DNA from: SAR202 cluster bacterium
Lineage (GTDB): Bacteria > Chloroflexota > Dehalococcoidia > Lucifugimonadales > VGZR01
NCBI GenBank assembly: GCA_016872515.1
Contig: VGZR01000003.1
Span: forward strand, 1 to 64,000
Length of the DNA stretch: 64,000 nt
Reading direction: 5' to 3'
Made by a program: the position numbers and the translations under genes. Shown here piece after piece: positions 1 to 64,000 of the stretch; within the stretch, counting starts at the first letter, position 1, and the number at the start of each line of letters is the position of its first letter. Below the pieces are notes generated by a model that did no database searches, had not been told where the DNA came from, and saw nothing but the letters and a program-made list of their open reading frames with translations.

Positions 1-228
1 GGCGTCAATCATCTTGTCGTCGATGTCGGTGAAGTTTTCGACGTGCCTGACGCGGTGGCCGCGGAACTCCAGGTAGCGGCGCAGCGCGTCGAAGATGACG
101 GCGCGCAGGGCATGACCGGCGTGCGCCGGCGCGTAGGGAGTGATGCCGCAGACGTACATCGTCACCGGCTCTTGCTTCGGGGCGAACTCCTCTATCTGGC
201 CGGAAAGGGTGTTGTATAGCTTCATCAT
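1..228 (-). CDS. cysS: Cysteinyl-tRNA synthetase, N-terminal part (cut by window edge)
   Basis: Only the first 76 residues are inside the window; the gene continues to the left of base 1. The product charges tRNA-Cys with cysteine in the cytoplasm. The visible part carries the class I signature of this enzyme: the KLYNT start, the MYVCGITPY segment with zinc-ligand Cys27, the HIGH-like HAGHA, and the ENFTDIDDK motif. The start codon (228) overlaps the ispF stop in an ATGA arrangement, so the two are translationally coupled. A second ATG follows directly (225). The identification is firm. Confidence 0.95.
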
Positions 229-704
229 GTCCGTTCCAACGTTGCGATTGCCAGGGCGGCGATGCCCTCGCCTCGGCCCAGAAAGCCCAGCCCGTCGGTC
301 GTCTTTGCTTTCAGGTTCAGCCCATCCGGCCCGGCGTCCAGCGACTGGGCCAGCGCCGCCTTGATCTGCCCCATGAAGGGCGACAGCATCGGGCGTTCGG
401 CGACAATTGTAGCATCCACGTAGGTGGTCTTCCATCCGCTGTTGTTGGCCAGGCGCAGCACTTCTCGCAGCATCACCGCGCTGGCGATGCCTTTGTACCG
501 GGCGTCGGTTGAGGGGAAGTGGGATCCGATGTCACCGAGGCCTGCGCCGCCCAGCACCGCATCTATGACGGCGTGGATGAGCACGTCGCCATCGCTATGT
601 CCCGCCAGACCCTTCTCGAAGGGCACGATGAACCCGCCTAGGATGAGCGGCCTGCCCGCTACGAGCGGGTGAACGTCTATCCCGATGCCAGACCGTGCCG
701 TCAT
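225..704 (-). CDS. ispF: 2-C-methyl-D-erythritol 2,4-cyclodiphosphate synthase
   Basis: The 159-residue protein has the usual length for IspF, which closes CDP-methylerythritol 2-phosphate into the cyclic diphosphate of the MEP isoprenoid pathway. The metal-binding DVHP motif (Asp10, His12), the GHSDGD segment with His44 downstream, and the [15 protein letters not shown]-terminal signature are all present. The open frame continues upstream, but the ATG at 704 is where homology starts. It overlaps the ispD stop as ATGA. The order ispD-ispF-cysS is a tight operon; ispF precursors feed the hopanoid genes further along. Confidence 0.96.
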
Positions 705-1420
705 CGCGCCGCGCCTGCCTTCGCCGCGCCACGTCGCTGCAACAGGAGTTCCACCACCGCCAGGTCTTCCGGTGTCGTCACCTTGATGTTCTCGTAGGAG
801 CCTTGGAACACCTTCACCTTGCTGCCGATCCGCTCCACCATCGAGGCGTCGTCGGTGACGTCTTCCTTCACCGTCTCGTGCGCACGTTGGAGCAGCGCCG
901 CCTGGAACACCTGGGGCGTCTGCACCGCCCACAGCCTGTCCCGCGATGGGGTTTCCGTCACATCCATCTTGCGGTTGACCACCTTGATAGTATCTTTCAC
1001 CTGCACCGCCGCAATGGCCGCGCCGGTCTCCTTTGCCGCGTCGAGCCCGCGCTGCACCAAGGCCACGTCCACACAGGGCCTCGCACCATCGTGGATGACT
1101 ACCCATTCCGCGCCTGCCGCGGCCAGGAGGCCGTGGCGCACCGAGTCCTGCCGCCGGGCGCCGCCGGCGCAGATCGCGCTCACCTTGCGCCACCCCTGCG
1201 CCGCAGCCAGTTCCCGCCCACGATCCATGTTCTCCGAGGTCAAGACAAGCACGATGCTATTCACCTCGGGCGTACCTTCCAGTATATGGACGCTATGGGC
1301 CAGAAGCGGCTTGCCGGCGACTTGGACGAAGACCTTGTCCACACCACTCATCCGACGGCTGGCGCCGGCGGCTACGACGATGGCTGCGACTCGCTGGGGG
1401 TTGTTCACGTTCTTGGTCAT
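701..1420 (-). CDS. ispD: 2-C-methyl-D-erythritol 4-phosphate cytidylyltransferase
   Basis: The product transfers CMP to methylerythritol 4-phosphate in the MEP pathway. The nucleotide-binding N terminus AAGASRRMSGVDK (residues 17-29) with GKPLL just after it, the HDGARP motif (residues 110-115), the WAVQTPQVF segment and the NIKVTTPEDL C-terminal motif are typical. The start is placed at ATG 1420, giving 239 residues; an in-frame ATG at 1447 would add nine residues that do not look conserved. Neither start has a clear Shine-Dalgarno (SD) sequence. It is the first gene of the leftward ispD-ispF-cysS operon. Confidence 0.95.
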   Translation of the reverse strand: MTKNVNNPQRVAAIVVAAGASRRMSGVDKVFVQVAGKPLLAHSVHILEGTPEVNSIVLVLTSENMDRGRELAAAQGWRKVSAICAGGARRQDSVRHGLLAAAGAEWVVIHDGARPCVDVALVQRGLDAAKETGAAIAAVQVKDTIKVVNRKMDVTETPSRDRLWAVQTPQVFQAALLQRAHETVKEDVTDDASMVERIGSKVKVFQGSYENIKVTTPEDLAVVELLLQRRGAAKAGAAR

Positions 1421-1543
1421 CCCGATGTCGGATAATCTTACATCCACACTGGGTTGGCAATACCCTAGGGCTGTTCCTGAAGCTACATATGCCCATGTTA
1501 GAATGAATCGTTAGCTTTCATTGACATGACCAGGCGTTAGGAC

Positions 1544-2131
1544 ATGGCAAAGAACTACTGGATGTTCGTTCAGACCCCCGAGAACTTCGCGATTTCCAAG
1601 GGTCTCGGGTTCACCGTCCACGGCGTTGGCAGCAAGTACCGGAAGCGGGCCGAACGGATGCAGCCCGACGACAGGGTGCTGTACTACGTCAACGGACTCA
1701 GGAAGTGGACCGTCATGGGCTCTATAGCATCCAAATGCTTCGAGGACACGTCGCGTATCTGGAAACCTACCTCGAGGGGCGAGGACTTTCGCTACAGGGT
1801 GAAGATTGCGCCCGGTATCATCCTCTGCGAAGCCGAGTATATCGACGCTCTTGTCCTAGCTCCCAGGCTGGAGTACGTGAAGCGCTGGATCCCGGAGACG
1901 TGGCCTTTGGCGTTCATGGAGTACCTCCACCTGCTGCCGCAGCGCGACTACCGGCTGGTAGAGGGCGAGATACGGCGCATCGTCGCCAAGCGCACCAGGC
2001 CCCTATGGATGGGCCCTTCGTCCTCTCCTAGCCAGCAAGCTGCTGCGATAGCAGAAGATGACCATCTGGAGGACGAGGGCGAGGCGCCGCGCGAGTCAGA
2101 GTCCGAAGAGGACGAGCCAGCCATCGAGTAG
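1544..2131 (+). CDS. EVE-domain protein
   Basis: The first 150 residues read as an EVE domain, a PUA/ASCH-like fold that binds modified bases in nucleic acids in characterised relatives. The start NYWMFVQTPENF, the KGLGFTVHGVGSKYR loop and the DRVLYYV strand support this. The last 35 residues form a very acidic low-complexity tail rich in Glu, Asp and Ser, which is not part of the domain. The gene stands alone, divergent from ispD. The substrate and role are unknown. Confidence 0.8.
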   Translation: MAKNYWMFVQTPENFAISKGLGFTVHGVGSKYRKRAERMQPDDRVLYYVNGLRKWTVMGSIASKCFEDTSRIWKPTSRGEDFRYRVKIAPGIILCEAEYIDALVLAPRLEYVKRWIPETWPLAFMEYLHLLPQRDYRLVEGEIRRIVAKRTRPLWMGPSSSPSQQAAAIAEDDHLEDEGEAPRESESEEDEPAIE

Positions 2132-2154
2132 TCCTTTGTAGTGCGGGCGGTAAG

Positions 2155-3150
2155 CTAGCTAGCTGCCGCCGTCGCCTCGGCCAGGTGGAACCCCTCGTCG
2201 TACAGCCGGTGCAGCCGCTCCACGAACTCTTGAGGGACGGCTTCCGTGTCCGGCGCGGCGGCGAACTCCTCCAGCTGCGCCAGGTTCGTGATGTTCGGCA
2301 GCACCGAGGCGATAGTCTTCTCCGATAGGCAGAACTGGATGGCTGCCTGTCCGATGGTGGAGCTCATGGAGTCCGTCAGGAACCGGATATGCTCCAGCTT
2401 CTTCAGGCTTTGGGTCAGCCACTCCTTCTTACGGTGGCTCCGGTGGTCCTTCGGATCGAAGACGGTGCCTTTGGTGTAGGTGCCGTCCAGCAGGCCGGAC
2501 GCGTGGGGCACCCGCGAGAGCAGCCCCGTCTGCGTTTCCTGCGCGATGGGGAAAAAGCGCCGCGCCGGGTCTTGTTCAAGGATGCTGTAGATGATCTGCA
2601 CGACCGGTAGTTTGCGCTCCCGCATCGCGGCCTCGCCCTCTTCGAACCAGCCGATGTCGGGCCCGAGGGCCGCTGCGTAGTAGCGAAGCTTCCCCTCGGA
2701 CACCAATGCGTCGAGCATGGCGAACAGGTCGTCTTGCTGAAGGGCGGTCAGCCGGGGGTTGTGGAGCTGGTAGAGGTCTATATAGTCGGTGCGGAGCCGC
2801 TTCAGACTCTGCTCGCAGGCGTAGCGGACGAACTCTGGCTCCCACCGCTGGGGCCGCTCGGTGTGGCCCGTCCGGGCCGGGTTGTTGTAGAAGTCGTACC
2901 CGAACTTCGTGCCGATGATGATGTCGTGGCGCTTCTTATCGAATGCCTTGGGCAGGATCTCCTCGCCGTACCCGTCCCCGTAGGTGTCGCCGGTATCGTA
3001 GAAGTTGATGCCGAGGTCGAGGGCCTTGCGCAGGATCTTCAGGCCCAAGTCCTCCTCAATCTTGCCCCACCAGGTGGTGCTGACGGTCCAGACGCCGAAG
3101 CCGACTTCGGACACCATCAGATCGGTAGTCCCTAACTTCCTCAACTTCAT
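2155..3150 (-). CDS. Aldo/keto reductase
   Basis: A 331-residue TIM-barrel NAD(P)H oxidoreductase of the aldo/keto reductase family, which reduces carbonyls to alcohols; the substrate cannot be read from sequence. The catalytic tetrad is visible as Asp52 and Tyr57 in [10 protein letters not shown], Lys82 in IIIGTKFG and His130 in LYQLH. The open frame runs further upstream, but the homologous start [10 protein letters not shown] is at ATG 3150, with a GGAG eight bases before it, and it overlaps the stop of the DUF1802 gene as ATGA. The two genes form an operon. Confidence 0.9.
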
Positions 3151-3758
3151 ACGCCGCTCCTCACCGTCGTTGCCACTCCGTCCAGCGCCCTTCGCACCGC
3201 CTCGGCGTGCCGTTCGTACTCGGCGTCCGACAGCACGGGCGTCGTCCCGCCCAGCGGCACGTCCTGGCCGAGTGGTACCCACGACTTGCAGCCGCCGTAC
3301 TCCTCCAGGATGGGCAGCGCCTGCGGCTGCACCAGCTGATGCACGCGCAGGAGGACGACCGTCAGCGGCTGCTTCGGCCGCCAATGCAGGCGCTTCTCGG
3401 CGTAGTCATCGGTCCAGATATGGTGGGGCGAGATACGGGCGAGGGCCTCCGGCTCGGTGATTTGGAAGATGTCCGTCACCTGTCCGAAGGACGAGAGGGA
3501 CACCAGTCCGCCTACATCGTTGTCTTCCTCTGAGCGCCGCAGGTCGTCGTGGTAGGCCGGCTTCACCAGTTCGGGGCTCTGATGCTCATAGGTTGGGAAA
3601 AACAGGAACTCAGGGTGCACCACCCGGAACTCTTTATCGTCCTTGTGGATGCCACCCTTGCGCAGAACGACGATCTGCTTCCCTCTCGCCATAGCGTCCA
3701 CCGCTACCGCCCATTCCTTCAGCGCAAGGGAACTGACCGCAGGCAATAGATTCAGCAT
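3147..3758 (-). CDS. DUF1802 family protein
   Basis: A 203-residue protein of unknown function. The N-terminal [20 protein letters not shown] followed by LRKGGIH and the [10 protein letters not shown] motif are the hallmarks of the DUF1802 family. It has no signal peptide or membrane segment. The start at 3758 has GGAG at the right distance and lies about 40 bases downstream of a TATAAT box. It is translationally coupled to the downstream aldo/keto reductase. Confidence 0.85.
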
Positions 3759-3796
3759 GACGACTCCATTTTCGTATGTCCGTGGCCGTTCACTGG

Positions 3797-3802
3797 ATTA
3801 TA
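3797..3802 (-). promoter_or_regulatory. -10 box of the DUF1802-aldo/keto reductase operon
   Basis: A perfect TATAAT on the minus strand lies 39 bases upstream of the DUF1802 start. No convincing -35 hexamer is seen 16-18 bases further upstream, so this is a -10 element only. Confidence 0.45.
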
Positions 3803-3836
3803 ACCCACCTATCCGATGGGCCGGGACGCATCTCCC

Positions 3837-3864
3837 TTGACTTTCCTTTCCCGTCGGCTACAAT
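3837..3864 (+). promoter_or_regulatory. sigma70-type promoter of the Yip1-like gene
   Basis: TTGACT (3837-3842) and TACAAT (3859-3864) are separated by 16 bases. The predicted transcription start is near 3871, about 40 bases before the ATG at 3911. This placement supports 3911 over the more upstream in-frame codon at 3776. Confidence 0.65.
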
Positions 3865-3910
3865 CGCCAGCACCTTCGGTTGGAGCCTGATTTTGCCGGA
3901 AGTCCTGTCC

Positions 3911-4609
3911 ATGCAACTTGCCCAAGCGCGGCACGCCCGCCGACCCTCCCGCCAGCGGGGCGGACCCAAGGCACAGGGCCGCCAGCAGGGCGCAGCGCCT
4001 CCCCCTCCGCAGGCCCCGGGTGCTCCGACGCAGGCAAAGCCGCCGGGGGCCAGGGAGCCAGGCCGCGGCTCGTCCTTGTGGTTCCTGATATTACGTTCCG
4101 CAACGTTCGACCGGAGCGTGTACGCAGAGATAAGGGATAGGCCGGAGGCCACCTTCAGTGCCCTGGCCATCGCCGTCAGCGTCGCCTTCGCCCTCGCGCT
4201 CGGCCTCCGCAATACCGACACGCTGGAGCTTGGTGGAAGCCCCGTCCTGACCGCCGCCTGGCGCGCCAATTTCATCGTCATCGCCTGGCTTCTCTGGGCG
4301 TGGGAGAGCGTCATCATCGGGCGTTACGGCCTTGGAGGCAACGCCAGCGTCCAACAACTCCTGCGCTCCCTCGGGTTCGCCATGTCGCCGGGCATCTTCT
4401 TCGTCCTCGCCTCGATCCCCACCGCCGGCGAGTACATCTTCTATGTCGTCATCGTGTGGATCCTCGCCACTGGGGTTCTGGCGGTCAAAGAGACGTTGCA
4501 GGTGAGTTGGTGGAAGGGCGTGCCGACGGCTGTGTTCGGGTGGTTCGTGGCGTATCTCGTCCTGCTTAACCTGATGAACGTGCTGTCCGTCTCGAACACT
4601 GAGGCATAA
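3911..4609 (+). CDS. Yip1-like integral membrane protein
   Basis: A 232-residue protein with a positively charged, Pro/Ala/Gly-rich cytoplasmic N terminus of about 60 residues, followed by about five hydrophobic helices. The segment starting at RSATFDRSVYAEIRDRP and the following helices resemble bacterial Yip1-family membrane proteins, whose function is unknown. The start at ATG 3911 is chosen because the promoter lies just upstream of it. It converges on tatD with a gap of only seven bases. Family assignment is tentative; membrane location is clear. Confidence 0.7.
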   Translation: MQLAQARHARRPSRQRGGPKAQGRQQGAAPPPPQAPGAPTQAKPPGAREPGRGSSLWFLILRSATFDRSVYAEIRDRPEATFSALAIAVSVAFALALGLRNTDTLELGGSPVLTAAWRANFIVIAWLLWAWESVIIGRYGLGGNASVQQLLRSLGFAMSPGIFFVLASIPTAGEYIFYVVIVWILATGVLAVKETLQVSWWKGVPTAVFGWFVAYLVLLNLMNVLSVSNTEA

Positions 4610-4616
4610 GCGGGGA

Positions 4617-5444
4617 CTAGGCCCGTGACGCCAGTGTCTCCTCGACAAGCCCGCGATTCCGTCTCAGCATCCGCAAGGCGTTCGCCGTCGTCACCCGCCG
4701 CACCTCCTCCACGTCCACGCGCTTCAGTTCCGCCAGTTTCGCCGCGACCTCGGCCAGGTGGCGGGGCTCCGTCCAGTTCTCGCGCTTCGCCTTGAACGGC
4801 TGCGGGGCTGTGTCGGTCTCCAAAACGATGCGCTCTAGGGGCAGCTTCGCTACTACCTCTTGGAGCCGTGGCATGCGGAGCAGCGGCCGTGCCAGCGAGA
4901 TGTGGAACCCAAGGTCTATCGCCGCCCGTGCCGCTGGCTCGTCGCCGTGAAAGTAGTGGAATGCGCCGCCCACTTCGTATGCCCTCTCCTCACGCAGCAC
5001 TCGCAACGTCTCGTCGTGGGCCTCGCGGCTATGGTAGATGATGGGCAGCCTCAACTCCCTTGCCAGCCTGACCTGCTCTCGCAGTGCTTGGTACTGCGTC
5101 GCCCGGTCGGGCGCTCCCTCCATGAAATCCAGCCCAATCTCGCTGATGACCACGACTTTTTTGTTCGAGAGTGTCATGTCCCACAAGGCCGCGTATACCG
5201 TCTCATCCACCGGCCCGGTCACATCAAAAGGGTGGATGCCCACGCCCGCGAACACCTCGGGGAACGTCTGCGCCAGCGCCACCGCGCGCCGCGATGTATC
5301 CAGCGTCGTTCCCGCCGTCACCACCACGCCGACACCGGCCTGCAGCGCGCGGGCCAGGATGTCGCGCACGTCGTCGTCGGAAAAGCCGTCGAGGTGGACG
5401 TGGCAGTCCACGAAAAGGACAGGCGAGGGATGCGTAGAAGGCAT
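4617..5444 (-). CDS. TatD family metal-dependent hydrolase
   Basis: A 275-residue TIM-barrel hydrolase of the TatD family (DNase/phosphoesterase-type enzymes). Metal ligands are visible in the N-terminal DCHVHLD (His15, His17), the ISEIGLDF glutamate, YHSREAHDE and the LETDTAP aspartate. Family members are cytoplasmic and some act on DNA 3' ends; a specific substrate cannot be assigned. A TATAAT box lies only 12 bases upstream of the ATG, so the message is probably nearly leaderless. Confidence 0.9.
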   Translation of the reverse strand: MPSTHPSPVLFVDCHVHLDGFSDDDVRDILARALQAGVGVVVTAGTTLDTSRRAVALAQTFPEVFAGVGIHPFDVTGPVDETVYAALWDMTLSNKKVVVISEIGLDFMEGAPDRATQYQALREQVRLARELRLPIIYHSREAHDETLRVLREERAYEVGGAFHYFHGDEPAARAAIDLGFHISLARPLLRMPRLQEVVAKLPLERIVLETDTAPQPFKAKRENWTEPRHLAEVAAKLAELKRVDVEEVRRVTTANALRMLRRNRGLVEETLASRA

Positions 5445-5455
5445 ACTGGCTCTGG

Positions 5456-5461
5456 ATTATA
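5456..5461 (-). promoter_or_regulatory. -10 box of tatD-like gene, nearly leaderless
   Basis: TATAAT on the minus strand ends 12 bases before the ATG at 5444. With a normal -10 to start-site distance, transcription would begin about five bases before the start codon. The -35 region (GGCAAA-like) is weak. Confidence 0.4.
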
Positions 5462-5539
5462 CTTGCGCCTGGGAAGACTTTGCCACAGGAGCGGATAGGC
5501 AGGAAAAGTGACGCCAGCGCACCGGCCCAAGGGCGGGTG

Positions 5540-7198
5540 ATGGGGACGTTGATGGGCCTTGCGGCCCTGTGCCTTGTTGTCCTTTTTACCTCTTGCTCCC
5601 GTGCGACGCCGGCGCCGCCCATCATCACTCCAACCGCCACAACGGTAGCTGCGCCGCCCACGGCCGCCGTCATGTCCACCAAGGCCGTGCTGTCGCCGGA
5701 CCCGAACGCCCGCTACGGCGGCAGCCTGCGCTTGGCCGCCCCCGAAGGCCTGGCCCACTTCGATGTGCACCTCGACGCCTTGCCGGCCCTCTCCTCCTGG
5801 GGGCCAGGGCTTGCTTATAGCCGCCTCCTGCGGTTCGTCAGTGGCCCCGATGTCGAACTACCCAACCTTGCCGTCGAGTGTGACCTGTGTCTTCGGTGGA
5901 CAATGGAGGATGACCGCGCCTTTGTTTTCGAGCTGCGTCCTGATGTGCAGTGGCACGACCCCGACCTGGTGGGAGGCCGCACGCTGTCCGCCGATGACCC
6001 CGTCTTCAGTTACGAGCGGCAGCGGCAACCCGGCGCACCGAACGCCGCGCTCCTCGGCTCCGTCGCCTCGTTCGAGGCTGCCGGGCCGCTGGAACTGCGC
6101 GTCACGCTGGCCGCGCCCGATGCCGATTTCATGCTCGGTTTGGCCGACGCCCGCTCCAAGGTGGTGGCCCGCGAGGCTGTCGCCGTCACCGGCGACCTGC
6201 GCGGCGGCCCCACTGTCGGCACCGGCCCATGGCGCCTCGCCGACGCCCAGGACTTCGCCTACACTTTCGGGCGCAACCCCGACTACTTCGAGGAGGGATT
6301 TCCCTACGCCGAGACCCTCCAGGTCAACATCGTGGACGACCCTGAAGCGCGCGATGCCGCCTTCCGCACCAGCCTCCTAGACATCGTCGAGATGGAGCCG
6401 CAGGAGTGGCTGGCGGTCAGAGAGGACATGCCCGATGCGCAGGCGCTGTTCGTTAAGGAGACGGGCACAGGCTTGGAGGTTGGCCTGAACGCGGCGCGGC
6501 CGCCCTTCGACGACCTGCGCGTGCGGCGGGCCGTCTTCCTCGCTCAGGACCCTTGGGGGGCCATCGAGTCCGTCTGGCTGGGCGCGGCCTACGTCAGTCC
6601 CGGCTTTCCGGTCGCCGACCCGTCGTGGCTTCTTGAGCGGGCCGACCTTGCCAAGTACTTCGCCGACCCTGATGCTGCACGGAGGTTGCTGAGCAAAACG
6701 GGGGAGTTAGAATCCGTCACTATCCGCGTGGGCAACTACGGAGAGGCGTACCGCGCCCATGCGGAGCGCCTGGCCGAGGAGATGCGCGACGTCGGCTTCG
6801 ACGCGCGGGTCGAGGTCGTGAACCGCACCATCTTCGGCGATGCCGTCTGGCTCAGCGGCGACTACCAGATGTTCGTCGGCCCTCCGCTGCCCGTCACCGC
6901 GCCCAACGCCTACCTGCTCTCTGTTCTCCACAGTGGCGGTGCCTGGAACACGGGTGGCATAGCCGACGCCGAGCTAGACCGGCTCATCGAGGCCCAGGCC
7001 GCCGAGTACGACCCTGCTGCCCGCCGCGACTTGATACAGCGAATCGAACGCCGCATGCTCGACCTCGCCATCAGCTACATGCCCGCCACCCGCGTCTCCA
7101 TCTCGGTCTCGCAGCCGAGCATCCGGGGCTTCCACCCCAACTTCGCCGGGTTCGAGTACACACACTGGGCGAGGGTCTGGATAGACCTGCAGCCCTGA
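5540..7198 (+). CDS. ABC transporter solute-binding lipoprotein, peptide/nickel type
   Basis: A 552-residue family 5 extracellular solute-binding protein. From ATG 5540 it begins with a hydrophobic signal segment ending in LFTSC, a lipobox-like site, followed by an Ala/Thr/Pro-rich linker and the YGGSLRLAAPEG start of the binding domain. Later segments such as the DDPVFSYERQ region and the YNxDLxxAxxAP-like region around ADPDAARRLL agree with SBP_bac_5. It would capture oligopeptides or related ligands outside the membrane. No permease or ATPase gene is adjacent. The frame is open upstream to 5480, and GTG 5537 is an alternative start. Confidence 0.85.
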   Translation: MGTLMGLAALCLVVLFTSCSRATPAPPIITPTATTVAAPPTAAVMSTKAVLSPDPNARYGGSLRLAAPEGLAHFDVHLDALPALSSWGPGLAYSRLLRFVSGPDVELPNLAVECDLCLRWTMEDDRAFVFELRPDVQWHDPDLVGGRTLSADDPVFSYERQRQPGAPNAALLGSVASFEAAGPLELRVTLAAPDADFMLGLADARSKVVAREAVAVTGDLRGGPTVGTGPWRLADAQDFAYTFGRNPDYFEEGFPYAETLQVNIVDDPEARDAAFRTSLLDIVEMEPQEWLAVREDMPDAQALFVKETGTGLEVGLNAARPPFDDLRVRRAVFLAQDPWGAIESVWLGAAYVSPGFPVADPSWLLERADLAKYFADPDAARRLLSKTGELESVTIRVGNYGEAYRAHAERLAEEMRDVGFDARVEVVNRTIFGDAVWLSGDYQMFVGPPLPVTAPNAYLLSVLHSGGAWNTGGIADAELDRLIEAQAAEYDPAARRDLIQRIERRMLDLAISYMPATRVSISVSQPSIRGFHPNFAGFEYTHWARVWIDLQP

Positions 7199-7212
7199 GG
7201 TGCATCGGCCTC

Positions 7213-7231
7213 GCCGATACTGTCTATCGGC
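7213..7231 (+). terminator. Hairpin after the solute-binding protein gene
   Basis: GCCGATA (7213-7219) and TATCGGC (7225-7231) form a perfect 7-bp stem with a five-base loop, 15 bases after the stop at 7198. There is no T-run, so it is at most a pause or processing site. It lies inside the open frame that leads into the next small gene. Confidence 0.3.
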
Positions 7232-7294
7232 TTCGCCGCCGGGCTACCCGTTCTGGATGCCAAGACGGCGCAGGCAGAGTCGGATGTCATTGAG

Positions 7295-7633
7295 ATGCAC
7301 AGCACCAACATCAAGGGCGAGGTGCTGAAGAGCGGGACGCCGACCACGCTCTACTATGCTGAGATGAAGAAGGACCTGTTCGTGGACGACCAGGCGTTCA
7401 CGAACGCGCGGACTTCGTATCTCAACGGCCTGAACCTGCGGAATGCCCTGAGCTTGGCAATCATGGGTTTCGGAGTCGCCAACCTAGCCATGGCGGTCGG
7501 CGCCATCGCGATAGTCATGGGCGTGGCCTTCACCGACCTGACGGCGGCGACCCTTGTCTGGGCGCTCAAGGTCGTCCCGAAGGCGGCCCCGGCTGCGAGG
7601 CCCGAGTTCCGGCCCACTCCCGCGAGGGCATAG
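7295..7633 (+). CDS. Small membrane protein, possibly 5'-truncated
   Basis: The 112 residues from ATG 7295 comprise a polar first half (motif SGTPTTLYYAEM) and a hydrophobic helix region NALSLAIMGFGVANLAMAVG continuing to about residue 82, then an Ala/Pro-rich end. I do not recognise the family. The frame is open from the stop codon of the preceding gene, and the 32 codons before the ATG read like coding sequence (including GFAAGLPVLDAKTAQAES) but contain no usual start codon. Either the protein begins internally or it has lost its first helix and start. A rho-independent terminator follows on the same strand, supporting transcription in this direction. Confidence 0.5.
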   Translation: MHSTNIKGEVLKSGTPTTLYYAEMKKDLFVDDQAFTNARTSYLNGLNLRNALSLAIMGFGVANLAMAVGAIAIVMGVAFTDLTAATLVWALKVVPKAAPAARPEFRPTPARA

Positions 7634-7661
7634 CGGGGAAAAGAAGTCCCCCCTAGGAACG

Positions 7662-7698
7662 ACCCCAGCGGCCATCCGGCCGGTGGGGTTGTTGTTTT
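7662..7698 (+). terminator. Rho-independent terminator
   Basis: A GC-rich hairpin (ACCCC at 7662 pairing with GGGGT ending at 7689, with an inner GGCC/GGCC stem) is followed by TTGTTGTTTT. It ends the rightward transcript of the solute-binding protein and the small membrane protein, and separates it from the convergent suf operon. Confidence 0.75.
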
Positions 7699-7710
7699 CG
7701 CCTAGGTTCG

Positions 7711-8163
7711 CTAGTCCTGGCGCCCGGTCAGCTCATCTTCGAGCGTTGTCCACGGGAGAAGGGCGCACTTTATTCGGACGGGGAACTCGCGCACCTGCTC
7801 CAGTGCCCGCAGGTCGGCGTGGCCCTGAAACACCCAGTCGGTGGATGACTTGCCGTCCATCATGGCGCGGACGGCCTGGGCCAGCGCGGACATATGAGCA
7901 GGGGTCTTGTCCTCCAGGGCCTCGGCCATAATGGAGGCGGAGGCCCGGTTGATGGAGCAGCCGACGCTCTGGACGCCGACGCGTGCCGCGCGGCCATTCT
8001 TGAGCGCCACCTGAAGGTGGACTTCGTCGCCGCAGAACGGGTTCACGCCGTCGGCGCGCAGGTCGGCGGGCTCTACAGGGTTGGAGTTGCGGGGGTTGCG
8101 GCAGTGGTCGAGGATGACGTCGCCGTACAGGTCATCCAGGTCGGTTTGCGCGCTTTGTGCCAT
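7711..8163 (-). CDS. sufU: SufU-type Fe-S scaffold/sulfur-transfer protein, copy 1
   Basis: A 150-residue U-type protein with the three metal-ligand cysteines Cys44, Cys69 and Cys133 and Asp46 (FCGDE). It has the insertion between the second and third cysteine that separates SufU from IscU. In Firmicutes, SufU takes sulfur from SufS in a zinc-dependent way. It is the last gene of the suf operon and overlaps the end of sufS by 32 bases, so it is coupled to its probable sulfur donor. A second sufU lies upstream in the same operon (10196-10648); the two proteins differ clearly in sequence. Confidence 0.9.
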   Translation of the reverse strand: MAQSAQTDLDDLYGDVILDHCRNPRNSNPVEPADLRADGVNPFCGDEVHLQVALKNGRAARVGVQSVGCSINRASASIMAEALEDKTPAHMSALAQAVRAMMDGKSSTDWVFQGHADLRALEQVREFPVRIKCALLPWTTLEDELTGRQD

Positions 8164-9385
8164 CCGTGAAATACCTCAGGGCGTCCTTGAGCACCGCCAC
8201 CAGCTTGTCCACCTCTTCCTCGGTATTATAGATGTACAGGCTGGCGCGGGCCGTCGCGACGATGCCCATGGCGCGCATCAGCGGCATCGTGCAGTGGTGG
8301 CCGGTGCGGATGGCGATGCCCTCGCGGTCGAGGTACGTCCCCAGGTCGTGGGGGTGCACCTCGCTGTTGTGGAAGGGCAGGATGCCGCCCCGCTGCGACA
8401 CGTCCATCGGCCCGAAAAGGTCTAACTCCTCGATCTGCTTGAGCTGCGAGAGCGCGTACTGAGTGAGCTGCTTCTCGTGCTCGCGGACGTTGTCCATGCC
8501 GAGCGCCGTGAGGTAGTCCACCGCCGCACCCAGGGCGATGGCGTCGGCGATGTTGGGCGTGCCGGCCTCGAACCGCATCGGCAGCCCGTTCCACGTCGCC
8601 CGGTCGTTCCAGACCTCCAGCACCATCTCGCCGCCGCGCAGGAACGGCTCCATCTTCTCCAGCACGTCGGGCTTCACGTAGAGCGCGCCGATGCCGGTCG
8701 GCCCCAGCATCTTGTGGCCGGAGAACGCCAGGAAGTCACAGTCGAGGTCTTTCACATCCACCGGCATGTGCGGAACGCTCTGCGCGCCATCTATCAGCAC
8801 CTTCGCGCCGAAGGCGTGGGCCTTCTTCGTCAGGCTCTTCACCGGGTTGATGGTGCCCAGGGAGTTGGACACCTGGTTGATGGCCAGCAGCTTCGTTTTA
8901 CGGGTGATGAACGAGTCCGTCTGGCTGGGATCGAGGACGCCTTCCTTCGTGATGGGTATCACCTGTAGCGTCGCGCCGTTGTCGCGGGCCACCTTCTGCC
9001 AGGGGACGAGGTTGCTGTGGTGCTCCATCTGCGATACCACGATCTCGTCGCCAGCCTTGATGTTCGCGGCTGCCCACGTGTAGGCCACCAGGTTGATGGC
9101 TTCGCTGGTATTGCGTGTCCAAATGACCGACTCGGGCTTGGGCGCGCCGATGAAGCGGGCGACCTTGTGCCGCGCCTCCTCGTACTTGTCGGTGGCCTCC
9201 ATGCTCAGTGCGTGGACACCCCTGTGGACGTTGGCGTTGTACCCCTCGTAGTAGTCCACCAGCGACTGGATGACGCTGTGCGGCTTCTGTGACGTCGCCG
9301 CGTTGTCGAGATACACGAGCGGCTTCCCGTACACCTTGCGGTCGAGTATGGGGAAGTTCTTCCTGATAGCCTTTACGTCTAGCAC
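8132..9385 (-). CDS. sufS: SufS cysteine desulfurase (PLP-dependent)
   Basis: The 417-residue enzyme takes sulfur from cysteine as a persulfide for Fe-S cluster assembly. The PLP lysine is in SGHKMLG (Lys225) and the active-site cysteine in RTGHHCTMPLM (Cys365), the short group II type loop typical of SufS. The frame opens at a TTG at 9394, but GTG 9385 has GAGAGG ten bases upstream and is the better start. It sits between the Rieske gene and sufU copy 1. Confidence 0.95.
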   Translation of the reverse strand: MLDVKAIRKNFPILDRKVYGKPLVYLDNAATSQKPHSVIQSLVDYYEGYNANVHRGVHALSMEATDKYEEARHKVARFIGAPKPESVIWTRNTSEAINLVAYTWAAANIKAGDEIVVSQMEHHSNLVPWQKVARDNGATLQVIPITKEGVLDPSQTDSFITRKTKLLAINQVSNSLGTINPVKSLTKKAHAFGAKVLIDGAQSVPHMPVDVKDLDCDFLAFSGHKMLGPTGIGALYVKPDVLEKMEPFLRGGEMVLEVWNDRATWNGLPMRFEAGTPNIADAIALGAAVDYLTALGMDNVREHEKQLTQYALSQLKQIEELDLFGPMDVSQRGGILPFHNSEVHPHDLGTYLDREGIAIRTGHHCTMPLMRAMGIVATARASLYIYNTEEEVDKLVAVLKDALRYFTDGTKRANRPG

Positions 9386-9412
9386 GACGCCCAAACCTCT
9401 CTGTGCTGAACC

Positions 9413-9718
9413 CTACGCATCCACTTCGATGTCGCCGCCAGCCATACGCACCTTGAATGTGTCCACCGGCACGACCGCAGGGCCGTTCGTCACGGCGCCG
9501 GTGCGCACGTCGAACCGAGACCCATGGCACTCGCACTCGATGTCATGGCCTTCGATGAAGCCGGTATTCAGGTTGCACTCTGCGTGCGAGCAGATGTCGT
9601 CAATGGCATAGAACTTCCCTTCGATATTGCACACGCAGACGGTCCGGCTGCCGACTTCAAAGGCCTTTGCCGTCCCTGGTGGAATCTCCGATGCCTTGCT
9701 GATTTTCTTGAATGCCAT
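9413..9718 (-). CDS. Rieske-type [2Fe-2S] ferredoxin
   Basis: A 101-residue small Rieske protein, like the ferredoxin components of ring-hydroxylating dioxygenases. Cluster ligands are Cys43 and His45 in CSHAECNL and Cys62 and His65 in CECHGSRF. There is no signal peptide, so it is cytoplasmic. Its position inside the suf operon, between rrf2 and sufS, suggests an electron-transfer role in cluster assembly rather than in a dioxygenase. That role is inference from context. Confidence 0.9.
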   Translation of the reverse strand: MAFKKISKASEIPPGTAKAFEVGSRTVCVCNIEGKFYAIDDICSHAECNLNTGFIEGHDIECECHGSRFDVRTGAVTNGPAVVPVDTFKVRMAGGDIEVDA

Positions 9719-9749
9719 CTTTACCCCTCGACCCGCGGTATTCTGGGAG

Positions 9750-10187
9750 CTATCCTACCAGCGCCAGGCCGCGGTCGGCGGCCCTGACGCGTTCAACTAG
9801 GTCAGCGATGGTAGTGGCGTCGAGGATCTTCCGCATCGCCTCCTCCACCACGCCCCATACCTCGCGCTGGGTGCAGTTGGCGGAGATGCCGCAGTTGCTC
9901 AAGTCGTCCATGCACGTCACCAGCACCGGCATACCGCCAAGGCAGTCCATCACCATTCCCATGGTGATGGACGCGGGCTCCCTCGCCAACCCGTGGCCGC
10001 CCTGTGGGCCGCGTTGGCTGGCGACCAGGCCCTGCCTGTTCAGCGTTAGCAACACCCGCGCGAGGAATGGCTCGGGGATGCCTTGCCGCTTGGCGATGTC
10101 CGCCGCGTGCACCGGCCCGTGGCCCGCGTGCTCCGCCAGGTCCACCAGCGCCCGTATCCCGTAGTCAACCTGAACCGGCACGTGCAT
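9750..10187 (-). CDS. Rrf2-family transcriptional regulator (IscR/SufR-like)
   Basis: A 145-residue winged-helix regulator. The N-terminal DYGIRALVDLAEH and the IPEPFLARVLLTLNRQGLV helix-turn-helix segment are typical of Rrf2 proteins. Three cysteines (Cys92, Cys99, Cys105) match the Fe-S ligand cluster of IscR, but the spacing is C-x6-C-x5-C and the position of the IscR histidine ligand appears to be Arg. It is encoded inside the suf operon with a GAGGTGA ribosome site, and is the obvious candidate for binding the inverted repeats upstream of sufB. Confidence 0.9.
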   Translation of the reverse strand: MHVPVQVDYGIRALVDLAEHAGHGPVHAADIAKRQGIPEPFLARVLLTLNRQGLVASQRGPQGGHGLAREPASITMGMVMDCLGGMPVLVTCMDDLSNCGISANCTQREVWGVVEEAMRKILDATTIADLVERVRAADRGLALVG

Positions 10188-10195
10188 AGGTCACC

Positions 10196-10648
10196 TCACT
10201 CTGTTGAGACCGTGCCGCCCTCATCCTTGAGAGCCGCCTTCAGCGTATGCCAAGCCAACACCGCGCACTTCACCCGCGTCGGGAACTCCGCCACCCCCGC
10301 CAGTACCTCCAGTTCGCCTAGCCCATCCACCTCGTACTTGCCGCCTGGCCCTCGCGTCACCATCTTGTGGAACGACTCGAAGATCTCCTGCGCCTCCTCG
10401 ACCGTCTTGCCTTTGACGGCCTCGGTCATTATGGATGCCGATGCCTTGGAGATGGCGCACCCTTTGCCCACGAAGGCCGCGTCCGTGATGCGGCCTTCGT
10501 CCATCTTCAGGAACACTGAGACCATGTCGCCGCAGAAAGGGTTGTAGCCGTCGGAGTGTTTCTCGGCATCCTCGATGCGCCGGAAGTTCCGCGGGCGGCT
10601 CCCGTGGGCCATCACGACCTCTTGATACAGTTCTCCCAGTTCGGTCAT
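10196..10648 (-). CDS. sufU: SufU-type Fe-S scaffold/sulfur-transfer protein, copy 2
   Basis: A 150-residue SufU with ligand cysteines Cys39, Cys64 and Cys128 and Asp41 (PFCGDM), plus the SufU insertion (GPGGKYEVDGLGELEV). The N terminus MTELGELYQEVVMAHG is the canonical one, so this copy looks closer to a standard SufU than copy 1. It starts inside the sufD stop (ATGA-type four-base overlap) and is followed by the regulator gene. Confidence 0.9.
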   Translation of the reverse strand: MTELGELYQEVVMAHGSRPRNFRRIEDAEKHSDGYNPFCGDMVSVFLKMDEGRITDAAFVGKGCAISKASASIMTEAVKGKTVEEAQEIFESFHKMVTRGPGGKYEVDGLGELEVLAGVAEFPTRVKCAVLAWHTLKAALKDEGGTVSTE

Positions 10649-11994
10649 GGCCCTTGATTCTTGCTCCTGAACTGGTACTTCGGCAGCGACTCGATGAAGT
10701 AGAGCTCCAGGTACTGCCGGAACCCGTCTAGCTTGATCTGGTCAATGACTTCCCGGGCGAAACCCTGGACGAGGTACATAGTCGCGGTCTCGACATCGAG
10801 GCCCCGCGCCTGCATGTAGAAGATGGCCTCTTCGGCTACCGCTCCTGCCGTGGCGCCGTGCTTGCACTGCACGTCGTCGGCGTAAATCTCCAGGCTCGGC
10901 TTGGTGTTGATGCGCGCCCCGTCCGAAAGTAGCAGGTTCTTGTCCGACTGCAAGGCATACGCCTTCTGTGCGTCCTTGTGCACGATGACCCGCCCGCTGA
11001 ACACCGCCCGTGACCTATCGGCGAGGATGCCCTTGAAGTAGAGGTCACTGGTCGTGTGGGGCTTCAGGTGGTCAATGTTGATGTTGTTGTCAATGTGCTG
11101 CGTTCCGTCTGTGAGATACAGCCCATTGATGAAGCACGAGGCACCCGGCGCGTCCAAGGCCACGTGGAGTTGGTTGCGGGCGATGGCGGCGCCGCGCGCG
11201 AAGGAGATGGACGTGAAGGTGCTGTCCTTCTCCTGGCGCACCTGCGTCGTCCCGATGTGGAACGCCTCCGCAGCTTCACGCATCAGGCGGTAGTGTTGCA
11301 TCTGAGCGCCCTCTTGCAGGATCACCTCTGCCACGCCGTCGGTGAAGTAGGCGCCATCGGCCAAGGTCACATAGCTTTCCAGCAGGGTCGCCTTGCTGTT
11401 GCGGCCAGCCACCACGAGGATGCGCGGGTAGGCCACGGAGGGCTGTGGCCGCCGCGAGGCCACGAACACCAGGTGCACCGGCGGCAGGTCCGCCGCCCCG
11501 TCAGGCAGCGCCACGAAGGCGCCATCGCGCACGAATGCGGTGTTCACCGCCGCAAAGCCGTTCTTCGCCGCGTCAACGTGCCGCCCAAGATGCTGCCGCG
11601 CCGCAGCCTGGCCGGCCGCGGAAAGGGCAGCTAAGTTGCCTATGTATGGCCCTTTGCGGTTCATAGCGGGAGTGGACAACCCCTGGTCGAACCGCCCATC
11701 AACGAAGACCAGATTCACCCATCCGTCGTCCCACGGCGACAGGGCCTTCACCTGTGCGGCATCCACCGACGCCTGTTCGAAGGGATAGGCGAACTGCCGG
11801 TTGGCGATGGGGCCGACGTTGGTGAAACGCCAGTCCTCGTTGCCGCGTATTGCAGTAGGGAAACACAGCTTGCTGAAGCTCTCCACCCCGGCCTGCCGCA
11901 TCTCGTTCAGCCAGGCGTCCCCATTGGAGAGCGACTTCTGGAAGTGGACGAAGTCGGCCTGGTACCGGTCGTATCGTGTCGCTGTTTGGGTCAT
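10645..11994 (-). CDS. sufD: Fe-S cluster assembly protein SufD
   Basis: A 449-residue member of the SufB/SufD beta-helix family. The N-terminal helical part leads to the GNEDWRFTNV motif, and the C-terminal part has the NLLLSDGARINTKPSLEIYADDVQCKHG-type core (split here as NLLLSDGARINTKP and EIYADDVQCKHGAT) that forms the SufB-SufD interface. SufD pairs with SufB and the SufC ATPase as the cluster scaffold. It follows sufC by 10 bases and overlaps sufU copy 2. Confidence 0.95.
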   Translation of the reverse strand: MTQTATRYDRYQADFVHFQKSLSNGDAWLNEMRQAGVESFSKLCFPTAIRGNEDWRFTNVGPIANRQFAYPFEQASVDAAQVKALSPWDDGWVNLVFVDGRFDQGLSTPAMNRKGPYIGNLAALSAAGQAAARQHLGRHVDAAKNGFAAVNTAFVRDGAFVALPDGAADLPPVHLVFVASRRPQPSVAYPRILVVAGRNSKATLLESYVTLADGAYFTDGVAEVILQEGAQMQHYRLMREAAEAFHIGTTQVRQEKDSTFTSISFARGAAIARNQLHVALDAPGASCFINGLYLTDGTQHIDNNINIDHLKPHTTSDLYFKGILADRSRAVFSGRVIVHKDAQKAYALQSDKNLLLSDGARINTKPSLEIYADDVQCKHGATAGAVAEEAIFYMQARGLDVETATMYLVQGFAREVIDQIKLDGFRQYLELYFIESLPKYQFRSKNQGP

Positions 11995-12004
11995 TGGCGC
12001 ATCG

Positions 12005-12799
12005 TCACCGTGCGGTGCCCGCCGACTCTTTCAGCCAGTCGTAGCCCTTCGCCTCCAGCTCATGGGCAAGCTCGGGGCCGCCCGAGAGGGCGATGCGTCC
12101 GTCCACGAGCACGTGGACGAAGTCTGGGGTGATGTAGCCGAGCAGCCGCTGGTAATGGGTCACCAGGAGCACGGACCGTTCTGGCCCACGCCGCTTGTTC
12201 ACGCCGGCGGCGACGGTCTTGAGAGCGTCTATATCCAGCCCGGAGTCGGTCTCGTCCAGCAGAGCGAGGCGCGGTTCCATGAGAGCCAGTTGAATCATCT
12301 CGTTGCGCTTCTTCTCGCCGCCGGAGAAGCCCTCGTTGACCGAGCGCTTCATCAGGTCGGCGTCCATCTCCATCTCCTTGACGGCGGCCTTGAACATGGC
12401 GTCGAACTCGCGTGCGCCGATCTCAGGCAGGCCGCGGTGTTTGCGAAGGGCGTCCACGGACGCCTTCATGAACTGCCAGGGGCGGACGCCGGGCAACTCG
12501 ACCGGGTACTGGAAGGCGAGGAAGACGCCCTCTCGTGCCCGCCGGTCGGGCAGCATGGCGAGAAGGTCCTGGCCCGCGTAGTGGACTTGGCCTGCGGTGA
12601 CGGCGAAGTCGGGCCTGCCGGCGATCACGTTGACCAGGGTGCTCTTGCCGCTGCCGTTGGGGCCCATGACGGCATGGACCTCGCCGACGTTCACCGTCAG
12701 GTCCACGCCTTTGAGGATCTCCTGGCCGGTGGCGGTCACGGCGGCCCGAAGGCCCCGGACCTCCAACAGGGGTTGCTTTGTGCCGTTCGTGGATGCCAT
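12005..12799 (-). CDS. sufC: Fe-S cluster assembly ATPase SufC
   Basis: A 264-residue ABC-type ATPase. Walker A GPNGSGKST lies at residues 46-54, the signature FSGGEKKRNE near 168 and the Walker B LALLDETDSGLD just after it; the EGxFSGGEKKR form and the DETDSGLD box are specific to SufC. It powers conformational change of the SufB-SufD scaffold. It sits three bases downstream of sufB. Confidence 0.96.
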   Translation of the reverse strand: MASTNGTKQPLLEVRGLRAAVTATGQEILKGVDLTVNVGEVHAVMGPNGSGKSTLVNVIAGRPDFAVTAGQVHYAGQDLLAMLPDRRAREGVFLAFQYPVELPGVRPWQFMKASVDALRKHRGLPEIGAREFDAMFKAAVKEMEMDADLMKRSVNEGFSGGEKKRNEMIQLALMEPRLALLDETDSGLDIDALKTVAAGVNKRRGPERSVLLVTHYQRLLGYITPDFVHVLVDGRIALSGGPELAHELEAKGYDWLKESAGTAR

Positions 12800-12802
12800 G
12801 GG

Positions 12803-14290
12803 TTAGCCTACCGTTCCTTCCAGGCTGACGCGGAGAAGCTGCGACGCCTCCATGGCGAACTCGAAGGGCAGCTCCTTGAAGATGCCGCGGCAGAAACCGT
12901 TGATGATGACGTAGTGGGCCTCCTCTGGGTCGAGGCCGCGTTGCAGGCAGTAGAAGAGCTGGTCGTCGCTGACCTTGGAGGTGGAGGCCTCGTGCTCCAT
13001 GCGGGCCGTGGGGTTGCGCACTTCGATGTAGGGAACGGTGTGTGCGCCGCACTTGTCGCCGATGAGCAGGGAGTCGCACTGGGTGAAGTTGGTGGCGTTG
13101 TCGGCGGTGGGCATGATCTGCACCTGGCCGCGGTAGGTGCTCTGGCCGTGGCCGGCGGAGATGCCCTTGGCGACGATGGTGCTCTTGGTGTTCTTGCCGA
13201 TGTGGATCATCTTGGTGCCGGTATCGGCCTGCTGGTAGTTGTTGACGAGAGCGACGGAGTAGAACTCGCCGGTGGAGTTGTCTCCCTGGAGGATGACGCT
13301 GGGGTACTTCCAGGTTATGGCGGAGCCGGTCTCTACCTGCGTCCAGGAAATCTTGGAGTTCTTGCCCAGAGCCTTGCCGCGCTTCGTGACGAAGTTATAG
13401 ACGCCGCCATTGCCCTGTTTGTCGCCGGGATACCAGTTCTGGAGCGTGGAGTACTTGATCTCGGCGTTGTCGAGGGTGACCAACTCGACTACGGCGGCAT
13501 GGAGCTGGCTGGTCTTGCGAATGGGGGCGGTGCAGCCCTCGAGGTAGCTGACGTAGGCGCCCTCGTCGGCGATGATGAGGGTGCGCTCGAACTGGCCTGT
13601 GTTGGCGGAGTTGATGCGGAAGTAGGTCATCAGCTCGATCGGGCAGCGCACACCTTTGGGGATGTACACGAAGGAGCCGTCGCTGAAGACGGCGGAGTTG
13701 AGGGCGGCATAGAAGTTGTCGGTGTAGGGAACGACTGAGCCGAGATACTTGCGGACGATGTCGGGGGCCTTTTTCACCGCCTCGCTGACGGAACAGAAGA
13801 TGATGCCCTTCTCCTCTAAGGTCTTCTGGTAGGTGGTGGCGACGGAGATGCTGTCGAAGACGGCATCCACGGCGACCTTGGAGGGGCCTTCCTCGGTGAC
13901 ACCCGCCAGCCGCTTCTGTTCCTGGATGGGAATGCCCAGCTTGTTGAAGGTCTCCAAGAGCTGCGGGTCAACTTCTTCGAGGGACTTGGGGCCGGCCTGC
14001 TTCACGGGCGCAGCGTAGTAGTGGATGTCCTGGAAGTCGATGGGTGGGTGGCTGACCTTGGCCCACTTCGGCTCCTCGTAGTTGAGGGACAGGAAGTGTC
14101 GCAGGGCCTTGAGCCGCCACTCCAGGAGCCATTCCGGCTCCTCCTTCTTGCGGGATATGATGCGGACGACCTCTTCGTTGAGGCCCTTGGGAATGATCTC
14201 CGACTCGATTTCAGTGACGAAGCCCCACTTGTACTCCCGGGCGAGGTCGTCCGAGGTACTCGTCCGAGATATGACTTTCGGTGCGGTCAC
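12803..14290 (-). CDS. sufB: Fe-S cluster assembly scaffold protein SufB
   Basis: A 495-residue SufB. Typical segments include [10 protein letters not shown] near the start, [29 protein letters not shown] and the C-terminal [20 protein letters not shown] with the conserved [12 protein letters not shown] upstream. The frame opens at 14323, but GTG 14290 has a GGAGG eight bases before it and is preferred. It is the first gene of the suf operon; the promoter and two inverted repeats lie directly upstream. Confidence 0.96.
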
Positions 14291-14313
14291 TAAGTTTGCC
14301 TCCAGTGCCTGCC

Positions 14314-14336
14314 TTGGAACCATTGATCAGTTCCAA
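14314..14336 (-). promoter_or_regulatory. 23-bp inverted repeat in the suf leader (proximal operator candidate)
   Basis: TTGGAAC and GTTCCAA form perfect 7-bp arms around a nine-base spacer. It lies between the promoter and the sufB ribosome site and has the same 7-9-7 geometry as the distal repeat, 28 bases away centre to centre, but a different arm sequence. Confidence 0.5.
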
Positions 14337-14341
14337 ATTGG

Positions 14342-14364
14342 TTGTTGATGAAATTAGTCAACAA
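14342..14364 (-). promoter_or_regulatory. IscR type-1-like operator upstream of sufB
   Basis: TTGTTGA and TCAACAA form perfect 7-bp arms around a nine-base spacer. The inner 17 bases, TTGACTAATTTCATCAA on the minus strand, agree at about 15 positions with the core of the E. coli IscR type-1 box as I recall it (YYGACT, A/T-rich centre, AGTCRR). It covers roughly +5 to +27 relative to the predicted transcription start, consistent with repression by the Rrf2 protein encoded in the operon. Confidence 0.6.
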
Positions 14365-14373
14365 TCATAGCTC

Positions 14374-14402
14374 ATAGTATATCCAGCTTAGATATGAGTC
14401 AA
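14374..14402 (-). promoter_or_regulatory. Promoter of the suf operon
   Basis: TTGACT (14397-14402) and TACTAT (14374-14379) on the minus strand have a 17-base spacer. The predicted start lies near 14368, immediately before the distal inverted repeat. Confidence 0.6.
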
Positions 14403-14421
14403 CCGCTGGGCTGCATAGGGA

Positions 14422-14635
14422 ATGGATAGTGGCGGAAGTCACGATGTTTTCAAGTCACTCCGCCTGGAGTACCGTATGAAGCGTCCCTTGTACGTCAGGG
14501 TGGAGCTTGGAGGCACGGCACTGATGGTGGATCCGCGAAGCATCGAAGCACTCGTGGCTGAACTCTAACACCCTGACCCTCACGCGCCGGACAAGCAATG
14601 GCAGGCGACGCAGTCACTGGGCCAGGCGAAGACAG
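14422..14635 (+). pseudogene. Broken N-terminal part of the HEAT-repeat gene
   Basis: From ATG 14422 an open frame of 48 codons ends in TAA at 14566-14568, in the middle of what reads as a HEAT repeat: SIEALVAEL, stop, then HPDPHAPDKQWQATQSLGQAK in the same frame. The repeat then continues in another frame as RRVPALIEALG. One stop and one frameshift near 14635-14645 thus separate this part from the intact downstream HEAT ORF. A single base change of a Lys codon would give TAA. I take it as a decayed 5' end or sequence error rather than a separate small gene. Confidence 0.55.
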
Positions 14636-15220
14636 ATGCTGGTAAGGCGGGTGCCTGCGCTGATAGAGGCCCTAGGGCAGGCGTATGGGGCTCTGACGCG
14701 CGCCCATGCGGCGGAGTCGCTGGGGAACTTGGCGGATGCCAACGCAGTTCCGGCTTTGATGGGGGCGATGGGCGACCCGTATCGGCTGACGCGCTCGTAT
14801 GCCGCCCGCGCGCTGGGCAAGCTCGGAGACGCCCAGGCGATAGGGGTGCTGCTCAAGACGATGGAGGCGGACGAGTTCTTCGGCGTACGGGCGGAGGCCG
14901 CCGAGGCGTTGGGCAAGCTGTGCGAGGGTAAGGACACGGAGCAGTGCGGGAAGGTGAGGCGGGCGCTCCTGGCCCAGAAGAAGGCTGAACAGGTGCGCCA
15001 GAAGCTCGGCGCGGAAGAGGGGAGGGGCGTGCGGGGGCTGGGCGAAGTGGACCGTTCCTTGAGGCGGCTGGGGGAATTGCTGGAGCAGGCCGAGACGCAG
15101 GTCAAGGAGATCCAGTCGGCCGTGGGGCGAAACGACCTACAGGCGGTAAACAATGGAGCCAACGAGCTACGGAGTATCATGCACGAGTTCCGGACGGGGA
15201 TGCTCAACTCCGCGACCTAG
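14636..15220 (+). CDS. HEAT-repeat protein (probably 5'-truncated)
   Basis: 194 residues from ATG 14636. Residues 1-95 contain about three HEAT/PBS-lyase-type helical repeats (VPALIEALG, ESLGNLADANAVPALMGAMG, RALGKLGDAQAIGVLL, EALGKL). The rest is charged and helical, with likely coiled coil around residues 125-165. Such repeats are protein-binding scaffolds; no catalytic function is visible. There is no clear ribosome site at this ATG, and coding similarity continues upstream in two other frames, so the full protein was probably longer. It precedes the membrane protein gene by 24 bases. Confidence 0.7.
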   Translation: MLVRRVPALIEALGQAYGALTRAHAAESLGNLADANAVPALMGAMGDPYRLTRSYAARALGKLGDAQAIGVLLKTMEADEFFGVRAEAAEALGKLCEGKDTEQCGKVRRALLAQKKAEQVRQKLGAEEGRGVRGLGEVDRSLRRLGELLEQAETQVKEIQSAVGRNDLQAVNNGANELRSIMHEFRTGMLNSAT

Positions 15221-15244
15221 GCACAGGGCAGAAGGAGGAACGCG

Positions 15245-16039
15245 ATGTCCGTAGAGAATGCATGGCGCGTCGTGGACAGGGCGTTGCGCGACGGAGAGTT
15301 CGCCGAACGGCTGACGCACGCGCCGGAGGAGTCTCTCGAGTCACTGCGCCGCGAGTTCCCCGGCCTGAGCGGAGAGGAGGCGCAGGCGACGTTGCAGGAG
15401 GCTATCACTGCCCTGGGGGTCCATTACAAGCTGCGCACCGCGGCGAGGGAAGAGGAGCACCGGCAGATCCGTGAGATGTCCAACGGGTTCCGCCAGGGGC
15501 TTCTGGAGGTCATCCGCCAGGTGGAGGCTGGGTACAGCCGCGTGATGCTGATGTACACCATCGCTTTCTACCTAGGGATCGCCCTTATCGTCGTGTCGGC
15601 GGTAGCCTCGCTGGTGATGAAGGAGCACGTGGCGGCGTTGGTTCTCGGCGGGCTGGGGATGGCGGATGTCGTGACCGCCTTCATCTTCCGGCCAGCGCAG
15701 GAGTTGCAGAACAGCCGGGGCAATCTCACCCAGCTCCAGGCCGCCTTCTTCAACTGGGCGAACGACGTGCGGAACTGGAGCGCATATCTTGAGAGGCTGG
15801 ACAACTCGGTTCGCCCCAGGGAAAAGCCGCCGTACGAGGAGTTTGAGAAGGTGTCGCTCAGGGTCCAAGCCAACACGGCGGAGATGATGCGTCTGGTGGA
15901 CCTGTACTGCGAGATGCACCCGCAACGTAAGACGGAGAAGGGCGGGGGGAAATCCGGCGGGACAGAGAAGCAAGGGCAGACGGCACCGCCACATGCGGCT
16001 GCACTGAGCCCGAGCGGAGACGGGCAACCTTTCCGCTAA
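15245..16039 (+). CDS. Two-helix membrane protein with NHLP-leader-like N terminus
   Basis: 264 residues. Residues 1-55 (motifs VVDRALRDGEFAERL and FPGLSGEEAQATLQEA) resemble the helical Nif11/Os1348-type leader domains associated with nitrile-hydratase-like leader peptides; this is a weak similarity from memory. Two hydrophobic helices follow at about 100-122 and 128-148, then a helical region and a Gly/Lys-rich tail. AAGGAGG lies nine bases before the ATG, an unusually strong ribosome site here. It follows the HEAT gene and converges with the epimerase gene, overlapping it by four bases. Function unknown. Confidence 0.7.
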   Translation: MSVENAWRVVDRALRDGEFAERLTHAPEESLESLRREFPGLSGEEAQATLQEAITALGVHYKLRTAAREEEHRQIREMSNGFRQGLLEVIRQVEAGYSRVMLMYTIAFYLGIALIVVSAVASLVMKEHVAALVLGGLGMADVVTAFIFRPAQELQNSRGNLTQLQAAFFNWANDVRNWSAYLERLDNSVRPREKPPYEEFEKVSLRVQANTAEMMRLVDLYCEMHPQRKTEKGGGKSGGTEKQGQTAPPHAAALSPSGDGQPFR

Positions 16040-17010
16040 GCTGGCACGCGGCCGCCACGGAGGCGCTGAGCAAAGGCCATCCAAGCATCGCGGGACGAGT
16101 ACCGGAAGCGGACACCCAACTCACGGCGTATCTTCTCGGTGCTGGCGGTCCAGGGGTATTGGATGAAGGCGAGGCCGGAGGGGGGAGAGTCCGACTGGAG
16201 CCGCAGTCTCCAGGTCGCGCCTGTGACGCCGTAGAGGATGGCAGGAGGTAGGTGCAGGAGTTTTCGTCCCAGCATGCGGCCCATCTCACTCCAGCGGATG
16301 ACGCCATCGCCGGCGACGTTGTAGAGGCCGGAGATGCGGCGGGTGATGCAGTACGTCATCAAATCGGACAGGTCTTCTTCGTGGAGGAGTTGCATCGGTG
16401 GGTCGAAGCCCTTGAGTGCCACAAGGAATGGCTTGGAGAAGGCGCGGGAGATGAAGTTGTCGACTTGCGGGCCGAGAACAGGGCAGCCGCGGAGGATGGC
16501 GACTTTGATCTCTGGGTGACGTTTGCTGAACTCCTGGATGACGGTCTCGGCGCGGGCCTTGTCCACACCATACTGGAAACCCTCGACGGGCCGGACGGGC
16601 GACTCCTCGGTGAGGAGTGGTGGATTGTCGGGGTGGGCGCCATAGACCGTGGTGGAACCCAAGTACACCACTTGGCGGACACCGGCGAGGGCAGCCGACT
16701 CCAGGACGCCGCGTGTACCCTCGATGTTGACACGGCAAATGGCCTTCTCGTTGTGGCCGGGCTGGAGCACGAAGGCAAGGTGTACAACGGCCTCGGTGCC
16801 GTGCCGCTTGAACAGGTCGTTGAGCGGGCCGAGTACGTCGTGATGTACAAACGTGACCTTTGAGTTGGCGGCCGAGGCCTGCGGCAAGGAACGGATGTCT
16901 ATGGCGAGGATGCTCTTGACCCAGTCCTCCCGTTCCAAACGCCGGATGAGGTTGGAGCCGACATATCCGGAGGCGCCGGTGATGGCGATCCTGGCGGGCC
17001 AGTCGGTCAT
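16036..17010 (-). CDS. NAD-dependent epimerase/dehydratase (extended SDR)
   Basis: 324 residues. The nucleotide-binding GASGYVGSNL at residues 13-22, an acidic ILAIDIRS strand and HLAFVLQPGHNE are typical of extended SDRs acting on nucleotide sugars or related compounds. The catalytic STTVYG and YGVDKARAE (Tyr-x3-Lys) motifs are present. It is the last gene of a tight leftward operon; its start overlaps the stop of the preceding gene by four bases. Hopanoid clusters often carry a sugar epimerase (HpnA), but I cannot assign it to that subfamily. Confidence 0.85.
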   Translation of the reverse strand: MTDWPARIAITGASGYVGSNLIRRLEREDWVKSILAIDIRSLPQASAANSKVTFVHHDVLGPLNDLFKRHGTEAVVHLAFVLQPGHNEKAICRVNIEGTRGVLESAALAGVRQVVYLGSTTVYGAHPDNPPLLTEESPVRPVEGFQYGVDKARAETVIQEFSKRHPEIKVAILRGCPVLGPQVDNFISRAFSKPFLVALKGFDPPMQLLHEEDLSDLMTYCITRRISGLYNVAGDGVIRWSEMGRMLGRKLLHLPPAILYGVTGATWRLRLQSDSPPSGLAFIQYPWTASTEKIRRELGVRFRYSSRDAWMAFAQRLRGGRVPA

Positions 17011-17372
17011 GCGACGACGTCCGTGAAGTCGAACTTGAGTGTGCCGAGGCCGGGCACGTCGAAGCCCATGCCGACCTTGTGCGGGCCGGGCGGCAGCGAG
17101 ACGCCGTCAACGCGGATGGTGACGGTCTTGTTCATGGCGAGGGTAAAAGTGTTCTCCTTGGAGACGTCGGAGAATCTGATGGCCTTGCCATCGAGGGCAA
17201 AGGTGCTGGCCGCCACAGGCATCTCCTTGCCGTCCACAGAGAGGGGCTGCATCCTGTAGGCGTAGCCGGAGCCGAGGCCGTTCTTGAGCTTGAACTCGAA
17301 CCCGCCCTCGACGTTGCGCAGGCTTTGTTTGACATAGAGCTTCCTGAGAAGAAATGCAGGTACCGTCACCAT
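17007..17372 (-). CDS. DUF6379-like small beta protein
   Basis: 121 residues, predicted mostly beta strand, without signal peptide. The pattern LRNVEGGFEFKLKNGLG, LSVDGKEMPV, VTIRVDGVSLPPGPHKVGMG and FDVPGLGTLKFDF resembles the DUF6379 family, to which beta subunits of bacterial C-glycoside deglycosidases belong. No partner alpha subunit (an AP-endonuclease-like barrel) is visible next to it. It lies between the aldolase and the epimerase, so a role in handling a sugar-linked substrate is a reasonable guess. Family call is tentative. Confidence 0.6.
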   Translation of the reverse strand: MVTVPAFLLRKLYVKQSLRNVEGGFEFKLKNGLGSGYAYRMQPLSVDGKEMPVAASTFALDGKAIRFSDVSKENTFTLAMNKTVTIRVDGVSLPPGPHKVGMGFDVPGLGTLKFDFTDVVA

Positions 17373-17390
17373 AGCTGGGTAATGATACCT

Positions 17391-18110
17391 CTACCCACGG
17401 TGGCGGCGCATCTGGTAGATGGCCTGCTCGCGTTCCAGGGCCTCAGGGGGTGGGGTGGTGACCTTGCCGAGCAGCGATGCGTAGATGTAGATCTGGGCGA
17501 CGCGCTCTGTCAGGATGCAGGCATTGAGGGCCTCGCGAAGGGTTGCGCCGACCCCGACGGCTCCGTGGTTACGGATGATGGCGGCGGCGCGGTCGCCCAG
17601 GGCGTCGCAGACGTAGTCGGCGAGCTCTTGAGTGCCTGGGAAGGCGTACTTGGATACACGGACGGGCCCGCCAAGGATGACGGCCATCTCGTCCACGATG
17701 AGGGGCACTTCGCTGCCCGTGACAGCCATGACGCTGGAGTGGAGGGAGTGGGTGTGGACGACGGCTACGACGTCGGGCCTGCGGACGTATACACCGACGT
17801 GGAGCAGCGATTCCGAGGAGGGGGCCAGGTCGCCTTCGAGGGTCTCCATCTCGTAGTCGCAGACGACGATGTCGGCTGTCTTGAGACTCCCGTACAACTT
17901 CCCGGCGGGTGTGATGGCGAGGAGGGGAGGAGCGCCGGGCCGGTCTATGCGGACGCTGACGTTGCCGCTGGAACCGCTGACGAGGCCGAGGTCAGCAATC
18001 TGGCGGGCGGTCTCGGCGACGGCGGCCCGCTCGGCGAGCCATCCGGCAGCTTTGCGGCGCGCTGGCTTCAGGGGGCGATGTTCTTGAGTTTTTCGGCTGT
18101 TTCGAGCCAT
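17391..18110 (-). CDS. Class II aldolase/adducin family protein (fuculose-phosphate aldolase-like)
   Basis: 239 residues. SGNVSVRI, TPAGKLYGSL, the acidic SSESLLHVGVY and the zinc-binding VHTHSLHSS match the L-fuculose-1-phosphate aldolase group; a third His is in RNHGAVGVG. These zinc enzymes split a sugar phosphate into dihydroxyacetone phosphate and an aldehyde. The gene starts inside the end of the kinase gene (43-base overlap), without a visible ribosome site, so it is probably coupled to it. Together they suggest ketose phosphorylation followed by aldol cleavage. Confidence 0.88.
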   Translation of the reverse strand: MARNSRKTQEHRPLKPARRKAAGWLAERAAVAETARQIADLGLVSGSSGNVSVRIDRPGAPPLLAITPAGKLYGSLKTADIVVCDYEMETLEGDLAPSSESLLHVGVYVRRPDVVAVVHTHSLHSSVMAVTGSEVPLIVDEMAVILGGPVRVSKYAFPGTQELADYVCDALGDRAAAIIRNHGAVGVGATLREALNACILTERVAQIYIYASLLGKVTTPPPEALEREQAIYQMRRHRG

Positions 18111-19573
18111 CGTTGGTAGTGCTCCTCGTACTCAGTAGCGGAGGCCAGGTCGGGCTGCAGTGGTTTCAGTCCCTTTCGCGCGGACGCCGCCGCCTCGTCC
18201 AGGGAAGCGAGTTCGCCTAGGGCCGTGTCGGCGCATAGGTAGGCGCCGAAAGCGCTGACGGCGGGCTGGGCGCTGACTTCGACCTGGCGGCCAAGGACGT
18301 CCGCCAGGATGCGGACGAACGTGCGCGTCTTGGTCATGCCGCCGCCGAGGGCGACCCGGGTAGCGCGGACTCCGGCCAGGCGCTCAGCCTGCTCTAGGTT
18401 GGCCCTGATAGTATAAGCCGCCGCCTCGAGGGCAGCACGGGTCAGGTGGCCGCGGCTCTTCTCGTGAAAGGTGACCGGCGCTGGGAAGAGCACGCCGCCG
18501 GTGAGCAGGCCGACGTTGCGCATGTCCATGCGGGGCGGCCCGAGGACGGCGAGCGCGCCGTCGGAGCCAGGCGCGATCGCGCCGGATGCGGCGTCGGCGG
18601 CTTGGAACGCCTCGTCGGGCTCGTGCCAGAGGGTGCGGACGAGCCACGCGTAGGCGGCGCCGGTGTCGCCCGCGCTGCTCTCCAGGACCCAGCGGTCGGG
18701 AGACAGGTGGCAACCCGTCCACGTCGCTCCGCTGGGGGAAAACACTGGTTTCTGGGTCGCCATCTGGACGGGGGCGCTCCAGCCCGCCACGACGCCGGCT
18801 TCGCCTGGTTGCAGCACGCCGAGGCCGAGGAGTCCAGTCTGCGTGTCGGCCCCAGCGACGGCGACGGGCGTACCGGCCGCGATGCCGGTCTGGCGCGATG
18901 CCGCCGCCGAAACGCCGCCGGCCACGGTGCCAGATGGCAGCATCGGCAGTTTGGCGTCCATGACTAGGCCGAGCTTGGCCATGAGCTCAGAGGCCCATGC
19001 GCGGGCTCCGACGTGCAACAGGCCCGCTTCGCCGGCCAGGGTCGGCTCGCTGGCGCGGAGGCCGGTCAGCTTGAATGTCAGCCAGTCGGCCAAGGGCAAG
19101 GCGGAGGTTATCTTGGCGTAGGCGTCGGGACGGTGGAGTTGGAACCACCGCAGCTTGGCGGCCGTGAAAAAGAAGGACGGGAGATGGCCTGTGGTGGCGT
19201 ACACCTCGTCGCGGTGGTCTTGGTCAAGGGCAGCGCCCTCGAAGACGGCGCGGAGGTCCATGTTGGGGCCGACGTACACCTCCGCCCCTTGGACATCGAG
19301 GAAGGCGACACCCTGGCGCTGGCTGGTGACGGCGACTGCGGCGACTCGCCGCGGGTGCGTCCGCGCGGCGGTGAGAACGCTCCGCATCAGCCCGCAGGCG
19401 GCATCCCAGGTGGCGGATGGGTCGAACCGGCGCGCCATCTCAGGGGCGTCGGCACCTTGGGCGAATAGCCAGGGGTAGAACTCCTGGGCGACGCTCGCGC
19501 CGGATGCGCCGAACAGATGGCACCGCATGGCGCTGGTGCCCGCGTCGAGGACGAGGATGTAGCGGTCAGCCAC
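18068..19573 (-). CDS. FGGY-family carbohydrate kinase
   Basis: 501 residues from GTG 19573. The N-terminal VLDAGTSAMRCHLF phosphate-binding loop, AVAVTSQRQG, the GADTQTGLLGLG segment and the C-terminal VALGGGMTKTRTFVRILADVL are the FGGY sugar kinase signatures. It would phosphorylate a pentulose, hexulose or related sugar; the substrate cannot be named. The open frame begins at 19642, but GTG 19573 has GGGGA upstream, fits homologs and overlaps the dehydrogenase stop by eight bases. Confidence 0.9.
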   Translation of the reverse strand: MADRYILVLDAGTSAMRCHLFGASGASVAQEFYPWLFAQGADAPEMARRFDPSATWDAACGLMRSVLTAARTHPRRVAAVAVTSQRQGVAFLDVQGAEVYVGPNMDLRAVFEGAALDQDHRDEVYATTGHLPSFFFTAAKLRWFQLHRPDAYAKITSALPLADWLTFKLTGLRASEPTLAGEAGLLHVGARAWASELMAKLGLVMDAKLPMLPSGTVAGGVSAAASRQTGIAAGTPVAVAGADTQTGLLGLGVLQPGEAGVVAGWSAPVQMATQKPVFSPSGATWTGCHLSPDRWVLESSAGDTGAAYAWLVRTLWHEPDEAFQAADAASGAIAPGSDGALAVLGPPRMDMRNVGLLTGGVLFPAPVTFHEKSRGHLTRAALEAAAYTIRANLEQAERLAGVRATRVALGGGMTKTRTFVRILADVLGRQVEVSAQPAVSAFGAYLCADTALGELASLDEAAASARKGLKPLQPDLASATEYEEHYQRWLETAEKLKNIAP

Positions 19574-20564
19574 GGTGTCCCCAGGCTGCCGGATTGACGA
19601 GGTTGACGGGCCGTTGGTCGGACACGTAGCGCCGGATTTCATCCACCATCATGCGTGAGTGGCGCTCGATGGACTCGACGGTGGCGCCGCCGATGTGGGG
19701 TGTGAGCAAGATGTTGTCCAGGGCGAGGAACGGGCTGTCCGAGGCGACCGGATGAGTGTCGAAGACATCAATGGCCGCGCCCGCGATGCGCTTAGCGGCG
19801 AGTGCCTGCACCAGGGCGTCCTGGTCGGCGATGGCGACGCCAGAAGCGGTGATGAGGAAGGCGGAGGGCTTCATCAGGGCAAGGCGGCTGGCATTGAGCA
19901 TGCCGGTCGTCTCGGCGTTGAGCGGGGGGAGCGTCGCGACGAAATCGGCCTCAGCCAGGAGGGTGTCGAGACCGGCCACACGGACGCCGTCTGGCACCGT
20001 GGCGACGTAGGGGTCATGGGCCAGGACGCGCATGTCGAGGCAAGCGGCGATGCGCGCGAGGCGGCGGCCGATGGCGCCGAGGCCGACGATGCCGAGCGTG
20101 CGGTTTGCCAACTCGATGCCTCGGAAGGCGACATATGGCTCCACAGGGTCGGCCCAGCGGCCCTCTTTCACGTAGCGGTGGGCGTCTGGGGTCCGGCGGG
20201 CCAAGCAAAGCACGGCCCCGAGGACGTGCTCGGCGACCGCCTGGGCATTGCGGCCGGGGGTGTTGATCACCAGGACGCCGTGGTGTGTCGCGGCCTCGAT
20301 GTCCACGTGGCTGGTGGTGGCGCGACAGATGCCGACGAGTTTGAGGCCGGACGCCCGCGCGAAGGTCTCCTCGAAGACGAAGTCGGACTCAATCACGACT
20401 ACAGAAAACCTGCCGTCGTTGAGCCGCTGGGCCAACTCGTCGGGGTCGTAAAGTTTGCGGGTGTCGAGCCAGCTCTCGTATTCAACCTCCGCGAAGCCAC
20501 GGAGGGCGTCGAGCTGGGCGGCGTCGAAGGGTGCGAGGACGAGAGCACGCAACTTCTCAACCAC
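19566..20564 (-). CDS. D-2-hydroxyacid dehydrogenase family protein lacking catalytic Arg and Glu
   Basis: 332 residues. The fold is clear: the NTPGRNAQAVAEH segment (101-113), the Rossmann motif GLGAIG at 161-166, and TPHIGG with His290. The catalytic Arg of the usual NTARG motif is absent (ITASGVAIAD, residues 238-247), and the usual Glu of the DVFxxEP motif is His271 in DVFDTHP. Normal hydride transfer from a 2-hydroxyacid is therefore doubtful. It overlaps the kinase downstream by eight bases and the squalene/phytoene synthase upstream by eight bases. Confidence 0.88.
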   Translation of the reverse strand: MVEKLRALVLAPFDAAQLDALRGFAEVEYESWLDTRKLYDPDELAQRLNDGRFSVVVIESDFVFEETFARASGLKLVGICRATTSHVDIEAATHHGVLVINTPGRNAQAVAEHVLGAVLCLARRTPDAHRYVKEGRWADPVEPYVAFRGIELANRTLGIVGLGAIGRRLARIAACLDMRVLAHDPYVATVPDGVRVAGLDTLLAEADFVATLPPLNAETTGMLNASRLALMKPSAFLITASGVAIADQDALVQALAAKRIAGAAIDVFDTHPVASDSPFLALDNILLTPHIGGATVESIERHSRMMVDEIRRYVSDQRPVNLVNPAAWGHRG

Positions 20565-21435
20565 CGAATTCTGGGACTCTGGGCATGAGGCTCTGCGCCC
20601 AGAGGCGCGCCATCAGGACGAGTTTTTCCCGGCTGGACAGGCTGATACGGCGCTCGAAGACCTGGTAACCGGAAGACTCGACGCGGTCGAGGATTCGGCC
20701 GTACACGCCGTGGAGGACGGCGGGGCAGGCCCTGGCCTCGCGGGAGAGGAGTGGGATGAGGAGCCTGCCGTTCTGGAAGTACGAGCGGGCACGCTGCACC
20801 TGGTACTGCATGAGTGAGCGGAAGGCGTCGTTGACCACGCCGCGCATGAGGTGGTCCTCGGTGTAGCCGAAGCGCCGCAGTTCGTCCTGGGGGAGGTAGA
20901 TGCGACCCCTTTGGGCGTCTTCTTTGACGTCGCGGATGATGTTGGTGAGCTGCATGGCGAGGCCGAGGTCTATCGCGTACTCCTTGGCCTTAGGGTCCGT
21001 GTAGCCGAAGATTTCGATGGAGATGAGGCCAACGACCGAGGCGACCTTGTAGCAGTAGGCGCTAAGCTCAGCGAAGTCTTTGTAGCGGCTCCAGGTCAGG
21101 TCCATCTCGACGCCGTCCACAAGGTTGTGGAAGTAAGAGTAGGGGATATGGAAGGTCTGGGCCGAATCGCTCAGTGCGAGCATGACCGGCCCGTCGGAGC
21201 GGCCTGAGGCTGTCTCGTCGAGCAGCCTGTGGGTGTCCGAGAGGCGTGTGCGCTTCTCTTCGAGGGGCAAGCCTTCGTCGGAGATGTCGTCGCAGTGGCG
21301 GGCGAAGGCGTAGGCGGCGTGGATGGCGCGGCGTTTGGCCGGCGGCAGGGTGCGAAAGGCGTAGTAGAAGTTCCGGGCCTGCTGTTTGGTCACCCGCTTG
21401 CAATGGGCGTAGGCTTGTTCCAACTCAGATGGCAA
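20557..21435 (-). CDS. Squalene/phytoene synthase family protein (HpnC/HpnD-like)
   Basis: 292 residues from TTG 21435, which has AGGAG seven bases upstream; no ATG or GTG fits. The family condenses two prenyl diphosphates head to head. Both Asp-rich motifs are present: HCDDISDEG near residue 48 and NIIRDVKEDAQRGRIYLP near 170. With the hopene cyclase and hpnGH nearby, it most likely contributes to squalene synthesis, but one such protein alone would need either partners (HpnD/HpnE type) or to be a full squalene synthase. Carotenoid phytoene synthase cannot be excluded. Confidence 0.88.
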   Translation of the reverse strand: MPSELEQAYAHCKRVTKQQARNFYYAFRTLPPAKRRAIHAAYAFARHCDDISDEGLPLEEKRTRLSDTHRLLDETASGRSDGPVMLALSDSAQTFHIPYSYFHNLVDGVEMDLTWSRYKDFAELSAYCYKVASVVGLISIEIFGYTDPKAKEYAIDLGLAMQLTNIIRDVKEDAQRGRIYLPQDELRRFGYTEDHLMRGVVNDAFRSLMQYQVQRARSYFQNGRLLIPLLSREARACPAVLHGVYGRILDRVESSGYQVFERRISLSSREKLVLMARLWAQSLMPRVPEFGG

Positions 21436-21487
21436 CCGTTCGCTCCTAGCAGCAATTGTAATGATACCTGCTCTCCGCTTCGGCGGG

Positions 21488-22807
21488 CTACTTCGCCAGT
21501 CCAGCCAGGAAATCACGCAGGACGCGCTCATAGCTGGCCGGGTCAAAGTTCCAGGCGGCGACGTGCGGCGCGCCCGGGAACCGCATGTAGATGACCAAGT
21601 CGGGCCTGGCCTGGGCGAGGGTCTCGCTCGTCTCGATGGGCACGCGCTTGTCCGCGTCGCCGTGGATGAGCAACACGGGCACCGAGAGGTTGTCCGCCCT
21701 TTGCAAATAGTCCACCGCTCCCCAGTCCACCTCGAACCTGTAACGCGACACCGCTTTGCCAACGACTACGGCGAGCCGTGGGTGGCCCTCCTCCCGTCCA
21801 CCGAAGTCCACGGTGGACGCGAAGGAGAGCATCGGCGCGTCGAGCACCACGCCAGCCACGTTCGCGGCGAGGGGTGAGTGCTCCAGAAAGCCCATGATGA
21901 TGGCGCCACCCATGCTGTACCCAATAAGCACGACCTCCTGGGCCCCGTGGTCGAGGGCGTACTGGACGGCGCCCTCCAGGTCCTCCCATTCCGTCGCGCC
22001 GTAGCGGTAGAAGCCGTCGGGCGAGGTGGGCACGCCGTCGTCGTTGCGGTAGGTGATGAAGAGTGTGGGCATGGAGAGGTCGGCAAGGGTGCGCAGGACG
22101 CGCAGGCCCTGGCCGAGTCCCGACCCCTTGCCGTGGACAAAGACTGCCCAAGTGCGACTCCCGTTGCCCACCAGCCAGGCAGGGAAGGTGCCCAGGGGCG
22201 ACTCGTAGGTAACGTCTTGGTAGGGGATGTCGAGGCCGGTCTGGGGGTTCCCTTCGTAGGCCCAACTGTCCATACGCACCATCTCGCCTGTATCCAGCCC
22301 CCCCACCGAGACGGGGACAAGCTCCCGCTCTACCTGCAGGCCGTCCTGCTTGAGGATGGCGCCTACCCGGTTGTAGCCACCGGACTGGGATTCCAGCCCC
22401 CACAAGCCATCCGCGAGCCAAGGGCTGTTGTCCTCGGTGAGGTCGGTCTTCATCAGGACGACGGAGCCGCTAGAAACGGACACAACCTCCAGGTCATAGA
22501 TGCGGGCGGTCACCTCCCTGCCCAGCCCTCCATCGCGCAGCCGCTCCGACGCGGCCCAGCCGACGCCCCAAACGGCGACGACGAGGATGAGAGATGCCGT
22601 TAGGTACAGAACGCTGAGGGCGAAGAGGGCGCGGTGCCAGGTCTTGACGAAGAGGAGGCCGTACAAGATAGGTGCGGGCGTCACGACCAGCAGCACCACG
22701 AGGGGGTGGCCCGGCCCAAGGGCGGCCGCGGCCATGCCGCCGAGCGCAGCGACGACCACGAAAAGCACGGCGCCCGCCGCGATGGCGACTGTCTTCCAGT
22801 GTCCCAT
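21488..22807 (-). CDS. Membrane-anchored alpha/beta hydrolase
   Basis: 439 residues. Three hydrophobic segments near residues 5-30, 35-55 and 60-85 anchor the protein; the remainder is an alpha/beta hydrolase domain facing the outside. The nucleophile elbow is GYSMGG (Ser298), preceded by the oxyanion region FVHGKGSG, and followed by the acid in HGDADKRVP and the catalytic His in GAPHVAAW. Substrate unknown. It lies between yjbQ and the prenyl synthase gene on the same strand, 52 bases before the latter. Confidence 0.85.
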   Translation of the reverse strand: MGHWKTVAIAAGAVLFVVVAALGGMAAAALGPGHPLVVLLVVTPAPILYGLLFVKTWHRALFALSVLYLTASLILVVAVWGVGWAASERLRDGGLGREVTARIYDLEVVSVSSGSVVLMKTDLTEDNSPWLADGLWGLESQSGGYNRVGAILKQDGLQVERELVPVSVGGLDTGEMVRMDSWAYEGNPQTGLDIPYQDVTYESPLGTFPAWLVGNGSRTWAVFVHGKGSGLGQGLRVLRTLADLSMPTLFITYRNDDGVPTSPDGFYRYGATEWEDLEGAVQYALDHGAQEVVLIGYSMGGAIIMGFLEHSPLAANVAGVVLDAPMLSFASTVDFGGREEGHPRLAVVVGKAVSRYRFEVDWGAVDYLQRADNLSVPVLLIHGDADKRVPIETSETLAQARPDLVIYMRFPGAPHVAAWNFDPASYERVLRDFLAGLAK

Positions 22808-22963
22808 CGTTCCTACTCCGCGCTCGTGAGTATTCCTTGTGCCCTGGAGGTATCGGCTAGCGCAGCCTAAGTGCGGGTTAGGCCATCGAACTGGGAGAGC
22901 AGCGGTCTAAGGGGCGACGAGACTGCGGAAGGCCCGCGGGAGACTCGGTAGGGAGCCGCAGGA

Positions 22964-23446
22964 CTACATGCCCATGACTTGGACGAGGACCTGGCGGCCA
23001 TCCTCGAGTTGTAGGGCCTTCTCGCCGTCTAACTCGACGAGGAAGACGCGCTGCCACTGGCCCAGGGCCATCTCGCCGTCAACGACGGGGATGGTCTCGC
23101 TGGAGCCGAGGACAAGGTGTTGGCAGTGGGAGTGGCCGTTGGGGCACTCGTCTTCGTGCATGTGGACGGTGCGGACGCTGAAGTCGTTGTGGCGGTAGTG
23201 CGCGGTCCGGGGGGCGATCCGCTCGAGGAAAGAAGCGAGATCCGTCATGAGCAGAGGTTCGTGCTCCTGAATCACGATAGCCGCGGTGGTGTGCTTGGAG
23301 AAGACGCAAACGATGCCGTTGCGTATATTTGACTCCGCGACCTGTTGGGCAACGCGGTCAGTGATATCGATGAATTGTGGTGCGGCAGAGGCCTTGACCC
23401 GAACTGTAGACAGGCGAGTCTTGAACGTCGCCTCGCTCACTCTCAT
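22964..23446 (-). CDS. YjbQ/UPF0047 family protein
   Basis: 160 residues with the whole family signature: GIVCVFSKHTTAAIVIQE, the HMHEDECPNGHSHCQH metal-binding region and LGQWQRVFLVELDG. The family has a weak thiamine-phosphate synthase activity in E. coli; its physiological role is unsettled. AGGAGAGG lies eight bases before the ATG. A CCAACC-GGTTGG inverted repeat lies 25 bases upstream of the start. Confidence 0.9.
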   Translation of the reverse strand: MRVSEATFKTRLSTVRVKASAAPQFIDITDRVAQQVAESNIRNGIVCVFSKHTTAAIVIQEHEPLLMTDLASFLERIAPRTAHYRHNDFSVRTVHMHEDECPNGHSHCQHLVLGSSETIPVVDGEMALGQWQRVFLVELDGEKALQLEDGRQVLVQVMGM

Positions 23447-23470
23447 TAGACTTAACCTCTCCTTTGACTC

Positions 23471-23486
23471 CCAACCGGGTGGTTGG
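23471..23486 (-). promoter_or_regulatory. Inverted repeat upstream of yjbQ
   Basis: CCAACC and GGTTGG form perfect 6-bp arms with a four-base spacer, 25 bases before the yjbQ start and 115 bases beyond the end of the hopene cyclase gene. It could be an operator; no T-run follows, so it is not a terminator. Confidence 0.3.
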
Positions 23487-23600
23487 AAATTGCCAGGACA
23501 GACATTACCATACCGACCGGCCGATTTTCAATCATCTGGAGCCTGATTTTACCTCGTTATTCGATGCTCTTTCTGGTACTTTTATCACACGATAAATTTC

Positions 23601-25604
23601 TCATCCTCGCCCGATGGCTTTACGGTATCTTCCCAGAGCCATGAGCGGCCAGTAGTTCCGGTACATCGTGTAGTTGATCATGAAGCCCGCAGGCATCTCC
23701 ACCCCCTGATAGCCCGGGTCTTTGGGGGTGAGGTAGCGGTCCAGGCGCTGGCCGACGCCGTAGCCTGGGAAGCCTGTTCCGGTGTAGTGGAGTTCATCCC
23801 AAGAACCGTCGGGTTTTTGTGTTGAAATTAGGTGTTCAACTCCTCTCGCCGCGGCTTCAGTCTCGGCTTGGCCGGCGGCGACTAGAGAGAGCAGCGCCCA
23901 TGCGGTCTGTGATGGAGTCGTTGGCCCGCGGCCCCGGTAGTTGGGGTCCACGTAGGAGGCGCAACTTTCGCCCCAACCGCCGTCGGGGTTCTGGCGGTCT
24001 AGCAGCCACTTGATGGCGAGGCGGACCTCGTCGGCATCCATGTCGAGGTTCAGTGCCTTGAACGCAGGTAGAACGGCGCCGGTGCCATAGATGTAGTTGA
24101 CGCCCCAGCGGCCGAACCAAGGGCCGTCAGCTTCCTGTTCGGAAAGCGTGTACTTGAGGGCCTTGACGATTGCTGGGTGGTTGGGCTTGAAACCCAACTG
24201 GCCGAGCATCTCCAGCACGTGGACGGTGACGTCCACGCTGGGAGGGTCCACGGTTTCGCCGAAGTCCGCGAATGGGATGCGGGCGATGAAGAGTTTGGTG
24301 TTGTCCTTGTCGAACGATGCCCAGCCGCCGTTGCGCGACTGCATCCCCAGTATCCACCGAACGGCGCGGTCGATGGCCTCGGCCTTCCGCGCCTTGTCGG
24401 GCAGCGCCACTTTGTCCAGTGCCATGACGATTTCAGCCGTGTCGTCCAGATCGGGGTAGGTGTCGTTGTGGAACTCGAAAGCCCATCCGCCGGGAGGCGT
24501 GTCCTTCGCCTTCACCTGCCAATCGCCGCCGGAGAGGATTTGCTCGTCCAACATGTATTCCCCGGCTTTCACAAGCGCGGGATGGCTGGGCCCGAGGTCT
24601 GAGTCAGCCAAGGCGATCATGGTGAGGCAAGTGTCCCAGAGCGGAGAGACGCATGCCTGCACCTTGAGGTTGTCGCCTTCCTCGATGGCAAAGCCATTGA
24701 AGCCGGCCATGCCCTTGGCCATGACGGGATGGTCGAGAGGGTAACCGAGCGTCTTGAGGGCCATGAGGGAGTACACCCAGGGGGGCTGGATGCCGCCCCA
24801 GCTGCCGTCGGCCTCCTGATGGGCGACGACCCACTGCTCGGCGCGCTTGATGGCTTGTGCACGCGTCGGCTTGAAGGGCAGCGTTCCCAGCAGCCGCAAG
24901 ACACGGTCGGAGGCATAGAAGAAGGACTCCCAGCCGACGAGCTTGCTCGGCCGTTTGATGGAGTAGTCGGTCTGAGAGCGGGGCAGGGGGTAAAGCTCGT
25001 CTATTTTGGCCGACTCGGGGACGGGGCGGACAGGTTTCCTGTCCAACACGATGAGCAGCGGGACGATGGTGGCCCGCGCCCAACTTGAGAACTCGTAGAT
25101 GTTGACGGGGAACCAGTTGGGGAAGAGGATGACCTCCGGGGGCATCACCGGCACACCGCGCCAGTCCCACTGGCCGAAGAGCGACAGCCATATCTTGGTG
25201 AAAACGCGGGTCTTGGGCACGCCGCCCTTGGATAGGATGAACTCGCGCGCCTTACGCATGAACGGCTCGTCGGGAGAGATGCCGGCGAGTTTGAGGGCGA
25301 AGTAACACTCAACTGAGGTGCTCAGGTCGCCGGGGGCGTCGTAGTACTGGCCCCATGTCCCGTCGTCGCGTTGCGAACGGATGATGTAGTTGGCGAGCCT
25401 TCGCCACTTCTCCTTGTCAACGGCCTCGAGGAAGTGGGTGAGGAGGAGGAACTCAGCCTCCATGGTGGGGTTCGACTGCAACTCGCCCCACCAGTAACCC
25501 TCTGGGTACTGGACGCCGAGGAGGTACTGCTGTGACCGCTGAATCGTGGTGTTCAGCGCTTCCTGGCGGGCCTTGGCCGTTACAGGGGTTTTCGTTTCCA
25601 GCAC
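23601..25604 (-). CDS. shc: Squalene-hopene cyclase
   Basis: 667 residues, the normal length. The catalytic DxDDTA motif is DLDDTA at residues 385-390, and several QW repeats are visible (for example QRDDGTWGQYYD, QEADGSWGGIQPPW, RNGGWASFD, QNPDGGWGES, QKPDGSWDE). The enzyme cyclises squalene to hopene or hopanol at the membrane. It lies 10 bases downstream of hpnG in the leftward hopanoid operon. The order polyprenyl synthetase, hpnH, hpnG, shc supports a complete extended-hopanoid route. Confidence 0.97.
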   Translation of the reverse strand: MLETKTPVTAKARQEALNTTIQRSQQYLLGVQYPEGYWWGELQSNPTMEAEFLLLTHFLEAVDKEKWRRLANYIIRSQRDDGTWGQYYDAPGDLSTSVECYFALKLAGISPDEPFMRKAREFILSKGGVPKTRVFTKIWLSLFGQWDWRGVPVMPPEVILFPNWFPVNIYEFSSWARATIVPLLIVLDRKPVRPVPESAKIDELYPLPRSQTDYSIKRPSKLVGWESFFYASDRVLRLLGTLPFKPTRAQAIKRAEQWVVAHQEADGSWGGIQPPWVYSLMALKTLGYPLDHPVMAKGMAGFNGFAIEEGDNLKVQACVSPLWDTCLTMIALADSDLGPSHPALVKAGEYMLDEQILSGGDWQVKAKDTPPGGWAFEFHNDTYPDLDDTAEIVMALDKVALPDKARKAEAIDRAVRWILGMQSRNGGWASFDKDNTKLFIARIPFADFGETVDPPSVDVTVHVLEMLGQLGFKPNHPAIVKALKYTLSEQEADGPWFGRWGVNYIYGTGAVLPAFKALNLDMDADEVRLAIKWLLDRQNPDGGWGESCASYVDPNYRGRGPTTPSQTAWALLSLVAAGQAETEAAARGVEHLISTQKPDGSWDELHYTGTGFPGYGVGQRLDRYLTPKDPGYQGVEMPAGFMINYTMYRNYWPLMALGRYRKAIGRG

Positions 25605-25614
25605 TGCCGGTCCC

Positions 25615-26418
25615 TCACGATGCCTTAGCGGCCAGTTGCGGGGCCCAGACGTCGCTCTCTACGAGAGCTTGGAGCGCGGAGGCCAGCGAGGCCTTGGCGG
25701 CACGATACTGTGTCCCCAGCCTGACCAGAGACGGCACGTCGCTGGGGTGAGTAAGGGCGTAGGCCGCAGCGCGCCAGATCGAGCGCTGCGAGGCGTCTTC
25801 GGTAGCTTTGGCGACGTACGGCGGGAGCCGTTGTTCCAAAGGGTCGAGCACCGAACGCAGGGCGATACACTGCACATTGCGCTGGGCGGTCGCCTCACAG
25901 GCCCAGTAGCTTTCCATATCCACAACGGAGACAGGGAGGGTCTGGCCCAGCCACGACTTGCGTTCGGCGCTGGATACAAGCTTGTCCACGGTGGCGACCC
26001 CCCCGAACGCGGGGGCCAAACCAGAAGAGTTGAGAGTGGTGGTCAGGCTCCGGCGCTCTAGGTCGCTGAGCAGATGGCGCTGGAGAGCAGAGCGGCGTTC
26101 CCAGGACGACTCGGGGCCAACGAGTGCCCATGCCTCGTCGCCGATGAGCAGATCGCCGGGCTTGAGGCTGGGCTTGGTGGCGCCGGAGAAACCTGCGGAG
26201 ATGATGAGAGAAGGCCGGTATTTCTCGATGGCTGCGCGAGTTGCTTGCTCTACCTGCCGCCTGCCTGCGCCGCCTTCCACTACGAAGACATGACCGTACC
26301 GGGGCGACTGGTAAAAGGCGACCTGGCCTTCTCGGGAGGCCAGGGTGAAACCGCCCGATGCCAAGAAGTCCCTGACTTCCTCGCCCAGGGCGATGACGAT
26401 GGCTATCACAGGCCTCAT
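25615..26418 (-). CDS. hpnG: Hopanoid-associated nucleosidase/phosphorylase HpnG
   Basis: 267 residues of the nucleoside phosphorylase superfamily. Typical parts are the N-terminal IVIALGEEV, IISAGFSGATKPSLKPGDLLIGD and the VVDMESYW motif whose Glu binds the ribose. HpnG removes adenine from adenosylhopane to give ribosylhopane. The ORF extends upstream to 26520 but similarity starts at ATG 26418. Between hpnH and shc, its assignment is strongly supported. Confidence 0.9.
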   Translation of the reverse strand: MRPVIAIVIALGEEVRDFLASGGFTLASREGQVAFYQSPRYGHVFVVEGGAGRRQVEQATRAAIEKYRPSLIISAGFSGATKPSLKPGDLLIGDEAWALVGPESSWERRSALQRHLLSDLERRSLTTTLNSSGLAPAFGGVATVDKLVSSAERKSWLGQTLPVSVVDMESYWACEATAQRNVQCIALRSVLDPLEQRLPPYVAKATEDASQRSIWRAAAYALTHPSDVPSLVRLGTQYRAAKASLASALQALVESDVWAPQLAAKAS

Positions 26419-26440
26419 CCCCACGGCAGCCCGGCGCAAC

Positions 26441-27466
26441 TTAGGATGCCCCGACCCCGCTGTTCTGGAGGGCGCCCTCCTTGAGCATCTTGAAGGCGGC
26501 TTTGGGGTTGCCCAGGGCATCGAAGATCGAGGCTGACTCGAAGCCGCAGTGCATCAAGCAGTTGGCGCAGCGGGGGTCATTGCCGACGCCATAGCGGTCC
26601 CAGAGGTCTTGCTTCATAAGGTCTTTGAAGTTCTGCGTGTGGCGGTCCCCCAGAAGATAGCACGGCTCACGCCAGCCCATGATGGTATAAGTGGGGTTAG
26701 ACCATGCGGTGCACTGGTACTCGCGCTCGCCGCGGAGGAAGGACAGATACAACGGGTTGTTGTAGAAGCGGATGCCGAGTTTGGGGTTCAGCACGCGCTT
26801 GAACACCTCCCTGGCCTGCCGTCGGGAGATGAACAACTCCTGGTTCGGAACCGAATCGTACTGATATCCAGGGGAGACCATGCACCCCTCGATGCCCATG
26901 TCGGTCATCATCTTGAACATGGCGATGAGGTCAGCCTCGTCCAGGCCGTTGAAAACCGTAGTGTTGGTGGTGACCCGGTAGCCCTGCTCCAAGGCGACTT
27001 TGATGCCGCGAACGGCGATCTTCCAGACGCCCTTGCGATAGACAGACTTGTCGTGGGCCTCCTCCATGCCATCTAGGTGTACCACGAAGCAGAAGTATTT
27101 GGAGGGCGGGATTTTCTTCATCACGCGTTCCATGAGGAGCGCGTTGGTGCACATATACACGAACTTTTTTTGAGCAACGAGGCGGTTGACGATTTCATCT
27201 ATCTTCGGGTGCATCGTTGGCTCGCCTCCCGCGATGGAGACGATGGGGGCGCCGGACTCCTTGACGGCTGTCAGGCACTGCTCGACGGTGAGGTAGCGGC
27301 TGATGACCGGCTCGTACTCACGGATGCGGCCGCACCCCTCGCAGGCGAGGTTGCACGCCTCCAGCGGCTCCAACATGGTGACGAGCGGGAAACGCTTGCG
27401 GCCCGTGGCTTTATTCTTAAGGATGTACCACCCCAACCGCAGTGCGAGTTCGATCGGTCTGCCCAT
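26441..27466 (-). CDS. hpnH: Adenosyl-hopene transferase HpnH (radical SAM)
   Basis: 341 residues. The radical SAM cluster motif is CNLACEGCG (Cys38, Cys42, Cys45), preceded by VTMLEPLEA; IAGGEPTMHP and the C-terminal CANCLMHCGFE with its extra cysteines are the known HpnH features. The enzyme adds the adenosyl group to diploptene, the first step of bacteriohopanepolyol side-chain formation. AGGAGG lies upstream of the ATG. It depends on Fe-S assembly, supplied by the suf operon of this window. Confidence 0.96.
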   Translation of the reverse strand: MGRPIELALRLGWYILKNKATGRKRFPLVTMLEPLEACNLACEGCGRIREYEPVISRYLTVEQCLTAVKESGAPIVSIAGGEPTMHPKIDEIVNRLVAQKKFVYMCTNALLMERVMKKIPPSKYFCFVVHLDGMEEAHDKSVYRKGVWKIAVRGIKVALEQGYRVTTNTTVFNGLDEADLIAMFKMMTDMGIEGCMVSPGYQYDSVPNQELFISRRQAREVFKRVLNPKLGIRFYNNPLYLSFLRGEREYQCTAWSNPTYTIMGWREPCYLLGDRHTQNFKDLMKQDLWDRYGVGNDPRCANCLMHCGFESASIFDALGNPKAAFKMLKEGALQNSGVGAS

Positions 27467-27514
27467 GCTTGCCTCCTGGAGTCCTACCTACGTCTAGAGC
27501 CGTCCTAGTTTAGA

Positions 27515-28579
27515 CTAATGCTCGCGCACCAACAAGAAGTGCGCCAGGTCCTCTATCTCCTCTTGTGCCTGCGGGCTGAGGGCGACCCCTTCTAGAGCAG
27601 CCAGAGCGTCGTCGCAGTGGCGCTGCGCCAGCGCCTGGGCTTGGTCGCGGGTGCCGATGCGCTCCATGACTTCCAAGACCTGGGCCACATCATGGTCGTC
27701 TAGGGCTTCCTTCCTGTATGCCTCTCTCAGCATCGCAGCGTCTGTTCCGTTGGCATGGCCCATGGCGTGGACGACGGGGAAGGAGTTCTTCTTGCGGCGG
27801 ATGTCGGCGCCGACGGGCTTGCCGGTCTTCCCTTCCTTGCCCCACACACCGAGGATGTCGTCACGGATCTGGAACACGAAGCCCAGGGAGCGGCCGAACC
27901 GGCGGAACGCGTCCACAGCCCCGAGGTCTTTCGTTCCCAGGAACGCTCCCATCTCCAACGAGCACCGGATAAGGGCGCCGGTCTTGAGGGAAATCATGTT
28001 CAGATAGGCGTCCTGGCCGACGTCGTGACGCTTCTCATAGTCCAAGTCAAGGTACTGTCCTTCGATCATCTGGAGGTAGGCTTCGGTGAGGAGGGCGATG
28101 ACGCGAAGGGCATCGGGGATGGATACACCCTGCTCGACGAGCCGCTCGAGGGAGATGTCGGCCACAGCGCGGAGGGCGTTCCCTGAGACGATGGCCTTCG
28201 GCTCGCCCCAGACGGCCCACACCGTGGGCCTGCCTCGGCGCGTCTTGTCATGGTCTTGGATATCGTCATGGATAAGCGAGAAGTTATGGATGAGCTCGAT
28301 GGCTACGGCTGCAGGCATTGCCCTGTCAGCGGTGCCGCCGATGACTTCGCAAGCGAAGAGGCAGAGCGTTGGGCGAAGAGCCTTGCCGGTCGCGGCCGTG
28401 ACGGGGTTGCCGTCGGAGTCGGCCCATCCCATCGCATAGCGGAGGGTGTCGTACACGCGGCAGCCGTCGTAGGAGAGGCTTGCTCTGAGGGCGCAGGAAA
28501 GCTCGGCCCCATAGCGACGGAACAGCGGCGGCAACACAGCCATTTTCTTGCCGGACACATCCAGGGCTGTTCTCGCCAA
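27515..28579 (-). CDS. Polyprenyl diphosphate synthetase
   Basis: 354 residues from TTG 28579, which has a GGAGG eight bases upstream; ATG 28543 is an alternative. The first Asp-rich motif is HDDIQD (Asp105, Asp106, Asp109); the second is RDDILG near residue 240, where the last Asp is replaced by Gly. GKALRPTLCLFACE carries the substrate-binding Lys-Arg. It makes farnesyl, geranylgeranyl or longer diphosphates; as first gene of the hopanoid operon it presumably makes the squalene precursor. Confidence 0.92.
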   Translation of the reverse strand: MARTALDVSGKKMAVLPPLFRRYGAELSCALRASLSYDGCRVYDTLRYAMGWADSDGNPVTAATGKALRPTLCLFACEVIGGTADRAMPAAVAIELIHNFSLIHDDIQDHDKTRRGRPTVWAVWGEPKAIVSGNALRAVADISLERLVEQGVSIPDALRVIALLTEAYLQMIEGQYLDLDYEKRHDVGQDAYLNMISLKTGALIRCSLEMGAFLGTKDLGAVDAFRRFGRSLGFVFQIRDDILGVWGKEGKTGKPVGADIRRKKNSFPVVHAMGHANGTDAAMLREAYRKEALDDHDVAQVLEVMERIGTRDQAQALAQRHCDDALAALEGVALSPQAQEEIEDLAHFLLVREH

Positions 28580-28712
28580 CCCTCAGCCCTCCGGTATTTG
28601 TTAGACCTGCTCTCCTCAGGATGGCCCGCTCAAGCAGTGATAGATGAGCGCTCCATCTGCTTTCCGCCTCCCCGGCCACCGCCGCACATCATACCTAGCA
28701 ATGCGATGGGAC

Positions 28713-28741
28713 ATACTAGCATCGGGTGAGGGAGGTGTCAA
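28713..28741 (-). promoter_or_regulatory. Promoter of the hopanoid operon
   Basis: A consensus TTGACA (28736-28741) and TAGTAT (28713-28718) on the minus strand are separated by 17 bases. The predicted start near 28706 leaves a leader of about 125 bases before the polyprenyl synthetase TTG. It faces away from the nuo promoter 91 bases to the right. Confidence 0.65.
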
Positions 28742-28831
28742 TACGAACGGGATGCCGCTCCGCCGCAGTGCGTCGCGCTCGAGTGGCCAGCGACAAAACC
28801 TGGCTGCCCGGCCGATTGTGCGATTTTTCAC

Positions 28832-28860
28832 TTGAAAATACCTACGCCAGGTGCTATTCT
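28832..28860 (+). promoter_or_regulatory. Promoter of the nuo operon
   Basis: TTGAAA (28832-28837) and TATTCT (28855-28860) have a 17-base spacer. The predicted start near 28867 rules out the in-frame TTG at 28832 and supports ATG 28895 as the nuoA start. Confidence 0.65.
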
Positions 28861-28894
28861 TTCGGCTCGAAATCGCCTAGCTCTGGCCGAGGAT

Positions 28895-29290
28895 ATGCTC
28901 GACGACTATTTCCGCCAGTATGGACTGATTGCCATCTTCGCCGCCCTCGCCGTGGCGGTCCCGACGGGGATGCTGACCATATCGTGGATGCTTGGCGTCT
29001 TGGGCATCCGCCCCCGCAAGCCGGATGCTGTGAAGAACAGCATCTACGAATGCGGCTTCGCAACCCTGGGAGGCCGCTGGAGTGGCTTCAATTTCCGCTT
29101 CTACGCCTTCGCCCTGGTCTTCGTGCTCTTCGACGTCGAGGTCGTCTTCTTGTTCCCGTGGGCGGCCAGCTTCGGCTTTCTGTCGAAAGAGTTCGGCGTC
29201 TTCGTGCTGGTAGAGATGTTGGTGTTCATCGCCATCCTTGTGGTTGGCTGGCTTCACGCATGGCGAAAAGGGGACCTTCAATGGAGATAG
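28895..29290 (+). CDS. nuoA: NADH-quinone oxidoreductase subunit A
   Basis: 131 residues with three membrane helices. The loop [14 protein letters not shown] contains the conserved CG pair of NuoA, and [22 protein letters not shown] is split here as [14 protein letters not shown] and VVFLFPW, both diagnostic. It belongs to the membrane arm of complex I next to the quinone site. The ORF starts further upstream, but the promoter position fixes the start at or near 28895. It overlaps nuoB by 10 bases. Confidence 0.95.
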
Positions 29291-29919
29291 GGCCGGACCC
29301 GCGTGGAATCAACCTCCACGGTGGCCGTGTGCCGCTCTATACGGCCACGCGGGAGCTTGACCGCGCCGAGGGTGACTACATCAACAACCTCAAGGCGACG
29401 CATGTCCAGCCGCTGGCCGAGCCACTCATCGAGGTGCCCGACGACTTGAAGCGGAACCTGGCAGTGACCTCCGTGGACGCGATGCTGAACTGGGGCCGCA
29501 AAGGGTCAGTGTGGCCGTTGGCCTTCGGGCTGGCCTGCTGCGCGTTCGAGATGATGGCCAGCGCGATGTCGAGGTTTGACCTATCGCGGTTCGGGATGGA
29601 AGTGTTCCGGGCCTCGCCCCGGCAGGCGGACCTGATGATCGTGGCGGGGACGGTGACCTGGAAGATGGCGCCTGCCATCGAGCGCGTGTACTACCAGATG
29701 GCCGAGCCGCGCTGGGTGATTTCGATGGGGGTATGCGCCACCAGCGGCGGCCCGTACTACGAGTCGTACAGCGTCGTCCCCGGTGTTAACCACATCGTCC
29801 CTGTGGATGTGTATGTGCCCGGCTGCCCGCCGCGGCCGGATGCGCTGCTTTACGGCATCATGCAGCTCCACGAGAAGATCAAGCGCTACTCGCTCCAGGG
29901 CAGGGCGGCGGGACGCTGA
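29281..29919 (+). CDS. nuoB: NADH-quinone oxidoreductase subunit B
   Basis: 212 residues, carrying the N2 [4Fe-4S] cluster with ligands Cys86, Cys87 (ACCAFEMM), Cys152 (GVCATSGG) and Cys182 (PGCPPRP). The N-terminal 55 residues are longer than in E. coli-type short forms. It sits in the Q module of complex I, and its stop overlaps the nuoC start by one base. Confidence 0.96.
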
Positions 29920-30362
29920 TGGCCAAAGCACTGGCTGGCACAGACGTAGCCCGCCGCATCAACGAGACTTTTTCCGGTGTGGCCTTGGAGTCGAACAAGA
30001 CCGACGTCTGGGTCGCTCCGGACGACCTGCACCGCGCCGCCAAGTTCCTCCACGACGATAAGGAGTTGGACTGTGCGATGCTCCTAGCCATCACCGCAGT
30101 GGACTACGTCGAGCGGTTCGAACTTGTTTACCATCTGCGCTCCATGAGGAAGAACCATACCGTAGTGATAAAGACACGGCTCTCAGGTCGGGAAGAGCCT
30201 GCCATCAGCTCTGTGACAGACATCTGGCAGGGGGCTGACCTTCAGGAGCGGGAGGTCTGGGACCTGATGGGTATCCGTTTCGAGGGCCATCCCAACATGA
30301 AGCGGGTACTTTTGTGGGAGGGGTTCCCTGGGCACCCGCTACGCAGAGATTTCGTCAGATAG
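29919..30362 (+). CDS. nuoC: NADH-quinone oxidoreductase subunit C
   Basis: 147 residues, a separate 30-kDa type subunit rather than a NuoCD fusion. DYVERFELVYHLRS and the signature EREVWDLMGIRFEGHPNMKR, broken here as EREVWDLMGIRF and EGHPNMKRVLL, are present. It ends in GHPLRRDF, the usual C-terminal motif. Confidence 0.94.
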   Translation: MAKALAGTDVARRINETFSGVALESNKTDVWVAPDDLHRAAKFLHDDKELDCAMLLAITAVDYVERFELVYHLRSMRKNHTVVIKTRLSGREEPAISSVTDIWQGADLQEREVWDLMGIRFEGHPNMKRVLLWEGFPGHPLRRDFVR

Positions 30363-30377
30363 GAGACGCCTGGGCGA

Positions 30378-31481
30378 TTGGCCATCAGGACTGAGCCGGT
30401 AACCGTCAACCTAGGGCCGCAACACCCGAGCACTCACGGGGTGTTCCGGCTGCGTGTGACCTTCGACGGCGAGGTGGTGCTGGACGTTGAGCCGGTCTTC
30501 GGCTACCTGCACCGCGGGACGGAGAAGCTGGCGGAGGAGCGCACCTATGTGCAGGTGGTTACGCTTACCGACCGGCTGGACTACGTCTCGGCCATGACGA
30601 ACAACCTCGCCTATGTGCGCGCGGTGGAGAAGCTTGCAGGCATCGAGGTGCCGGAGCGGGCCAAGTACCTCCGGGTCATCTCATCCGAACTTCAACGGAT
30701 CGCTAGCCACCTCATCGCCACCGGCTTTCTGCTCCAGGAGTTGGGCGCGTTCGCCACTCCGCTGATGTACTGCTTCCGGGAGCGGGAGCGCATCCTCGAA
30801 CTGTTCGAGATGTTGTGCGGGGCGCGCATCACGGTGAGCTACATGCGGCCCGGCGGAGTGCTCCAGGACGCGCCGGAAGACTTCTGGCCAGCGCTGGACG
30901 AATTGGTCAAGGCGATGCCCCAGTACATAGAGGAACTGGAAGGCCTCATCACCTCTAACGAAATCGTCCTGGCCCGCACGAAAGACGTAGGTGTCTTGAC
31001 CGCGGAGAAGGCTATCAATGCCTCGGTCACCGGGCCGATGCTGCGTGCGACAGGGGTGCAGTGGGACTTGCGCAAAGCCGACCCCCACGAGGTGTACGAC
31101 CGGGTGGAATTCGACGTGCCCATCGGCGCCATCGGCGACACCTATGACCGTTACCTGGTGCGCGTCCAGGAGATGCGCCAGAGCCTGCGCATCATCGAGC
31201 AGTGCGTCAAGCAGATCCCCAAAGGCGACATCCGTTCGCGGACGGCCTACTTCATCCGGCCGCCGGTGGGCGATGCCTACGGGGCCGTGGAGAGCCCAAA
31301 AGGGGAGCTGGGGTTCTATCTAGTGAGCGACGGTGGCATCGCGCCCTACCGGTGCAAGATACGCTCTCCTTCCTTTATCAATCTGACCGTGTTGCGGGAC
31401 CTGCTGGCCGGCTGGAAGATGGCCGACCTCATCATCATCTTCGGAAGCACTGACATCGTTCTGGGAGAGGTGGACCGCTAG
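30378..31481 (+). CDS. nuoD: NADH-quinone oxidoreductase subunit D
   Basis: 367 residues from TTG 30378, with AGGAG 12 bases upstream. NLGPQHPSTHGVFRL, EKLAEERTYVQ, the NNLAY segment, MRPGGV and the C-terminal LGEVDR identify the 49-kDa subunit, which forms the quinone site with NuoB. It overlaps the nuoH start by one base. Confidence 0.95.
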   Translation: MAIRTEPVTVNLGPQHPSTHGVFRLRVTFDGEVVLDVEPVFGYLHRGTEKLAEERTYVQVVTLTDRLDYVSAMTNNLAYVRAVEKLAGIEVPERAKYLRVISSELQRIASHLIATGFLLQELGAFATPLMYCFRERERILELFEMLCGARITVSYMRPGGVLQDAPEDFWPALDELVKAMPQYIEELEGLITSNEIVLARTKDVGVLTAEKAINASVTGPMLRATGVQWDLRKADPHEVYDRVEFDVPIGAIGDTYDRYLVRVQEMRQSLRIIEQCVKQIPKGDIRSRTAYFIRPPVGDAYGAVESPKGELGFYLVSDGGIAPYRCKIRSPSFINLTVLRDLLAGWKMADLIIIFGSTDIVLGEVDR

Positions 31482-32692
31482 TGGAAGGGCAGGCCGTCAA
31501 GGCAGGCTTCGACTTTCTCGGCATCTACGGGTTCTTCGACGGGCTGATGCCCGAGAGCCTAGACTGGCTGGCGTTTCTTGTGGCCGGCTTCATTCTCGCC
31601 TTCGCCATCATCAACGCGCTGGTGGTCTCGACGGCGGTGTACACCTGGTTCGAGCGCCGGGCGCTGGGCAAGTTCCAGTCGAGGCTTGGGCCGAATCGCT
31701 GGGGGCCGTTCGGGCTGCTCCAGCCTATCGCCGATGTGGTCAAATTCATGTCGAAAGAGGACACGGTGCCCGACGGCGCCGACCGGCAGGTGTTCACGCT
31801 GGCGCCCATCGTGTTTGTAGCCACCGGCTTTCTGGTCTTCGCCCTCATCCCTTTGGGGAGTAACGATTGGCTGAGCCGGCTCAACATCGGCCTCGTGTTC
31901 ATCATCGCGGTGACATCGGTGAACACGCTAGCCATCTTCATGGCGGGCTGGTCATCGCGGAACAAGTACGCGATGTTCGGAGCCATGCGCGGCGTCGCCA
32001 TGCTCATCAGTTACGAGGTGCCGATGGCCCTTGCCATCGCTGCGGTGGCCCTGGCGAGCCAGTCGCTCTCTACATACACTGTGGTCACCAACCAAGAGGT
32101 GCCGTTCATGCTGGTCATGCCACTGGCCTTCTTCATCTTCGTCGCAGCGGCTTCGGCCGAGATGAGCCGGACGCCTTTCGACCTCATCGAGTCGGAGTCG
32201 GAACTCGGCTCTGGCTATCACACCGAGTACAGCGGGATGAAATTCGCGCTGTTCCAACTCGCCGAGTTCATGGCGCCCATCATCGTCTCGTGTATCGTGG
32301 CCACGCTGTTCCTGTCGGGTTGGCGAGGCTGGGGCCCCATCCCTGGCCAGGTATGGTTCATACTCAAGGCGCTGGTCGTGCTGTGTGCACTGCTGTGGTT
32401 CCGGGCCACGTGGCCCCGCTTGCGGGTTGACCAGATCATGGAGTTCGCATGGAAGGGGCTGTTCCCCCTGTCGCTGCTGAACCTGTTCGCGGTGGCTACC
32501 GAGATTCAACTGCTGCGCGACCCAGTGACGGGCGCGCTGACGGATAGCGACATGTGGGCGATGGCGGCCATCAACTGGGCCATCACGGGTATTGTCTTCC
32601 TGGCGGTAAGCCGCATGTTCGCCCGCAAGCAGCTCCAGCGTCCCTTGCCGAAGCCGTCGCCGTTGGCCAACATGGGTGCGGAGGCGGAATAG
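31481..32692 (+). CDS. nuoH: NADH-quinone oxidoreductase subunit H
   Basis: 403 residues starting at GTG 31481, with about eight membrane helices. TWFERRALGKFQSRLGPNR, QPIADVVKFMSKED, the acidic MSRTPFDLIESESELGSGYH (quoted here at 20 residues) and EYSGMKFALF are the hallmark loops that face the quinone chamber. The C-terminal tail of about 25 residues is hydrophilic. Confidence 0.96.
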   Translation: MEGQAVKAGFDFLGIYGFFDGLMPESLDWLAFLVAGFILAFAIINALVVSTAVYTWFERRALGKFQSRLGPNRWGPFGLLQPIADVVKFMSKEDTVPDGADRQVFTLAPIVFVATGFLVFALIPLGSNDWLSRLNIGLVFIIAVTSVNTLAIFMAGWSSRNKYAMFGAMRGVAMLISYEVPMALAIAAVALASQSLSTYTVVTNQEVPFMLVMPLAFFIFVAAASAEMSRTPFDLIESESELGSGYHTEYSGMKFALFQLAEFMAPIIVSCIVATLFLSGWRGWGPIPGQVWFILKALVVLCALLWFRATWPRLRVDQIMEFAWKGLFPLSLLNLFAVATEIQLLRDPVTGALTDSDMWAMAAINWAITGIVFLAVSRMFARKQLQRPLPKPSPLANMGAEAE

Positions 32693-32709
32693 CCGTGTAC
32701 GGTGCGGGG

Positions 32710-33366
32710 ATGGCCAAAGGGCTGCTGGTGACGATGAAGAACTTTGTCAAGCCAGACCGGATGTTCACCGTCCAGTATCCCGACCGGAAAGTCAGCCCGA
32801 CCGAATTGGCGAAGATGTCGGGAGTCGGCGTGTTCACGTTCATGCGCAAGAACCCAAAGACCGCGTTTAAGGCGATGACCGGGCAGATGACGGTACCCGC
32901 GAGGCTCAAACAGCACCCCCGGTTCCGTGGAGAAGAGTTCACCTGGTACGAGCAGCGGTGCACCGGCTGCGCCAGCTGCGCAAAATACTGCCCTCTCGGC
33001 ATCATCCGCATCGTGACCAGCCCCAGCGGCGAGCAGGTGCAAGAGGGTCAGAAGTACCACCTAGATGTGTTCGACATAGATATAGGAAGGTGTATGTTCT
33101 GCGGCCTATGCGTCGAAGCGTGCCCCTACGATGCGCTGCACATGGGTAGCGGGTTCGAGGAAGGCAAGTACCGTCGGAAGGACCTCGTGGTCACGGTGGA
33201 CCGGCTGAAGTCGCAGCCGAAGCATCCGAGCACCTGGTTCCGTCCGCAGATACAGGGCAAGGAAGGCTACCACCCGCATGGCGAAAAGGACGTGACTTGG
33301 CAAGAGGCCGGCCGTCATGAACAGCCGAGCCGGAAGCACCAAGAGGAGAAGTGGGCGAAGCGCTGA
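32710..33366 (+). CDS. nuoI: NADH-quinone oxidoreductase subunit I
   Basis: 218 residues. Two [4Fe-4S] motifs are CTGCASCAKYCP (Cys84, 87, 90, 94) and CMFCGLCVEACP (Cys128, 131, 134, 138). It passes electrons through clusters N6a/N6b to NuoB. Compared with the usual 160-180 residues, it has extra sequence: about 30 residues ahead of the first cluster and a charged Lys/His-rich C-terminal tail of about 40. The ORF is open upstream inside nuoH; ATG 32710 (or GTG 32695) is the likely start. Confidence 0.94.
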   Translation: MAKGLLVTMKNFVKPDRMFTVQYPDRKVSPTELAKMSGVGVFTFMRKNPKTAFKAMTGQMTVPARLKQHPRFRGEEFTWYEQRCTGCASCAKYCPLGIIRIVTSPSGEQVQEGQKYHLDVFDIDIGRCMFCGLCVEACPYDALHMGSGFEEGKYRRKDLVVTVDRLKSQPKHPSTWFRPQIQGKEGYHPHGEKDVTWQEAGRHEQPSRKHQEEKWAKR

Positions 33367-33923
33367 TGCTGGGCGAAGGGACTGAGTCGAGCGTCATAAC
33401 CGACGTCATCTTCTGGGTCATCGCGGTGGGCACCATCGTGGCGGCCATCGCGGTGGTGCAGTTGCGAGACCTGTTCCGCGCCGCGTTGTTCCTCGTCGTC
33501 GCGTTCCTGGGCGCGGCGGGCATGTTCGTCCTGCTGCGCGCCGAATTCATCGCGGTCGTGCAGGTGCTCATCTACGTCGGCGCGATCTCAGTGCTCATCA
33601 TCTTTGCCATCATGACGACCCGCGAGGTCGAGCAGGGCAGCCCGTACAACAGACTCCAGGTTCCTGCGCTCATCCTGGCCGGGCTGTTCTTGGCAGGAGT
33701 GATCTTCGTCATCTTCAGCACTGAATGGAACGTCCTGGACACGGCCATCAGCGGCGGCAGGCTCGCTGATGAGACGGCGACGAAGGCGAGTGAGGTGTTC
33801 GCGGGAACGGTCCCGAGAATCGCGGGGCTGCTCATCCGCGAGTACGTGCTGGCATTCGAGGTAGCATCGGTGGTGTTGCTGGCGGCCATCATCGGGGCGC
33901 TCAGTCTGATGCGGGAGCGGTAG
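33366..33923 (+). CDS. nuoJ: NADH-quinone oxidoreductase subunit J
   Basis: 185 residues and five membrane helices. FRAALFLVVAFLGAAGMF and VLIYVGAISVLIIFAIM with the pi-bulge region are typical NuoJ. ATG 33366 overlaps the nuoI stop (TGATG). An in-frame GTG at 33351 is possible, but the AGGAG there would be only two bases away. Confidence 0.94.
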   Translation: MLGEGTESSVITDVIFWVIAVGTIVAAIAVVQLRDLFRAALFLVVAFLGAAGMFVLLRAEFIAVVQVLIYVGAISVLIIFAIMTTREVEQGSPYNRLQVPALILAGLFLAGVIFVIFSTEWNVLDTAISGGRLADETATKASEVFAGTVPRIAGLLIREYVLAFEVASVVLLAAIIGALSLMRER

Positions 33924-33927
33924 GAAG

Positions 33928-34281
33928 ATGGGCCTGGAAAGTTTCCTAGCCGTCGGGGCCATCATCTTCTGCATCGGGCTGTATGGGGCGCTGACGAAGC
34001 GCAACGCCATCACGGTCTTGATGTGCATCGAACTGATGTTCACCGCCGTGAACATCACCGCGGTGACGCTGTCTCGCTACGTGGTGCCTGCGGGCCTGGC
34101 GGAGAACCCGGCTTCGGTCTCCGATGACGTACTCCAGACACTTCTGACCGGCCAGGTCTTCACCATCTTCATCATCACCGTCGCCGCGGCCGAGGTCGCT
34201 CTGGGCCTCGCCATCGTCATGGCCGTGTTCAAGAACCGCGAGAGCGTGTTCGTCACCGACGCGACCGAGATGAAGCACTGA
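33928..34281 (+). CDS. nuoK: NADH-quinone oxidoreductase subunit K
   Basis: 117 residues with three helices. CIGLYGALTKRNAITVLMCIELM contains the conserved membrane Glu, and the third helix VAAAEVALGLAIVMAVF contains the second; both belong to the proton path. The C terminus is about 15 residues longer than usual. Confidence 0.95.
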   Translation: MGLESFLAVGAIIFCIGLYGALTKRNAITVLMCIELMFTAVNITAVTLSRYVVPAGLAENPASVSDDVLQTLLTGQVFTIFIITVAAAEVALGLAIVMAVFKNRESVFVTDATEMKH

Positions 34282-34282
34282 T

Positions 34283-34477
34283 ATGTTCGTTGAGTACAAG
34301 AAGGCGCCTAATCTGATGATTGCCGAGATGTGGAAGGACGCTCTGGAGGCCGAGGGTCTTCCCACGAAGATCCTGCCCGAGGGCGACATCCTGACCTGGG
34401 GCGAGCGGGTCCCTTACCGAGTCATGGTGCCGAGGGGCCGCGAGCACGTCGCCGACGAGATTCTGAGGAAGCTGTGA
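34283..34477 (+). CDS. DUF2007-like small protein within the nuo operon
   Basis: A 64-residue soluble protein starting one base after nuoK and ending 10 bases before nuoL. KAPNLMIAEMWKDALEAEGLP and YRVMVPRGREHVADEIL match the layout of the DUF2007 (putative signal-transducing, GlnB-like) fold: a short beta-alpha-beta with a V-P/V-x-E-D-like end. It has no cysteine or membrane segment. Its conserved place in the operon, if confirmed, would point to an accessory or regulatory role for complex I. Confidence 0.7.
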   Translation: MFVEYKKAPNLMIAEMWKDALEAEGLPTKILPEGDILTWGERVPYRVMVPRGREHVADEILRKL

Positions 34478-34487
34478 CGGCCACCAG

Positions 34488-36461
34488 ATGATTTCAGAGA
34501 TCGCCGTCTGGCTCGTCTTCTTCCTGCCGCTCGCCTCTTTCGTGGCGATTGCGTTCGTTATCCGGCCCTTCCTGAACGGCTATGCCGTGACCGCTGGATA
34601 CGTCTCTATCCTCGCCATCGCGACGTCGCTGGCGCTGTCCGTCTGGGCGCTGGGGACCGTGGCGCACGAGCACACCTCGGTCGAGTTCGCGCCGCACCGC
34701 TGGCTCACCATCGGGACGTTGGAGATATCGCTGGGCGTCACCCTGGACTCCCTGACGGCGGTGATGCTGCTCGTGGTCACGAGCGTGAGCCTGATGGTGC
34801 AGGTGTACTCGACAGGCTATATGAAGGGCGACCCGGGCTACGCGCGCTACTACGCCTACCTGTCGCTGTTCACCGCGTCCATGCTGGGCCTCGTGCTAGC
34901 TAGCAGCCTAGTGCAATTGTTCGTGTTCTGGGAGCTGGTCGGCCTGTGCTCGTACCTCCTTATCGGATTCTGGTACCACAAGCCGTCGGCGGCCGCGGCA
35001 GCCAAGAAGGCGTTCATCGTGACGAGGATCGGCGACTTCGGACTGCTGCTGGCCCTGCTCTACCTGTTCTTCAACCAGGATAAGTTCCCCGCGGGCCTCA
35101 ACGCCCTGAACATCAGCGACATCAACGATGCCGCCCTGGGCGTGCTCGGTAGCAACGTGGTGACGTGGATTGCGGTGGGCATCTTCGCCGGCGCGGTGGG
35201 AAAGTCGGCGCAGTTCCCGCTGCATACGTGGCTGCCCGACGCGATGGAAGGCCCGACGCCGGTCAGCGCCCTCATCCATGCGGCGACGATGGTGGCTGCG
35301 GGCGTGTTCTTGGTCGCGCGCTTCTTCCCTCTGTTCGAGGCCTCGACGACGGCGATGAACGCGGTGGCGGTCATCGGCGGGGTCACGGCCATCTTCGCAG
35401 CCACGATGGGTCTGGTGCAGCACGACATCAAGCGTGTCCTGGCCTACTCGACGGTCAGCCAGCTTGGGTACATGATGCTGGCCCTCGGGGTCGGCGCGTA
35501 CGGCGCGGCCATCTTCCATCTGTTCACCCATGCCTTCTTCAAGGCGTTGTTGTTCCTCGGCTCCGGCAGCGTGAGCCACGCTGCGGGCGGCACGTTCGAC
35601 ATGCGCTACATGGGTGGGCTGCGTAAGGTGATGCCCTGGACGTACGTGACCTTCTTGGTCGGGAGCCTGAGCCTCGCGGGTCTGTTCCCGTTGGCCGGGT
35701 TCTGGAGCAAGGACGAGATCCTGGCGCACGCGTGGGGCGCGGAGGGCGCGGTCAGCCAGGTGGTGTTCTGGCTCGCCCTAGTTTCCGTGTTCCTGACGGC
35801 GTTCTATATGTTCCGCGCTTTGTTCATGACGTTCGAGGGCGACTTCAAGGGAGGCGCGGCCAAGGACCCGAAGGCCGACGCCCACGGCCACCACGGCGAG
35901 ATGCACCCGCACGAGTCGCCATGGCCGATGGTGGCGCCGCTGGTGCTACTGGGCCTCGCGGCCGCCGCGGTGGGCTTCATCGCCAACCCCATCACCGACC
36001 TCGGCGTCGTGCCGATCCACTGGCTGACGACGTTCCTGTCTGAAGGTGCTGCGCATGAGACGGTCGAGTTCAACGTCGGCGTGGCGACCATCTCGAGCGC
36101 GATTGCCTTGGCGGGCATCGTGCTGGCCTACACGATTTACGGCGTCCGGCGCCCGGCCATCTCGCCGGAGGCGATGGGGCGGTGGTTCAGGCCCGTGCAC
36201 ACTCTGTTCTACCGCAAATACTACTTCGATGAGTTGTACGAAGGTGTCTTGGTGCGCGGCGTCTTCTACCGGGGCGTTGCGCAGGCGCTGGACTGGGCGG
36301 ACAAGTCCATCGTGGACGGCGTGGTGAGGATGGTGGACCGCCTTGGACGCAACACTGGGCGGGCCATGGGACAGCTCCAGAACGGCCAGCTCCAGGGGTA
36401 CGGTTTGGCGATTTCAGTGGGCGTGCTGTTGATCTTCGGTGTCTATCTGTTGTTCCGATGA
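34488..36461 (+). CDS. nuoL: NADH-quinone oxidoreductase subunit L
   Basis: 657 residues, the largest antiporter-like proton-pumping subunit. VYSTGYMKGDPGYARYYAYL, FVFWELVGLCSYLLIGFWY, the helix-7 GKSAQFPLHTWLPDAMEGPT (20 residues) and HDIKRVLAYSTVSQLGYM are all present, with catalytic Lys and Glu in the expected helices. A His/Lys-rich loop (HGHHGEMHPHESP) lies near residue 470, and the C-terminal lateral helix is present. Confidence 0.97.
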   Translation: MISEIAVWLVFFLPLASFVAIAFVIRPFLNGYAVTAGYVSILAIATSLALSVWALGTVAHEHTSVEFAPHRWLTIGTLEISLGVTLDSLTAVMLLVVTSVSLMVQVYSTGYMKGDPGYARYYAYLSLFTASMLGLVLASSLVQLFVFWELVGLCSYLLIGFWYHKPSAAAAAKKAFIVTRIGDFGLLLALLYLFFNQDKFPAGLNALNISDINDAALGVLGSNVVTWIAVGIFAGAVGKSAQFPLHTWLPDAMEGPTPVSALIHAATMVAAGVFLVARFFPLFEASTTAMNAVAVIGGVTAIFAATMGLVQHDIKRVLAYSTVSQLGYMMLALGVGAYGAAIFHLFTHAFFKALLFLGSGSVSHAAGGTFDMRYMGGLRKVMPWTYVTFLVGSLSLAGLFPLAGFWSKDEILAHAWGAEGAVSQVVFWLALVSVFLTAFYMFRALFMTFEGDFKGGAAKDPKADAHGHHGEMHPHESPWPMVAPLVLLGLAAAAVGFIANPITDLGVVPIHWLTTFLSEGAAHETVEFNVGVATISSAIALAGIVLAYTIYGVRRPAISPEAMGRWFRPVHTLFYRKYYFDELYEGVLVRGVFYRGVAQALDWADKSIVDGVVRMVDRLGRNTGRAMGQLQNGQLQGYGLAISVGVLLIFGVYLLFR

Positions 36462-36497
36462 TGAGGGCAGGCACAGGCATGACAGAGGTTGGTGGCG

Positions 36498-38015
36498 ATG
36501 CCTGAGGGTTTCTCGGGACTATTGACCACGGCGGTGTTCCTGCCCCTAGCGGGGGCGTTGCTTATCGCGCTCCTCGTCAAGGGCGACAAACGTGTGCGCG
36601 CCGTGGCCGGCATCATCGCCCTGGCCGAGTTGGTGTTGAGCGTCGTCATCTTCGTCAACTATGACCGGGACGCCGCGGGTTTCCAGATGGTGGACCGGGT
36701 CACGGACTGGGTGGGCGCGCCCTCTCTGAAGATTGATTACTTCTTGGGGTTGGACGGCCTGAGCGCGCCGCTGGTGCTGCTGACAGGCATCCTTGGCTTC
36801 GTGGCCATCATCTCGTCCTTTTTCAGCGTCAAACAGCGGGTGCGCGAGTACTTCGTGTGGCTGCTGGTGCTCCAGACCGCGGTGATGGGCGTTTTCACAG
36901 CGCTGGACTTCATCATGTTCTTCCTGCTGTGGGAGCTCGAGCTGGTGCCGATGTTCTTCCTCATCTCGATATGGGGGAGCGGCAGGCGCGAGTACTCGGC
37001 CATGAAGTTCGTCATCTTCACGTTCCTGGGCAGCGCGTTCATGCTTGTGGGCATCCTGGTCCTGTACTTCTCCACAGGCACGTTCGACATGACGGCGTTG
37101 CCCGAGAGTATAGAAGGGGCGAGGCTGCTCTTGCCTGCGGGCGCTGTCTTCGGGCTGTTGTTTGCGGGCTTTGCCATCAAACTGCCGGTCTGGCCATTGC
37201 ATACGTGGCTGCCCGATGCGCACACCGACGCGCCGACGGCGGTCAGCGTGATGCTGGCGGGCGTGCTGCTGAAGATGGGTGGTTACGGGATGATCCGGGT
37301 GTCGGCCACCATGTTCCCCGGGGTGATGGACGACTTGGCATGGCTGCTGGCCACGGCGGGGGTGGTGAATATCTTATATGGGGCCGTGGTCACGATGCGA
37401 CAGACCGACCTGAAGCGACTGGTAGCCTTCAGTAGCATCAGCCACATGGGGTTCGTCCTGCTCGGCCTGTCTGCGGTGGCGGGCGCGGCCTCGTCGGTCG
37501 GGATGACCGGCGCCTCGCTCCAGATGTTCACCCACGGCACCATCACGGGCCTGATGTTCCTGCTGGTGGGCCTGGTGTACGACCGGGCGCACACCCGCTA
37601 CATCCCTGACCTGGGCGGCCTGGCCTCTCGGATGCCTGCGCTGGCGGTTGGATTCCTGGTAGCGGGCCTGGCGTCGCTGGGCCTGCCAGGCACGAGCGGC
37701 TTCGTGGCCGAATTGTTGATATTCCTGGGGGCGTTCCCGGCCTGGAGCTGGATCACGGCCATCTCCGCAACGGGAGTTGTACTCACCGCCGGATACATCC
37801 TATGGATGATTCAGCGCACCATGTTCGGCCCGAAGTTGGAGCGGTGGGAGACGCTGAAGGACCCGTCGCCGTGGGAACTGGTGCCGGTGGCCGTGCTGGT
37901 GGCCGTCATCCTGCTGGTGGGCATCTACCCCTCGATCGTGTCGGATGTGTTCCGTGCGGGCGTTGACCCCATCGCCCAGGCCATCCAGAACGTTCCGGAG
38001 GTCGCGTTGAGATGA
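36498..38015 (+). CDS. nuoM: NADH-quinone oxidoreductase subunit M
   Basis: 505 residues from ATG 36498 with AGAGG upstream; in-frame TTG and GTG just before it are less likely. LGLDGLSAPLVLLTGIL, LLWELELVPMFFLISIWG, KLPVWPLHTWLPDAHTDAPT (20 residues) and DLKRLVAFSSISHMGFV identify NuoM. A proton-pumping membrane subunit; its end overlaps nuoN as ATGA. Confidence 0.97.
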   Translation: MPEGFSGLLTTAVFLPLAGALLIALLVKGDKRVRAVAGIIALAELVLSVVIFVNYDRDAAGFQMVDRVTDWVGAPSLKIDYFLGLDGLSAPLVLLTGILGFVAIISSFFSVKQRVREYFVWLLVLQTAVMGVFTALDFIMFFLLWELELVPMFFLISIWGSGRREYSAMKFVIFTFLGSAFMLVGILVLYFSTGTFDMTALPESIEGARLLLPAGAVFGLLFAGFAIKLPVWPLHTWLPDAHTDAPTAVSVMLAGVLLKMGGYGMIRVSATMFPGVMDDLAWLLATAGVVNILYGAVVTMRQTDLKRLVAFSSISHMGFVLLGLSAVAGAASSVGMTGASLQMFTHGTITGLMFLLVGLVYDRAHTRYIPDLGGLASRMPALAVGFLVAGLASLGLPGTSGFVAELLIFLGAFPAWSWITAISATGVVLTAGYILWMIQRTMFGPKLERWETLKDPSPWELVPVAVLVAVILLVGIYPSIVSDVFRAGVDPIAQAIQNVPEVALR

Positions 38016-39520
38016 CAGGGCACGACCTCTACCTGCTCTCGCCCGAGTTGAGCATGGCCGGACTGGCGACCATCCTGGTCGTGCTCGACCTCTTCCTGGG
38101 CCGGAAGGACCTGCTGGCGTGGGTCGCAGTACTGGGCCTGCTGTTGCCGCTGGGCTTTGCCATATCGTTGTGGGTTGGCCTGGACAGAGACGGCACCGGG
38201 CAGATGGCGGGGCTGTTCGACACCCTCTCGGTCGATAAGTTCAGCCTCTTCTTCAAGTTCCTTTTCATCGGGACCACGGCGGCCGTCGTGCTCACCTCGA
38301 CCGACTACGTGAAACGCCTGGGCCGCCTACAGGGCGAGTACTACGCCCTCATCCTGTTCTCTGCCACGGGTATGATGCTCCTGGCGTCCACGACCGAACT
38401 CATCACTATCTACATCGCGCTGGAGCTGACGGCGCTGCCGGTGGCGGCGCTGGCGGCGTTCATGCGTGACAGCCGCTCCTCCGAGTCGGGGATGAAGTTC
38501 CTCATCCTGAGCGCCATCAGTTCGGCGGTGCTGCTGTACGGCATGGTATGGGTCTATGGCTACACAGGTACGACGAACCTGGAGGAGATCGCGCGGCGCA
38601 TCGGCGACGTCGGCCTGCGGGGCGACCAGCCCTTCGGCGGCTATGCGCTGCTGCTGGGCGTTGTGCTGATGATTGCGGGGTTCGGATTCAAGATCGCCAG
38701 CGTGCCGTTCCAGATGTGGGCGCCCGACGTGTACGAGGGTGCGCCGACGCCGGTGACGGCCTTCCTGTCGGTGGCGAGTAAGGCGGCGGGCTTCGCAATC
38801 CTGCTGCGTATCTTCTACGTCGCCTTCCCCTGGGAGGCGATGAGCCTGGAGTGGAGCGCCATCTTCGCCATCCTGGCAGTGGCGTCTATGACGCTGGGGA
38901 ACCTGGTGGCCATCCCGCAGCGCAACATCAAGCGGATGCTGGCGTATAGCACCATCGCGCACGCGGGATACCTGCTCGTAGGCCTGGCGGCCGCAACGAG
39001 CCGTGCCTCCGAGGGCAACCTGCTCGGCGGGCCGACGGGGATACTGTTCTATCTGGGCGGATACGCGGTCACCAACATGGCGGCCTTCGGCGCGGTCATC
39101 GCCATCTCCAACAAGACAGGGAGCGACCGCATCGAGGACTTCGCCGGCATGGCCCGGCGCGCGCCGCTGCTGGCGGCGGTACTGACTCTGGCGCTGGTGT
39201 CGCTGACGGGTGTGCCGCCCACGGTCGGCTTCATGGTCAAGCTGAACATCTTCGGCGCGGCGGTGGACAGCGGCCTGACATGGCTAGCGATCGCGGGTGC
39301 GTTGAACAGCGTCATCTCGGCCTACTACTACGTGCGGGTAGTGAAGGTGATGTACTTGTCGCCGCCCGCTGCCGAGGAGCGCGTGCCCTCGCCGCTGCCG
39401 ATGACGGTGGCCGTGACCGTGGCGATGGCGGGTGTGGCCTTCTTCGGTGTTTATCCGGCGCCCCTGCTGGACTTCGCCAGGACCGCGGCGGCGACGCTGC
39501 GCATCGCTCTCATCTTCTAA
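38012..39520 (+). CDS. nuoN: NADH-quinone oxidoreductase subunit N
   Basis: 502 residues with about 14 helices. EYYALILFSATGMMLLAS, ELTALPVAALAAF, VPFQMWAPDVYEGAPTPVTA (20 residues) and NIKRMLAYSTIAHAGYLLVG are the NuoN signatures. It ends the 12-gene operon. No nuoE, F or G gene lies in the window, so the electron donor of this complex I is open. Confidence 0.97.
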   Translation: MTGHDLYLLSPELSMAGLATILVVLDLFLGRKDLLAWVAVLGLLLPLGFAISLWVGLDRDGTGQMAGLFDTLSVDKFSLFFKFLFIGTTAAVVLTSTDYVKRLGRLQGEYYALILFSATGMMLLASTTELITIYIALELTALPVAALAAFMRDSRSSESGMKFLILSAISSAVLLYGMVWVYGYTGTTNLEEIARRIGDVGLRGDQPFGGYALLLGVVLMIAGFGFKIASVPFQMWAPDVYEGAPTPVTAFLSVASKAAGFAILLRIFYVAFPWEAMSLEWSAIFAILAVASMTLGNLVAIPQRNIKRMLAYSTIAHAGYLLVGLAAATSRASEGNLLGGPTGILFYLGGYAVTNMAAFGAVIAISNKTGSDRIEDFAGMARRAPLLAAVLTLALVSLTGVPPTVGFMVKLNIFGAAVDSGLTWLAIAGALNSVISAYYYVRVVKVMYLSPPAAEERVPSPLPMTVAVTVAMAGVAFFGVYPAPLLDFARTAAATLRIALIF

Positions 39521-39561
39521 CCCCCTAGACAAGCCTGCCCGTGTGTAGGAAGCTTTCGGGA

Positions 39562-39579
39562 GGCGGCACATGCGCCGCC
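39562..39579 (+). repeat. GC hairpin between nuoN and nadK
   Basis: GGCGGC and GCCGCC form a perfect 6-bp stem with a six-base loop in the 87-base gap between nuoN and the NAD kinase. There is no T-run; it may be an attenuator or mRNA-stabilising structure. Confidence 0.35.
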
Positions 39580-39607
39580 GAAGCGGAGTGCACGAGGCGA
39601 GAGGCCC

Positions 39608-40471
39608 ATGCCGAGAAAACCCGACAAGAAAAAAGAGAAGGCGTTCATAGGCGTCGTCCACAACCACCTGGTGCCGGAAGCGGCCTCGATGGGCAAGAGC
39701 CTCATCGAGGCGCTAGGGGCGAAGGGCGAGTCGTGGATGAGCAGTGCCGACGAGGTCGGCTCTGTGGGCGACGACCTGGCGAAGACGCGGGCCATCATCA
39801 CCGTAGGCGGCGACGGCACTATCCTGCGGACGGTCCGCGCGGCCGCGCCGGCGGGCGTGCCTATTCTCGGCGTGAACATGGGCCGCGTCGGCTTTATGAC
39901 GGAACTGAAGGCCCAGGACGCCGTCGCCAAGGTCAAGGAGTACATCCACGGTTCGCCGTGGACGGAGGAGCGCACGATGCTGGTGGCGACGCTGGCGTCC
40001 AACTCCGGCCCGCCTAAGGTGGAGGTCCATGGGCTCAACGACGTGGTGACGAGCCGTGGTGCGATGGCCAAGCTGCTGGAGGTGAAGGCCTCGATAGATG
40101 GGGCGCCCATGACGACATACCGGGCCGACGGCGTCATCGTGGCCACCGCGACGGGAAGTACGGGCTACGCGCTGGCGGCTGGCGGCCCCATCTTGCATCC
40201 CCGCTCACAAGAGATGGTGCTGTTGCCCATCGCGGGGCATATGTGCCTCCAGACGCCGCTGGTGCTGGTCGAGGACACGGCCATCGTGCTGCACATCGTG
40301 AACGACGCGAAGAGCTTTATGAGCGTGGACGGGTTCGTGGCCAAGAACCTGAAGGTGGACGACCGCATCACGGTGCGGCGGAGCCCGCACGTGGCCCGCT
40401 TCCTGCGGACGGGGCCGCCGGAGACGTTCTACACCATGCTGACGCGGCGGCTGGGCATCGTCGAGCGATGA
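39608..40471 (+). CDS. nadK: NAD kinase
   Basis: 287 residues. The GGDGT motif at 67-71, GVNMGRVGFMTEL and the ATATGSTGYALAAGGPILHP signature (20 residues) identify the ATP-NAD kinase that makes NADP+. It follows the nuo operon and overlaps the Nudix gene as ATGA. The pairing with a Nudix ADP-ribose-type hydrolase suggests a small pyridine-nucleotide operon. Confidence 0.95.
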   Translation: MPRKPDKKKEKAFIGVVHNHLVPEAASMGKSLIEALGAKGESWMSSADEVGSVGDDLAKTRAIITVGGDGTILRTVRAAAPAGVPILGVNMGRVGFMTELKAQDAVAKVKEYIHGSPWTEERTMLVATLASNSGPPKVEVHGLNDVVTSRGAMAKLLEVKASIDGAPMTTYRADGVIVATATGSTGYALAAGGPILHPRSQEMVLLPIAGHMCLQTPLVLVEDTAIVLHIVNDAKSFMSVDGFVAKNLKVDDRITVRRSPHVARFLRTGPPETFYTMLTRRLGIVER

Positions 40472-41034
40472 CGCGGGGCAGTGGCGCGGGCGCGGCGGGC
40501 GGGGCAGGGCAGCCGGAGCGGCTGGTGAGCAGCAAGCGGATGTTCGAGGGCAGACTCGTCCAGGTGCATGTTGACACGGTGGCGCTGCCGGACGGGCGGC
40601 TGGCGACGCGGGAGGTGGTGGACCACAAGCCCGCGGTGGTCATCATCCCCTTCGACGACGAGGGCAACGTGGTCCTGGTGCGGCAGTACCGGCACGCGGT
40701 GGGCAAGGCGCTGCTGGAGGCGCCGGCGGGCGGCATCGAGCCTGAGGAAGACCCGGACGCGTGTGCCCAGCGGGAGCTGCAAGAAGAAACGGGGTTCCAC
40801 GCCGGAGAGCTGCGGAAGCTGGGGTCGTTCTGGACCGCGCCGGGCGTGTTCACAGAGTATATGCACGCCTATTTGGCGCGGCGGCTCCGGCGGAGCAAGC
40901 TGGAGGCCGACCCGGACGAGGTCATCGCCGTTGAGCGAGTGCCCGTGTCGCGGCTGGAGGGTTTGGTCCGCGACGGTGCCATCCAGGACGCGAAGACCAT
41001 CGCGGCGCTGTACATGGCGTTGCATGTGAAGTAA
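40468..41034 (+). CDS. Nudix hydrolase, ADP-ribose pyrophosphatase type
   Basis: 188 residues. The complete Nudix box runs from Gly88 to Gly109 with REL at 102-104 and Glu106, Glu107. VRQYRHAVGKALLEAPAGGI ahead of it and the SPGxxxE-like TAPGVFTEYMHAYLA after it match ADP-ribose pyrophosphatases. The N-terminal 15 residues are Gly/Ala-rich. ATG 40468 overlaps the nadK stop. Confidence 0.92.
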   Translation: MTRGSGAGAAGGAGQPERLVSSKRMFEGRLVQVHVDTVALPDGRLATREVVDHKPAVVIIPFDDEGNVVLVRQYRHAVGKALLEAPAGGIEPEEDPDACAQRELQEETGFHAGELRKLGSFWTAPGVFTEYMHAYLARRLRRSKLEADPDEVIAVERVPVSRLEGLVRDGAIQDAKTIAALYMALHVK

Positions 41035-41108
41035 CGACACCAACTACTGACGTGGGACTGGGCAAAAGTAACGTGCTCGAATTGCTTCCCGTGATCTCTA
41101 TTGTGTCA

Positions 41109-42056
41109 TTAGCGTTGTGACGCCTTGGCGATGGCGCGCATGGTGGCCTCGGCGGAGGCCTGGTGGTCGGGGCCGGTGGTGATGACGGTGGCGATGATTT
41201 CGTCGGCGCCGCGCGCGATGACGCGGCGGAGCTTGTCCACAACCTGGACCTCATCACCGTAGATGGCGACAGCGTTCACCAAGGCGTCGGTCCAGCCGGT
41301 GTGGCTGGAGTTGGGGAAGCCTGCTTCGGCGAACATGAGCTCGTAGAAGACGGTCTTTGGGAAATAGCCGAGCCGCTCGCGGACGCCATCGCGGACGGCT
41401 GCGGCGTCGGTGCTGACGCAGACGGGTATGTGGACGGCGAGAGGCGGAGCTGCGTGGCCAGCGCGTTTGGCGCCGGCCTGGAGGGCGGGGAGGGCCGCCT
41501 TGAAGACGTAGTCGAGGGGGCAGACCCAGGTGATGGCGCCGGCGCCGAGCGCGCCACAGAGGTCGAAAGACTTGGGCCGCAGCGCTGAGGCGAGGACAGG
41601 CACGTCCACGGGCGACGCCAGCCTGGTGTGGGCCTTGTAGTGCTTCCCGTCGAAGTCCACCTCCCCTGTGTGGAGGAGGGCCTGCAGCACGGCGATGTAC
41701 TCGCGCAGGTGGCCGAGCGGCTCGCGGAAGTCGGCGCCGAGGGCGCGTTCCATCCCTTGCTTGTGGGACGGGCCGGCGCCCAGGCGGAAGCGGCCGGGGG
41801 CGAGGTTTGCGGCGACCTGGGCCTGCTGGGCCAGCGTCACGGGGTGGCGCGACCAGATGGGGACGATGGAGGTGCCGAGAAGCACTTTCTGCGTCTGGGC
41901 CGCAGCGGCGGTGAGGATGGCGAGGGAGTCGCCCGCGAGGCCGCCGGAGGTCATCCAGACCGCGGGGACGCCGAGCGCCTCGGCGTGCTTGATTTGCGCG
42001 ACGATCTCGGGGGCGGTCTTGCCGCTGATGGCGATGCCGATGGTGCCTTTGACCAT
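41109..42056 (-). CDS. LLM-class flavin-dependent oxidoreductase (F420-type)
   Basis: 315 residues of the luciferase-like TIM barrel family. IAISGKTAPEIVAQIKHAEALG is the usual first strand-helix; VLLGTSIVPIWSRHPVTLAQ, LAPGRFRLGAGPSHKQGMERALG and the insertion-containing HLREYIAVLQALL follow. Members use F420 or FMN to reduce or oxidise varied substrates, so the substrate is open. The start is set at ATG 42056; the frame continues upstream to 42089. A hairpin-rich region separates it from the divergent PAC2 gene. Confidence 0.85.
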   Translation of the reverse strand: MVKGTIGIAISGKTAPEIVAQIKHAEALGVPAVWMTSGGLAGDSLAILTAAAAQTQKVLLGTSIVPIWSRHPVTLAQQAQVAANLAPGRFRLGAGPSHKQGMERALGADFREPLGHLREYIAVLQALLHTGEVDFDGKHYKAHTRLASPVDVPVLASALRPKSFDLCGALGAGAITWVCPLDYVFKAALPALQAGAKRAGHAAPPLAVHIPVCVSTDAAAVRDGVRERLGYFPKTVFYELMFAEAGFPNSSHTGWTDALVNAVAIYGDEVQVVDKLRRVIARGADEIIATVITTGPDHQASAEATMRAIAKASQR

Positions 42057-42118
42057 GTCTTCCCGAACCTCCGCGCCAGTATAGAGCATCAGTGGGGATG
42101 TGGAGGGGGGACCCCCAC

Positions 42119-42166
42119 CCCTCCCCCATGTCTGGGGGAGGGCCTACCGCCCCGATCGCATCGGGG
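42119..42166. repeat. GC hairpin repeats (REP-like), copy A
   Basis: CCCTCCCCC (42119-42127) pairs with GGGGGAGGG (42134-42142), immediately followed by CCCCGAT (42150-42156) pairing with ATCGGGG (42160-42166). The first hairpin resembles those at 48832-48853 and 49719-49741. Confidence 0.6.
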
Positions 42167-42224
42167 TGGTAGAGGTGAAGGTAGGGCCTCGGCGCAGCCA
42201 ACGCTTGTCAGACCAGGGTCCGGT

Positions 42225-42259
42225 CACCTGGGCCTCGAGGCCACACCGAGGCCCAGGTG
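42225..42259. repeat. Perfect 13-bp hairpin
   Basis: CACCTGGGCCTCG and CGAGGCCCAGGTG are exact complements separated by nine bases, in the gap between the divergent LLM and PAC2 genes. No T-run follows on either strand. Confidence 0.6.
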
Positions 42260-42327
42260 CTTCCCCTAGGTGTTTGTAGGGAGGGATGGGGGGTGGTACA
42301 CTCTCGCTACTCTGGGGGTATGGTGGG

Positions 42328-43215
42328 ATGGACTGGCTGACTTTTCACAAGAAGCCGGAGCGGAGGTTCCGCACGATGGTGGCGGCCTTCGCGGGTTGGC
42401 CGGACGCCGCTGAGGCCTCCACGCGGGCGGTGCAGTACCTGGTGAACAAGCTGCCCGCGCGGAAGCTCGCCGACATAGACCCTGAGGAGTTCTACGACTT
42501 CAACACCGTCCGGCCGCTCACCAAGGTCAACAGCCGGGGCGAGCGCACCATCCGCTGGCCGGAGAACGCGTTCTTCTACTCGGTGTCGGAACCGGACGAG
42601 CCGGGGGCCATCCTGTTTGTGGGGATAGAGCCGAACCACAGGTGGCGGGCGTTCACGCAGTTGGTGCTGGGCGTGGCGGAGGAGTTCGGCGTGGAAACGG
42701 TGGTGACGCTCGGTTCGCTGCTGGACGCGGTGCCGCACACGAGGGACGTGAAGGTCACGGGGGTAGCGACGACACAGCCGTACCGGGATGAGTTGACGGG
42801 CTTGGGGATGCGCGACTCAGGCTATCAAGGCCCTTCGGCGATCCACACGGCGCTGCTCGATGCATGCGCGACCAAGGGGATCCCCTACGTCAGCCTCTGG
42901 GGTCACGGGCCACATTATGTGAACATCACGCCCAACCCAGTGGTGAGCCGCGCGCTGCTGAGCCGCTTGGAGCAGGTGACTGGCATCAAGGCGGACATGG
43001 GTGAACTCGCGGAGTCGGCGGAGGAGTTCGCGGCGCAGGTCTCCAAGGCGTTCGCCGACATGCCGAACATCGTGGAATACGTGCAGCGGCTGGAGCGGCA
43101 GTACGACGAGGCGCAGTTGGCTGCGGAGATGCCCAGCCCGGAGAAGATGGTGGCGGACGCTGAAGAGTTCCTGAAGAGTCACCGGCGCCAGCAGGGCAGC
43201 GGCGAGAACGCTTGA
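42328..43215 (+). CDS. PAC2 family protein
   Basis: 295 residues. MVAAFAGWPDAAEASTRAVQ near the start, FYDFNTVRPLTK, ILFVGIEPNHRWRAF and TLGSLLDAVPHTRDVKVTGV (20 residues) match the PAC2 family, related to proteasome assembly chaperones and common in Actinobacteria and Chloroflexota as a protein of unknown role. The C-terminal 60 residues are a charged helix. ATG 42328 is chosen because similarity begins there. It is followed by the GYD gene after 15 bases. Confidence 0.88.
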   Translation: MDWLTFHKKPERRFRTMVAAFAGWPDAAEASTRAVQYLVNKLPARKLADIDPEEFYDFNTVRPLTKVNSRGERTIRWPENAFFYSVSEPDEPGAILFVGIEPNHRWRAFTQLVLGVAEEFGVETVVTLGSLLDAVPHTRDVKVTGVATTQPYRDELTGLGMRDSGYQGPSAIHTALLDACATKGIPYVSLWGHGPHYVNITPNPVVSRALLSRLEQVTGIKADMGELAESAEEFAAQVSKAFADMPNIVEYVQRLERQYDEAQLAAEMPSPEKMVADAEEFLKSHRRQQGSGENA

Positions 43216-43230
43216 GCAGGGGGTGAGGCA

Positions 43231-43584
43231 GTGCCTGCGTACATCCAACTACTAAGGCTGTCCACGGAGGGTCGAGGAAGGGCGCTGCAGGACCCGGACT
43301 TCCTGTTCCGCACGCAAGCGGCCATCGAAGTGCCGGGCATCGAGGTGCTGGGGATCTACGGGGTGTTGGGCGAGTACGATTTCGTGAACATCGTGGAGGG
43401 TCCGGACAACTACACTGTGGCGCGCTATTCGATGGAAATGGCGGTGAAGGTTGGGGCCCACATCACGACGTTGCCGGCGATACCCATCGCCCGGCTGCAT
43501 CCGACCGATGACGGCAACCCATCCGAGGTAGAGGTGGGCAGGGCGCTGGACCCTGACGCGATACCGGACAGAGAGAACCTTTAG
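43231..43584 (+). CDS. GYD-domain / Lrp-like dimeric alpha-beta protein
   Basis: 117 residues from GTG 43231. AYIQLLRLSTEG, GIEVLGIYGVLGEYDFVNIV with the G-x-YD core, and VKVGAHITTLPAIPI follow the GYD family, a ferredoxin-like dimeric fold of unknown ligand. It follows the PAC2 gene and converges with the next small gene. Confidence 0.85.
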   Translation: MPAYIQLLRLSTEGRGRALQDPDFLFRTQAAIEVPGIEVLGIYGVLGEYDFVNIVEGPDNYTVARYSMEMAVKVGAHITTLPAIPIARLHPTDDGNPSEVEVGRALDPDAIPDRENL

Positions 43585-43598
43585 GAAATCCCGCCGTC

Positions 43599-43862
43599 CT
43601 AGGCGGCGTCGGCGATGAGCACGGCGAGGAAGTAGTAGGGGATGTGCCATATGCCGCCGCGGCCCAGGTCCACCACGACCTTGCGCCCTTTCGTTTCAAC
43701 GACGATGCCGCGCGCTCCGAACTTCGGGCCGCCGTCCACGCGGCCGAGGTACGTCACTTCCTGGCCAGGCTGCAGGCCGAACGTCACGGGCCGCGTCCGC
43801 AGGTAGAGCGGCTCGGGCATCCCTACCAAGGGCAGCTGCGCGGGATCCATCTTCGTTGCCAT
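43599..43862 (-). CDS. Small conserved-looking protein, SH3-like
   Basis: 87 residues from ATG 43862, which has AGGAG eight bases upstream. LQPGQEVTYLGRVDGGPKFG, ARGIVVETKGRKVVVDLGRG and WHIPYYFLAVL suggest a compact beta barrel of the SH3/KOW kind, as used for nucleic-acid or protein binding. I do not recognise a named family. It stands alone between converging and diverging genes. Confidence 0.65.
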   Translation of the reverse strand: MATKMDPAQLPLVGMPEPLYLRTRPVTFGLQPGQEVTYLGRVDGGPKFGARGIVVETKGRKVVVDLGRGGIWHIPYYFLAVLIADAA

Positions 43863-44043
43863 CAGACCCGCTCCTTTCACCCCCGCTTCGCTATCCCCAC
43901 TCCGGCACAGAACAATTTTAGAACAGCACCGGCGTTCTTGTCAAGGCCTGGCCTAGAACGGGCCTAGGCTCTGTTATAGGATATGGCACGCTTTATGGCA
44001 GGCGCGTGGAGCGACGCCCGCTGATTGTGAAGGAGTGATGAAC

Positions 44044-44790
44044 GTGAGACTGAAGGGGAAGGTAGCTCTCATCACCGGGGCGGCCCGAGGGCAGGGCGAG
44101 GCCGAGGCGCGGATGTTCTCGCGCGAAGGGGCCAAGGTCGTGGTGAGCGATGTACTGGAAGATGCGGGGCGCAAGGTGGCCAAGGAGATAAGCGACGGCG
44201 GGGGCGAGGCGCTGTTCGTGAAGCTGGACGTGACTAGCGAGGCTGGATGGAAGCAGGCCGTCGAGGCGACGGTGAAGCGTTTCAGCAAGCTGGATATCCT
44301 GGTGAATAACGCGGCCATCCTCTACACCGAGCCGGTGCTGGAGACGACGGTGGAGATATGGGACCGGACGATGGACATCAACTCTACAGGGGTGTTCCTT
44401 GGAACACGCGAGGTCATCCCGCACATGCGGCGGAACGGAGGCGGCTCCATCGTCAACATCGCCTCCCTTTCCGCGAACGTCGCGGGGCCCTATGCGGCGG
44501 CATACCACGCGTCGAAAGGTGCAGTACGCATCTTCACGAAGGCGGCGGCCATCCAGTATGCCAAAGAGAACATCCGCGTGAACTCGGTGCACCCGGGGCC
44601 GGTGGACACGAAGATGATTCGGGACGCCTATGCGGAGTCGTGGCTGAAGCGGATCGACACGCAGAGCCCGATGGGACGCATGGCCAGCTCAGACGAGATC
44701 GCGTACTGCGTGCTGTTCCTGGCCTCGGACGAGGCCTCGTACGTGACAGGCGTGGAGCTTATCGTGGACGGCGGCTGGGGCGCTCAATAG
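44044..44790 (+). CDS. Short-chain dehydrogenase/reductase, SDR array member 1
   Basis: 248 residues. The cofactor motif TGAARGQG (10-17), NNAA, and the catalytic Tyr154-x3-Lys158 (YHASK) are those of classical SDRs. The start is GTG 44044, eight bases after AAGGAG, which gives the same MRLKxKVALITG beginning as the other members. It differs more from members 2-4 than they do from each other. Substrate unknown. Confidence 0.92.
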   Translation: MRLKGKVALITGAARGQGEAEARMFSREGAKVVVSDVLEDAGRKVAKEISDGGGEALFVKLDVTSEAGWKQAVEATVKRFSKLDILVNNAAILYTEPVLETTVEIWDRTMDINSTGVFLGTREVIPHMRRNGGGSIVNIASLSANVAGPYAAAYHASKGAVRIFTKAAAIQYAKENIRVNSVHPGPVDTKMIRDAYAESWLKRIDTQSPMGRMASSDEIAYCVLFLASDEASYVTGVELIVDGGWGAQ

Positions 44791-44794
44791 GGTA

Positions 44795-44812
44795 GGGTGC
44801 AACCCTGCACCC
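44795..44812 (+). terminator. Hairpin after SDR member 1
   Basis: GGGTGCA and TGCACCC form a perfect 7-bp stem with a four-base loop five bases after the stop. No T-run follows, so termination is uncertain. Confidence 0.35.
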
Positions 44813-44880
44813 AAACAGGGTCACCGGGATATGGGATTGTCAGGGGTTCTTGCATCACCAAGCTAAGTGAGTTGTAAGGA

Positions 44881-45432
44881 GTGCAGACGGGGAAAGTGGA
44901 TGCAGTGAGGCCTATTGCGAGCCGGCCGCGCATGACGCCGGGCTATGGCGTTCATCGCGGCGAGGTCGGACTGCTTGACTGGGACGCGGTGCGGGAGCGC
45001 CTGGCGAAGGCGCGCAACTACTGGGTAGCGACAACACGGTCCGATGGCGGGCCTCACGTGGTGCCTGTGTGGGGACTCTGGCTGGAAAAGGCGTTCTACT
45101 TCTCGACGGACTCGGCGTCGCGGAAGGGGCGCAACCTGGCCGTCGACCCGCGGGTGGTGATGCACCTGGAGAGCGGTGACGAGGTGACGATCCTCGAAGG
45201 GAGGGCCGAGAGGGTCGCGGAGGCGTCTGTGCTGGGCCGGTTCGCGGATGCGTATGAGGCGAAGTACAAGTTCCGGCCCGAGGTGAGCAGCGCGGCATCG
45301 TCGGTGTATCGCGTCCGGCACGAGGCGGCGTTGGCCTGGGAAGAGAAGGACTTCCCGAGGACGGCTACGCGCTGGTCTTTCGCATCAGGGCTCGCCCTGG
45401 ACCCGAAGAGGGTCGCCAAGAAATCACACTGA
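44881..45432 (+). CDS. Pyridoxamine 5'-phosphate oxidase-like (PPOX, F420/FMN) protein
   Basis: 183 residues. The split-barrel flavin or F420 fold is indicated by RERLAKARNYWVATTRSDGG, PHVVPVWGLWLEKAFYFSTD, SRKGRNLAVDPRVVMHLESG and VTILEGRAERV. Such proteins act as F420-dependent reductases or oxidases. The start is uncertain: GTG 44881 overlaps the AAGGAG itself, while GTG 44896 or 44905 would be better spaced. It sits between SDR members 1 and 2. Confidence 0.85.
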   Translation: MQTGKVDAVRPIASRPRMTPGYGVHRGEVGLLDWDAVRERLAKARNYWVATTRSDGGPHVVPVWGLWLEKAFYFSTDSASRKGRNLAVDPRVVMHLESGDEVTILEGRAERVAEASVLGRFADAYEAKYKFRPEVSSAASSVYRVRHEAALAWEEKDFPRTATRWSFASGLALDPKRVAKKSH

Positions 45433-45489
45433 GAAGTAAGCTTTGACGCCAGGTAGAGTTACTGGCGACCTAGAGGTGAAAGAGGACTG

Positions 45490-46239
45490 ATGAGACTCAA
45501 GGATAAAGTGGCGTTCATCAGTGGGTCGGCGCGGGGTATGGGCGCAGTGGAGGCGCGGCTGTTCGCGGAGGAGGGCGCGGCGGTGATGGTGAGCGATGTG
45601 AACGTGGAGAGCGGGAAGAGGGTGGCGGCGGAGATCGCGAAGGCGGGCGGCAAGGCGGACTTCGTGGAGCTCGACGTGACGAACGAGGGGGAGTGGAAGG
45701 CGGCGATAGGGGAGACGGAGAGGCGGTTCGGGAGGGTGGACATCCTGGTGAACAACGCGGGCATCTTCGTAGCGACGGTTATCGAGAAGACGCCGGAGGA
45801 GGAGTGGGACCGGCTCATGGACATCAACGGGAAAGGCGTGTTCCTGGGGACGAAGCACGCCATCCCGGCGATGCGGCGGGCCGGTGGCGGCGCCATCGTG
45901 AACATCTCTTCCGGTGCGGGCATCGTTGGCAACAAGATGGAGGGCGCTTACACGGCGACGAAGGGCGCGGTGCGGCTGTTCACCAAGAGCGCGGCGCTGC
46001 AGGGCGCCAAGGACGGCATACGGGTGAACTCGGTCCATCCCGGCACGATAGACACGGAGATGGTGGCTTCTCTGCTGGCCGATAAGGAGTACCACAGGTG
46101 GGTCAAGACGATGATTCCTTTGGGTAGAGTGGGCAAGGCCGAAGAGGTGGCGAAACTGGTGCTGTTCCTGGCCTCGGATGATGCGTCGTACACCACAGGA
46201 GCGGAGTTCGTCATCGACGGGGGCTACACCGCAGGCTGA
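45490..46239 (+). CDS. Short-chain dehydrogenase/reductase, SDR array member 2
   Basis: 249 residues. SGSARGMG cofactor loop, Ser140/141, Tyr154 and Lys158 (YTATK). It shares long identical stretches with members 3 and 4, such as EKTPEEEWDRLMDINGKGVF (20 residues). AGAGGA precedes the ATG. The cofactor-specificity Asp36 (VSDVNVE) favours NAD(H). Confidence 0.93.
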   Translation: MRLKDKVAFISGSARGMGAVEARLFAEEGAAVMVSDVNVESGKRVAAEIAKAGGKADFVELDVTNEGEWKAAIGETERRFGRVDILVNNAGIFVATVIEKTPEEEWDRLMDINGKGVFLGTKHAIPAMRRAGGGAIVNISSGAGIVGNKMEGAYTATKGAVRLFTKSAALQGAKDGIRVNSVHPGTIDTEMVASLLADKEYHRWVKTMIPLGRVGKAEEVAKLVLFLASDDASYTTGAEFVIDGGYTAG

Positions 46240-46289
46240 ACCCTTCGTGGGTAGTGGCCGGATCCGGCGGTGAATGGAGGGAAGAGACC

Positions 46290-47039
46290 ATGAGACTCAA
46301 AGATAAGGTGGCACTGATCACGGGTGGCGCGCGCGGCATGGGCGCGGCGGAGGCGCGGCTGTTTGCGAAGGAGGGCGCGGCGGTGATGTTGAGCGACGTG
46401 AACGTGGAGGGTGGGAAGAAAGTGGTGGCGGAGATCACGAAGAAGGGTGGCAAGGCGGCGTTTATCAAGCAGGACGTGACACGCGAGGAGGAGTGGAAGG
46501 CGGCCATCGCCGAGACCGAGAGGCGGTTCGGGCGGCTGGATATCTTGATTAACAACGCAGGCATCTTCGTCACGACGGTCATCGAGAAGACGCCGGAGGA
46601 GGAGTGGGACCGGCTGATGGACATCAATGGGAAGGGTGTGTTCTTCGGGGTCAAGCACGCCATACCGGCGATACGGCGGGCTGGCGGCGGGTCCATCGTG
46701 AATATCTCGTCCACCGCGGGCATCGTAGGCAATACCCTGGAGGGGGCGTACACGGCGACGAAGGGTGCGGTGCGTTTGTTCACGAAGGGTGCTGCGCTGC
46801 AAGGGGCCAAGGATGGCATCCGGGTGAACTCGGTCCACCCGGGCGCGATAGACACGGAGATGGTGGCTTTCCTCGTGGATGACAAGAAGCACCGGAAGGA
46901 GCTCGAAGCGCGCATCCCCCTTGGCAGGCTGGGCACCGCCGAGGAGGTGGCGAAGGTCGTACTGTTCCTGGCTTCGGACGATGCAGCGTATGTCACAGGC
47001 GCGGAGTTCGTCGTGGATGGGGGTTACACGGCGCAGTAG
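46290..47039 (+). CDS. Short-chain dehydrogenase/reductase, SDR array member 3
   Basis: 249 residues, closely similar to members 2 and 4. TGGARGMG, NNAGIF, SSTAG and YTATK are present. GGAGGGAAGAG precedes ATG 46290; the frame is open upstream to 46254. It lies 50 bases after member 2 and 50 bases before the amidohydrolase, probably in one transcript. Confidence 0.93.
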   Translation: MRLKDKVALITGGARGMGAAEARLFAKEGAAVMLSDVNVEGGKKVVAEITKKGGKAAFIKQDVTREEEWKAAIAETERRFGRLDILINNAGIFVTTVIEKTPEEEWDRLMDINGKGVFFGVKHAIPAIRRAGGGSIVNISSTAGIVGNTLEGAYTATKGAVRLFTKGAALQGAKDGIRVNSVHPGAIDTEMVAFLVDDKKHRKELEARIPLGRLGTAEEVAKVVLFLASDDAAYVTGAEFVVDGGYTAQ

Positions 47040-47089
47040 GTCCGGCGCAGCCGGGACGCCTCACGAGTTTACCAACGAGAGAAACTACT

Positions 47090-47968
47090 ATGGCAAAGCT
47101 CGCCTTCGTTGATACGCATATCCACTTCTGGGACCTCTCGCACCCAGACCTCTACTACGCCTGGCTACAACCTAATACCGATCATCCTCACCTGGGGAAA
47201 CGCGTCGCAGAACTCAGCAGCAAGGATTACCAGGCGGAAGACTATGTCAGAGAGACGCACAAGTCCAACGTCGTAGCCGCGATACACGTTCAAGCCGCTT
47301 TGGGCATCAAGGACCCGGTGAAGGAGACGCAGTGGCTGCAGGAAGCGGCCGACCGGACCGGGTGCCCCAAGGGCATCGTGGCCTACGCCAATCTAAAGGA
47401 CCCCCGGGTCGAAGAGGTGCTGGAGCGTCACTGCCGATACTCCAACATGCGGGGTATCCGGGACTTTTCAGAGGGTGACTATCTGGTGGACCGGGCCTTT
47501 CACCGCGGCTATGCCCTACTGGAAAAGTTCCGCCTGGCCAGCAGCATGGATGTGAAGTGGGAGAACATGCATAAAGCGCGGGACCTGGCCCGTAAGTTCC
47601 CCCGCACTGCCATGGTGCTCGACCACTGCGGGCTTCCGGTGGCACGCACGAAGGAGTACTTCGAGGCCTGGAAGAAGGGCATCGCCACCTTGGCACAAGC
47701 TGAAAATGTAGTCTGTAAGATCTCGGGGCTGGGGATATATGACCAGAACTGGACCGTTGAGAGCATACGTCCGTGGGTGCTGTCGTGCGTCGAGACCTTC
47801 GGGCCCAAGCGGTGCATCTTTGCTACCAATTGGCCGGTGGACAAGCTGTTCAGCACGTACGACGCGTTGATAGACGCCTATGCACGGATAATCGCTGACT
47901 TCACCCCAGATGAGAAAATGGACATGTTCTCCAGGAACGCGCTGAGTTTGTACCGGATCAAGGCCTAA
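47090..47968 (+). CDS. Amidohydrolase family 2 protein (TIM-barrel metal hydrolase/decarboxylase)
   Basis: 292 residues. The N-terminal FVDTHIHFWDL is the HxH metal motif of amidohydrolase-2 proteins such as L-rhamnono- or fucono-lactonases and 2-pyrone-4,6-dicarboxylate lactonase. VLDHCGLPVA and CKISGLG, and FATNWPVDKLF near the C terminus, carry the remaining ligands (the Asp expected in the last motif is Asn, as in some members). Flanked by two near-identical SDRs, it could hydrolyse a lactone formed by one of them. Confidence 0.88.
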   Translation: MAKLAFVDTHIHFWDLSHPDLYYAWLQPNTDHPHLGKRVAELSSKDYQAEDYVRETHKSNVVAAIHVQAALGIKDPVKETQWLQEAADRTGCPKGIVAYANLKDPRVEEVLERHCRYSNMRGIRDFSEGDYLVDRAFHRGYALLEKFRLASSMDVKWENMHKARDLARKFPRTAMVLDHCGLPVARTKEYFEAWKKGIATLAQAENVVCKISGLGIYDQNWTVESIRPWVLSCVETFGPKRCIFATNWPVDKLFSTYDALIDAYARIIADFTPDEKMDMFSRNALSLYRIKA

Positions 47969-47987
47969 GCGAGGCCAAAGGAGTGCT

Positions 47988-48734
47988 ATGAGACTCAAGG
48001 ACAAGGTGGCATTGATTACCGGCGGCGCGGGCGGCATGGGCGCGGCGGAGGCGCGGCTGTTCGCTCAGGAAGGCGCGGCGGTGATGGTAAGCGACGTGAA
48101 CGTGGAGGGCGGGAAGAAGGTGGTGGCGGAAATCGCGAAGAAGGGTGGCAAGGCGGCCTTTGTGGAGCACGATGTTACGAGCGAGGCGGAGTGGAAGGCG
48201 GCCATCGCCGAGACGGAGAGGCGGTTCGGGCGGCTTGAAATCTTGGTGAACAACGCGGGTATCTTCGTTACGAGCATCATCGAGAAGACACCGGAGGAGG
48301 AGTGGGACCGGCTGATGGACATCAACGGGAAGGGTGTGTTCTTCGGGGTCAAGCACGCCATCCCGGCGATGCGGCGGGTTGGAGGTGGGTCCATCGTGAA
48401 CATCTCGTCCACGGCTGGCATCGTAGGCAGCACCCTGGAGGGGGCGTACACGGCGACCAAGGGCGCGGTGCGGCTGTTCACTAAGAGTGCTGCGTTGCAG
48501 GGGGCGAAGGACGGCATCCGGGTGAACTCGGTCCACCCCGGCGTGATAGACACGGAGATGCTGGCACCATTATTGACCGACAAGTTCCGGAAGTTCCTCC
48601 TGCAGCGCGTCCCTCTTGGCAGGCTGGGCACTGCCGAGGAGGTGGCGAAGGTGGTGCTGTTCCTGGCGTCGGACGATGCGTCGTACGTCACCGGCGCAGA
48701 GTTCGTCGTGGATGGGGGCGACATGGCGAAATAG
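47988..48734 (+). CDS. Short-chain dehydrogenase/reductase, SDR array member 4
   Basis: 248 residues, near-identical to member 3 over the cofactor and catalytic regions (TGGAGGMG, SSTAG, YTATK); the two diverge mainly in the substrate loop around residues 190-205 (member 3 VDDKKHRKELEAR, member 4 LTDKFRKFLLQR). AAAGGAG precedes the ATG. It follows the amidohydrolase by 19 bases. Confidence 0.93.
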   Translation: MRLKDKVALITGGAGGMGAAEARLFAQEGAAVMVSDVNVEGGKKVVAEIAKKGGKAAFVEHDVTSEAEWKAAIAETERRFGRLEILVNNAGIFVTSIIEKTPEEEWDRLMDINGKGVFFGVKHAIPAMRRVGGGSIVNISSTAGIVGSTLEGAYTATKGAVRLFTKSAALQGAKDGIRVNSVHPGVIDTEMLAPLLTDKFRKFLLQRVPLGRLGTAEEVAKVVLFLASDDASYVTGAEFVVDGGDMAK

Positions 48735-48738
48735 GCAG

Positions 48739-48761
48739 GGCCCTTTGACAAGCTCAGGGCC
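48739..48761. repeat. Dispersed intergenic repeat of the 'gacaagctcaggg' type
   Basis: GGCCCT and AGGGCC frame TTTGACAAGCTC, giving the core CCCTTTGACAAGCTCAGGG. This closely resembles the CCCTTCGACAAGCTCAGGG element that recurs between genes in many environmental bacterial genomes. Here it directly follows SDR member 4. Confidence 0.55.
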
Positions 48762-48831
48762 AACGAATCTGAGCACGGGATGTTATGGGGTGAGACTCTG
48801 CAAGTAGCACAGAGCATCACCCCCACCTTAG

Positions 48832-48853
48832 TCCTCCCCCTCAAGGGGGAGGA
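48832..48853. repeat. GC hairpin repeat (REP-like), copy B
   Basis: TCCTCCCCC pairs perfectly with GGGGGAGGA around the loop TCAA, in the 202-base gap between SDR members 4 and 5. The rest of this gap shows no gene. Confidence 0.6.
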
Positions 48854-48936
48854 GAATATGAAAGCAGTGGCCTTCTGAATAGAGCACAGCTTATTGTGCG
48901 GAGTCACTGGATGACCAGGGGTTGCTGGAGGCGTGG

Positions 48937-49686
48937 GTGAGGCTTAAGGATAAGGTGGCGTTGATCACCGGCGGCGCGCGTGGGATGGGCGCGGCGGAGG
49001 CGCGGCTGTTTGCCTGCGAGGGGGCCTGTGTGGTGGTCGCCGACGTGGTCGTGGAGCAGGGCGTCATCGTCGCCGACCATATCCGCGCGAAAGGCGGCAA
49101 GGCGTCCTTCGTGAAGCTGGACGTGACGAGCGAGAAGGACTGGGAGACGGCGGTGGAAGGTGCTGTCCGGAGCTATGGCAAGCTGAATGTGCTGGTGAAC
49201 AACGCGGGCATCTACCGCACCGACCCATTGGAGCGCACGACGCTGCGGGAGTGGGACGAGGTGATGCGGATCAATATCACCGGAGCGTTCCTGGGCATCA
49301 AGCATGTCATCCCCGCGATGCGGCGAGCAAAGGGAGGCGCCATCGTCAACGTGTCGTCCACGACGGCGTTGGTCGCCAGCGGAAGGGGGAGCGCGTACGG
49401 GGCGTCGAAGGCCGCGCTGCTATCGCTGACCCGGCACGCCGCTGTGCAGCATGCTGCGGATGGCATCCGCGTCAATGCGCTGGTGCCAGGACCGGTGGAC
49501 ACGGAGATGATCGCCGCGAACATCCGGACGCCGGAGGGCAGGGCCGCCTCCATCGCACGCATACCCATGGGCCGGATCGCGTCGGCGGACGAACTGGCGT
49601 ATGGGGCGCTGTTCCTGGCCTCCGACGAGTCGTCCTATATGACGGGCGCTCAACTCGTCGTGGACGGAGGGCTGACGGCGCAGTAG
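48937..49686 (+). CDS. Short-chain dehydrogenase/reductase, SDR array member 5
   Basis: 249 residues from GTG 48937, five bases after GGAGG; this start aligns with the other members. TGGARGMG, NNAGIY, VSSTTA and YGASK are present. It is clearly more distant from members 2-4 and is bounded by hairpin repeats on both sides. Confidence 0.92.
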   Translation: MRLKDKVALITGGARGMGAAEARLFACEGACVVVADVVVEQGVIVADHIRAKGGKASFVKLDVTSEKDWETAVEGAVRSYGKLNVLVNNAGIYRTDPLERTTLREWDEVMRINITGAFLGIKHVIPAMRRAKGGAIVNVSSTTALVASGRGSAYGASKAALLSLTRHAAVQHAADGIRVNALVPGPVDTEMIAANIRTPEGRAASIARIPMGRIASADELAYGALFLASDESSYMTGAQLVVDGGLTAQ

Positions 49687-49718
49687 GGCCCTACCCTTCC
49701 CCCGCGACTTCGCCAGGG

Positions 49719-49741
49719 CCCTCCCCCAAAAATGGGGAGGG
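49719..49741. repeat. GC hairpin repeat (REP-like), copy C
   Basis: CCCTCCCC pairs with GGGGAGGG around a seven-base A-rich loop, between SDR member 5 and the convergent cupredoxin gene. It may also serve as a bidirectional terminator. Confidence 0.6.
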
Positions 49742-49753
49742 AGCATACCAACC

Positions 49754-51163
49754 CTAGCCGCCGGTGACGGTGACGGTGGCCTTCATGGGGTGGAACTGAC
49801 AGAAGTACTCGAACTGGCCCACCTGGGTGAACTTGAAGCTGTAGGACTGGCCCTCAAGGAGGGCGTCGCTCTCCCATACCCTGCCGACGGCGCTAGAGGT
49901 GTGGGGCGCGGAGTCTCTGTTGATCCAGGTGACCGTGGTGCCGACGGGAATCGTGAGATTCTCCAGGGTAAAGTTCTTGATCTCAGAGACACGGCCCGTG
50001 GCCTGCGAATCGGTGGTGGCTGTCGGCTTCGGCTCAGGCTCGCGGGTTGGCTCAGGAGTGGCGGTCGCCTCGGGGACGACGGTGGGTTCCGTTCGGGGAG
50101 TGGCTTCGGCCACCGGAGTGGGTGTGTTCTCCCGCTCCATGCGGGCCTTCTCATCGGCCGTGACCACCTTCACCACCGCCTGCATCGTTCTCGGGTGGAC
50201 GCGGCAGAAGTAAGGGTACTCGCCCGTTTCGGTGAAGGTGAAGGAGTAGCTGAGACCTGGGTTGAGGCTCAGGCTCTCGAAGAAGCGGGTCGGTTCCACA
50301 GGCGTGCCCGCCGAGGCGGTGTGGGGGATGGGGTCGGCGTTGGTCCAAGTGACCGTGGTGCCGACCTCGACGACGAGGTTGGGCAGTGTTGAACTCCTGA
50401 TCTCGGCGGCCACCTGGGGGCCTGCCATGGCCTTTTCTTTCTCCATCGCCATCGCGGTAGCTTCGGCCACTTTTTCTCGCTCCATCGCCATCTTCTCAGT
50501 TTCGGCGGTGGCTTCCATCGCCCGCTTTTCGGTCTCGGCCGTAGCTTGCGTCACTCGCTTCTCGGCCTCGACGGTAGCTTCCATTGTTCCCTTTTCGGTC
50601 TCCGCCGTGGCTTCCATCGCCATCTTTTCGGCCTCTGCGGTGGCAGCCGCTATGCGTTCGCCGGCCTCTCCGGTGTCCACACCCCCACTCAGGGTGACGG
50701 TCACGGTGCCTTGCATGGAGGTGTGGATCTTGCAGAAGTAGGGGAAGGTGCCTTCCCGGTCGAAGGTGAAGGAGAAGGAGCCGCCCTGGTTGATGACGCC
50801 GCTGTCGAACACGCCGGACTCGGCGCCCGGGGCACCCGCGGTGACGGTGTGCGGGACGTTGTCTTTGTTCGTCCACGTCACGGAAACACCGACGGCAACG
50901 GCCAGGTCCTGGTGCCTGAAGTTGGCGATGTCGGCGGAGATTTGGGCCGCCATCCGCGCCGGCTGCGTGGGGATCTGTGTCGGCTCGACGCGGGCGATGG
51001 GTACAGGGGTCTCAGTGGGTCGGGCCGCCTGCGGCATGGGTGTGTTGAATGAAATGGTGACCGATTCGCCACATGCGGCGGCGACGGCGATGGCCAGTAC
51101 TCCAAAAGGCAGCAGCCATCGGCGGCGGTGCCGTTTTTGGGATTGGTTACTCGGTGGGAGCAA
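49754..51163 (-). CDS. Lipoprotein with three cupredoxin (plastocyanin-like) domains and a hendecad repeat
   Basis: 469 residues. A basic N terminus and a hydrophobic segment end in AVAAAC (Cys31), a lipoprotein signal. Three cupredoxin domains follow at about 72-160, 250-335 and 390-469. Each has the type 1 copper ligands: His105/Cys144/His147/Met150, His281/Cys320/His323/Met327 and His421/Cys455/His458/Met460. Domains 1 and 2 are joined by a charged linker of five 11-residue repeats (175-229); domains 2 and 3 by a Pro/Thr/Glu-rich linker. It probably moves electrons outside the membrane. The start is TTG 51163; no better one is seen. Confidence 0.88.
   Translation of the reverse strand: MLPPSNQSQKRHRRRWLLPFGVLAIAVAAACGESVTISFNTPMPQAARPTETPVPIARVEPTQIPTQPARMAAQISADIANFRHQDLAVAVGVSVTWTNKDNVPHTVTAGAPGAESGVFDSGVINQGGSFSFTFDREGTFPYFCKIHTSMQGTVTVTLSGGVDTGEAGERIAAATAEAEKMAMEATAETEKGTMEATVEAEKRVTQATAETEKRAMEATAETEKMAMEREKVAEATAMAMEKEKAMAGPQVAAEIRSSTLPNLVVEVGTTVTWTNADPIPHTASAGTPVEPTRFFESLSLNPGLSYSFTFTETGEYPYFCRVHPRTMQAVVKVVTADEKARMERENTPTPVAEATPRTEPTVVPEATATPEPTREPEPKPTATTDSQATGRVSEIKNFTLENLTIPVGTTVTWINRDSAPHTSSAVGRVWESDALLEGQSYSFKFTQVGQFEYFCQFHPMKATVTVTGG
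50477..50641 (-). repeat. Five tandem 33-bp units coding an 11-residue repeat
   Basis: The linker between cupredoxin domains 1 and 2 consists of five units of the form T-A-E-T-E-K-x-x-M-E-A (residues 175-229), a 33-base period visible in the DNA. Eleven-residue periods fit a right-handed or long straight helical coiled coil. Confidence 0.8.
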
Positions 51164-51222
51164 TCTGGACCTACCTCAGGCCGCCGAAGGGGGACTAATC
51201 GTGTCCTACCAAAGGGCTATTC

Positions 51223-52197
51223 TTATTGCCGAGGCGTAGGGTTGTCTGAACCCTGGGCGGCCAGTTTTCTTTTTACTTCCGTCCGCTCCCGCACCACGGA
51301 CGCCAGGATGGCGATGCCCAGGATAGATACCACCACCAAAAGGGAGATGTGGACGGGAATCTTCTCGATGTTCGGTATCCCCGAAAGGATCATCTTCGCA
51401 CCGACGAAGAGGAGGATGGCTGAAAGGCCGAGTTTCAGATAGCGGAAATAACCCAGCAAGCCCACCAGCACGAAGAAGATGGCGCGGAGCCCCAAGATGG
51501 CGAAGCCGTTCGAGGTATAGACGATGAATGGGTCCTGGGAGATGGAGAGCACGGCGGGGATGGAGTCGAGCGCAAAGATTAGGTCGGTGGTTTCCACGAC
51601 GAGCAATACAACGAAGAGCACCGTGGCCATCAGCTTGCCGTTCTGACGGACAAAGAGCTTCGCGCCGTGGTACTCCGTCGTCGTCGGGAAGACCTTCTTG
51701 AACAGCCGCACCACCAGGTTTCGCTCTGGGTGCACTCCGCCTTCTTTGGAGGTCGCTAGTTTGTAGCTGGTCAAGACGAGGAAAGCGCCGAATACGAAGA
51801 CCATCCAGTGGAGCGCCTCCAGGAGGGCGACCCCAGCGACAATCATGGCGCCACGCATCACCATGGCGCCGAGGATGCCCCAAAAGAGCACCCGGTGCTG
51901 GTGCTCTGAGGGCACTTTGAAGTAGGTGAAGATGACCGCGAAGACGAAGAGGTTGTCAACGCTGAGCGACTCTTCGATGAGGTATGCGGTCAGGAACTCA
52001 TTGCCCTCTTTAGTGCCGATCCAGATATACACTGCCGCAGCGAAGCCAAGGGCGAGCGCAACCCACAAGAAGGTCCATGCTAGGGCTTCCTTGAAGTGGA
52101 TAGCGTGGGCCCGCCGGTGGAAGACGCCCAGGTCCACCGCCAGCACCGTTACGATGATGACGCCGAAGACGATCCACAGAACTGTACGTGCATCCAC
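51223..52197 (-). CDS. TerC/Alx family membrane protein (probable Mn2+ exporter)
   Basis: 324 residues with about nine helices. DLGVFHRRAHAIHFKEALAW, EESLSVDNLFVFAVIF and VVETTDLIFALDSIPAVLSI (20 residues) are the acidic-motif signatures of TerC/Alx, a family linked to manganese export. The frame is open up to 52230, but those codons lie in the U-tract of a terminator; GTG 52197 has GAGG nine bases upstream and is the start. A yybP-ykoY riboswitch precedes it. Confidence 0.94.
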   Translation of the reverse strand: MDARTVLWIVFGVIIVTVLAVDLGVFHRRAHAIHFKEALAWTFLWVALALGFAAAVYIWIGTKEGNEFLTAYLIEESLSVDNLFVFAVIFTYFKVPSEHQHRVLFWGILGAMVMRGAMIVAGVALLEALHWMVFVFGAFLVLTSYKLATSKEGGVHPERNLVVRLFKKVFPTTTEYHGAKLFVRQNGKLMATVLFVVLLVVETTDLIFALDSIPAVLSISQDPFIVYTSNGFAILGLRAIFFVLVGLLGYFRYLKLGLSAILLFVGAKMILSGIPNIEKIPVHISLLVVVSILGIAILASVVRERTEVKRKLAAQGSDNPTPRQ

Positions 52198-52228
52198 CGC
52201 TTCAAACCTCGCTGGCGGTTCGGGCAAC

Positions 52229-52261
52229 AAAAAAAACCTTCAACCGTTTGTGGTCAAAGGT
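52229..52261 (-). terminator. Riboswitch expression-platform terminator
   Basis: ACCTTTGACC and GGTTGAAGGT form a 10-bp stem (two G-U pairs) with loop ACAAAC, followed by a run of eight T on the minus strand. Its 5' arm includes CCTTTG, which also forms the closing stem of the aptamer, so the two structures exclude each other. Confidence 0.85.
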
Positions 52262-52367
52262 CTCAGACGTCCCGACCTTAGGGCGGGATGGCTGGTCCGG
52301 GCCCACCGCAGACGGGCCGTGCTGACGAACCAAGCCGGGAGTGTGGTCCCCGCTTACTCCCCTTTGC
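52255..52367 (-). promoter_or_regulatory. yybP-ykoY manganese riboswitch aptamer
   Basis: On the minus strand the conserved parts appear in order: GCAAAGGGGAGTA at the 5' end, CGTCAGCACG (52318-52327), a variable hairpin and TGAGACCTTTG at the 3' end. CAAAGG (52361-52366) pairs exactly with CCTTTG (52255-52260) as stem P1. Known members bind Mn2+ and often control TerC/Alx proteins. Mn2+ binding would stabilise P1, prevent the overlapping terminator and switch terC on. Confidence 0.88.
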
Positions 52368-52376
52368 TCGCCCAAT

Positions 52377-52405
52377 AGGTTATCCCAGGGTGCCGTGCCA
52401 GTCAA
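52377..52405 (-). promoter_or_regulatory. Promoter of the terC riboswitch transcript
   Basis: TTGACT (52400-52405) and a weak -10 TAACCT (52377-52382) have a 17-base spacer. The predicted start near 52370 falls just before the aptamer. Confidence 0.5.
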
Positions 52406-52451
52406 TTCAATGCCATTGGGCTTTGGGGCGAACATCTGCTGAGCGAGGGGC

Positions 52452-53594
52452 CTAGAACCCCCGGCGGATCTGAACGTTATACTCCTGGGTCCGGCCGCCA
52501 ACCGTCACTTTGGCCTGCCGCGTCTCGGTCGAATGGGGCGCCCCCGGTGTCAGGTGCTCGAACAAGGGCTTGCCCTGCTCGTCCGTCACCTCGTAGTCTT
52601 CGCCGTCCACGACGATGCTGATGCTCCCTGCCGAGGCGGCCGCAGCCTCGCGGTCGAGCGAGCGCAGTAGCGACTCCTCTTCTCTCAGGACTGCGTGAGC
52701 GTCTTCGATAGAGACCTTTTTGAACGCGACGGTGTCGCCTGGCGCCGCTTGCGCTACCCTGCCGACATCAGAGCTAATCACCGTAGCAATCTTGGTATAG
52801 CCACCGGTGGAGCCACGGTCAGCCAGGAGAATGATAGGCAGCCCATCGCCAGGAATCTGGATGGCGCCGAGAGGGGAGCCGTCGGAGATGATGTCCGGGC
52901 CCCGTTTGTGCTTCAAGACGGGGCCTTCCAGCCGGTATCCGACTCTGTCCGACGTCGCCGACACGGAGTATTTGGCATCGAAAAGGGTGGCAATGGCCTC
53001 GCCGGTGAAGGCGCTGTCCTGGGGGCCTAGGATGACACGGAGATCGTGGTGGTGTCCGTAGTGGACCGGCTCAAGGTCTTCAGGCAGCCTGCGTTCTCGC
53101 AGCTCGCGGCCAGGCTCCAGCGGCAGCACGGAGAGCCGGTCGCCCGCCTTGAGGGCACGGCCCTGAAAACCGCCGATCCCACTCTTGAGGTAAGTCGAGC
53201 GGCTGCCCATGAGGATGGGCACTTCTATCCCACCCGCCAGGGCGAGATAAGCGCGGAAGCCGTCCTGCACACCTTCGGACGCGAGCACACTGTCTTTCTG
53301 GACCCTGATGGAGCACCAGCGTGGGAGCTGCTCACCATCGAGCGTGAAACCCAGGTCTCCTCCCGTTACGGCGATGAGTGTCTCCCTGAGGAAACGCAGT
53401 CTTGGCCCCGCAGCGGTCATCTCTAGACATGCGGAGTTCTGGTCATTGCCAGCCAAGATGTTGGCGGCGCGCAGCGAGAAGACGTCCATCGCGCCGGAGA
53501 CCGATACGCCGAACCGCTGGTACCCGTACCGGCCGCGGTCTTGGACCGTGGTCAAAAGGCCGGGTTCGAGGACTTCAAAGACCTCTTCGTTCAC
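52452..53594 (-). CDS. pxpC: 5-oxoprolinase subunit C / biotin-dependent carboxyltransferase-like (PxpC, KipA family)
   Basis: 380 residues. GLLTTVQDRGRYGYQRFGVS at the start, GAMDVFSLRAAN, RVILGPQDSAF, SDRVGYRLEG and ADRGSTGGYTKIATVI define the family. With PxpA and PxpB it cleaves 5-oxoproline to glutamate using ATP. The last 60 residues (from about 320) form an extra small domain after the usual end. The start is ATG-coupled to the pxpB stop. Confidence 0.92.
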   Translation of the reverse strand: MNEEVFEVLEPGLLTTVQDRGRYGYQRFGVSVSGAMDVFSLRAANILAGNDQNSACLEMTAAGPRLRFLRETLIAVTGGDLGFTLDGEQLPRWCSIRVQKDSVLASEGVQDGFRAYLALAGGIEVPILMGSRSTYLKSGIGGFQGRALKAGDRLSVLPLEPGRELRERRLPEDLEPVHYGHHHDLRVILGPQDSAFTGEAIATLFDAKYSVSATSDRVGYRLEGPVLKHKRGPDIISDGSPLGAIQIPGDGLPIILLADRGSTGGYTKIATVISSDVGRVAQAAPGDTVAFKKVSIEDAHAVLREEESLLRSLDREAAAASAGSISIVVDGEDYEVTDEQGKPLFEHLTPGAPHSTETRQAKVTVGGRTQEYNVQIRRGF

Positions 53595-54322
53595 TCCGCC
53601 ACCTCGGTGACAACCGTGTATTCGCCCTTCTGAATCTTCTGGGCCAACTCCAGGTACTCCTGCTCCGAGACCAGCGGGACAAACCTGATGTAGTCACCTG
53701 CACGAACAAGTGCTGGTGGATTGCGGCTAGGATCGAATAGTTGGAGGGGCGTCCGACCGATGAGCCGCCAGCCGCCTGGACTGGCTACGGGGTATACGCC
53801 GGTCTGCGCCTCAGCGATGCCGACCGAGCCGGCCGGAATCCTGACCCGGGGTGTCTGCAGCCGTGGGGTGACCAGCTTCTTCGAGAGGCCCCCCAAGTAT
53901 GGGAAACCTGGGGCGAAGCCCATCATGTACACCAGATAATCGGTGCCGGAGTGGAGTTTGACCACTTCATCGGGTGTCAACTCATTGTGCTTGGCGACGA
54001 ACTCCAGGTCGGGCCCGTATTCGCCACCATACAACATTGGGATGAGGACGACTTTTGGGCTTTCGACCTTGATGTGGTCCAGGCCACGCGCCACCTCCTC
54101 GACGGTGGCTGTCAAGTGTTCGTAGGAAATCTTGAGCGGCTCATACTGCACCAGAAGTGAGCGGTAGGTTGGCACCATGTCCACCAGGCCTGGCACCTTG
54201 CGGTTCTCGATGGCGAGCATCAGGTTGCGCACCAAGGCGTTTATCTCCGGTTTGATGGCGTCGCCCAACTCGACGACCACCGCTCTGTCGCCCGCGGGGA
54301 GAAAAGTAGGCTTCTCAGCCAT
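53591..54322 (-). CDS. pxpB: 5-oxoprolinase subunit B (PxpB, KipI family)
   Basis: 243 residues. PAGDRAVVVELGD near the start, DMVPTYRSLLVQYEP, YLVYMMGFAPGFPYLGGL and PAGSVGIAEAQTGVYP match PxpB. It is the partner of PxpC in the ATP-dependent 5-oxoprolinase complex. Only four bases overlap pxpC, and it starts 38 bases after pxpA. Confidence 0.94.
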   Translation of the reverse strand: MAEKPTFLPAGDRAVVVELGDAIKPEINALVRNLMLAIENRKVPGLVDMVPTYRSLLVQYEPLKISYEHLTATVEEVARGLDHIKVESPKVVLIPMLYGGEYGPDLEFVAKHNELTPDEVVKLHSGTDYLVYMMGFAPGFPYLGGLSKKLVTPRLQTPRVRIPAGSVGIAEAQTGVYPVASPGGWRLIGRTPLQLFDPSRNPPALVRAGDYIRFVPLVSEQEYLELAQKIQKGEYTVVTEVAE

Positions 54323-54360
54323 CTAACGCTGACTCCAGGAAAGGGGAAAAGGGAGATGCC

Positions 54361-55125
54361 TCACACCAACTGCCCTAGTGGGACGATTTTGACGCCTGCA
54401 GCCTCGAGTTCCTGGCGGACGCGTTTGGCCATCTCCACGGCGCCGGGGGTGTCGCCGTGGAGGCAGATGCTCTCGGCGTGAACTTCGATCTCGGCACCAT
54501 TGATGGCCTTCGCCACGCCCTTGGTGACCATGCGCAGGCTGCGCTCGGCGACCTCGTCGGCATCGTGGATGACTGAGCCAGGTTTTGAGCGGGAAACCAA
54601 AGTGCCGTCGGGGTTCAATGCACGGTCGGCGAATATCTCGCGGGCGACTCGCAGGCCCATGTCTTCGGCGATCTTGATCCATTTCGAACCCGCCAGAGCC
54701 AGCAGCACCAGGTCGGGCTGAACCTCCAAGACAGCCTCGCAGATGGCACGGGCCAGAGCCTCATCGTTCACCGCCTGGTTGTACATGGCACCGTGTGGCT
54801 TCACGTGTTGAAGCTTCTTGCCCTTCGTGAAGGCCTGGAGCGCTCCAATCTGATAAACGACGTCACACTTGACCTCTTCGGGGGATAGGGACATGTTCCG
54901 GCGTCCGAAGCCCACCAGGTCGGGATAGCTGGGGTGCGCACCCACAGCTACGCCCTGTTCTTCGGCAATGCGCACGGTCTTCTGCATCCAGACGGGGTCG
55001 CCCGCATGGAATCCACAGGCGATGTTGGCTGACGAGATGTGCTTGATGACGTCCTCGTCGTAGCCCATCTTGTACATCCCGAAGCTTTCGCCCATGTCGC
55101 AATTGAAATCGATCTTGTTGGCCAT
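54361..55125 (-). CDS. pxpA: 5-oxoprolinase subunit A (PxpA, LamB/YcsF family)
   Basis: 254 residues. IDFNCDMGESFGMYK, SSANIACGFHAGDP, GAHPSYPDLVGFGRR, VKPHGAMYNQ and ESICLHGDTPGAVEMAKRVR (20 residues) are the full family signature. It is the first gene of the pxpA-B-C operon, with a TATAAT promoter and an inverted repeat in its leader. Confidence 0.96.
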   Translation of the reverse strand: MANKIDFNCDMGESFGMYKMGYDEDVIKHISSANIACGFHAGDPVWMQKTVRIAEEQGVAVGAHPSYPDLVGFGRRNMSLSPEEVKCDVVYQIGALQAFTKGKKLQHVKPHGAMYNQAVNDEALARAICEAVLEVQPDLVLLALAGSKWIKIAEDMGLRVAREIFADRALNPDGTLVSRSKPGSVIHDADEVAERSLRMVTKGVAKAINGAEIEVHAESICLHGDTPGAVEMAKRVRQELEAAGVKIVPLGQLV

Positions 55126-55151
55126 GCTGTACCTCGCAGAGAGCCGGGCAT

Positions 55152-55168
55152 CGAACTAAGCCAGTTCG
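55152..55168 (-). promoter_or_regulatory. Inverted repeat in the pxpA leader
   Basis: CGAACT and AGTTCG form perfect 6-bp arms with a five-base spacer, just downstream of the predicted transcription start. It could be an operator for a regulator of the oxoprolinase operon. Confidence 0.35.
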
Positions 55169-55181
55169 TACCAGAGAGTCC

Positions 55182-55211
55182 ATTATAAGAGGAGGCCATT
55201 CTGGGTGCCAC
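55182..55211 (-). promoter_or_regulatory. Promoter of the pxpABC operon
   Basis: A perfect TATAAT (55182-55187) with GTGGCA (55206-55211) 18 bases upstream on the minus strand. The predicted start near 55175 leaves a 50-base leader. Confidence 0.5.
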
Positions 55212-55227
55212 CTTATGCACCTTGTAG

Positions 55228-55233
55228 TACAAT
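55228..55233 (+). promoter_or_regulatory. -10 box of the oad operon
   Basis: TACAAT on the plus strand, 42 bases upstream of the presumed oadG start. It lies downstream of the in-frame ATG at 55215, which therefore cannot be in the message from this promoter. No good -35 is seen. Confidence 0.35.
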
Positions 55234-55274
55234 CAGCGGCGTCGCCCGCATATGCCTGCCGGGAGGGTTGTGTC

Positions 55275-55565
55275 ATAGACCAGGCCACCATAGAACGAGC
55301 GCTCATCCTGACCGCCATCGGCGCGGGGACCGCCCTCGCGGTCTTGATTTTTCTCACGATTTTCGTCCAGGCGTCGGGGCTGCTCATCAACCTCCCGCAC
55401 GCCTGGTCGGCCCGCCGGCGCGCCGGACGGGTCCCTGTAGCTGAGGCCGAGACACGCGAGCAGGCGGAGAGGGCCTTGGCCGCAGTCGTAGCCGTTGGCG
55501 CGCTGCTGGCCGAACCGCGCCGTGCCAGCCGGTCAGGCGTTCAGGCCGGCAACGCCCCTCCATAG
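55275..55565 (+). CDS. OadG-like gamma subunit of a Na+-translocating decarboxylase
   Basis: 96 residues: a short N terminus (DQATIERA), one membrane helix (LILTAIGAGTALAVLIFLTI) and a charged, Ala-rich C terminus with helical AEAETREQAERAL. This is the OadG layout, and an OadB gene follows 43 bases later. The only in-frame ATG (55215) lies upstream of the -10 box. A GGAGG sits eight bases before an ATA codon at 55275, where the protein should start, so an ATA start or a base error is likely. Confidence 0.7.
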   Translation: MDQATIERALILTAIGAGTALAVLIFLTIFVQASGLLINLPHAWSARRRAGRVPVAEAETREQAERALAAVVAVGALLAEPRRASRSGVQAGNAPP

Positions 55566-55608
55566 GGCCGAACTGTGACCCACACTCTTCCGAGAGCAGG
55601 ACAGCGAC

Positions 55609-56766
55609 TTGTCTGACCTCCGCGATTTCCTCAGCGCCTCTAGCATCACGAACATAGACTGGCGCAACGGCGTCATGCTGTGCGTCGGACTTGTCTTCGT
55701 CTATGCCGCGATCCGGCGTGGATGGGAGCCCTACCAGCTCCTACCCATCGGTATCGGCATCCTCATCGCAAACATGAACCTCATCGGTCTCAGCAATGCC
55801 GACGTCTCCGCCACGGAACAGCAGTCGGGCATCATCGGCTTCCTGTACAACTTTGGACCGAACCTAGCCAATGTTCTTCCGCCCCTCATCTTTCTTGGCC
55901 TTGGCGCCATGACCGATTTCGGCCCGCTCATCGCCAATCCCAAGCTGCTGCTCCTAGGCGTAGCTGCTGCAGCGGGTACGTTCCTGGCTTTCTGGGGGGC
56001 CCTGATTGTCAACCTCATCAACGGGTCGGAGGTCTTCAACCTACACCAAGCGGCCTCCATCGGACTTGTCGGCTCTGCGGATGGCCCGACGACCATCTTC
56101 ACCGCCGCCAAGTTGTCGCCGGAGATTCTCGGCATCACCGCCGTGGTGGCGTACATGTTCGTGGCGGCCGCGCCGGTCATCCAGCCGCCCATCATGAGGC
56201 TACTGACCACCAGGAAAGAGCGCGCGATGGTGATGGAGGCGCCGCGAGAGGTGTCCAAGACAGAGAAGCTGCTTTTCCCTGCACTGGCCATGGTGCTCAT
56301 CGTGCTATTCGTGCCGCAAGCCGCCGCTCTGGTGGCGATGTTCATGATGGGGAACCTGTTCAGGGAGAGTGGCGTCGTGCCCCGCATCACCCAGGCCGCC
56401 ACCAACGAGCTTTTCAACATCGCCACCATCTTCCTCATGCTGGCCGTAGGTACACGCCTCTCCGCGGAAGCGGTCTTCTCCTGGCACACCCTCATCATCT
56501 TCGCGCTTGGCCTGCTCGCTTTCGTTTTCGCCACGGCTGGCGGAGTGATATGCGCCAAAGTGATGAACCTGATATCCAGGGAGAAGATCAACCCGCTGGT
56601 GGGGGCGGCGGGCATCTCGGCGGCGCCGAACGCAGCCAGGGTTGTTCAGAAAGTCGGGCAAGAGGCCAATCCGAACAACTTCCTGTTGGCCCACGCCACC
56701 GGGCCTAACGTGGCCGGCATCGTAGGCTCCGTGGTCGTCGCGGGTGTGTTCATAGCGGGATTGTGA
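55609..56766 (+). CDS. Na+-translocating decarboxylase subunit beta
   Basis: 385 residues from TTG 55609, with about ten helices. LPIGIGILIANMNLIGL, PPLIFLGLGAMTDFGPLIAN (20 residues), ASIGLVGSADGPTTIFTA and SAAPNAARVVQKVGQEANP are the OadB signatures, including the Asp of GSADGPT proposed for Na+ coupling. It decarboxylates a carboxybiotin and pumps Na+. A carboxyltransferase alpha subunit is not encoded next to it. Confidence 0.94.
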   Translation: MSDLRDFLSASSITNIDWRNGVMLCVGLVFVYAAIRRGWEPYQLLPIGIGILIANMNLIGLSNADVSATEQQSGIIGFLYNFGPNLANVLPPLIFLGLGAMTDFGPLIANPKLLLLGVAAAAGTFLAFWGALIVNLINGSEVFNLHQAASIGLVGSADGPTTIFTAAKLSPEILGITAVVAYMFVAAAPVIQPPIMRLLTTRKERAMVMEAPREVSKTEKLLFPALAMVLIVLFVPQAAALVAMFMMGNLFRESGVVPRITQAATNELFNIATIFLMLAVGTRLSAEAVFSWHTLIIFALGLLAFVFATAGGVICAKVMNLISREKINPLVGAAGISAAPNAARVVQKVGQEANPNNFLLAHATGPNVAGIVGSVVVAGVFIAGL

Positions 56767-56767
56767 A

Positions 56768-57232
56768 ATGCCGACAACGCTGAAGGTCAAGATAGGCGTT
56801 CGCTGGTACACCGTGCAGGTCGGCGACCTGGATGCACCTGTCGTTGAGGTGTTGGTGGATGGCCATCCTGTCCAGGTTGAAGTAGAACGCCTTGCCGCCA
56901 TAGAGCGCGAGGCCATTTATCCCCAGGTGCAGGCAGTGCGAGTCGCGGGGCCGAAGCCCAAGGCGGCGAGGCCGTCGCGGCCCGAGGTAGACCGTTCCAT
57001 GGGGTCAGGCCCGCGGCCCGTCAAGACCTTTCGCTCGCCGATGCCGGGCGTCATCATCTCGGTGGCGGTGAAGGCAGGGGACCAGGTGGTGCCAGGCGAC
57101 GCCGTCTGTGTGCTGGAAGCGATGAAGATGCAGCAGACGCTGAGGGCCGAGTGGGCCGGCGTCGTCAAGGCGTTGCACGTTCAGGCAGGCAAGCAGATCC
57201 AGGGCGGCGACCCAATCTTGGAGCTCGAGTAA
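56768..57232 (+). CDS. Biotin carboxyl carrier protein (biotin/lipoyl attachment)
   Basis: 154 residues. The C-terminal biotinyl domain has SPMPGVIISVAVKAGDQV and the biotin site EAMKMQQ (Lys120). The N-terminal 55 residues form a beta-rich region as in oxaloacetate or methylmalonyl-CoA decarboxylase carriers, and a Pro/Ala/Lys linker joins the two. It starts one base after oadB and delivers carboxybiotin to it. Confidence 0.93.
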   Translation: MPTTLKVKIGVRWYTVQVGDLDAPVVEVLVDGHPVQVEVERLAAIEREAIYPQVQAVRVAGPKPKAARPSRPEVDRSMGSGPRPVKTFRSPMPGVIISVAVKAGDQVVPGDAVCVLEAMKMQQTLRAEWAGVVKALHVQAGKQIQGGDPILELE

Positions 57233-57254
57233 ACTCTGAGAAGGAGGGAGCGCC

Positions 57255-58532
57255 ATGAAAAAGTCCAACAGGCTGGCGATTGACGGTGGAGTTCCGGTTG
57301 TCAAGGATTCCTTGCCATCGGGCGTTTCGGGTCCCAGTGTTGTGGACGAGGAGGAGGTTGAAGCAGTCGCCAGATTGCTGCGCAGCCAGAAGCTGTTCCG
57401 CTACCGCCCGGACAGCGAGTGCAATCTACTGGAGCTTGAAGCTGCCGAATTGCTGGGAGTGAAGTACGCTCTGGCTGTGAACTCAGGTACGGCGGCCCTC
57501 GTCTGCGCTATGAAGGGCGTCGGCCTGGGACCTGGCGACGAGGCTATCGTGCCCGGCTACACGTACATCGCCACGGTGGCGGCGGTGGTGGCGGCCGGCG
57601 CGGTGCCTGTCATCGCGGAGATAGATGACTCCCTGGGCCTCGACCCGTCCGACGTAGAGAGAAAGATCACGAAGTACACCAAGGCCATCGTGCCGGTGCA
57701 CATGCGCGGTGTGCCCAACCGGCTAGACTCCATCCTGACCCTAGCGCGCCGCCACAGGCTCAAGGTGGTAGAGGACTGTAGCCAGTGCGTGGGAGGAGCC
57801 TACAAAGCGCGGCGCGTCGGCACATACGGCGATGTAGGCACATGGAGCCTGAACTATTACAAGACTATCAGCACCGGCGAGGGCGGGCTCTTGTACACCA
57901 ATGACCGAGATGTCTTCGAACGAGCTTGCTTCGCGTCAGACCCAGGACTGCCCATGTGGGGCGGTGAGGACAGCCGGGGTATCGAGTTCCACCAAGATCC
58001 CTTCCCAGGCGAGACCTATCGCCCCAGTGAGTTAGTGGGCGCGGTGGGCCGCGTGCAATTACGCAAACTGGATGGCGTCCTCGCCCACCAACGGAGGCTT
58101 AAGAAGGCATTCCTTGCAGAGCTGGACGAGCCGAGAGCCTACCGGCTCCAGCATGTTGACGACCCTGCTGGTGACACAGGTGTCTCGGCGGGTGTCATCG
58201 TGCAGGACGAAGAGCTGGCACGGGGCTATGCGCATGCCCTCAAGGCCGAGGGCGTGCCAGTCGGCACCATCTACAACGCCGGCATCCCCGACAGGCACAT
58301 CTATAGCGCATGGGACTCCATCCTCAACAAACGCTCGCACCATCCGTCGGGCTACCCATGGAAGGACCCAGCGTACAGAGGCGATGTCCAATACTCCAAG
58401 GACATGTGTCCGCAGACGTTGGACCTCCTGGGGCGTACCCTGCTGTTGAACTTCAACATGAACATGGCTGAGGAGCACGCGCGGGCGATGGCGAGGGCGC
58501 TGAACAAGGTGGATGCGGCCCTGGGTACGTAG
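57255..58532 (+). CDS. DegT/DnrJ/EryC1/StrS-family aminotransferase
   Basis: 425 residues. ALAVNSGTAALVCAMKGVGL, PGYTYIATVAAVVAAGAVPV (20 residues), VVEDCSQCVGG (Asp174) and SLNYYKTISTGEGG (PLP Lys203) are the family motifs. The family makes amino sugars or, in some members, 3-amino-5-hydroxybenzoate; the substrate is not readable here. AAGGAGG precedes the ATG. It follows the decarboxylase genes by 22 bases, although no functional link is obvious. Confidence 0.9.
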   Translation: MKKSNRLAIDGGVPVVKDSLPSGVSGPSVVDEEEVEAVARLLRSQKLFRYRPDSECNLLELEAAELLGVKYALAVNSGTAALVCAMKGVGLGPGDEAIVPGYTYIATVAAVVAAGAVPVIAEIDDSLGLDPSDVERKITKYTKAIVPVHMRGVPNRLDSILTLARRHRLKVVEDCSQCVGGAYKARRVGTYGDVGTWSLNYYKTISTGEGGLLYTNDRDVFERACFASDPGLPMWGGEDSRGIEFHQDPFPGETYRPSELVGAVGRVQLRKLDGVLAHQRRLKKAFLAELDEPRAYRLQHVDDPAGDTGVSAGVIVQDEELARGYAHALKAEGVPVGTIYNAGIPDRHIYSAWDSILNKRSHHPSGYPWKDPAYRGDVQYSKDMCPQTLDLLGRTLLLNFNMNMAEEHARAMARALNKVDAALGT

Positions 58533-58538
58533 CTAGGC

Positions 58539-59849
58539 CTACTGCTTGAATTGAGCTACCCATGCGTCGGGCGGCGCTGCGGGAGCCACAGCGGTGAGAT
58601 GCCCCAGCCCCGCCACATAGATGTTCCCGTTGCTGTCCACCGTGATGTCGAAGGCGAAGTCGTCGGCGGCCGAGCCGAACTGGACGGTCCACAGTGCCTC
58701 TCCCTCAACGTCGAACTTGGCGGCAAAGGCGTCGAATCCACCCTTGTTGGCGTAACGCCTGAAAGCACCGTCCGTCCGCCCTGCGACGTACACGTTGCCT
58801 TCGCCGTCCACTGCGACGCCTGAAGCCATGTCGCTTCCCGTCGTGCCGAACTGGACGGTCTTGAGCAGTTGGCCCGCAGGGTCGAACACCAGCAGGAAGG
58901 CGTCGAGGAAGCCGCCGATACGCACCTGGCCTTCCCATATTCCCCTGGTCGAGCCTACGATGTAGAGGTTGCCGGCCTTGTCCAGCGCGGCGCTTATGGC
59001 CGCATCGCCTCCGATGGAGCCGTACTCGCGGCTCCACAACTCTGTGCCTGCCACGTCGTACTTGCCGACGAACACGTCCCCGCTGCCGATGTGGTCGGTG
59101 CCTGGGAGTGGGCCGAGCGTGGAGCCGACGAGATAGACGTTGCCTTGCTTGTCCACCACCACAGACGTGGCGCCGTTCCCCTCGTCTGAACCAAGCTGCT
59201 GCGTCCACGCGGATGAACCCGCAGCATCGAAGCGGCGGACGTAGTTGTCGGCCAGGCTGGCGTTCTCTTCGCCTGGGAAGGCGCCGGAAGTGCTGCCGCT
59301 GATGAAGACACTGCCCTCGTTGTCCACCGCCACGTCCTCCCCCCAGTCCAGTTCGTCGGTGCCGAACTGGCGAAGCCATACCTCTCCACCGTCGGCGGCA
59401 TAGACCGCAACGAAGGCATCGCCTCCTCCGGCGTCAACCTGGCCGGGCACGACGCCCTCGACGCGCCCGGCGACGTACACGCGGCCATCTTCGTTCGCTG
59501 CAACGCCCTCCGTGGCATCCTCACCCTCGGTGCCGAACTGGACCGTCCACTGCTCCTCACCGGTCGGGCTGAACTTGCGGACGAAGGCGTCGTGGCCACC
59601 CCGGTTCGGCTCGCCGGTCAGGGCTCCGGTCGTCCAGCCTCCCACGATGACGTTGCCGGAGCCGTCCACGGCCACCGTCGAGGCGCCGTCATCACCTGGC
59701 GAGCCGAACGTCTGCGACCAGCCCATCGCTGGCGGCAGTTCGGTGCCGCTTGGCAACGAGGCCGTAGTGGAGCAGGCCGAGGGCAGCATCAGCGCGAAGG
59801 CGAGCACGACAGCCAGGAATCGTGGGATTTGGATGGGGAAATAGTACAA
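58539..59849 (-). CDS. SBBP-repeat beta-propeller lipoprotein
   Basis: 436 residues from TTG 59849, chosen because a TATAAT box lies at 59875-59880 and GAGG is in place; longer frames would start before the promoter. The signal segment ends in MLPSAC, a lipobox. About seven repeats of 50-55 residues follow, each with a D-x-x-GNVYVAG-type strand and a W-x-x-QFG-type strand (e.g. WTVQFGTEGEDATEGVA, EGNVYVAGRTDGAF), the SBBP pattern that makes a beta propeller. An exported binding protein of unknown ligand. Confidence 0.85.
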   Translation of the reverse strand: MYYFPIQIPRFLAVVLAFALMLPSACSTTASLPSGTELPPAMGWSQTFGSPGDDGASTVAVDGSGNVIVGGWTTGALTGEPNRGGHDAFVRKFSPTGEEQWTVQFGTEGEDATEGVAANEDGRVYVAGRVEGVVPGQVDAGGGDAFVAVYAADGGEVWLRQFGTDELDWGEDVAVDNEGSVFISGSTSGAFPGEENASLADNYVRRFDAAGSSAWTQQLGSDEGNGATSVVVDKQGNVYLVGSTLGPLPGTDHIGSGDVFVGKYDVAGTELWSREYGSIGGDAAISAALDKAGNLYIVGSTRGIWEGQVRIGGFLDAFLLVFDPAGQLLKTVQFGTTGSDMASGVAVDGEGNVYVAGRTDGAFRRYANKGGFDAFAAKFDVEGEALWTVQFGSAADDFAFDITVDSNGNIYVAGLGHLTAVAPAAPPDAWVAQFKQ

Positions 59850-59874
59850 ACTTACCCTCGCACGTCGTCGGGTG

Positions 59875-59880
59875 ATTATA
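59875..59880 (-). promoter_or_regulatory. -10 box of the SBBP lipoprotein gene
   Basis: TATAAT on the minus strand, 25 bases before TTG 59849; no clear -35. Confidence 0.4.
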
Positions 59881-59920
59881 GCGTGTACGTCGCCCACAGC
59901 CTCGCCCGGTCATCCGTGCG

Positions 59921-59949
59921 TTGCGGCGCGGTGCGGTTCCGAATACAAT
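59921..59949 (+). promoter_or_regulatory. Promoter of the aldo/keto reductase gene
   Basis: TTGCGG (59921-59926) and TACAAT (59944-59949) with a 17-base spacer; predicted start near 59956, about 40 bases before the ATG at 59997. Confidence 0.5.
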
Positions 59950-59996
59950 CTGGCTGGCCGCAGCGGATGCGAGCGATGCCGGAGGTGGTCTGTGAA

Positions 59997-60920
59997 ATGG
60001 AGATGACGACCCTAGGGAAGACGGGGTTGAAGGTGAGCCGCCTGGGTGTCGGCCTAGTGGAGATAGGCTTCCAGCTGACCGGAGACAAGGTCCAACAGGC
60101 CGGACACATCCTGAATGCGGCCCTGGACGGAGGTATCAACTTCCTGGACACCGCTGAGTGCTACGGCGTCAGCGAGGAGCTTATCGGGCAGACGGTGGCT
60201 CACCGCCGCCACGAGTTCGTCTTGGCCACCAAGACGGGCCACGCCGCAGGCGATTACACCGGAAAGCCCTGGACCGCTGACGCTGTTCGGCACTCTATCG
60301 AGCGGAGCCTGCGCCGCATGAAGACCGACTATCTCGACATTGTGCAGCTTCATGCCTACGACGTCTTCGGGCTGGCGCCCGGCGACGTCATCCAGGCTGC
60401 GCTGGAAGCCAAGCGCGCGGGCAAGGTGCGTTTCGTGGGCTACAGCCAGGAGAACGCCGAGGCGCTGTGGGCCGTCGAGTCGGGCCTGTTCGACACCCTT
60501 CAGACCGCATTCAGCATCGTGGACCAGAAGGCCCGGTACGAGATTTTCCCCAAGGCGATGGCCAGGGGCATGGGGATCATAGGAAAGCGGCCCATCGCCA
60601 ACGCCATGTGGGGCCGCCCTATGGCGCCGAAGGACTACTACGGCGGCGACGGAGTGGCCGAGCAGTATGCCGCGCGTTCGGCCCTCATGCTGGCCGACAG
60701 CCCCATACCCGGCGCGCCGCCCAACAACGTCTTGACCTCGTTGGGCTTCGTCCTGGGTCATCCAGAGGTGCACACCTCCATCGTCGGCACCCGCAACGCG
60801 GAGCACATGAAGTCGAACGTCGAGATGGTGAACACCCAGCTTCCCCTGCCCAAAGAGACTATCGAGGAGCTTCACCGGCGCTACGACAACGTAGGCCGCC
60901 ACTGGCGCAGCATCGACTAG
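59997..60920 (+). CDS. Aldo/keto reductase
   Basis: 307 residues. The catalytic tetrad is Asp51 and Tyr56 (FLDTAECYG), Lys79 (VLATKTG) and His119 (IVQLH). The start METTLGKTGLKV-like region begins at ATG 59997, downstream of GGAGG; ATG 59976 is possible. It differs clearly from the other aldo/keto reductase at 2155-3150. NADPH-dependent carbonyl reduction, substrate unknown. Confidence 0.9.
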   Translation: MEMTTLGKTGLKVSRLGVGLVEIGFQLTGDKVQQAGHILNAALDGGINFLDTAECYGVSEELIGQTVAHRRHEFVLATKTGHAAGDYTGKPWTADAVRHSIERSLRRMKTDYLDIVQLHAYDVFGLAPGDVIQAALEAKRAGKVRFVGYSQENAEALWAVESGLFDTLQTAFSIVDQKARYEIFPKAMARGMGIIGKRPIANAMWGRPMAPKDYYGGDGVAEQYAARSALMLADSPIPGAPPNNVLTSLGFVLGHPEVHTSIVGTRNAEHMKSNVEMVNTQLPLPKETIEELHRRYDNVGRHWRSID

Positions 60921-61013
60921 AGCCATCCGGGTCATCGGAGCCGCGTGCTACGATGGATGGCGGTTGGCCCAGCGGCAGCCCAGAATCTATCTAGCTTGAA
61001 GCATGGAGTGAGC

Positions 61014-63287
61014 ATGGCTACCAAGACCGAAGCACCAGCGAAGAAGTACAAGGTGGTGGGCACACGCCCCGCCAGGCACGACGGGTTGGATAAGGTCACA
61101 GGCCGGGCCAAGTACGGCGCCGACATCTTTCTTCCGGGACTGCTCCACGGCAAGGTGCTCCGCAGCCCCCACGCTCACGCCGTCATCAAGTCCATAGACA
61201 CGTCGAAGGCCGAGGCGCATCCCGAGGTACGTGCCGTGGTCACCGCCGCCGACCTTGTGCCGGGCGTGCGTGTCGGCAGCAGGCAGTACCTCGGCCAGAA
61301 CTGGACCGAGAACGTCATCGCCCGTGGCAAAGTGCTCTACAAAGGCCATGCCGTCGCCGCCGTCGCGGCCACCAACCTCCATGACGCAGAGGAGGCCCTG
61401 GCTCTCATCAAGGTCGAGTACCAGCCGTTGCCCGGCGTCTTCACCGCAGAGGAGGCCACGAAGCCCGGCGCGCCTGCCTTGCACCCAGACATGATCCAGG
61501 TCGGAATGCTCCCCGACGACGAGGCGCTGGGGCCGAACCTGTCCGTCCACGAGCGGTACAAGCTCGGCGACATGGAGAAGGGCTTCAAGGAAGCCGACCT
61601 CGTTGTCAAACGCGAGTTCCGCACCAAATCTGTGCACCAGGGCTACATCGAGCTCCAGAACGGCACCGCATGGTGGACGCCCGACGGCGTCACCATCTGG
61701 TGCAGCAGCCAGGGTCACTTCGGCATCCGCGACCAGGTTGCCCGTATGACGGGCCTGCCTCTGTCCAAGATTAAGGTCATCCCGATGGAGATTGGCGGCG
61801 GCTTCGGCGGCAAGCTGCCCGTCTACCTCGAACCGCTGGCAGCTGTTCTTTCTAAGAAGAGCGGCCGGCCCGTAAAGATGACGATGTCCCGCGCCGAGGT
61901 GATGGAGGCCACAGGCCCCACGTCCGGCAGCCTCATGCGCATCAAGATGGGCGCGAAGAAGGACGGTCGCATGACCGCCGCCCACGCCTGGTTCCTCTTC
62001 GAGGCGGGGGCGTTCCCCGGCGCGCCCATCACCGCGGCAGCGGCGGCGGTGTTCGCGCCATACAAGCTCGACAACGTGCAGGTTGACGCCTACGACGTGG
62101 TGGGCAACAAGCCCAAGGCCGCGCCGTACCGCGCGCCCGGCGCGCCCATCGTCGCCTTCGCCGCCGAGCAGGTGGTGGACGAACTCGCCGTGAAGCTGGG
62201 TATGGACCCCATGGACCTGCGCATCAAGAATGCCCCCGTGGAGGGCGACCGGCGCGCCGACGGCGTGGTGAACGGGCGCATCGGCGCCCTGGAGACGATG
62301 CAGGCGGTGAAGGCGCACCCGCACTACAAGGCGAAACTGGCGAAGAACGGGAGGAACGGCAGGGTGCGCGGGCGCGGCGTCGGGATGGGCTTTTGCCGCA
62401 ATAACTCCGGCCCCGCCTGCGTGACGGCCAACGTCATGGCCGACGGCACCGTGAGCCTGGTCGAGGGCTCGGTGGACATCGGCGGCTCCCGTACCGCGGT
62501 GGCCCAGATGTTCGCCGAGGTGCTGGGCCTGCCCGTGGAGAGCGTTAACCCCTCCATCGGCGACACCGACGCCATCGGCTTCACGTCCATCACGGGTGGT
62601 AGCGGCGTCGCGTACAAGTCCGGCTGGGCCGCCTACGAGGCCGCCAATGACGTCAGGCGGCAGATGGTTGCCCGAGCGGCCCGTGTCTGGGAGAAGCCCG
62701 AGGCCGAAGTGGAGTACGCCAACGGCACGCTCCAACACAAGTCCGACCCGGAGTTGCGCATGACCTTCAAGGAGCTGGCGGCGATGCTCAACGACACCGG
62801 CGGTCCCATCGTCGGACGGGCCAACATGAACCCCGGCGGCTCCACCGGCTCCTACTCCGCCAACATCGTGGATGTGGAAGTGGACACCGAGACCGGGAAG
62901 GTGGACGTGCTGCGCGTCACGGCCTTCCAAGACGTCGGATTCGCCGTCCACCCCAGCTATGTCGAGGGCCAGATTCAGGGCGGAACGGCCCAAGGCATCG
63001 GCTGGGCGCTCAACGAGGAGTACTTCCTGGCCGACGATGGCAGGATGCTGAACTCGTCGCTCCTAGACTATCGCATGCCTACCGCGGTCGACCTGCCGAT
63101 GATCGAGGCGGCGCTAGTGGAGGTGCCAAACCCCAAACATCCCTTCGGCGTCAAGGGCGTCGGGGAAGCCAACCTCTCGGCACCTCTGGCTGCAGTCGCC
63201 AACGCCATCCACGACGCCACGGGCGTCCGCCTGCGCGGGCTTCCCATGAACCCGGCCGCCGTCCTCAAGGCGCTGAAAGAGCGGTAG
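61014..63287 (+). CDS. Xanthine dehydrogenase-family molybdopterin-binding (large) subunit
   Basis: 757 residues from ATG 61014 (GGAG upstream). Residues 25-130 form the hammerhead domain (RHDGLDKVTGRAKYGAD, HGKVLRSPHAHA), and the rest the molybdenum-cofactor domains: EIGGGFGGKL, APYRAPGAP, DIGGSRTAVAQMFAEVLGLP (20 residues) and KGVGEANLSAPLAA with the catalytic Glu. It hydroxylates aldehydes or heterocycles, with partners for FAD and 2Fe-2S that are not adjacent here. Confidence 0.92.
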   Translation: MATKTEAPAKKYKVVGTRPARHDGLDKVTGRAKYGADIFLPGLLHGKVLRSPHAHAVIKSIDTSKAEAHPEVRAVVTAADLVPGVRVGSRQYLGQNWTENVIARGKVLYKGHAVAAVAATNLHDAEEALALIKVEYQPLPGVFTAEEATKPGAPALHPDMIQVGMLPDDEALGPNLSVHERYKLGDMEKGFKEADLVVKREFRTKSVHQGYIELQNGTAWWTPDGVTIWCSSQGHFGIRDQVARMTGLPLSKIKVIPMEIGGGFGGKLPVYLEPLAAVLSKKSGRPVKMTMSRAEVMEATGPTSGSLMRIKMGAKKDGRMTAAHAWFLFEAGAFPGAPITAAAAAVFAPYKLDNVQVDAYDVVGNKPKAAPYRAPGAPIVAFAAEQVVDELAVKLGMDPMDLRIKNAPVEGDRRADGVVNGRIGALETMQAVKAHPHYKAKLAKNGRNGRVRGRGVGMGFCRNNSGPACVTANVMADGTVSLVEGSVDIGGSRTAVAQMFAEVLGLPVESVNPSIGDTDAIGFTSITGGSGVAYKSGWAAYEAANDVRRQMVARAARVWEKPEAEVEYANGTLQHKSDPELRMTFKELAAMLNDTGGPIVGRANMNPGGSTGSYSANIVDVEVDTETGKVDVLRVTAFQDVGFAVHPSYVEGQIQGGTAQGIGWALNEEYFLADDGRMLNSSLLDYRMPTAVDLPMIEAALVEVPNPKHPFGVKGVGEANLSAPLAAVANAIHDATGVRLRGLPMNPAAVLKALKER

Positions 63288-63434
63288 CCACAAGTCCAAA
63301 CCAGCCGCTCACCAGAACTTAACTCGTGCTCGATTGCTGATACTGCGTTGTTCCATATGGCGTGCGGCGAAGCAGGCTAACGTTTCGGTTCCGCGTGTTT
63401 TCCGAGCTTTACTCTCTCCAGAGGGACACCGCAT

Positions 63435-63824
63435 TCACTCTGATCTCTCTAACCGGCCTTTTCGAGGGATGAGGTTTTTGTAGTCCCACTGGACTTCTCT
63501 CGCCTCAACTAACCAGCGCCCAAGCCTGTCCGTGTCAACTTGTTCGACGGCAGTGTATCGCGCTTCAGCGGCTTTGAAAGTCCCTTCCTTTTACAGTCCC
63601 TTCTCCTTGAAGGACTGACCACTCCAGAAGAGTAGGCGTACGCAATCCTTGAGCTTGCTGTACCCGACGATAGGATTCCCCTCGAGAAACCATACCGGAT
63701 GGGCGTGCCATATCTTGTTCTCAGACCCAGGAAGCTTGTGGTCAATCTGCTCTGCAAGAAGCCGGCAAATCGCCCGATTGCTCGGCACCTGCGCGTTATT
63801 GTAGGCCTTCGTGTCCGAGTGCAT
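63435..63824 (-). pseudogene. DUF1801 family gene interrupted by an in-frame stop
   Basis: From ATG 63824 (GGAGG five bases upstream) 77 residues follow the DUF1801 pattern: NRAICRLLAEQIDHKLPGSE, KIWHAHPVWFLEGNPIVGYS and LLFWSGQSFKEKGL. A TAA at 63591-63593 then stops translation, but the same frame continues with FKAAEARYTAVEQVDTDRLG, RWLVEAREVQWDYKNLI and RKGRLERSE to TGA at 63435, exactly the rest of the family. A single nonsense change therefore split the gene. The first part may still be made as a short protein. Confidence 0.75.
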
Positions 63825-63886
63825 TACGACCTCCACATTCCCGTGTAAGGGAGACTTCTCTAAGTAAGGAAGCTCCCGTGCCGTCC

Positions 63887-64000
63887 CTATCGCGCGCCCC
63901 AGCCGCCGTCCATGAGGAGGGCGTGGCCGTTGACGTAGGAGGCGGCATCGGAGCAGAGCCAGGCGGCCGCCTCGGCGACCTCCTCCGGCGTGGCGATACG
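63887..64000 (-). CDS. Short-chain dehydrogenase/reductase, C-terminal end (cut by window edge)
   Basis: The last 37 codons of a minus-strand gene that begins beyond base 64000. They read TPEEVAEAAAWLCSDAASYV, NGHALLMDGGWGAR, the conserved end of classical SDRs, followed by TAG at 63887. It is a sixth SDR in the window, not part of the 44-50 kb array. Confidence 0.85.
   Translation of the reverse strand, partial: RIATPEEVAEAAAWLCSDAASYVNGHALLMDGGWGAR

Follow-up and report, generated by a model that had tools for sequence, protein, structure and literature searches.

A conserved inverted repeat upstream of sufB as the predicted operator of the suf operon's own Rrf2 protein in a Chloroflexota genome

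The suf operon and its upstream region

The window, the whole 64 kb stretch of DNA analysed here, belongs to a draft genome of 2.28 Mb and was found to contain a suf operon on the minus strand, in the order sufB-sufC-sufD-sufU-rrf2-Rieske-sufS as given by coordinates and family profiles. The genes sufB (12803..14290, GTG start; NF008773, 854.9 bits), sufC (12005..12799; TIGR01978, 325.5 bits), sufD (10645..11994; TIGR01981, 257.9 bits) and sufU (10196..10648; TIGR01994, 160.7 bits) all scored above the cut-offs of their profiles. They were followed by the fifth gene, rrf2 (9750..10187), coding for a predicted Fe-S transcriptional repressor placed in the Rrf2 superfamily by TIGR00738 (119.6 bits, above the cut-off of 73.3; PF02082, 1.4e-37), and then by a gene for a Rieske-type [2Fe-2S] ferredoxin (9413..9718; PF00355, 2.1e-20) and by sufS (8132..9394; TIGR01979, 596.6 bits, above cut-off). 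The intergenic gaps along the series were 3, 10, -4, 8, 31 and 18 bases, and sufB to sufS would form one transcription unit. The presence of an Rrf2 gene in the same operon, reported in the initial annotation of this DNA, was thus confirmed, and the operon is tight.

A promoter scan located a -35 box TTGACT (14397..14402, minus strand) followed by a -10 box TACTAT (14374..14379, minus strand), which stands 17 nt from the -35 box and 9 nt upstream of the first inverted repeat (IR1). This was the sole promoter-like site in 13500-15000, where shuffled sequences gave 0.2 (sd 0.4). An alternative reading of the -10 box, TATACT at a spacing of 15 nt, was used for scoring in the multi-genome survey of positions described below. 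The -35 region GTTGACTCATATC (minus strand, 14391-14403) and the operator half GTTGACTAATTTC (14350-14362) were found to agree at 11 of 13 bases, and the -35 box could double as a weak operator half-site. A HEAT-repeat protein is encoded near the suf promoter region at 14636-15220, divergent from suf.

The start of sufB in the list of open reading frames was the ATG at 14323, which lies within the second inverted repeat (IR2). The GTG at 14290 appears to be the better start, because a Shine-Dalgarno sequence GGAGG (14299..14303, minus strand) was found in the sequence 8 nt ahead of it and the single congener contains the same GGAGG-N8-GTG; with this start, IR1 and IR2 would both stand upstream of the coding sequence.

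IR1, TTGTTGACTAATTTCATCAACAA, occupies 14342..14364 on the minus strand and has the form TTGTTGA-CTAATTTCA-TCAACAA with exact palindromic arms, within which a type-1-like core, GACTAATTTCATC, was found at 14347-14359. IR2, TTGGAAC-TGATCAATG-GTTCCAA, was found at 14314..14336 (unstranded, read here on the minus strand) in the predicted 5′ leader. The initial annotation had described two perfect 7-9-7 inverted repeats, 28 bases apart, between the -10 box and sufB. Both were recovered at this place, with 28 bases from start to start as well as from centre to centre and a gap of 5 bases between them. When the 150 bp upstream of sufB were shuffled 2,000 times with dinucleotides preserved, at least one 7-9-7 repeat was found in 1.05% of the shuffles and two in none, whereas any 7-N(3-20)-7 repeat was found in 12.6%. 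A lone 7-9-7 repeat is unremarkable, since the window contained 12 perfect ones. On the sequences compared, it is conservation that sets IR1 apart, and IR2 was found without such a distinction.

Conservation of the repeats and occurrence of the motif

The sufB upstream regions of 30 loci, that of the window included, served for training, and 18 sites chosen by eye were used to build a symmetric position weight matrix (PWM) with the 99% shuffle threshold, 8.43, as its pass mark. A held-out set of 26 further sufB upstream regions was obtained after the PWM had been built. The threshold was exceeded in 16 of the 17 held-out regions with a strong Rrf2 match and in 2 of the 5 without Rrf2; outside these 17 and 5, two regions with weak Rrf2 matches and two with a different SufB were found to contain no site. 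In all 56 regions together, an IR1-type site was present in 37 of 44 with a full-strength Rrf2 against 2 of 9 without (Fisher p 6e-4, with kinship ignored and 18 of the sites being training sites), three genomes with a weak or truncated Rrf2 (G028, G039 and G057) having been set aside. Genomes G011, G056 and G058 gave no sufB match.

Seven of the 44 Rrf2-containing genomes fell below the threshold. Five of them (G008, G014, G041, G044 and G050) were found to contain a variant palindrome-like site in the same place, and the remaining two (G021 and G054) use a different SufB. Genomes G024 and G047 contained a good site without any Rrf2 match; as these genomes are 81% and 71% complete, their rrf2 may be unassembled. 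A PWM made without the window's genus still placed IR1 at the top of the 64 kb window, with a score of 31.1 followed by 9.8 for the next site. In a separate set of named loci, of which 21 of 80 were kept (loci were dropped if they had no sufB, a sufB below 55% identity or one lying too close to the end), 18 of the 21 passed that set's own 99% threshold (6.39). IR1 itself is imperfect, with GATG in the second half instead of GAC and 9 of 11 palindromic pairs. The comparison of suf upstream regions of relatives, for which the initial annotation had proposed an alignment, thus found IR1 conserved, and IR1 is best described as a conserved predicted operator. At locus L195, a tandem pair of good operators, spaced by 42 bp, was found ahead of the suf genes (-4211 and -4169 relative to rrf2).

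The position of the site was found to be conserved as well. For 39 of 40 above-threshold sites, the first base lies 1-13 nt past the best -10 box, and the distances cluster twice, at 1-3 nt and at 8-13 nt, with the same order of elements as in the window. Transcription would start near the IR1-type sites, and a dimer on IR1 would span the predicted transcription start, which is the placement expected of a repressor.

The sites found here resemble those of IscR. When the PWM from this order was applied to the 2 kb that surround E. coli iscR, the two highest scores, 15.1 and 9.7, fell on TAGTTGACCAATTTACTCGGGAA and TACCCGACTAAATCAGTCAAGTA, which we take to be the two IscR type-1 sites, and the next score was 1.0. 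IR1 contains the GACT/C-N5-RGTC-like core and AT-rich arms of an IscR type-1 operator, with GATG as its second half. The earlier description of IR1 as IscR type-1-like therefore holds, with conservation at suf in relatives and the E. coli sites ranked first and second by the PWM. IR1 also contains TTGA and TCAA half-sites, as does the FNR site (TTGA...TCAA), and could be read as a site for a regulator of FNR/CRP type to which the type-1 match is incidental. The FNR half-sites are 6 apart, whereas those in IR1 are 9 apart; the site also tracks the Rrf2 gene, and the PWM picks IscR sites in E. coli, so that we regard this reading as very improbable. In PMC12594620, type-1 motifs are described as controlling the isc promoter. 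An IscR type-2 site upstream of sufB was also considered and rejected, the best minus-strand match in the 150 bp having 4 mismatches in the 9 fixed bases of the consensus.

IR2 did not share in this conservation. The initial annotation had suggested that IR2 might be a second site or bind another protein, and the comparison did not bear this out. IR2 scored -26.6 against the operator motif, and an IR2-type repeat was absent from the single congener and from the other sufB upstream regions of the 30 loci, the window's being one of them; nor did any other locus of the 30 contain a further perfect 7-9-7 repeat in the stretch from the operator to the start codon. The genome contained 32 IR2 matches against 31 for the reversed control. 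IR2 might still serve as a second regulatory element, either as the site of another protein or as a leader-RNA hairpin adjusting how well sufB is translated or how stable the mRNA is, given its perfect 7-bp arms, the 1.05% of shuffles with a 7-9-7 repeat and its hairpin in the predicted 80-nt leader, which folds at z -1.86. The leader downstream of IR1 was found to fold at z -0.35, that is, not unusually, and Rfam gave no match in 14000-14800 at E 1. The leader was rejected as a conserved RNA element, the mean over 28 leaders (the window's included) being z -0.67 with 3 below -2. With these results and the absence from relatives, such a role is considered improbable; no function is supported for IR2, which is probably incidental or lineage-specific.

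Searched in 59 genomes with at most 1 mismatch, the operator consensus gave 58 strand-hits, and the reversed control gave 6. The 35 distinct places comprised 22 sufB promoters (assigned by coordinates), 4 sufT-mrp promoters and 9 that were neither, some of these nine falling within open reading frames. The sufT-mrp operon contains a gene for a SufT-like protein (PF01883) followed by one for an Mrp/ApbC-type ATPase, and its sites were found in G012 (L127), G047 (L128), G050 (L129) and G004 (L130), which suggests a wider Fe-S regulon in these four genomes than in that of the window. Most sufT loci lacked the site: 3 of the 30 fetched pass a score of 12, and the fourth, in G004, came from the pattern search. 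A perfect copy of the motif was observed in G029 (L126, site at 1550) just after promoter-like sequence and before a gene for a solute-binding protein, SBP_bac_6, possibly with a role in iron uptake. A one-mismatch site was observed in G043 (L132, site at 553) ahead of a nitrite/sulfite reductase-like gene. Among rrf2 genes unlinked to suf, strong sites were found 83-104 bases before rrf2 in L200, L241 and L244, and many others had no clear site upstream.

In the window's own genome, IR1 was the only match without mismatch, and allowing up to 3 mismatches gave 59 matches against 50 for the control. The sufT of this genome was found to contain a promoter-like sequence upstream and no operator, and at the stringency used the regulon appears to consist of suf alone. 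One place (C11:69561), where 56 bases separate a weak match to IR1 from a weak match to IR2, was dismissed as chance; an open reading frame reads through the region.

The Rrf2 protein and its closest known counterparts

The regulator is a member of the Rrf2 family, as judged by profiles, and is not IscR itself. It scored 81.4 bits against the IscR equivalog TIGR02010 (cut-off 207.55) and 47.5 bits against NsrR PRK11014 (cut-off 182), and was also below the cut-offs of CymR, RirA and the Xanthomonas-type suf regulator. The key residues were found to be Asp8, Arg12, Cys92, Cys99 and Cys105. The Asp, the Arg and the three Cys were conserved in 48 of 48 full-length matches, the pattern of NsrR-type Cys3Asp ligation, and none of 30 had a His in the +1 to +3 positions following the third Cys, so the IscR-type His ligand is absent. 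Where IscR has Ser, Glu and Gln at residues 40, 43 and 44, the window protein has Pro, Ala and Arg, and the wing Arg59 is kept. The IscR-like character proposed earlier thus stands for the operator, which is type-1-like, and fails for the protein, which lies below the IscR cut-off, has no His ligand and contains a different recognition helix. In G004, G015 and G041, the wing Arg59 was replaced by Thr, and the suf sites of these genomes were observed to have one arm degraded. The named relatives of the protein were Chloroflexota genomes from metagenomes, many of them SAR202 or Dehalococcoidia, and the closest was 74% identical.

In Streptomyces coelicolor NsrR, according to PMC5411485, a [4Fe-4S] cluster is held by three Cys of one subunit and Asp8 of the other, with a salt bridge between Asp8 and Arg12. 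The window protein has the same three Cys, Asp8 and Arg12, and by analogy its cluster would be [4Fe-4S] with NsrR-type Cys3Asp ligation. NsrR differs in sensing NO and in governing NO-detoxification genes, and the window protein falls below its PRK11014 cut-off. E. coli IscR shares the type-1 geometry of the site, with both E. coli sites found by the PWM, as well as the wing Arg59, whereas identity is about 30%, neither the Cys3His ligation nor Glu43 is shared, and the IscR equivalog cut-off is not reached. The closest solved sequence was that of Thermincola potens IscR (PDB 4CIC, E 5.3e-25); 4CIC is identified as the T. potens protein in PMC4618611, and T. potens IscR is described as a cluster sensor of a Gram-positive bacterium in PMC9338935.

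The closest worked example is RisR of Myxococcus xanthus, from Rrf2 group IS6, which according to PMC9973013 probably carries a [4Fe-4S] cluster and in its holo form represses isc and suf through GAC-N7-GTC. Set beside this published description, the window system was found to share a suf-linked Rrf2 protein, there a repressor, with three Cys, a GAC-N7-GTC core in AT-rich flanks (imperfect in the window, where the second half is GATG) and recognition residues among which the base-contact residues of IscR are conserved in neither protein (PMC9973013). Differences were also found: isc is under RisR control as well; the RisR sites overlap -35/-10 at suf or -10 and the start at isc, whereas the window site is downstream of -10; the Cys of RisR are at 92/102/108 instead of 92/99/105; and the phyla that section 6 of PMC9973013 lists for IS6 do not include Chloroflexota.

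Proposed regulation of the suf operon

What the computation shows is the site, how it is conserved and placed, that it goes together with Rrf2, and that the ligand residues are conserved. We consider it highly likely from these sequences that IR1 is the operator of the operon's own Rrf2, with predicted repression by the cluster-loaded form and derepression on loss of the cluster. The initial annotation had considered autoregulation by Fe-S status likely, and feedback control of this kind is indeed the natural reading, because rrf2 is itself part of this tight operon. We infer the binding, the type of cluster and the sign of regulation, and the mechanism in which the holo form represses is adopted because RisR is the closest worked example. 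When Fe-S is plentiful, the Rrf2 dimer would hold a cluster, predicted to be [4Fe-4S], through Cys92, Cys99, Cys105 and the partner's Asp8, and the holo form would occupy IR1 over the transcription start and block RNA polymerase. Under repression, less Rrf2 and less of the assembly machine would be made. If clusters ran short or were destroyed, Rrf2 would release IR1, followed by derepression of the operon. IR2 would stand outside this switch.

Residue 43 bears on how far binding would depend on the cluster. The window protein has Ala43, as do 15 of the 38 genomes for which a site was tabulated. One half-site differed from GAC in 14 of the 15 Ala43 genomes against 8 of 16 Asp43 genomes (post hoc, kinship ignored), and both halves were GAC in 9 of 18 genomes with an acidic residue 43 against 3 of 20 with a non-acidic one (p 0.035, post hoc and uncorrected). 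This pattern fits the role published for Glu43 in PMC5411485, where apo-IscR E43A is described as binding type-1 sites; Ala43 could on this ground permit binding without a cluster. The same regulator might then bind the same operator with or without its cluster, the signal being redox state, NO or protein level. Ala43 in the window, the non-GAC half-sites of the Ala43 genomes and the E43A result speak for this, as does, for NO, the Asp8 ligation of the NO sensor ScNsrR (PMC5411485). RisR, too, is without the base contacts of IscR, but repression was lost when its three Cys were changed to Ala (PMC9973013), and cluster-independent binding is judged unlikely.

Cluster-dependent repression at IR1 remains the preferred reading. 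A broader proposal, that in this Chloroflexota order an NsrR-type Cys3Asp [4Fe-4S] sensor reads type-1 operators and that residue 43 sets their symmetry, with Ala tolerating GAT and Asp favouring GAC on both sides, is offered tentatively and may well not hold. If it were true, suf feedback would respond to NO or O2, and a change at one residue could shift specificity.

Feedback control of suf by Rrf2 is an already known kind of switch, and this example of it is newly described; no account of Rrf2/IscR control of suf in SAR202, Dehalococcoidia or Chloroflexi was found in the open-licence literature. Nothing known is overturned. The type-1 operator is suggested to be common to distant Rrf2 lineages with different cluster ligands, and the genomes compared provide a natural series for the study of Rrf2 specificity. 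For uncultured marine Chloroflexota, the analysis provides a concrete predicted operator and regulon for suf, which helps the annotation of their genomes.

Follow-up and report, generated by a model that had tools for sequence, protein, structure and literature searches.

Among the blue copper electron carriers of the Chloroflexota, the auracyanins of Chloroflexus are membrane-associated, single-domain proteins that are azurin-like rather than amicyanin-like. Amicyanin is a single soluble domain tied to methylamine dehydrogenase, and its copper loop (CxxHxxM) is to our knowledge the shortest of any characterised cupredoxin. Halocyanins are lipid-anchored blue copper proteins of archaea, in some of which the domain is present more than once. 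A search of the open-licence literature for exact phrases, which is weak evidence, returned no paper on tandem cupredoxins. Here we consider a gene in the window (the whole 64,000-nucleotide stretch of DNA that was analysed) whose product carries three cupredoxin domains on one chain.

Three cupredoxin domains on a predicted lipoprotein

The coding sequence (positions 49754-51163, minus strand; from the ORF list and profile matches) specifies 469 amino acids from a TTG start, which is needed because the signal peptide has no Met after residue 1. GAGG lies ten bases upstream of the TTG, and a Shine-Dalgarno-like GAGGTAGG can be read from the sequence ahead of it (51170-51177, minus strand). The N-terminus, MLPPSNQSQKRHRRRWLLPFGVLAIAVAAAC31-G, has the form of a basic signal peptide ending in the lipobox VAAAC (51071-51163, minus strand), with AAC or ACG at the same place in aligned relatives, and Cys31 (51071-51073) is the predicted lipidated residue. 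These features support the proposal, made in an earlier sequence-only reading of this DNA, that the protein is a lipoprotein. The lipobox is followed by a Pro/Thr-rich spacer (residues 32-72; 50948-51070, minus strand) that is predicted to be disordered, with pLDDT < 50 over most of its length.

Pfam Copper-bind (PF00127) matches three stretches of the protein (E 1.9e-23, 83 bits against a cut-off of 21), and each of the three domains also scores above the cut-off when taken alone. Domain 1 (residues 73-158; 50690-50947, minus strand) has the ligands H105, C144, H147 and M150 with the loop CKIHTSM; domain 2 (residues 249-335; 50159-50419, minus strand) has H281, C320, H323 and M327 with the loop CRVHPRTM; and domain 3 (residues 389-469; 49757-49999, minus strand) has H421, C455, H458 and M460 with the loop CQFHPM. 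The domains are 44-51% identical to one another, and are modelled by AlphaFold with eight strands each in domains 1 and 2 and six in domain 3 (pLDDT mostly > 90); the best matches in a structure search are cupredoxin-fold proteins. Together, the Copper-bind matches and the complete ligand set in each domain argue for three domains of the type 1 copper type, as had been proposed. Only four Cys occur in the whole protein, lipobox Cys31 and one copper ligand in each domain. Of its eight His, seven lie outside the signal peptide, and six of these are copper ligands. Such economy is expected of functional type 1 sites. A multicopper oxidase or NirK identity is ruled out, as HxH motifs occur nowhere in the protein, leaving no place for a trinuclear or type 2 site.

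The Cys-to-Met loops of the three domains all differ in length: CxxHxxM in domain 1, which matches amicyanin, CxxHxxxM in domain 2, and CxxHxM in domain 3, which is one residue shorter than amicyanin's. His-Cys-His-Met ligands had been assigned to all three domains, and letter for letter this holds; axial Met ligation at domain 3 is uncertain, because its His-x-Met spacing is below that of any cupredoxin known to be characterised. A survey of about 178 cupredoxin domains from relatives found Cx2Hx2M loops in 101, Cx2Hx3M in 24, Cx2Hx4M in 11 and Cx2Hx1M in two, this last pair consisting of domain 3 and a single-domain cupredoxin lipoprotein in genome G013 (L008:1498-2007, minus strand). The loop of the latter, CIYHGM, is the only other of its length and suggests that the short loop of domain 3 is not an assembly error. 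Loop length influences the copper site (PMC4059628), and domain 3 may hold no normal type 1 site; if it does bind copper, it would provide a natural test, below amicyanin length, of how loop length sets type 1 geometry.

The hendecad linker and the geometry of the chain

Between domains 1 and 2, residues 167-246 (50426-50665, minus strand) are predicted to form a single alpha helix of ~120 Å that is rich in Ala, Glu and Lys, ~38% charged and free of Pro. Within this helix, residues 174-228 (50480-50644, minus strand) comprise five 11-residue (33 bp) units of the form ATAETEKxxME, recovered both from lag-11 identity in the linker (34/69, 7.7 sd above the 11.6 expected from shuffling) and by TRF on the linker DNA (period 33 bp, five copies). 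The units read ATAEAEKMAME, ATAETEKGTME, ATVEAEKRVTQ, ATAETEKRAME and ATAETEKMAME, and are followed by two irregular ones. Five T-A-E-T-E-K-x-x-M-E-A units had been described beforehand; five are present, with the third (ATVEAEKRVTQ) off consensus. At the DNA level the units are 64-82% identical, and differences within the most similar pairs are mostly at third codon positions (units 1 and 5 share 10/11 residues, with 5/6 DNA differences at third positions). Because the drift falls mostly on third positions, the array is old enough to have diverged in DNA with its amino acids largely kept, and not a fresh slippage product.

AlphaFold2, run with a 15-row alignment, predicts a continuous, unbroken helix over the 80 residues from 167 to 246, and the linker folded alone without an alignment again yields a single helix (mean pLDDT 93), so that the helical linker anticipated from the sequence is reproduced by structure prediction both in context and in isolation. 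An 11/3 helical wheel places Ala/Thr on one face and a Glu/Lys stripe opposite, with a hydrophobicity periodicity of ~3.6, and as modelled the linker reads either as an Ala/Glu/Lys helix that is stable as a monomer or as a hendecad coiled coil of weak character. Among 197 related genomes, mostly from the same order as the window genome, no cupredoxin relative has a helical repeat of this kind. The single match to the linker elsewhere is weak and belongs to an unrelated coiled-coil protein in genome G069 (L036:1375-1797, minus strand), a 141-aa frame in which a series of 11-residue DRTAQAEQRxx units precedes a hydrophobic C-terminal segment; it is a membrane protein of hendecad type with no relation to cupredoxins.

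Linker 2 (residues 336-388; 50000-50158, minus strand) is of a different character, with a short helix at 336-345 followed by Pro/Thr/Glu-rich disorder; the Pro-rich linker previously noted ahead of domain 3 corresponds to residues 346-388. In the AlphaFold2 model the confident domain blocks (mostly > 90 pLDDT) are accompanied by a pTM of 0.38, and because this value is low the domains are predicted to have no fixed mutual arrangement. A structure search with the whole chain placed multidomain copper oxidases at the top (TM 0.18, rmsd 30 Å), a result that is meaningless beyond the single-domain fold.

Neighbouring genes and readings of function

A co-directional gene for a TerC/Alx-family membrane protein (51223-52230, minus strand; TIGR03718, 395 bits) lies 59 bp upstream. 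Bacillus subtilis TerC proteins metalate Mn exoenzymes (PMC10550928). A conserved TerC-cupredoxin pairing was considered and rejected: a cupredoxin ORF accompanies TerC, within ~1.5 kb on each side, at 0/31 other TerC-bearing loci, and the gene is a neighbour, not a conserved partner. A search for an upstream Mn riboswitch gave no Rfam match, only a sub-threshold nhaA-I hit (E 0.62). Beyond TerC are PxpABC-like genes, and on the opposite side short-chain dehydrogenase genes, neither of which points to a partner; a pxpC-like gene was not found in the congeneric genome G001 when synteny was compared. The short-chain dehydrogenase stretch (45490-49686) holds four similar genes (45490, 46254, 47988 and 48922) and is interrupted by an amidohydrolase gene (47090-47968). 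No electron-transport gene adjoins the lipoprotein gene among these neighbours. Elsewhere the genome has a heme-copper oxidase subunit I, along with five matches to cytochrome c and two regions resembling multicopper oxidases, and the heme-copper oxidase and cytochrome c proteins are possible electron partners.

We consider it somewhat probable (roughly 0.55) that the protein tethers several independent copper electron carriers to the membrane and that its helix extends their reach. Several observations lead to this reading: three Copper-bind domains with an economical use of Cys and His, confidently modelled without a fixed arrangement; a linker predicted to be helical in context and alone; the recurrence, across several genera of the order, of a lipobox followed by two to four cupredoxins with flexible linkers; and the oxidase and cytochrome c candidates encoded in the genome. 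The protein would be a surface or envelope lipoprotein, anchored at Cys31, whose tandem cupredoxins follow one another like "beads on a string" and in which each amicyanin/plastocyanin-like domain would bind one copper, act as a separate one-electron carrier and dock singly with respiratory partners. Domain 1 would sit near the membrane on its Pro-rich leash, and the 80-residue hendecad helix would hold domain 2 ~12 nm beyond it, along with domain 3, which has a flexible leash of its own. Electron transfer would rely on docking and collision, among the domains or with oxidases and cytochromes; the chain itself would not conduct. What we infer here from sequence and models is the copper loading, the transfer of electrons, the partners and the orientation. 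In a more specific version, which we regard as improbable, the helix serves as a ruler of 12 nm, or as a coiled-coil stalk, so that two of the copper carriers lie past the cell wall or S-layer and the third remains at the membrane, with the three loop lengths tuning their potentials and the natural CxxHxM loop being shorter than any known to be characterised.

The sequence-only reading had suggested an extracellular electron wire, in which electrons would hop from domain 1 to domain 2 to domain 3 along the molecule, and three redox domains on one membrane-anchored chain would suit such a device. Biological electron tunnelling, however, has a limit of ~14 Å, and the helix between domains 1 and 2 (80 residues at 1.5 Å) would hold them apart by roughly ten times that range; a gap so far beyond tunnelling would insulate domain 1 from domain 2, and if rigid, as modelled, would exclude direct tunnelling between them along the chain. 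Conduction between these two domains would require other molecules or a bent chain, and within a single molecule only domains 2 and 3, joined by the flexible leash, could come into contact, so we judge the wire very improbable. The helix would instead give the protein a built-in distance control, isolating one site electrically from the other two. Alternatively, the main role of the helix might be to oligomerise the protein, as a hendecad coiled coil bundling several chains and so bringing six or more copper sites together. This idea draws on the exact 11-residue periodicity, the ~3.6 hydrophobicity periodicity with its Ala/Thr face, and the fact that the only other match to the linker is a remote protein whose repeats are hendecad-like and whose C-terminus has a membrane segment; but a putative core made up of Ala and Thr, lacking Leu and including one Ile and few Val, would be weak for a coiled coil, and a monomeric Ala/Glu/Lys helix accounts equally well for the sequence, making oligomerisation as the main role rather unlikely.

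Copper capture, storage or tolerance, with the domains buffering or delivering copper rather than carrying electrons, is an unlikely reading; in its favour, several domains per chain would raise the copper load, the linker has nine Met, and the neighbouring TerC/Alx family is tied to metal handling (PMC10550928). Against it, TerC is known for Mn and not for Cu and lacks a cupredoxin beside it at the other loci described above, the linker Met belong to the repeat and not to separate copper motifs, and complete type 1 ligand sets without His-rich metal-binding runs would suit electron transfer better.

Tandem relatives and named copper families compared

With the window protein as query, 78 of the 197 genomes gave matches, mostly to cupredoxin domains and in some cases weakly to Pro-rich parts. 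Multi-domain proteins were counted with a draft HMM on six-frame ORFs, and seven loci (L003, L135, L125, L047, L122, L108 and L063) at which split or divergent domains were counted are not relied on. Three-domain proteins occur in G090 (L004, 472 aa, with Pro/Ala linkers) and in G109 (L106, whose C-terminal region weakly resembles CBM96), and two-domain proteins in G036, G073, G233 and G035. In G078, four cupredoxin domains extend across a reading-frame break (L017:1126-2961, minus strand), with a stop codon inside the third, which may reflect a true pseudogene or a sequencing error. The lipoprotein of G035 (L104:2100-4283, plus strand) has its two cupredoxin domains on either side of an NMT1-like substrate-binding domain, and these two are each other's closest relatives in the domain tree. 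A 1219-aa lipoprotein from the same class (L117:1654-5310, minus strand, in G219) has ten consecutive cupredoxin domains (Copper-bind in 10 stretches, E 2.4e-93), each of which has a Cx2Hx2M loop, and we find it more striking than the window protein itself. In G119 a cupredoxin domain is fused to a DM13 (electron transfer) domain (L007:1141-2262, minus strand), a module known mostly from eukaryotes. The remark that no described protein has this exact plan is thus overtaken as a claim of novelty, since an architecture search uncovers lipoproteins with two, three, four and ten cupredoxins across the order and class, seemingly a common yet undescribed class in this lineage.

In the domain tree, the first and last domains of the proteins from G090 and G078, two genomes of one family, pair one-to-one, so that this protein is inherited as a unit and represents a maintained type. 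The tree has too few columns for most forks, those of domains 2 and 3 included; since these two are unplaced, domain 1 clusters weakly with family f28 lipoproteins that have a single domain, and the three domains are 44-51% identical to each other, the window chain was probably assembled independently. In the only congener compared, G001 (83% complete), an ortholog is absent, and a genome-wide scan with the full protein returned only two remote cupredoxin loci, in Bdellovibrionales and Nitrososphaeraceae MAGs.

The tandem relatives at L004, L106, L017 and L117 share with the window protein two to ten Copper-bind domains separated by low-complexity linkers, and often the loop YFCxxHPxM. Their signal and lipobox starts resemble that of the window protein clearly in L106 and L117 and by eye in L004, with L017 reading AYG. 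A lipobox with at least two Copper-bind domains per chain is thus found in the window protein, whereas the relatives' Pro/Thr/Ala-rich flexible linkers (charged fraction 0-0.1) have an equivalent only in linker 2, linker 1 being a Pro-free, 38%-charged helical repeat. We treat this mismatch as a variant trait that would lower, without excluding, membership among the tandem cupredoxin lipoproteins. The ligand loops of the window protein are also unequal, unlike those of the relatives, and its unusual parts appear to be the hendecad linker and the Cys-x2-His-x1-Met loop of domain 3.

Turning to named copper families, the lipid anchor is held in common with halocyanins, but these are archaeal and their profile (TIGR03102) scores 41 bits, far under its cut-off of 93.8. 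Auracyanins, as described in the literature from the phylum to which the window probably belongs, likewise associate with membranes and differ in their single, azurin-like domain. Among cupredoxin-fused NirK and multicopper oxidase structures (PDB 9cck, 6hbe), the C-terminal cupredoxin of 9cck is the best PDB sequence match. No methylamine dehydrogenase link was found among the flanking genes identified by Pfam. Of the named single-domain families, amicyanin (TIGR02657; PDB 1aac) comes closest in both the profile and the PDB searches: its profile reaches 120.3 bits against a cut-off of 110.2, a score summed over three matched stretches, and it is ~28-34% identical to the window domains, sharing its loop length with domain 1, while the loop of domain 2 is longer and that of domain 3 shorter.
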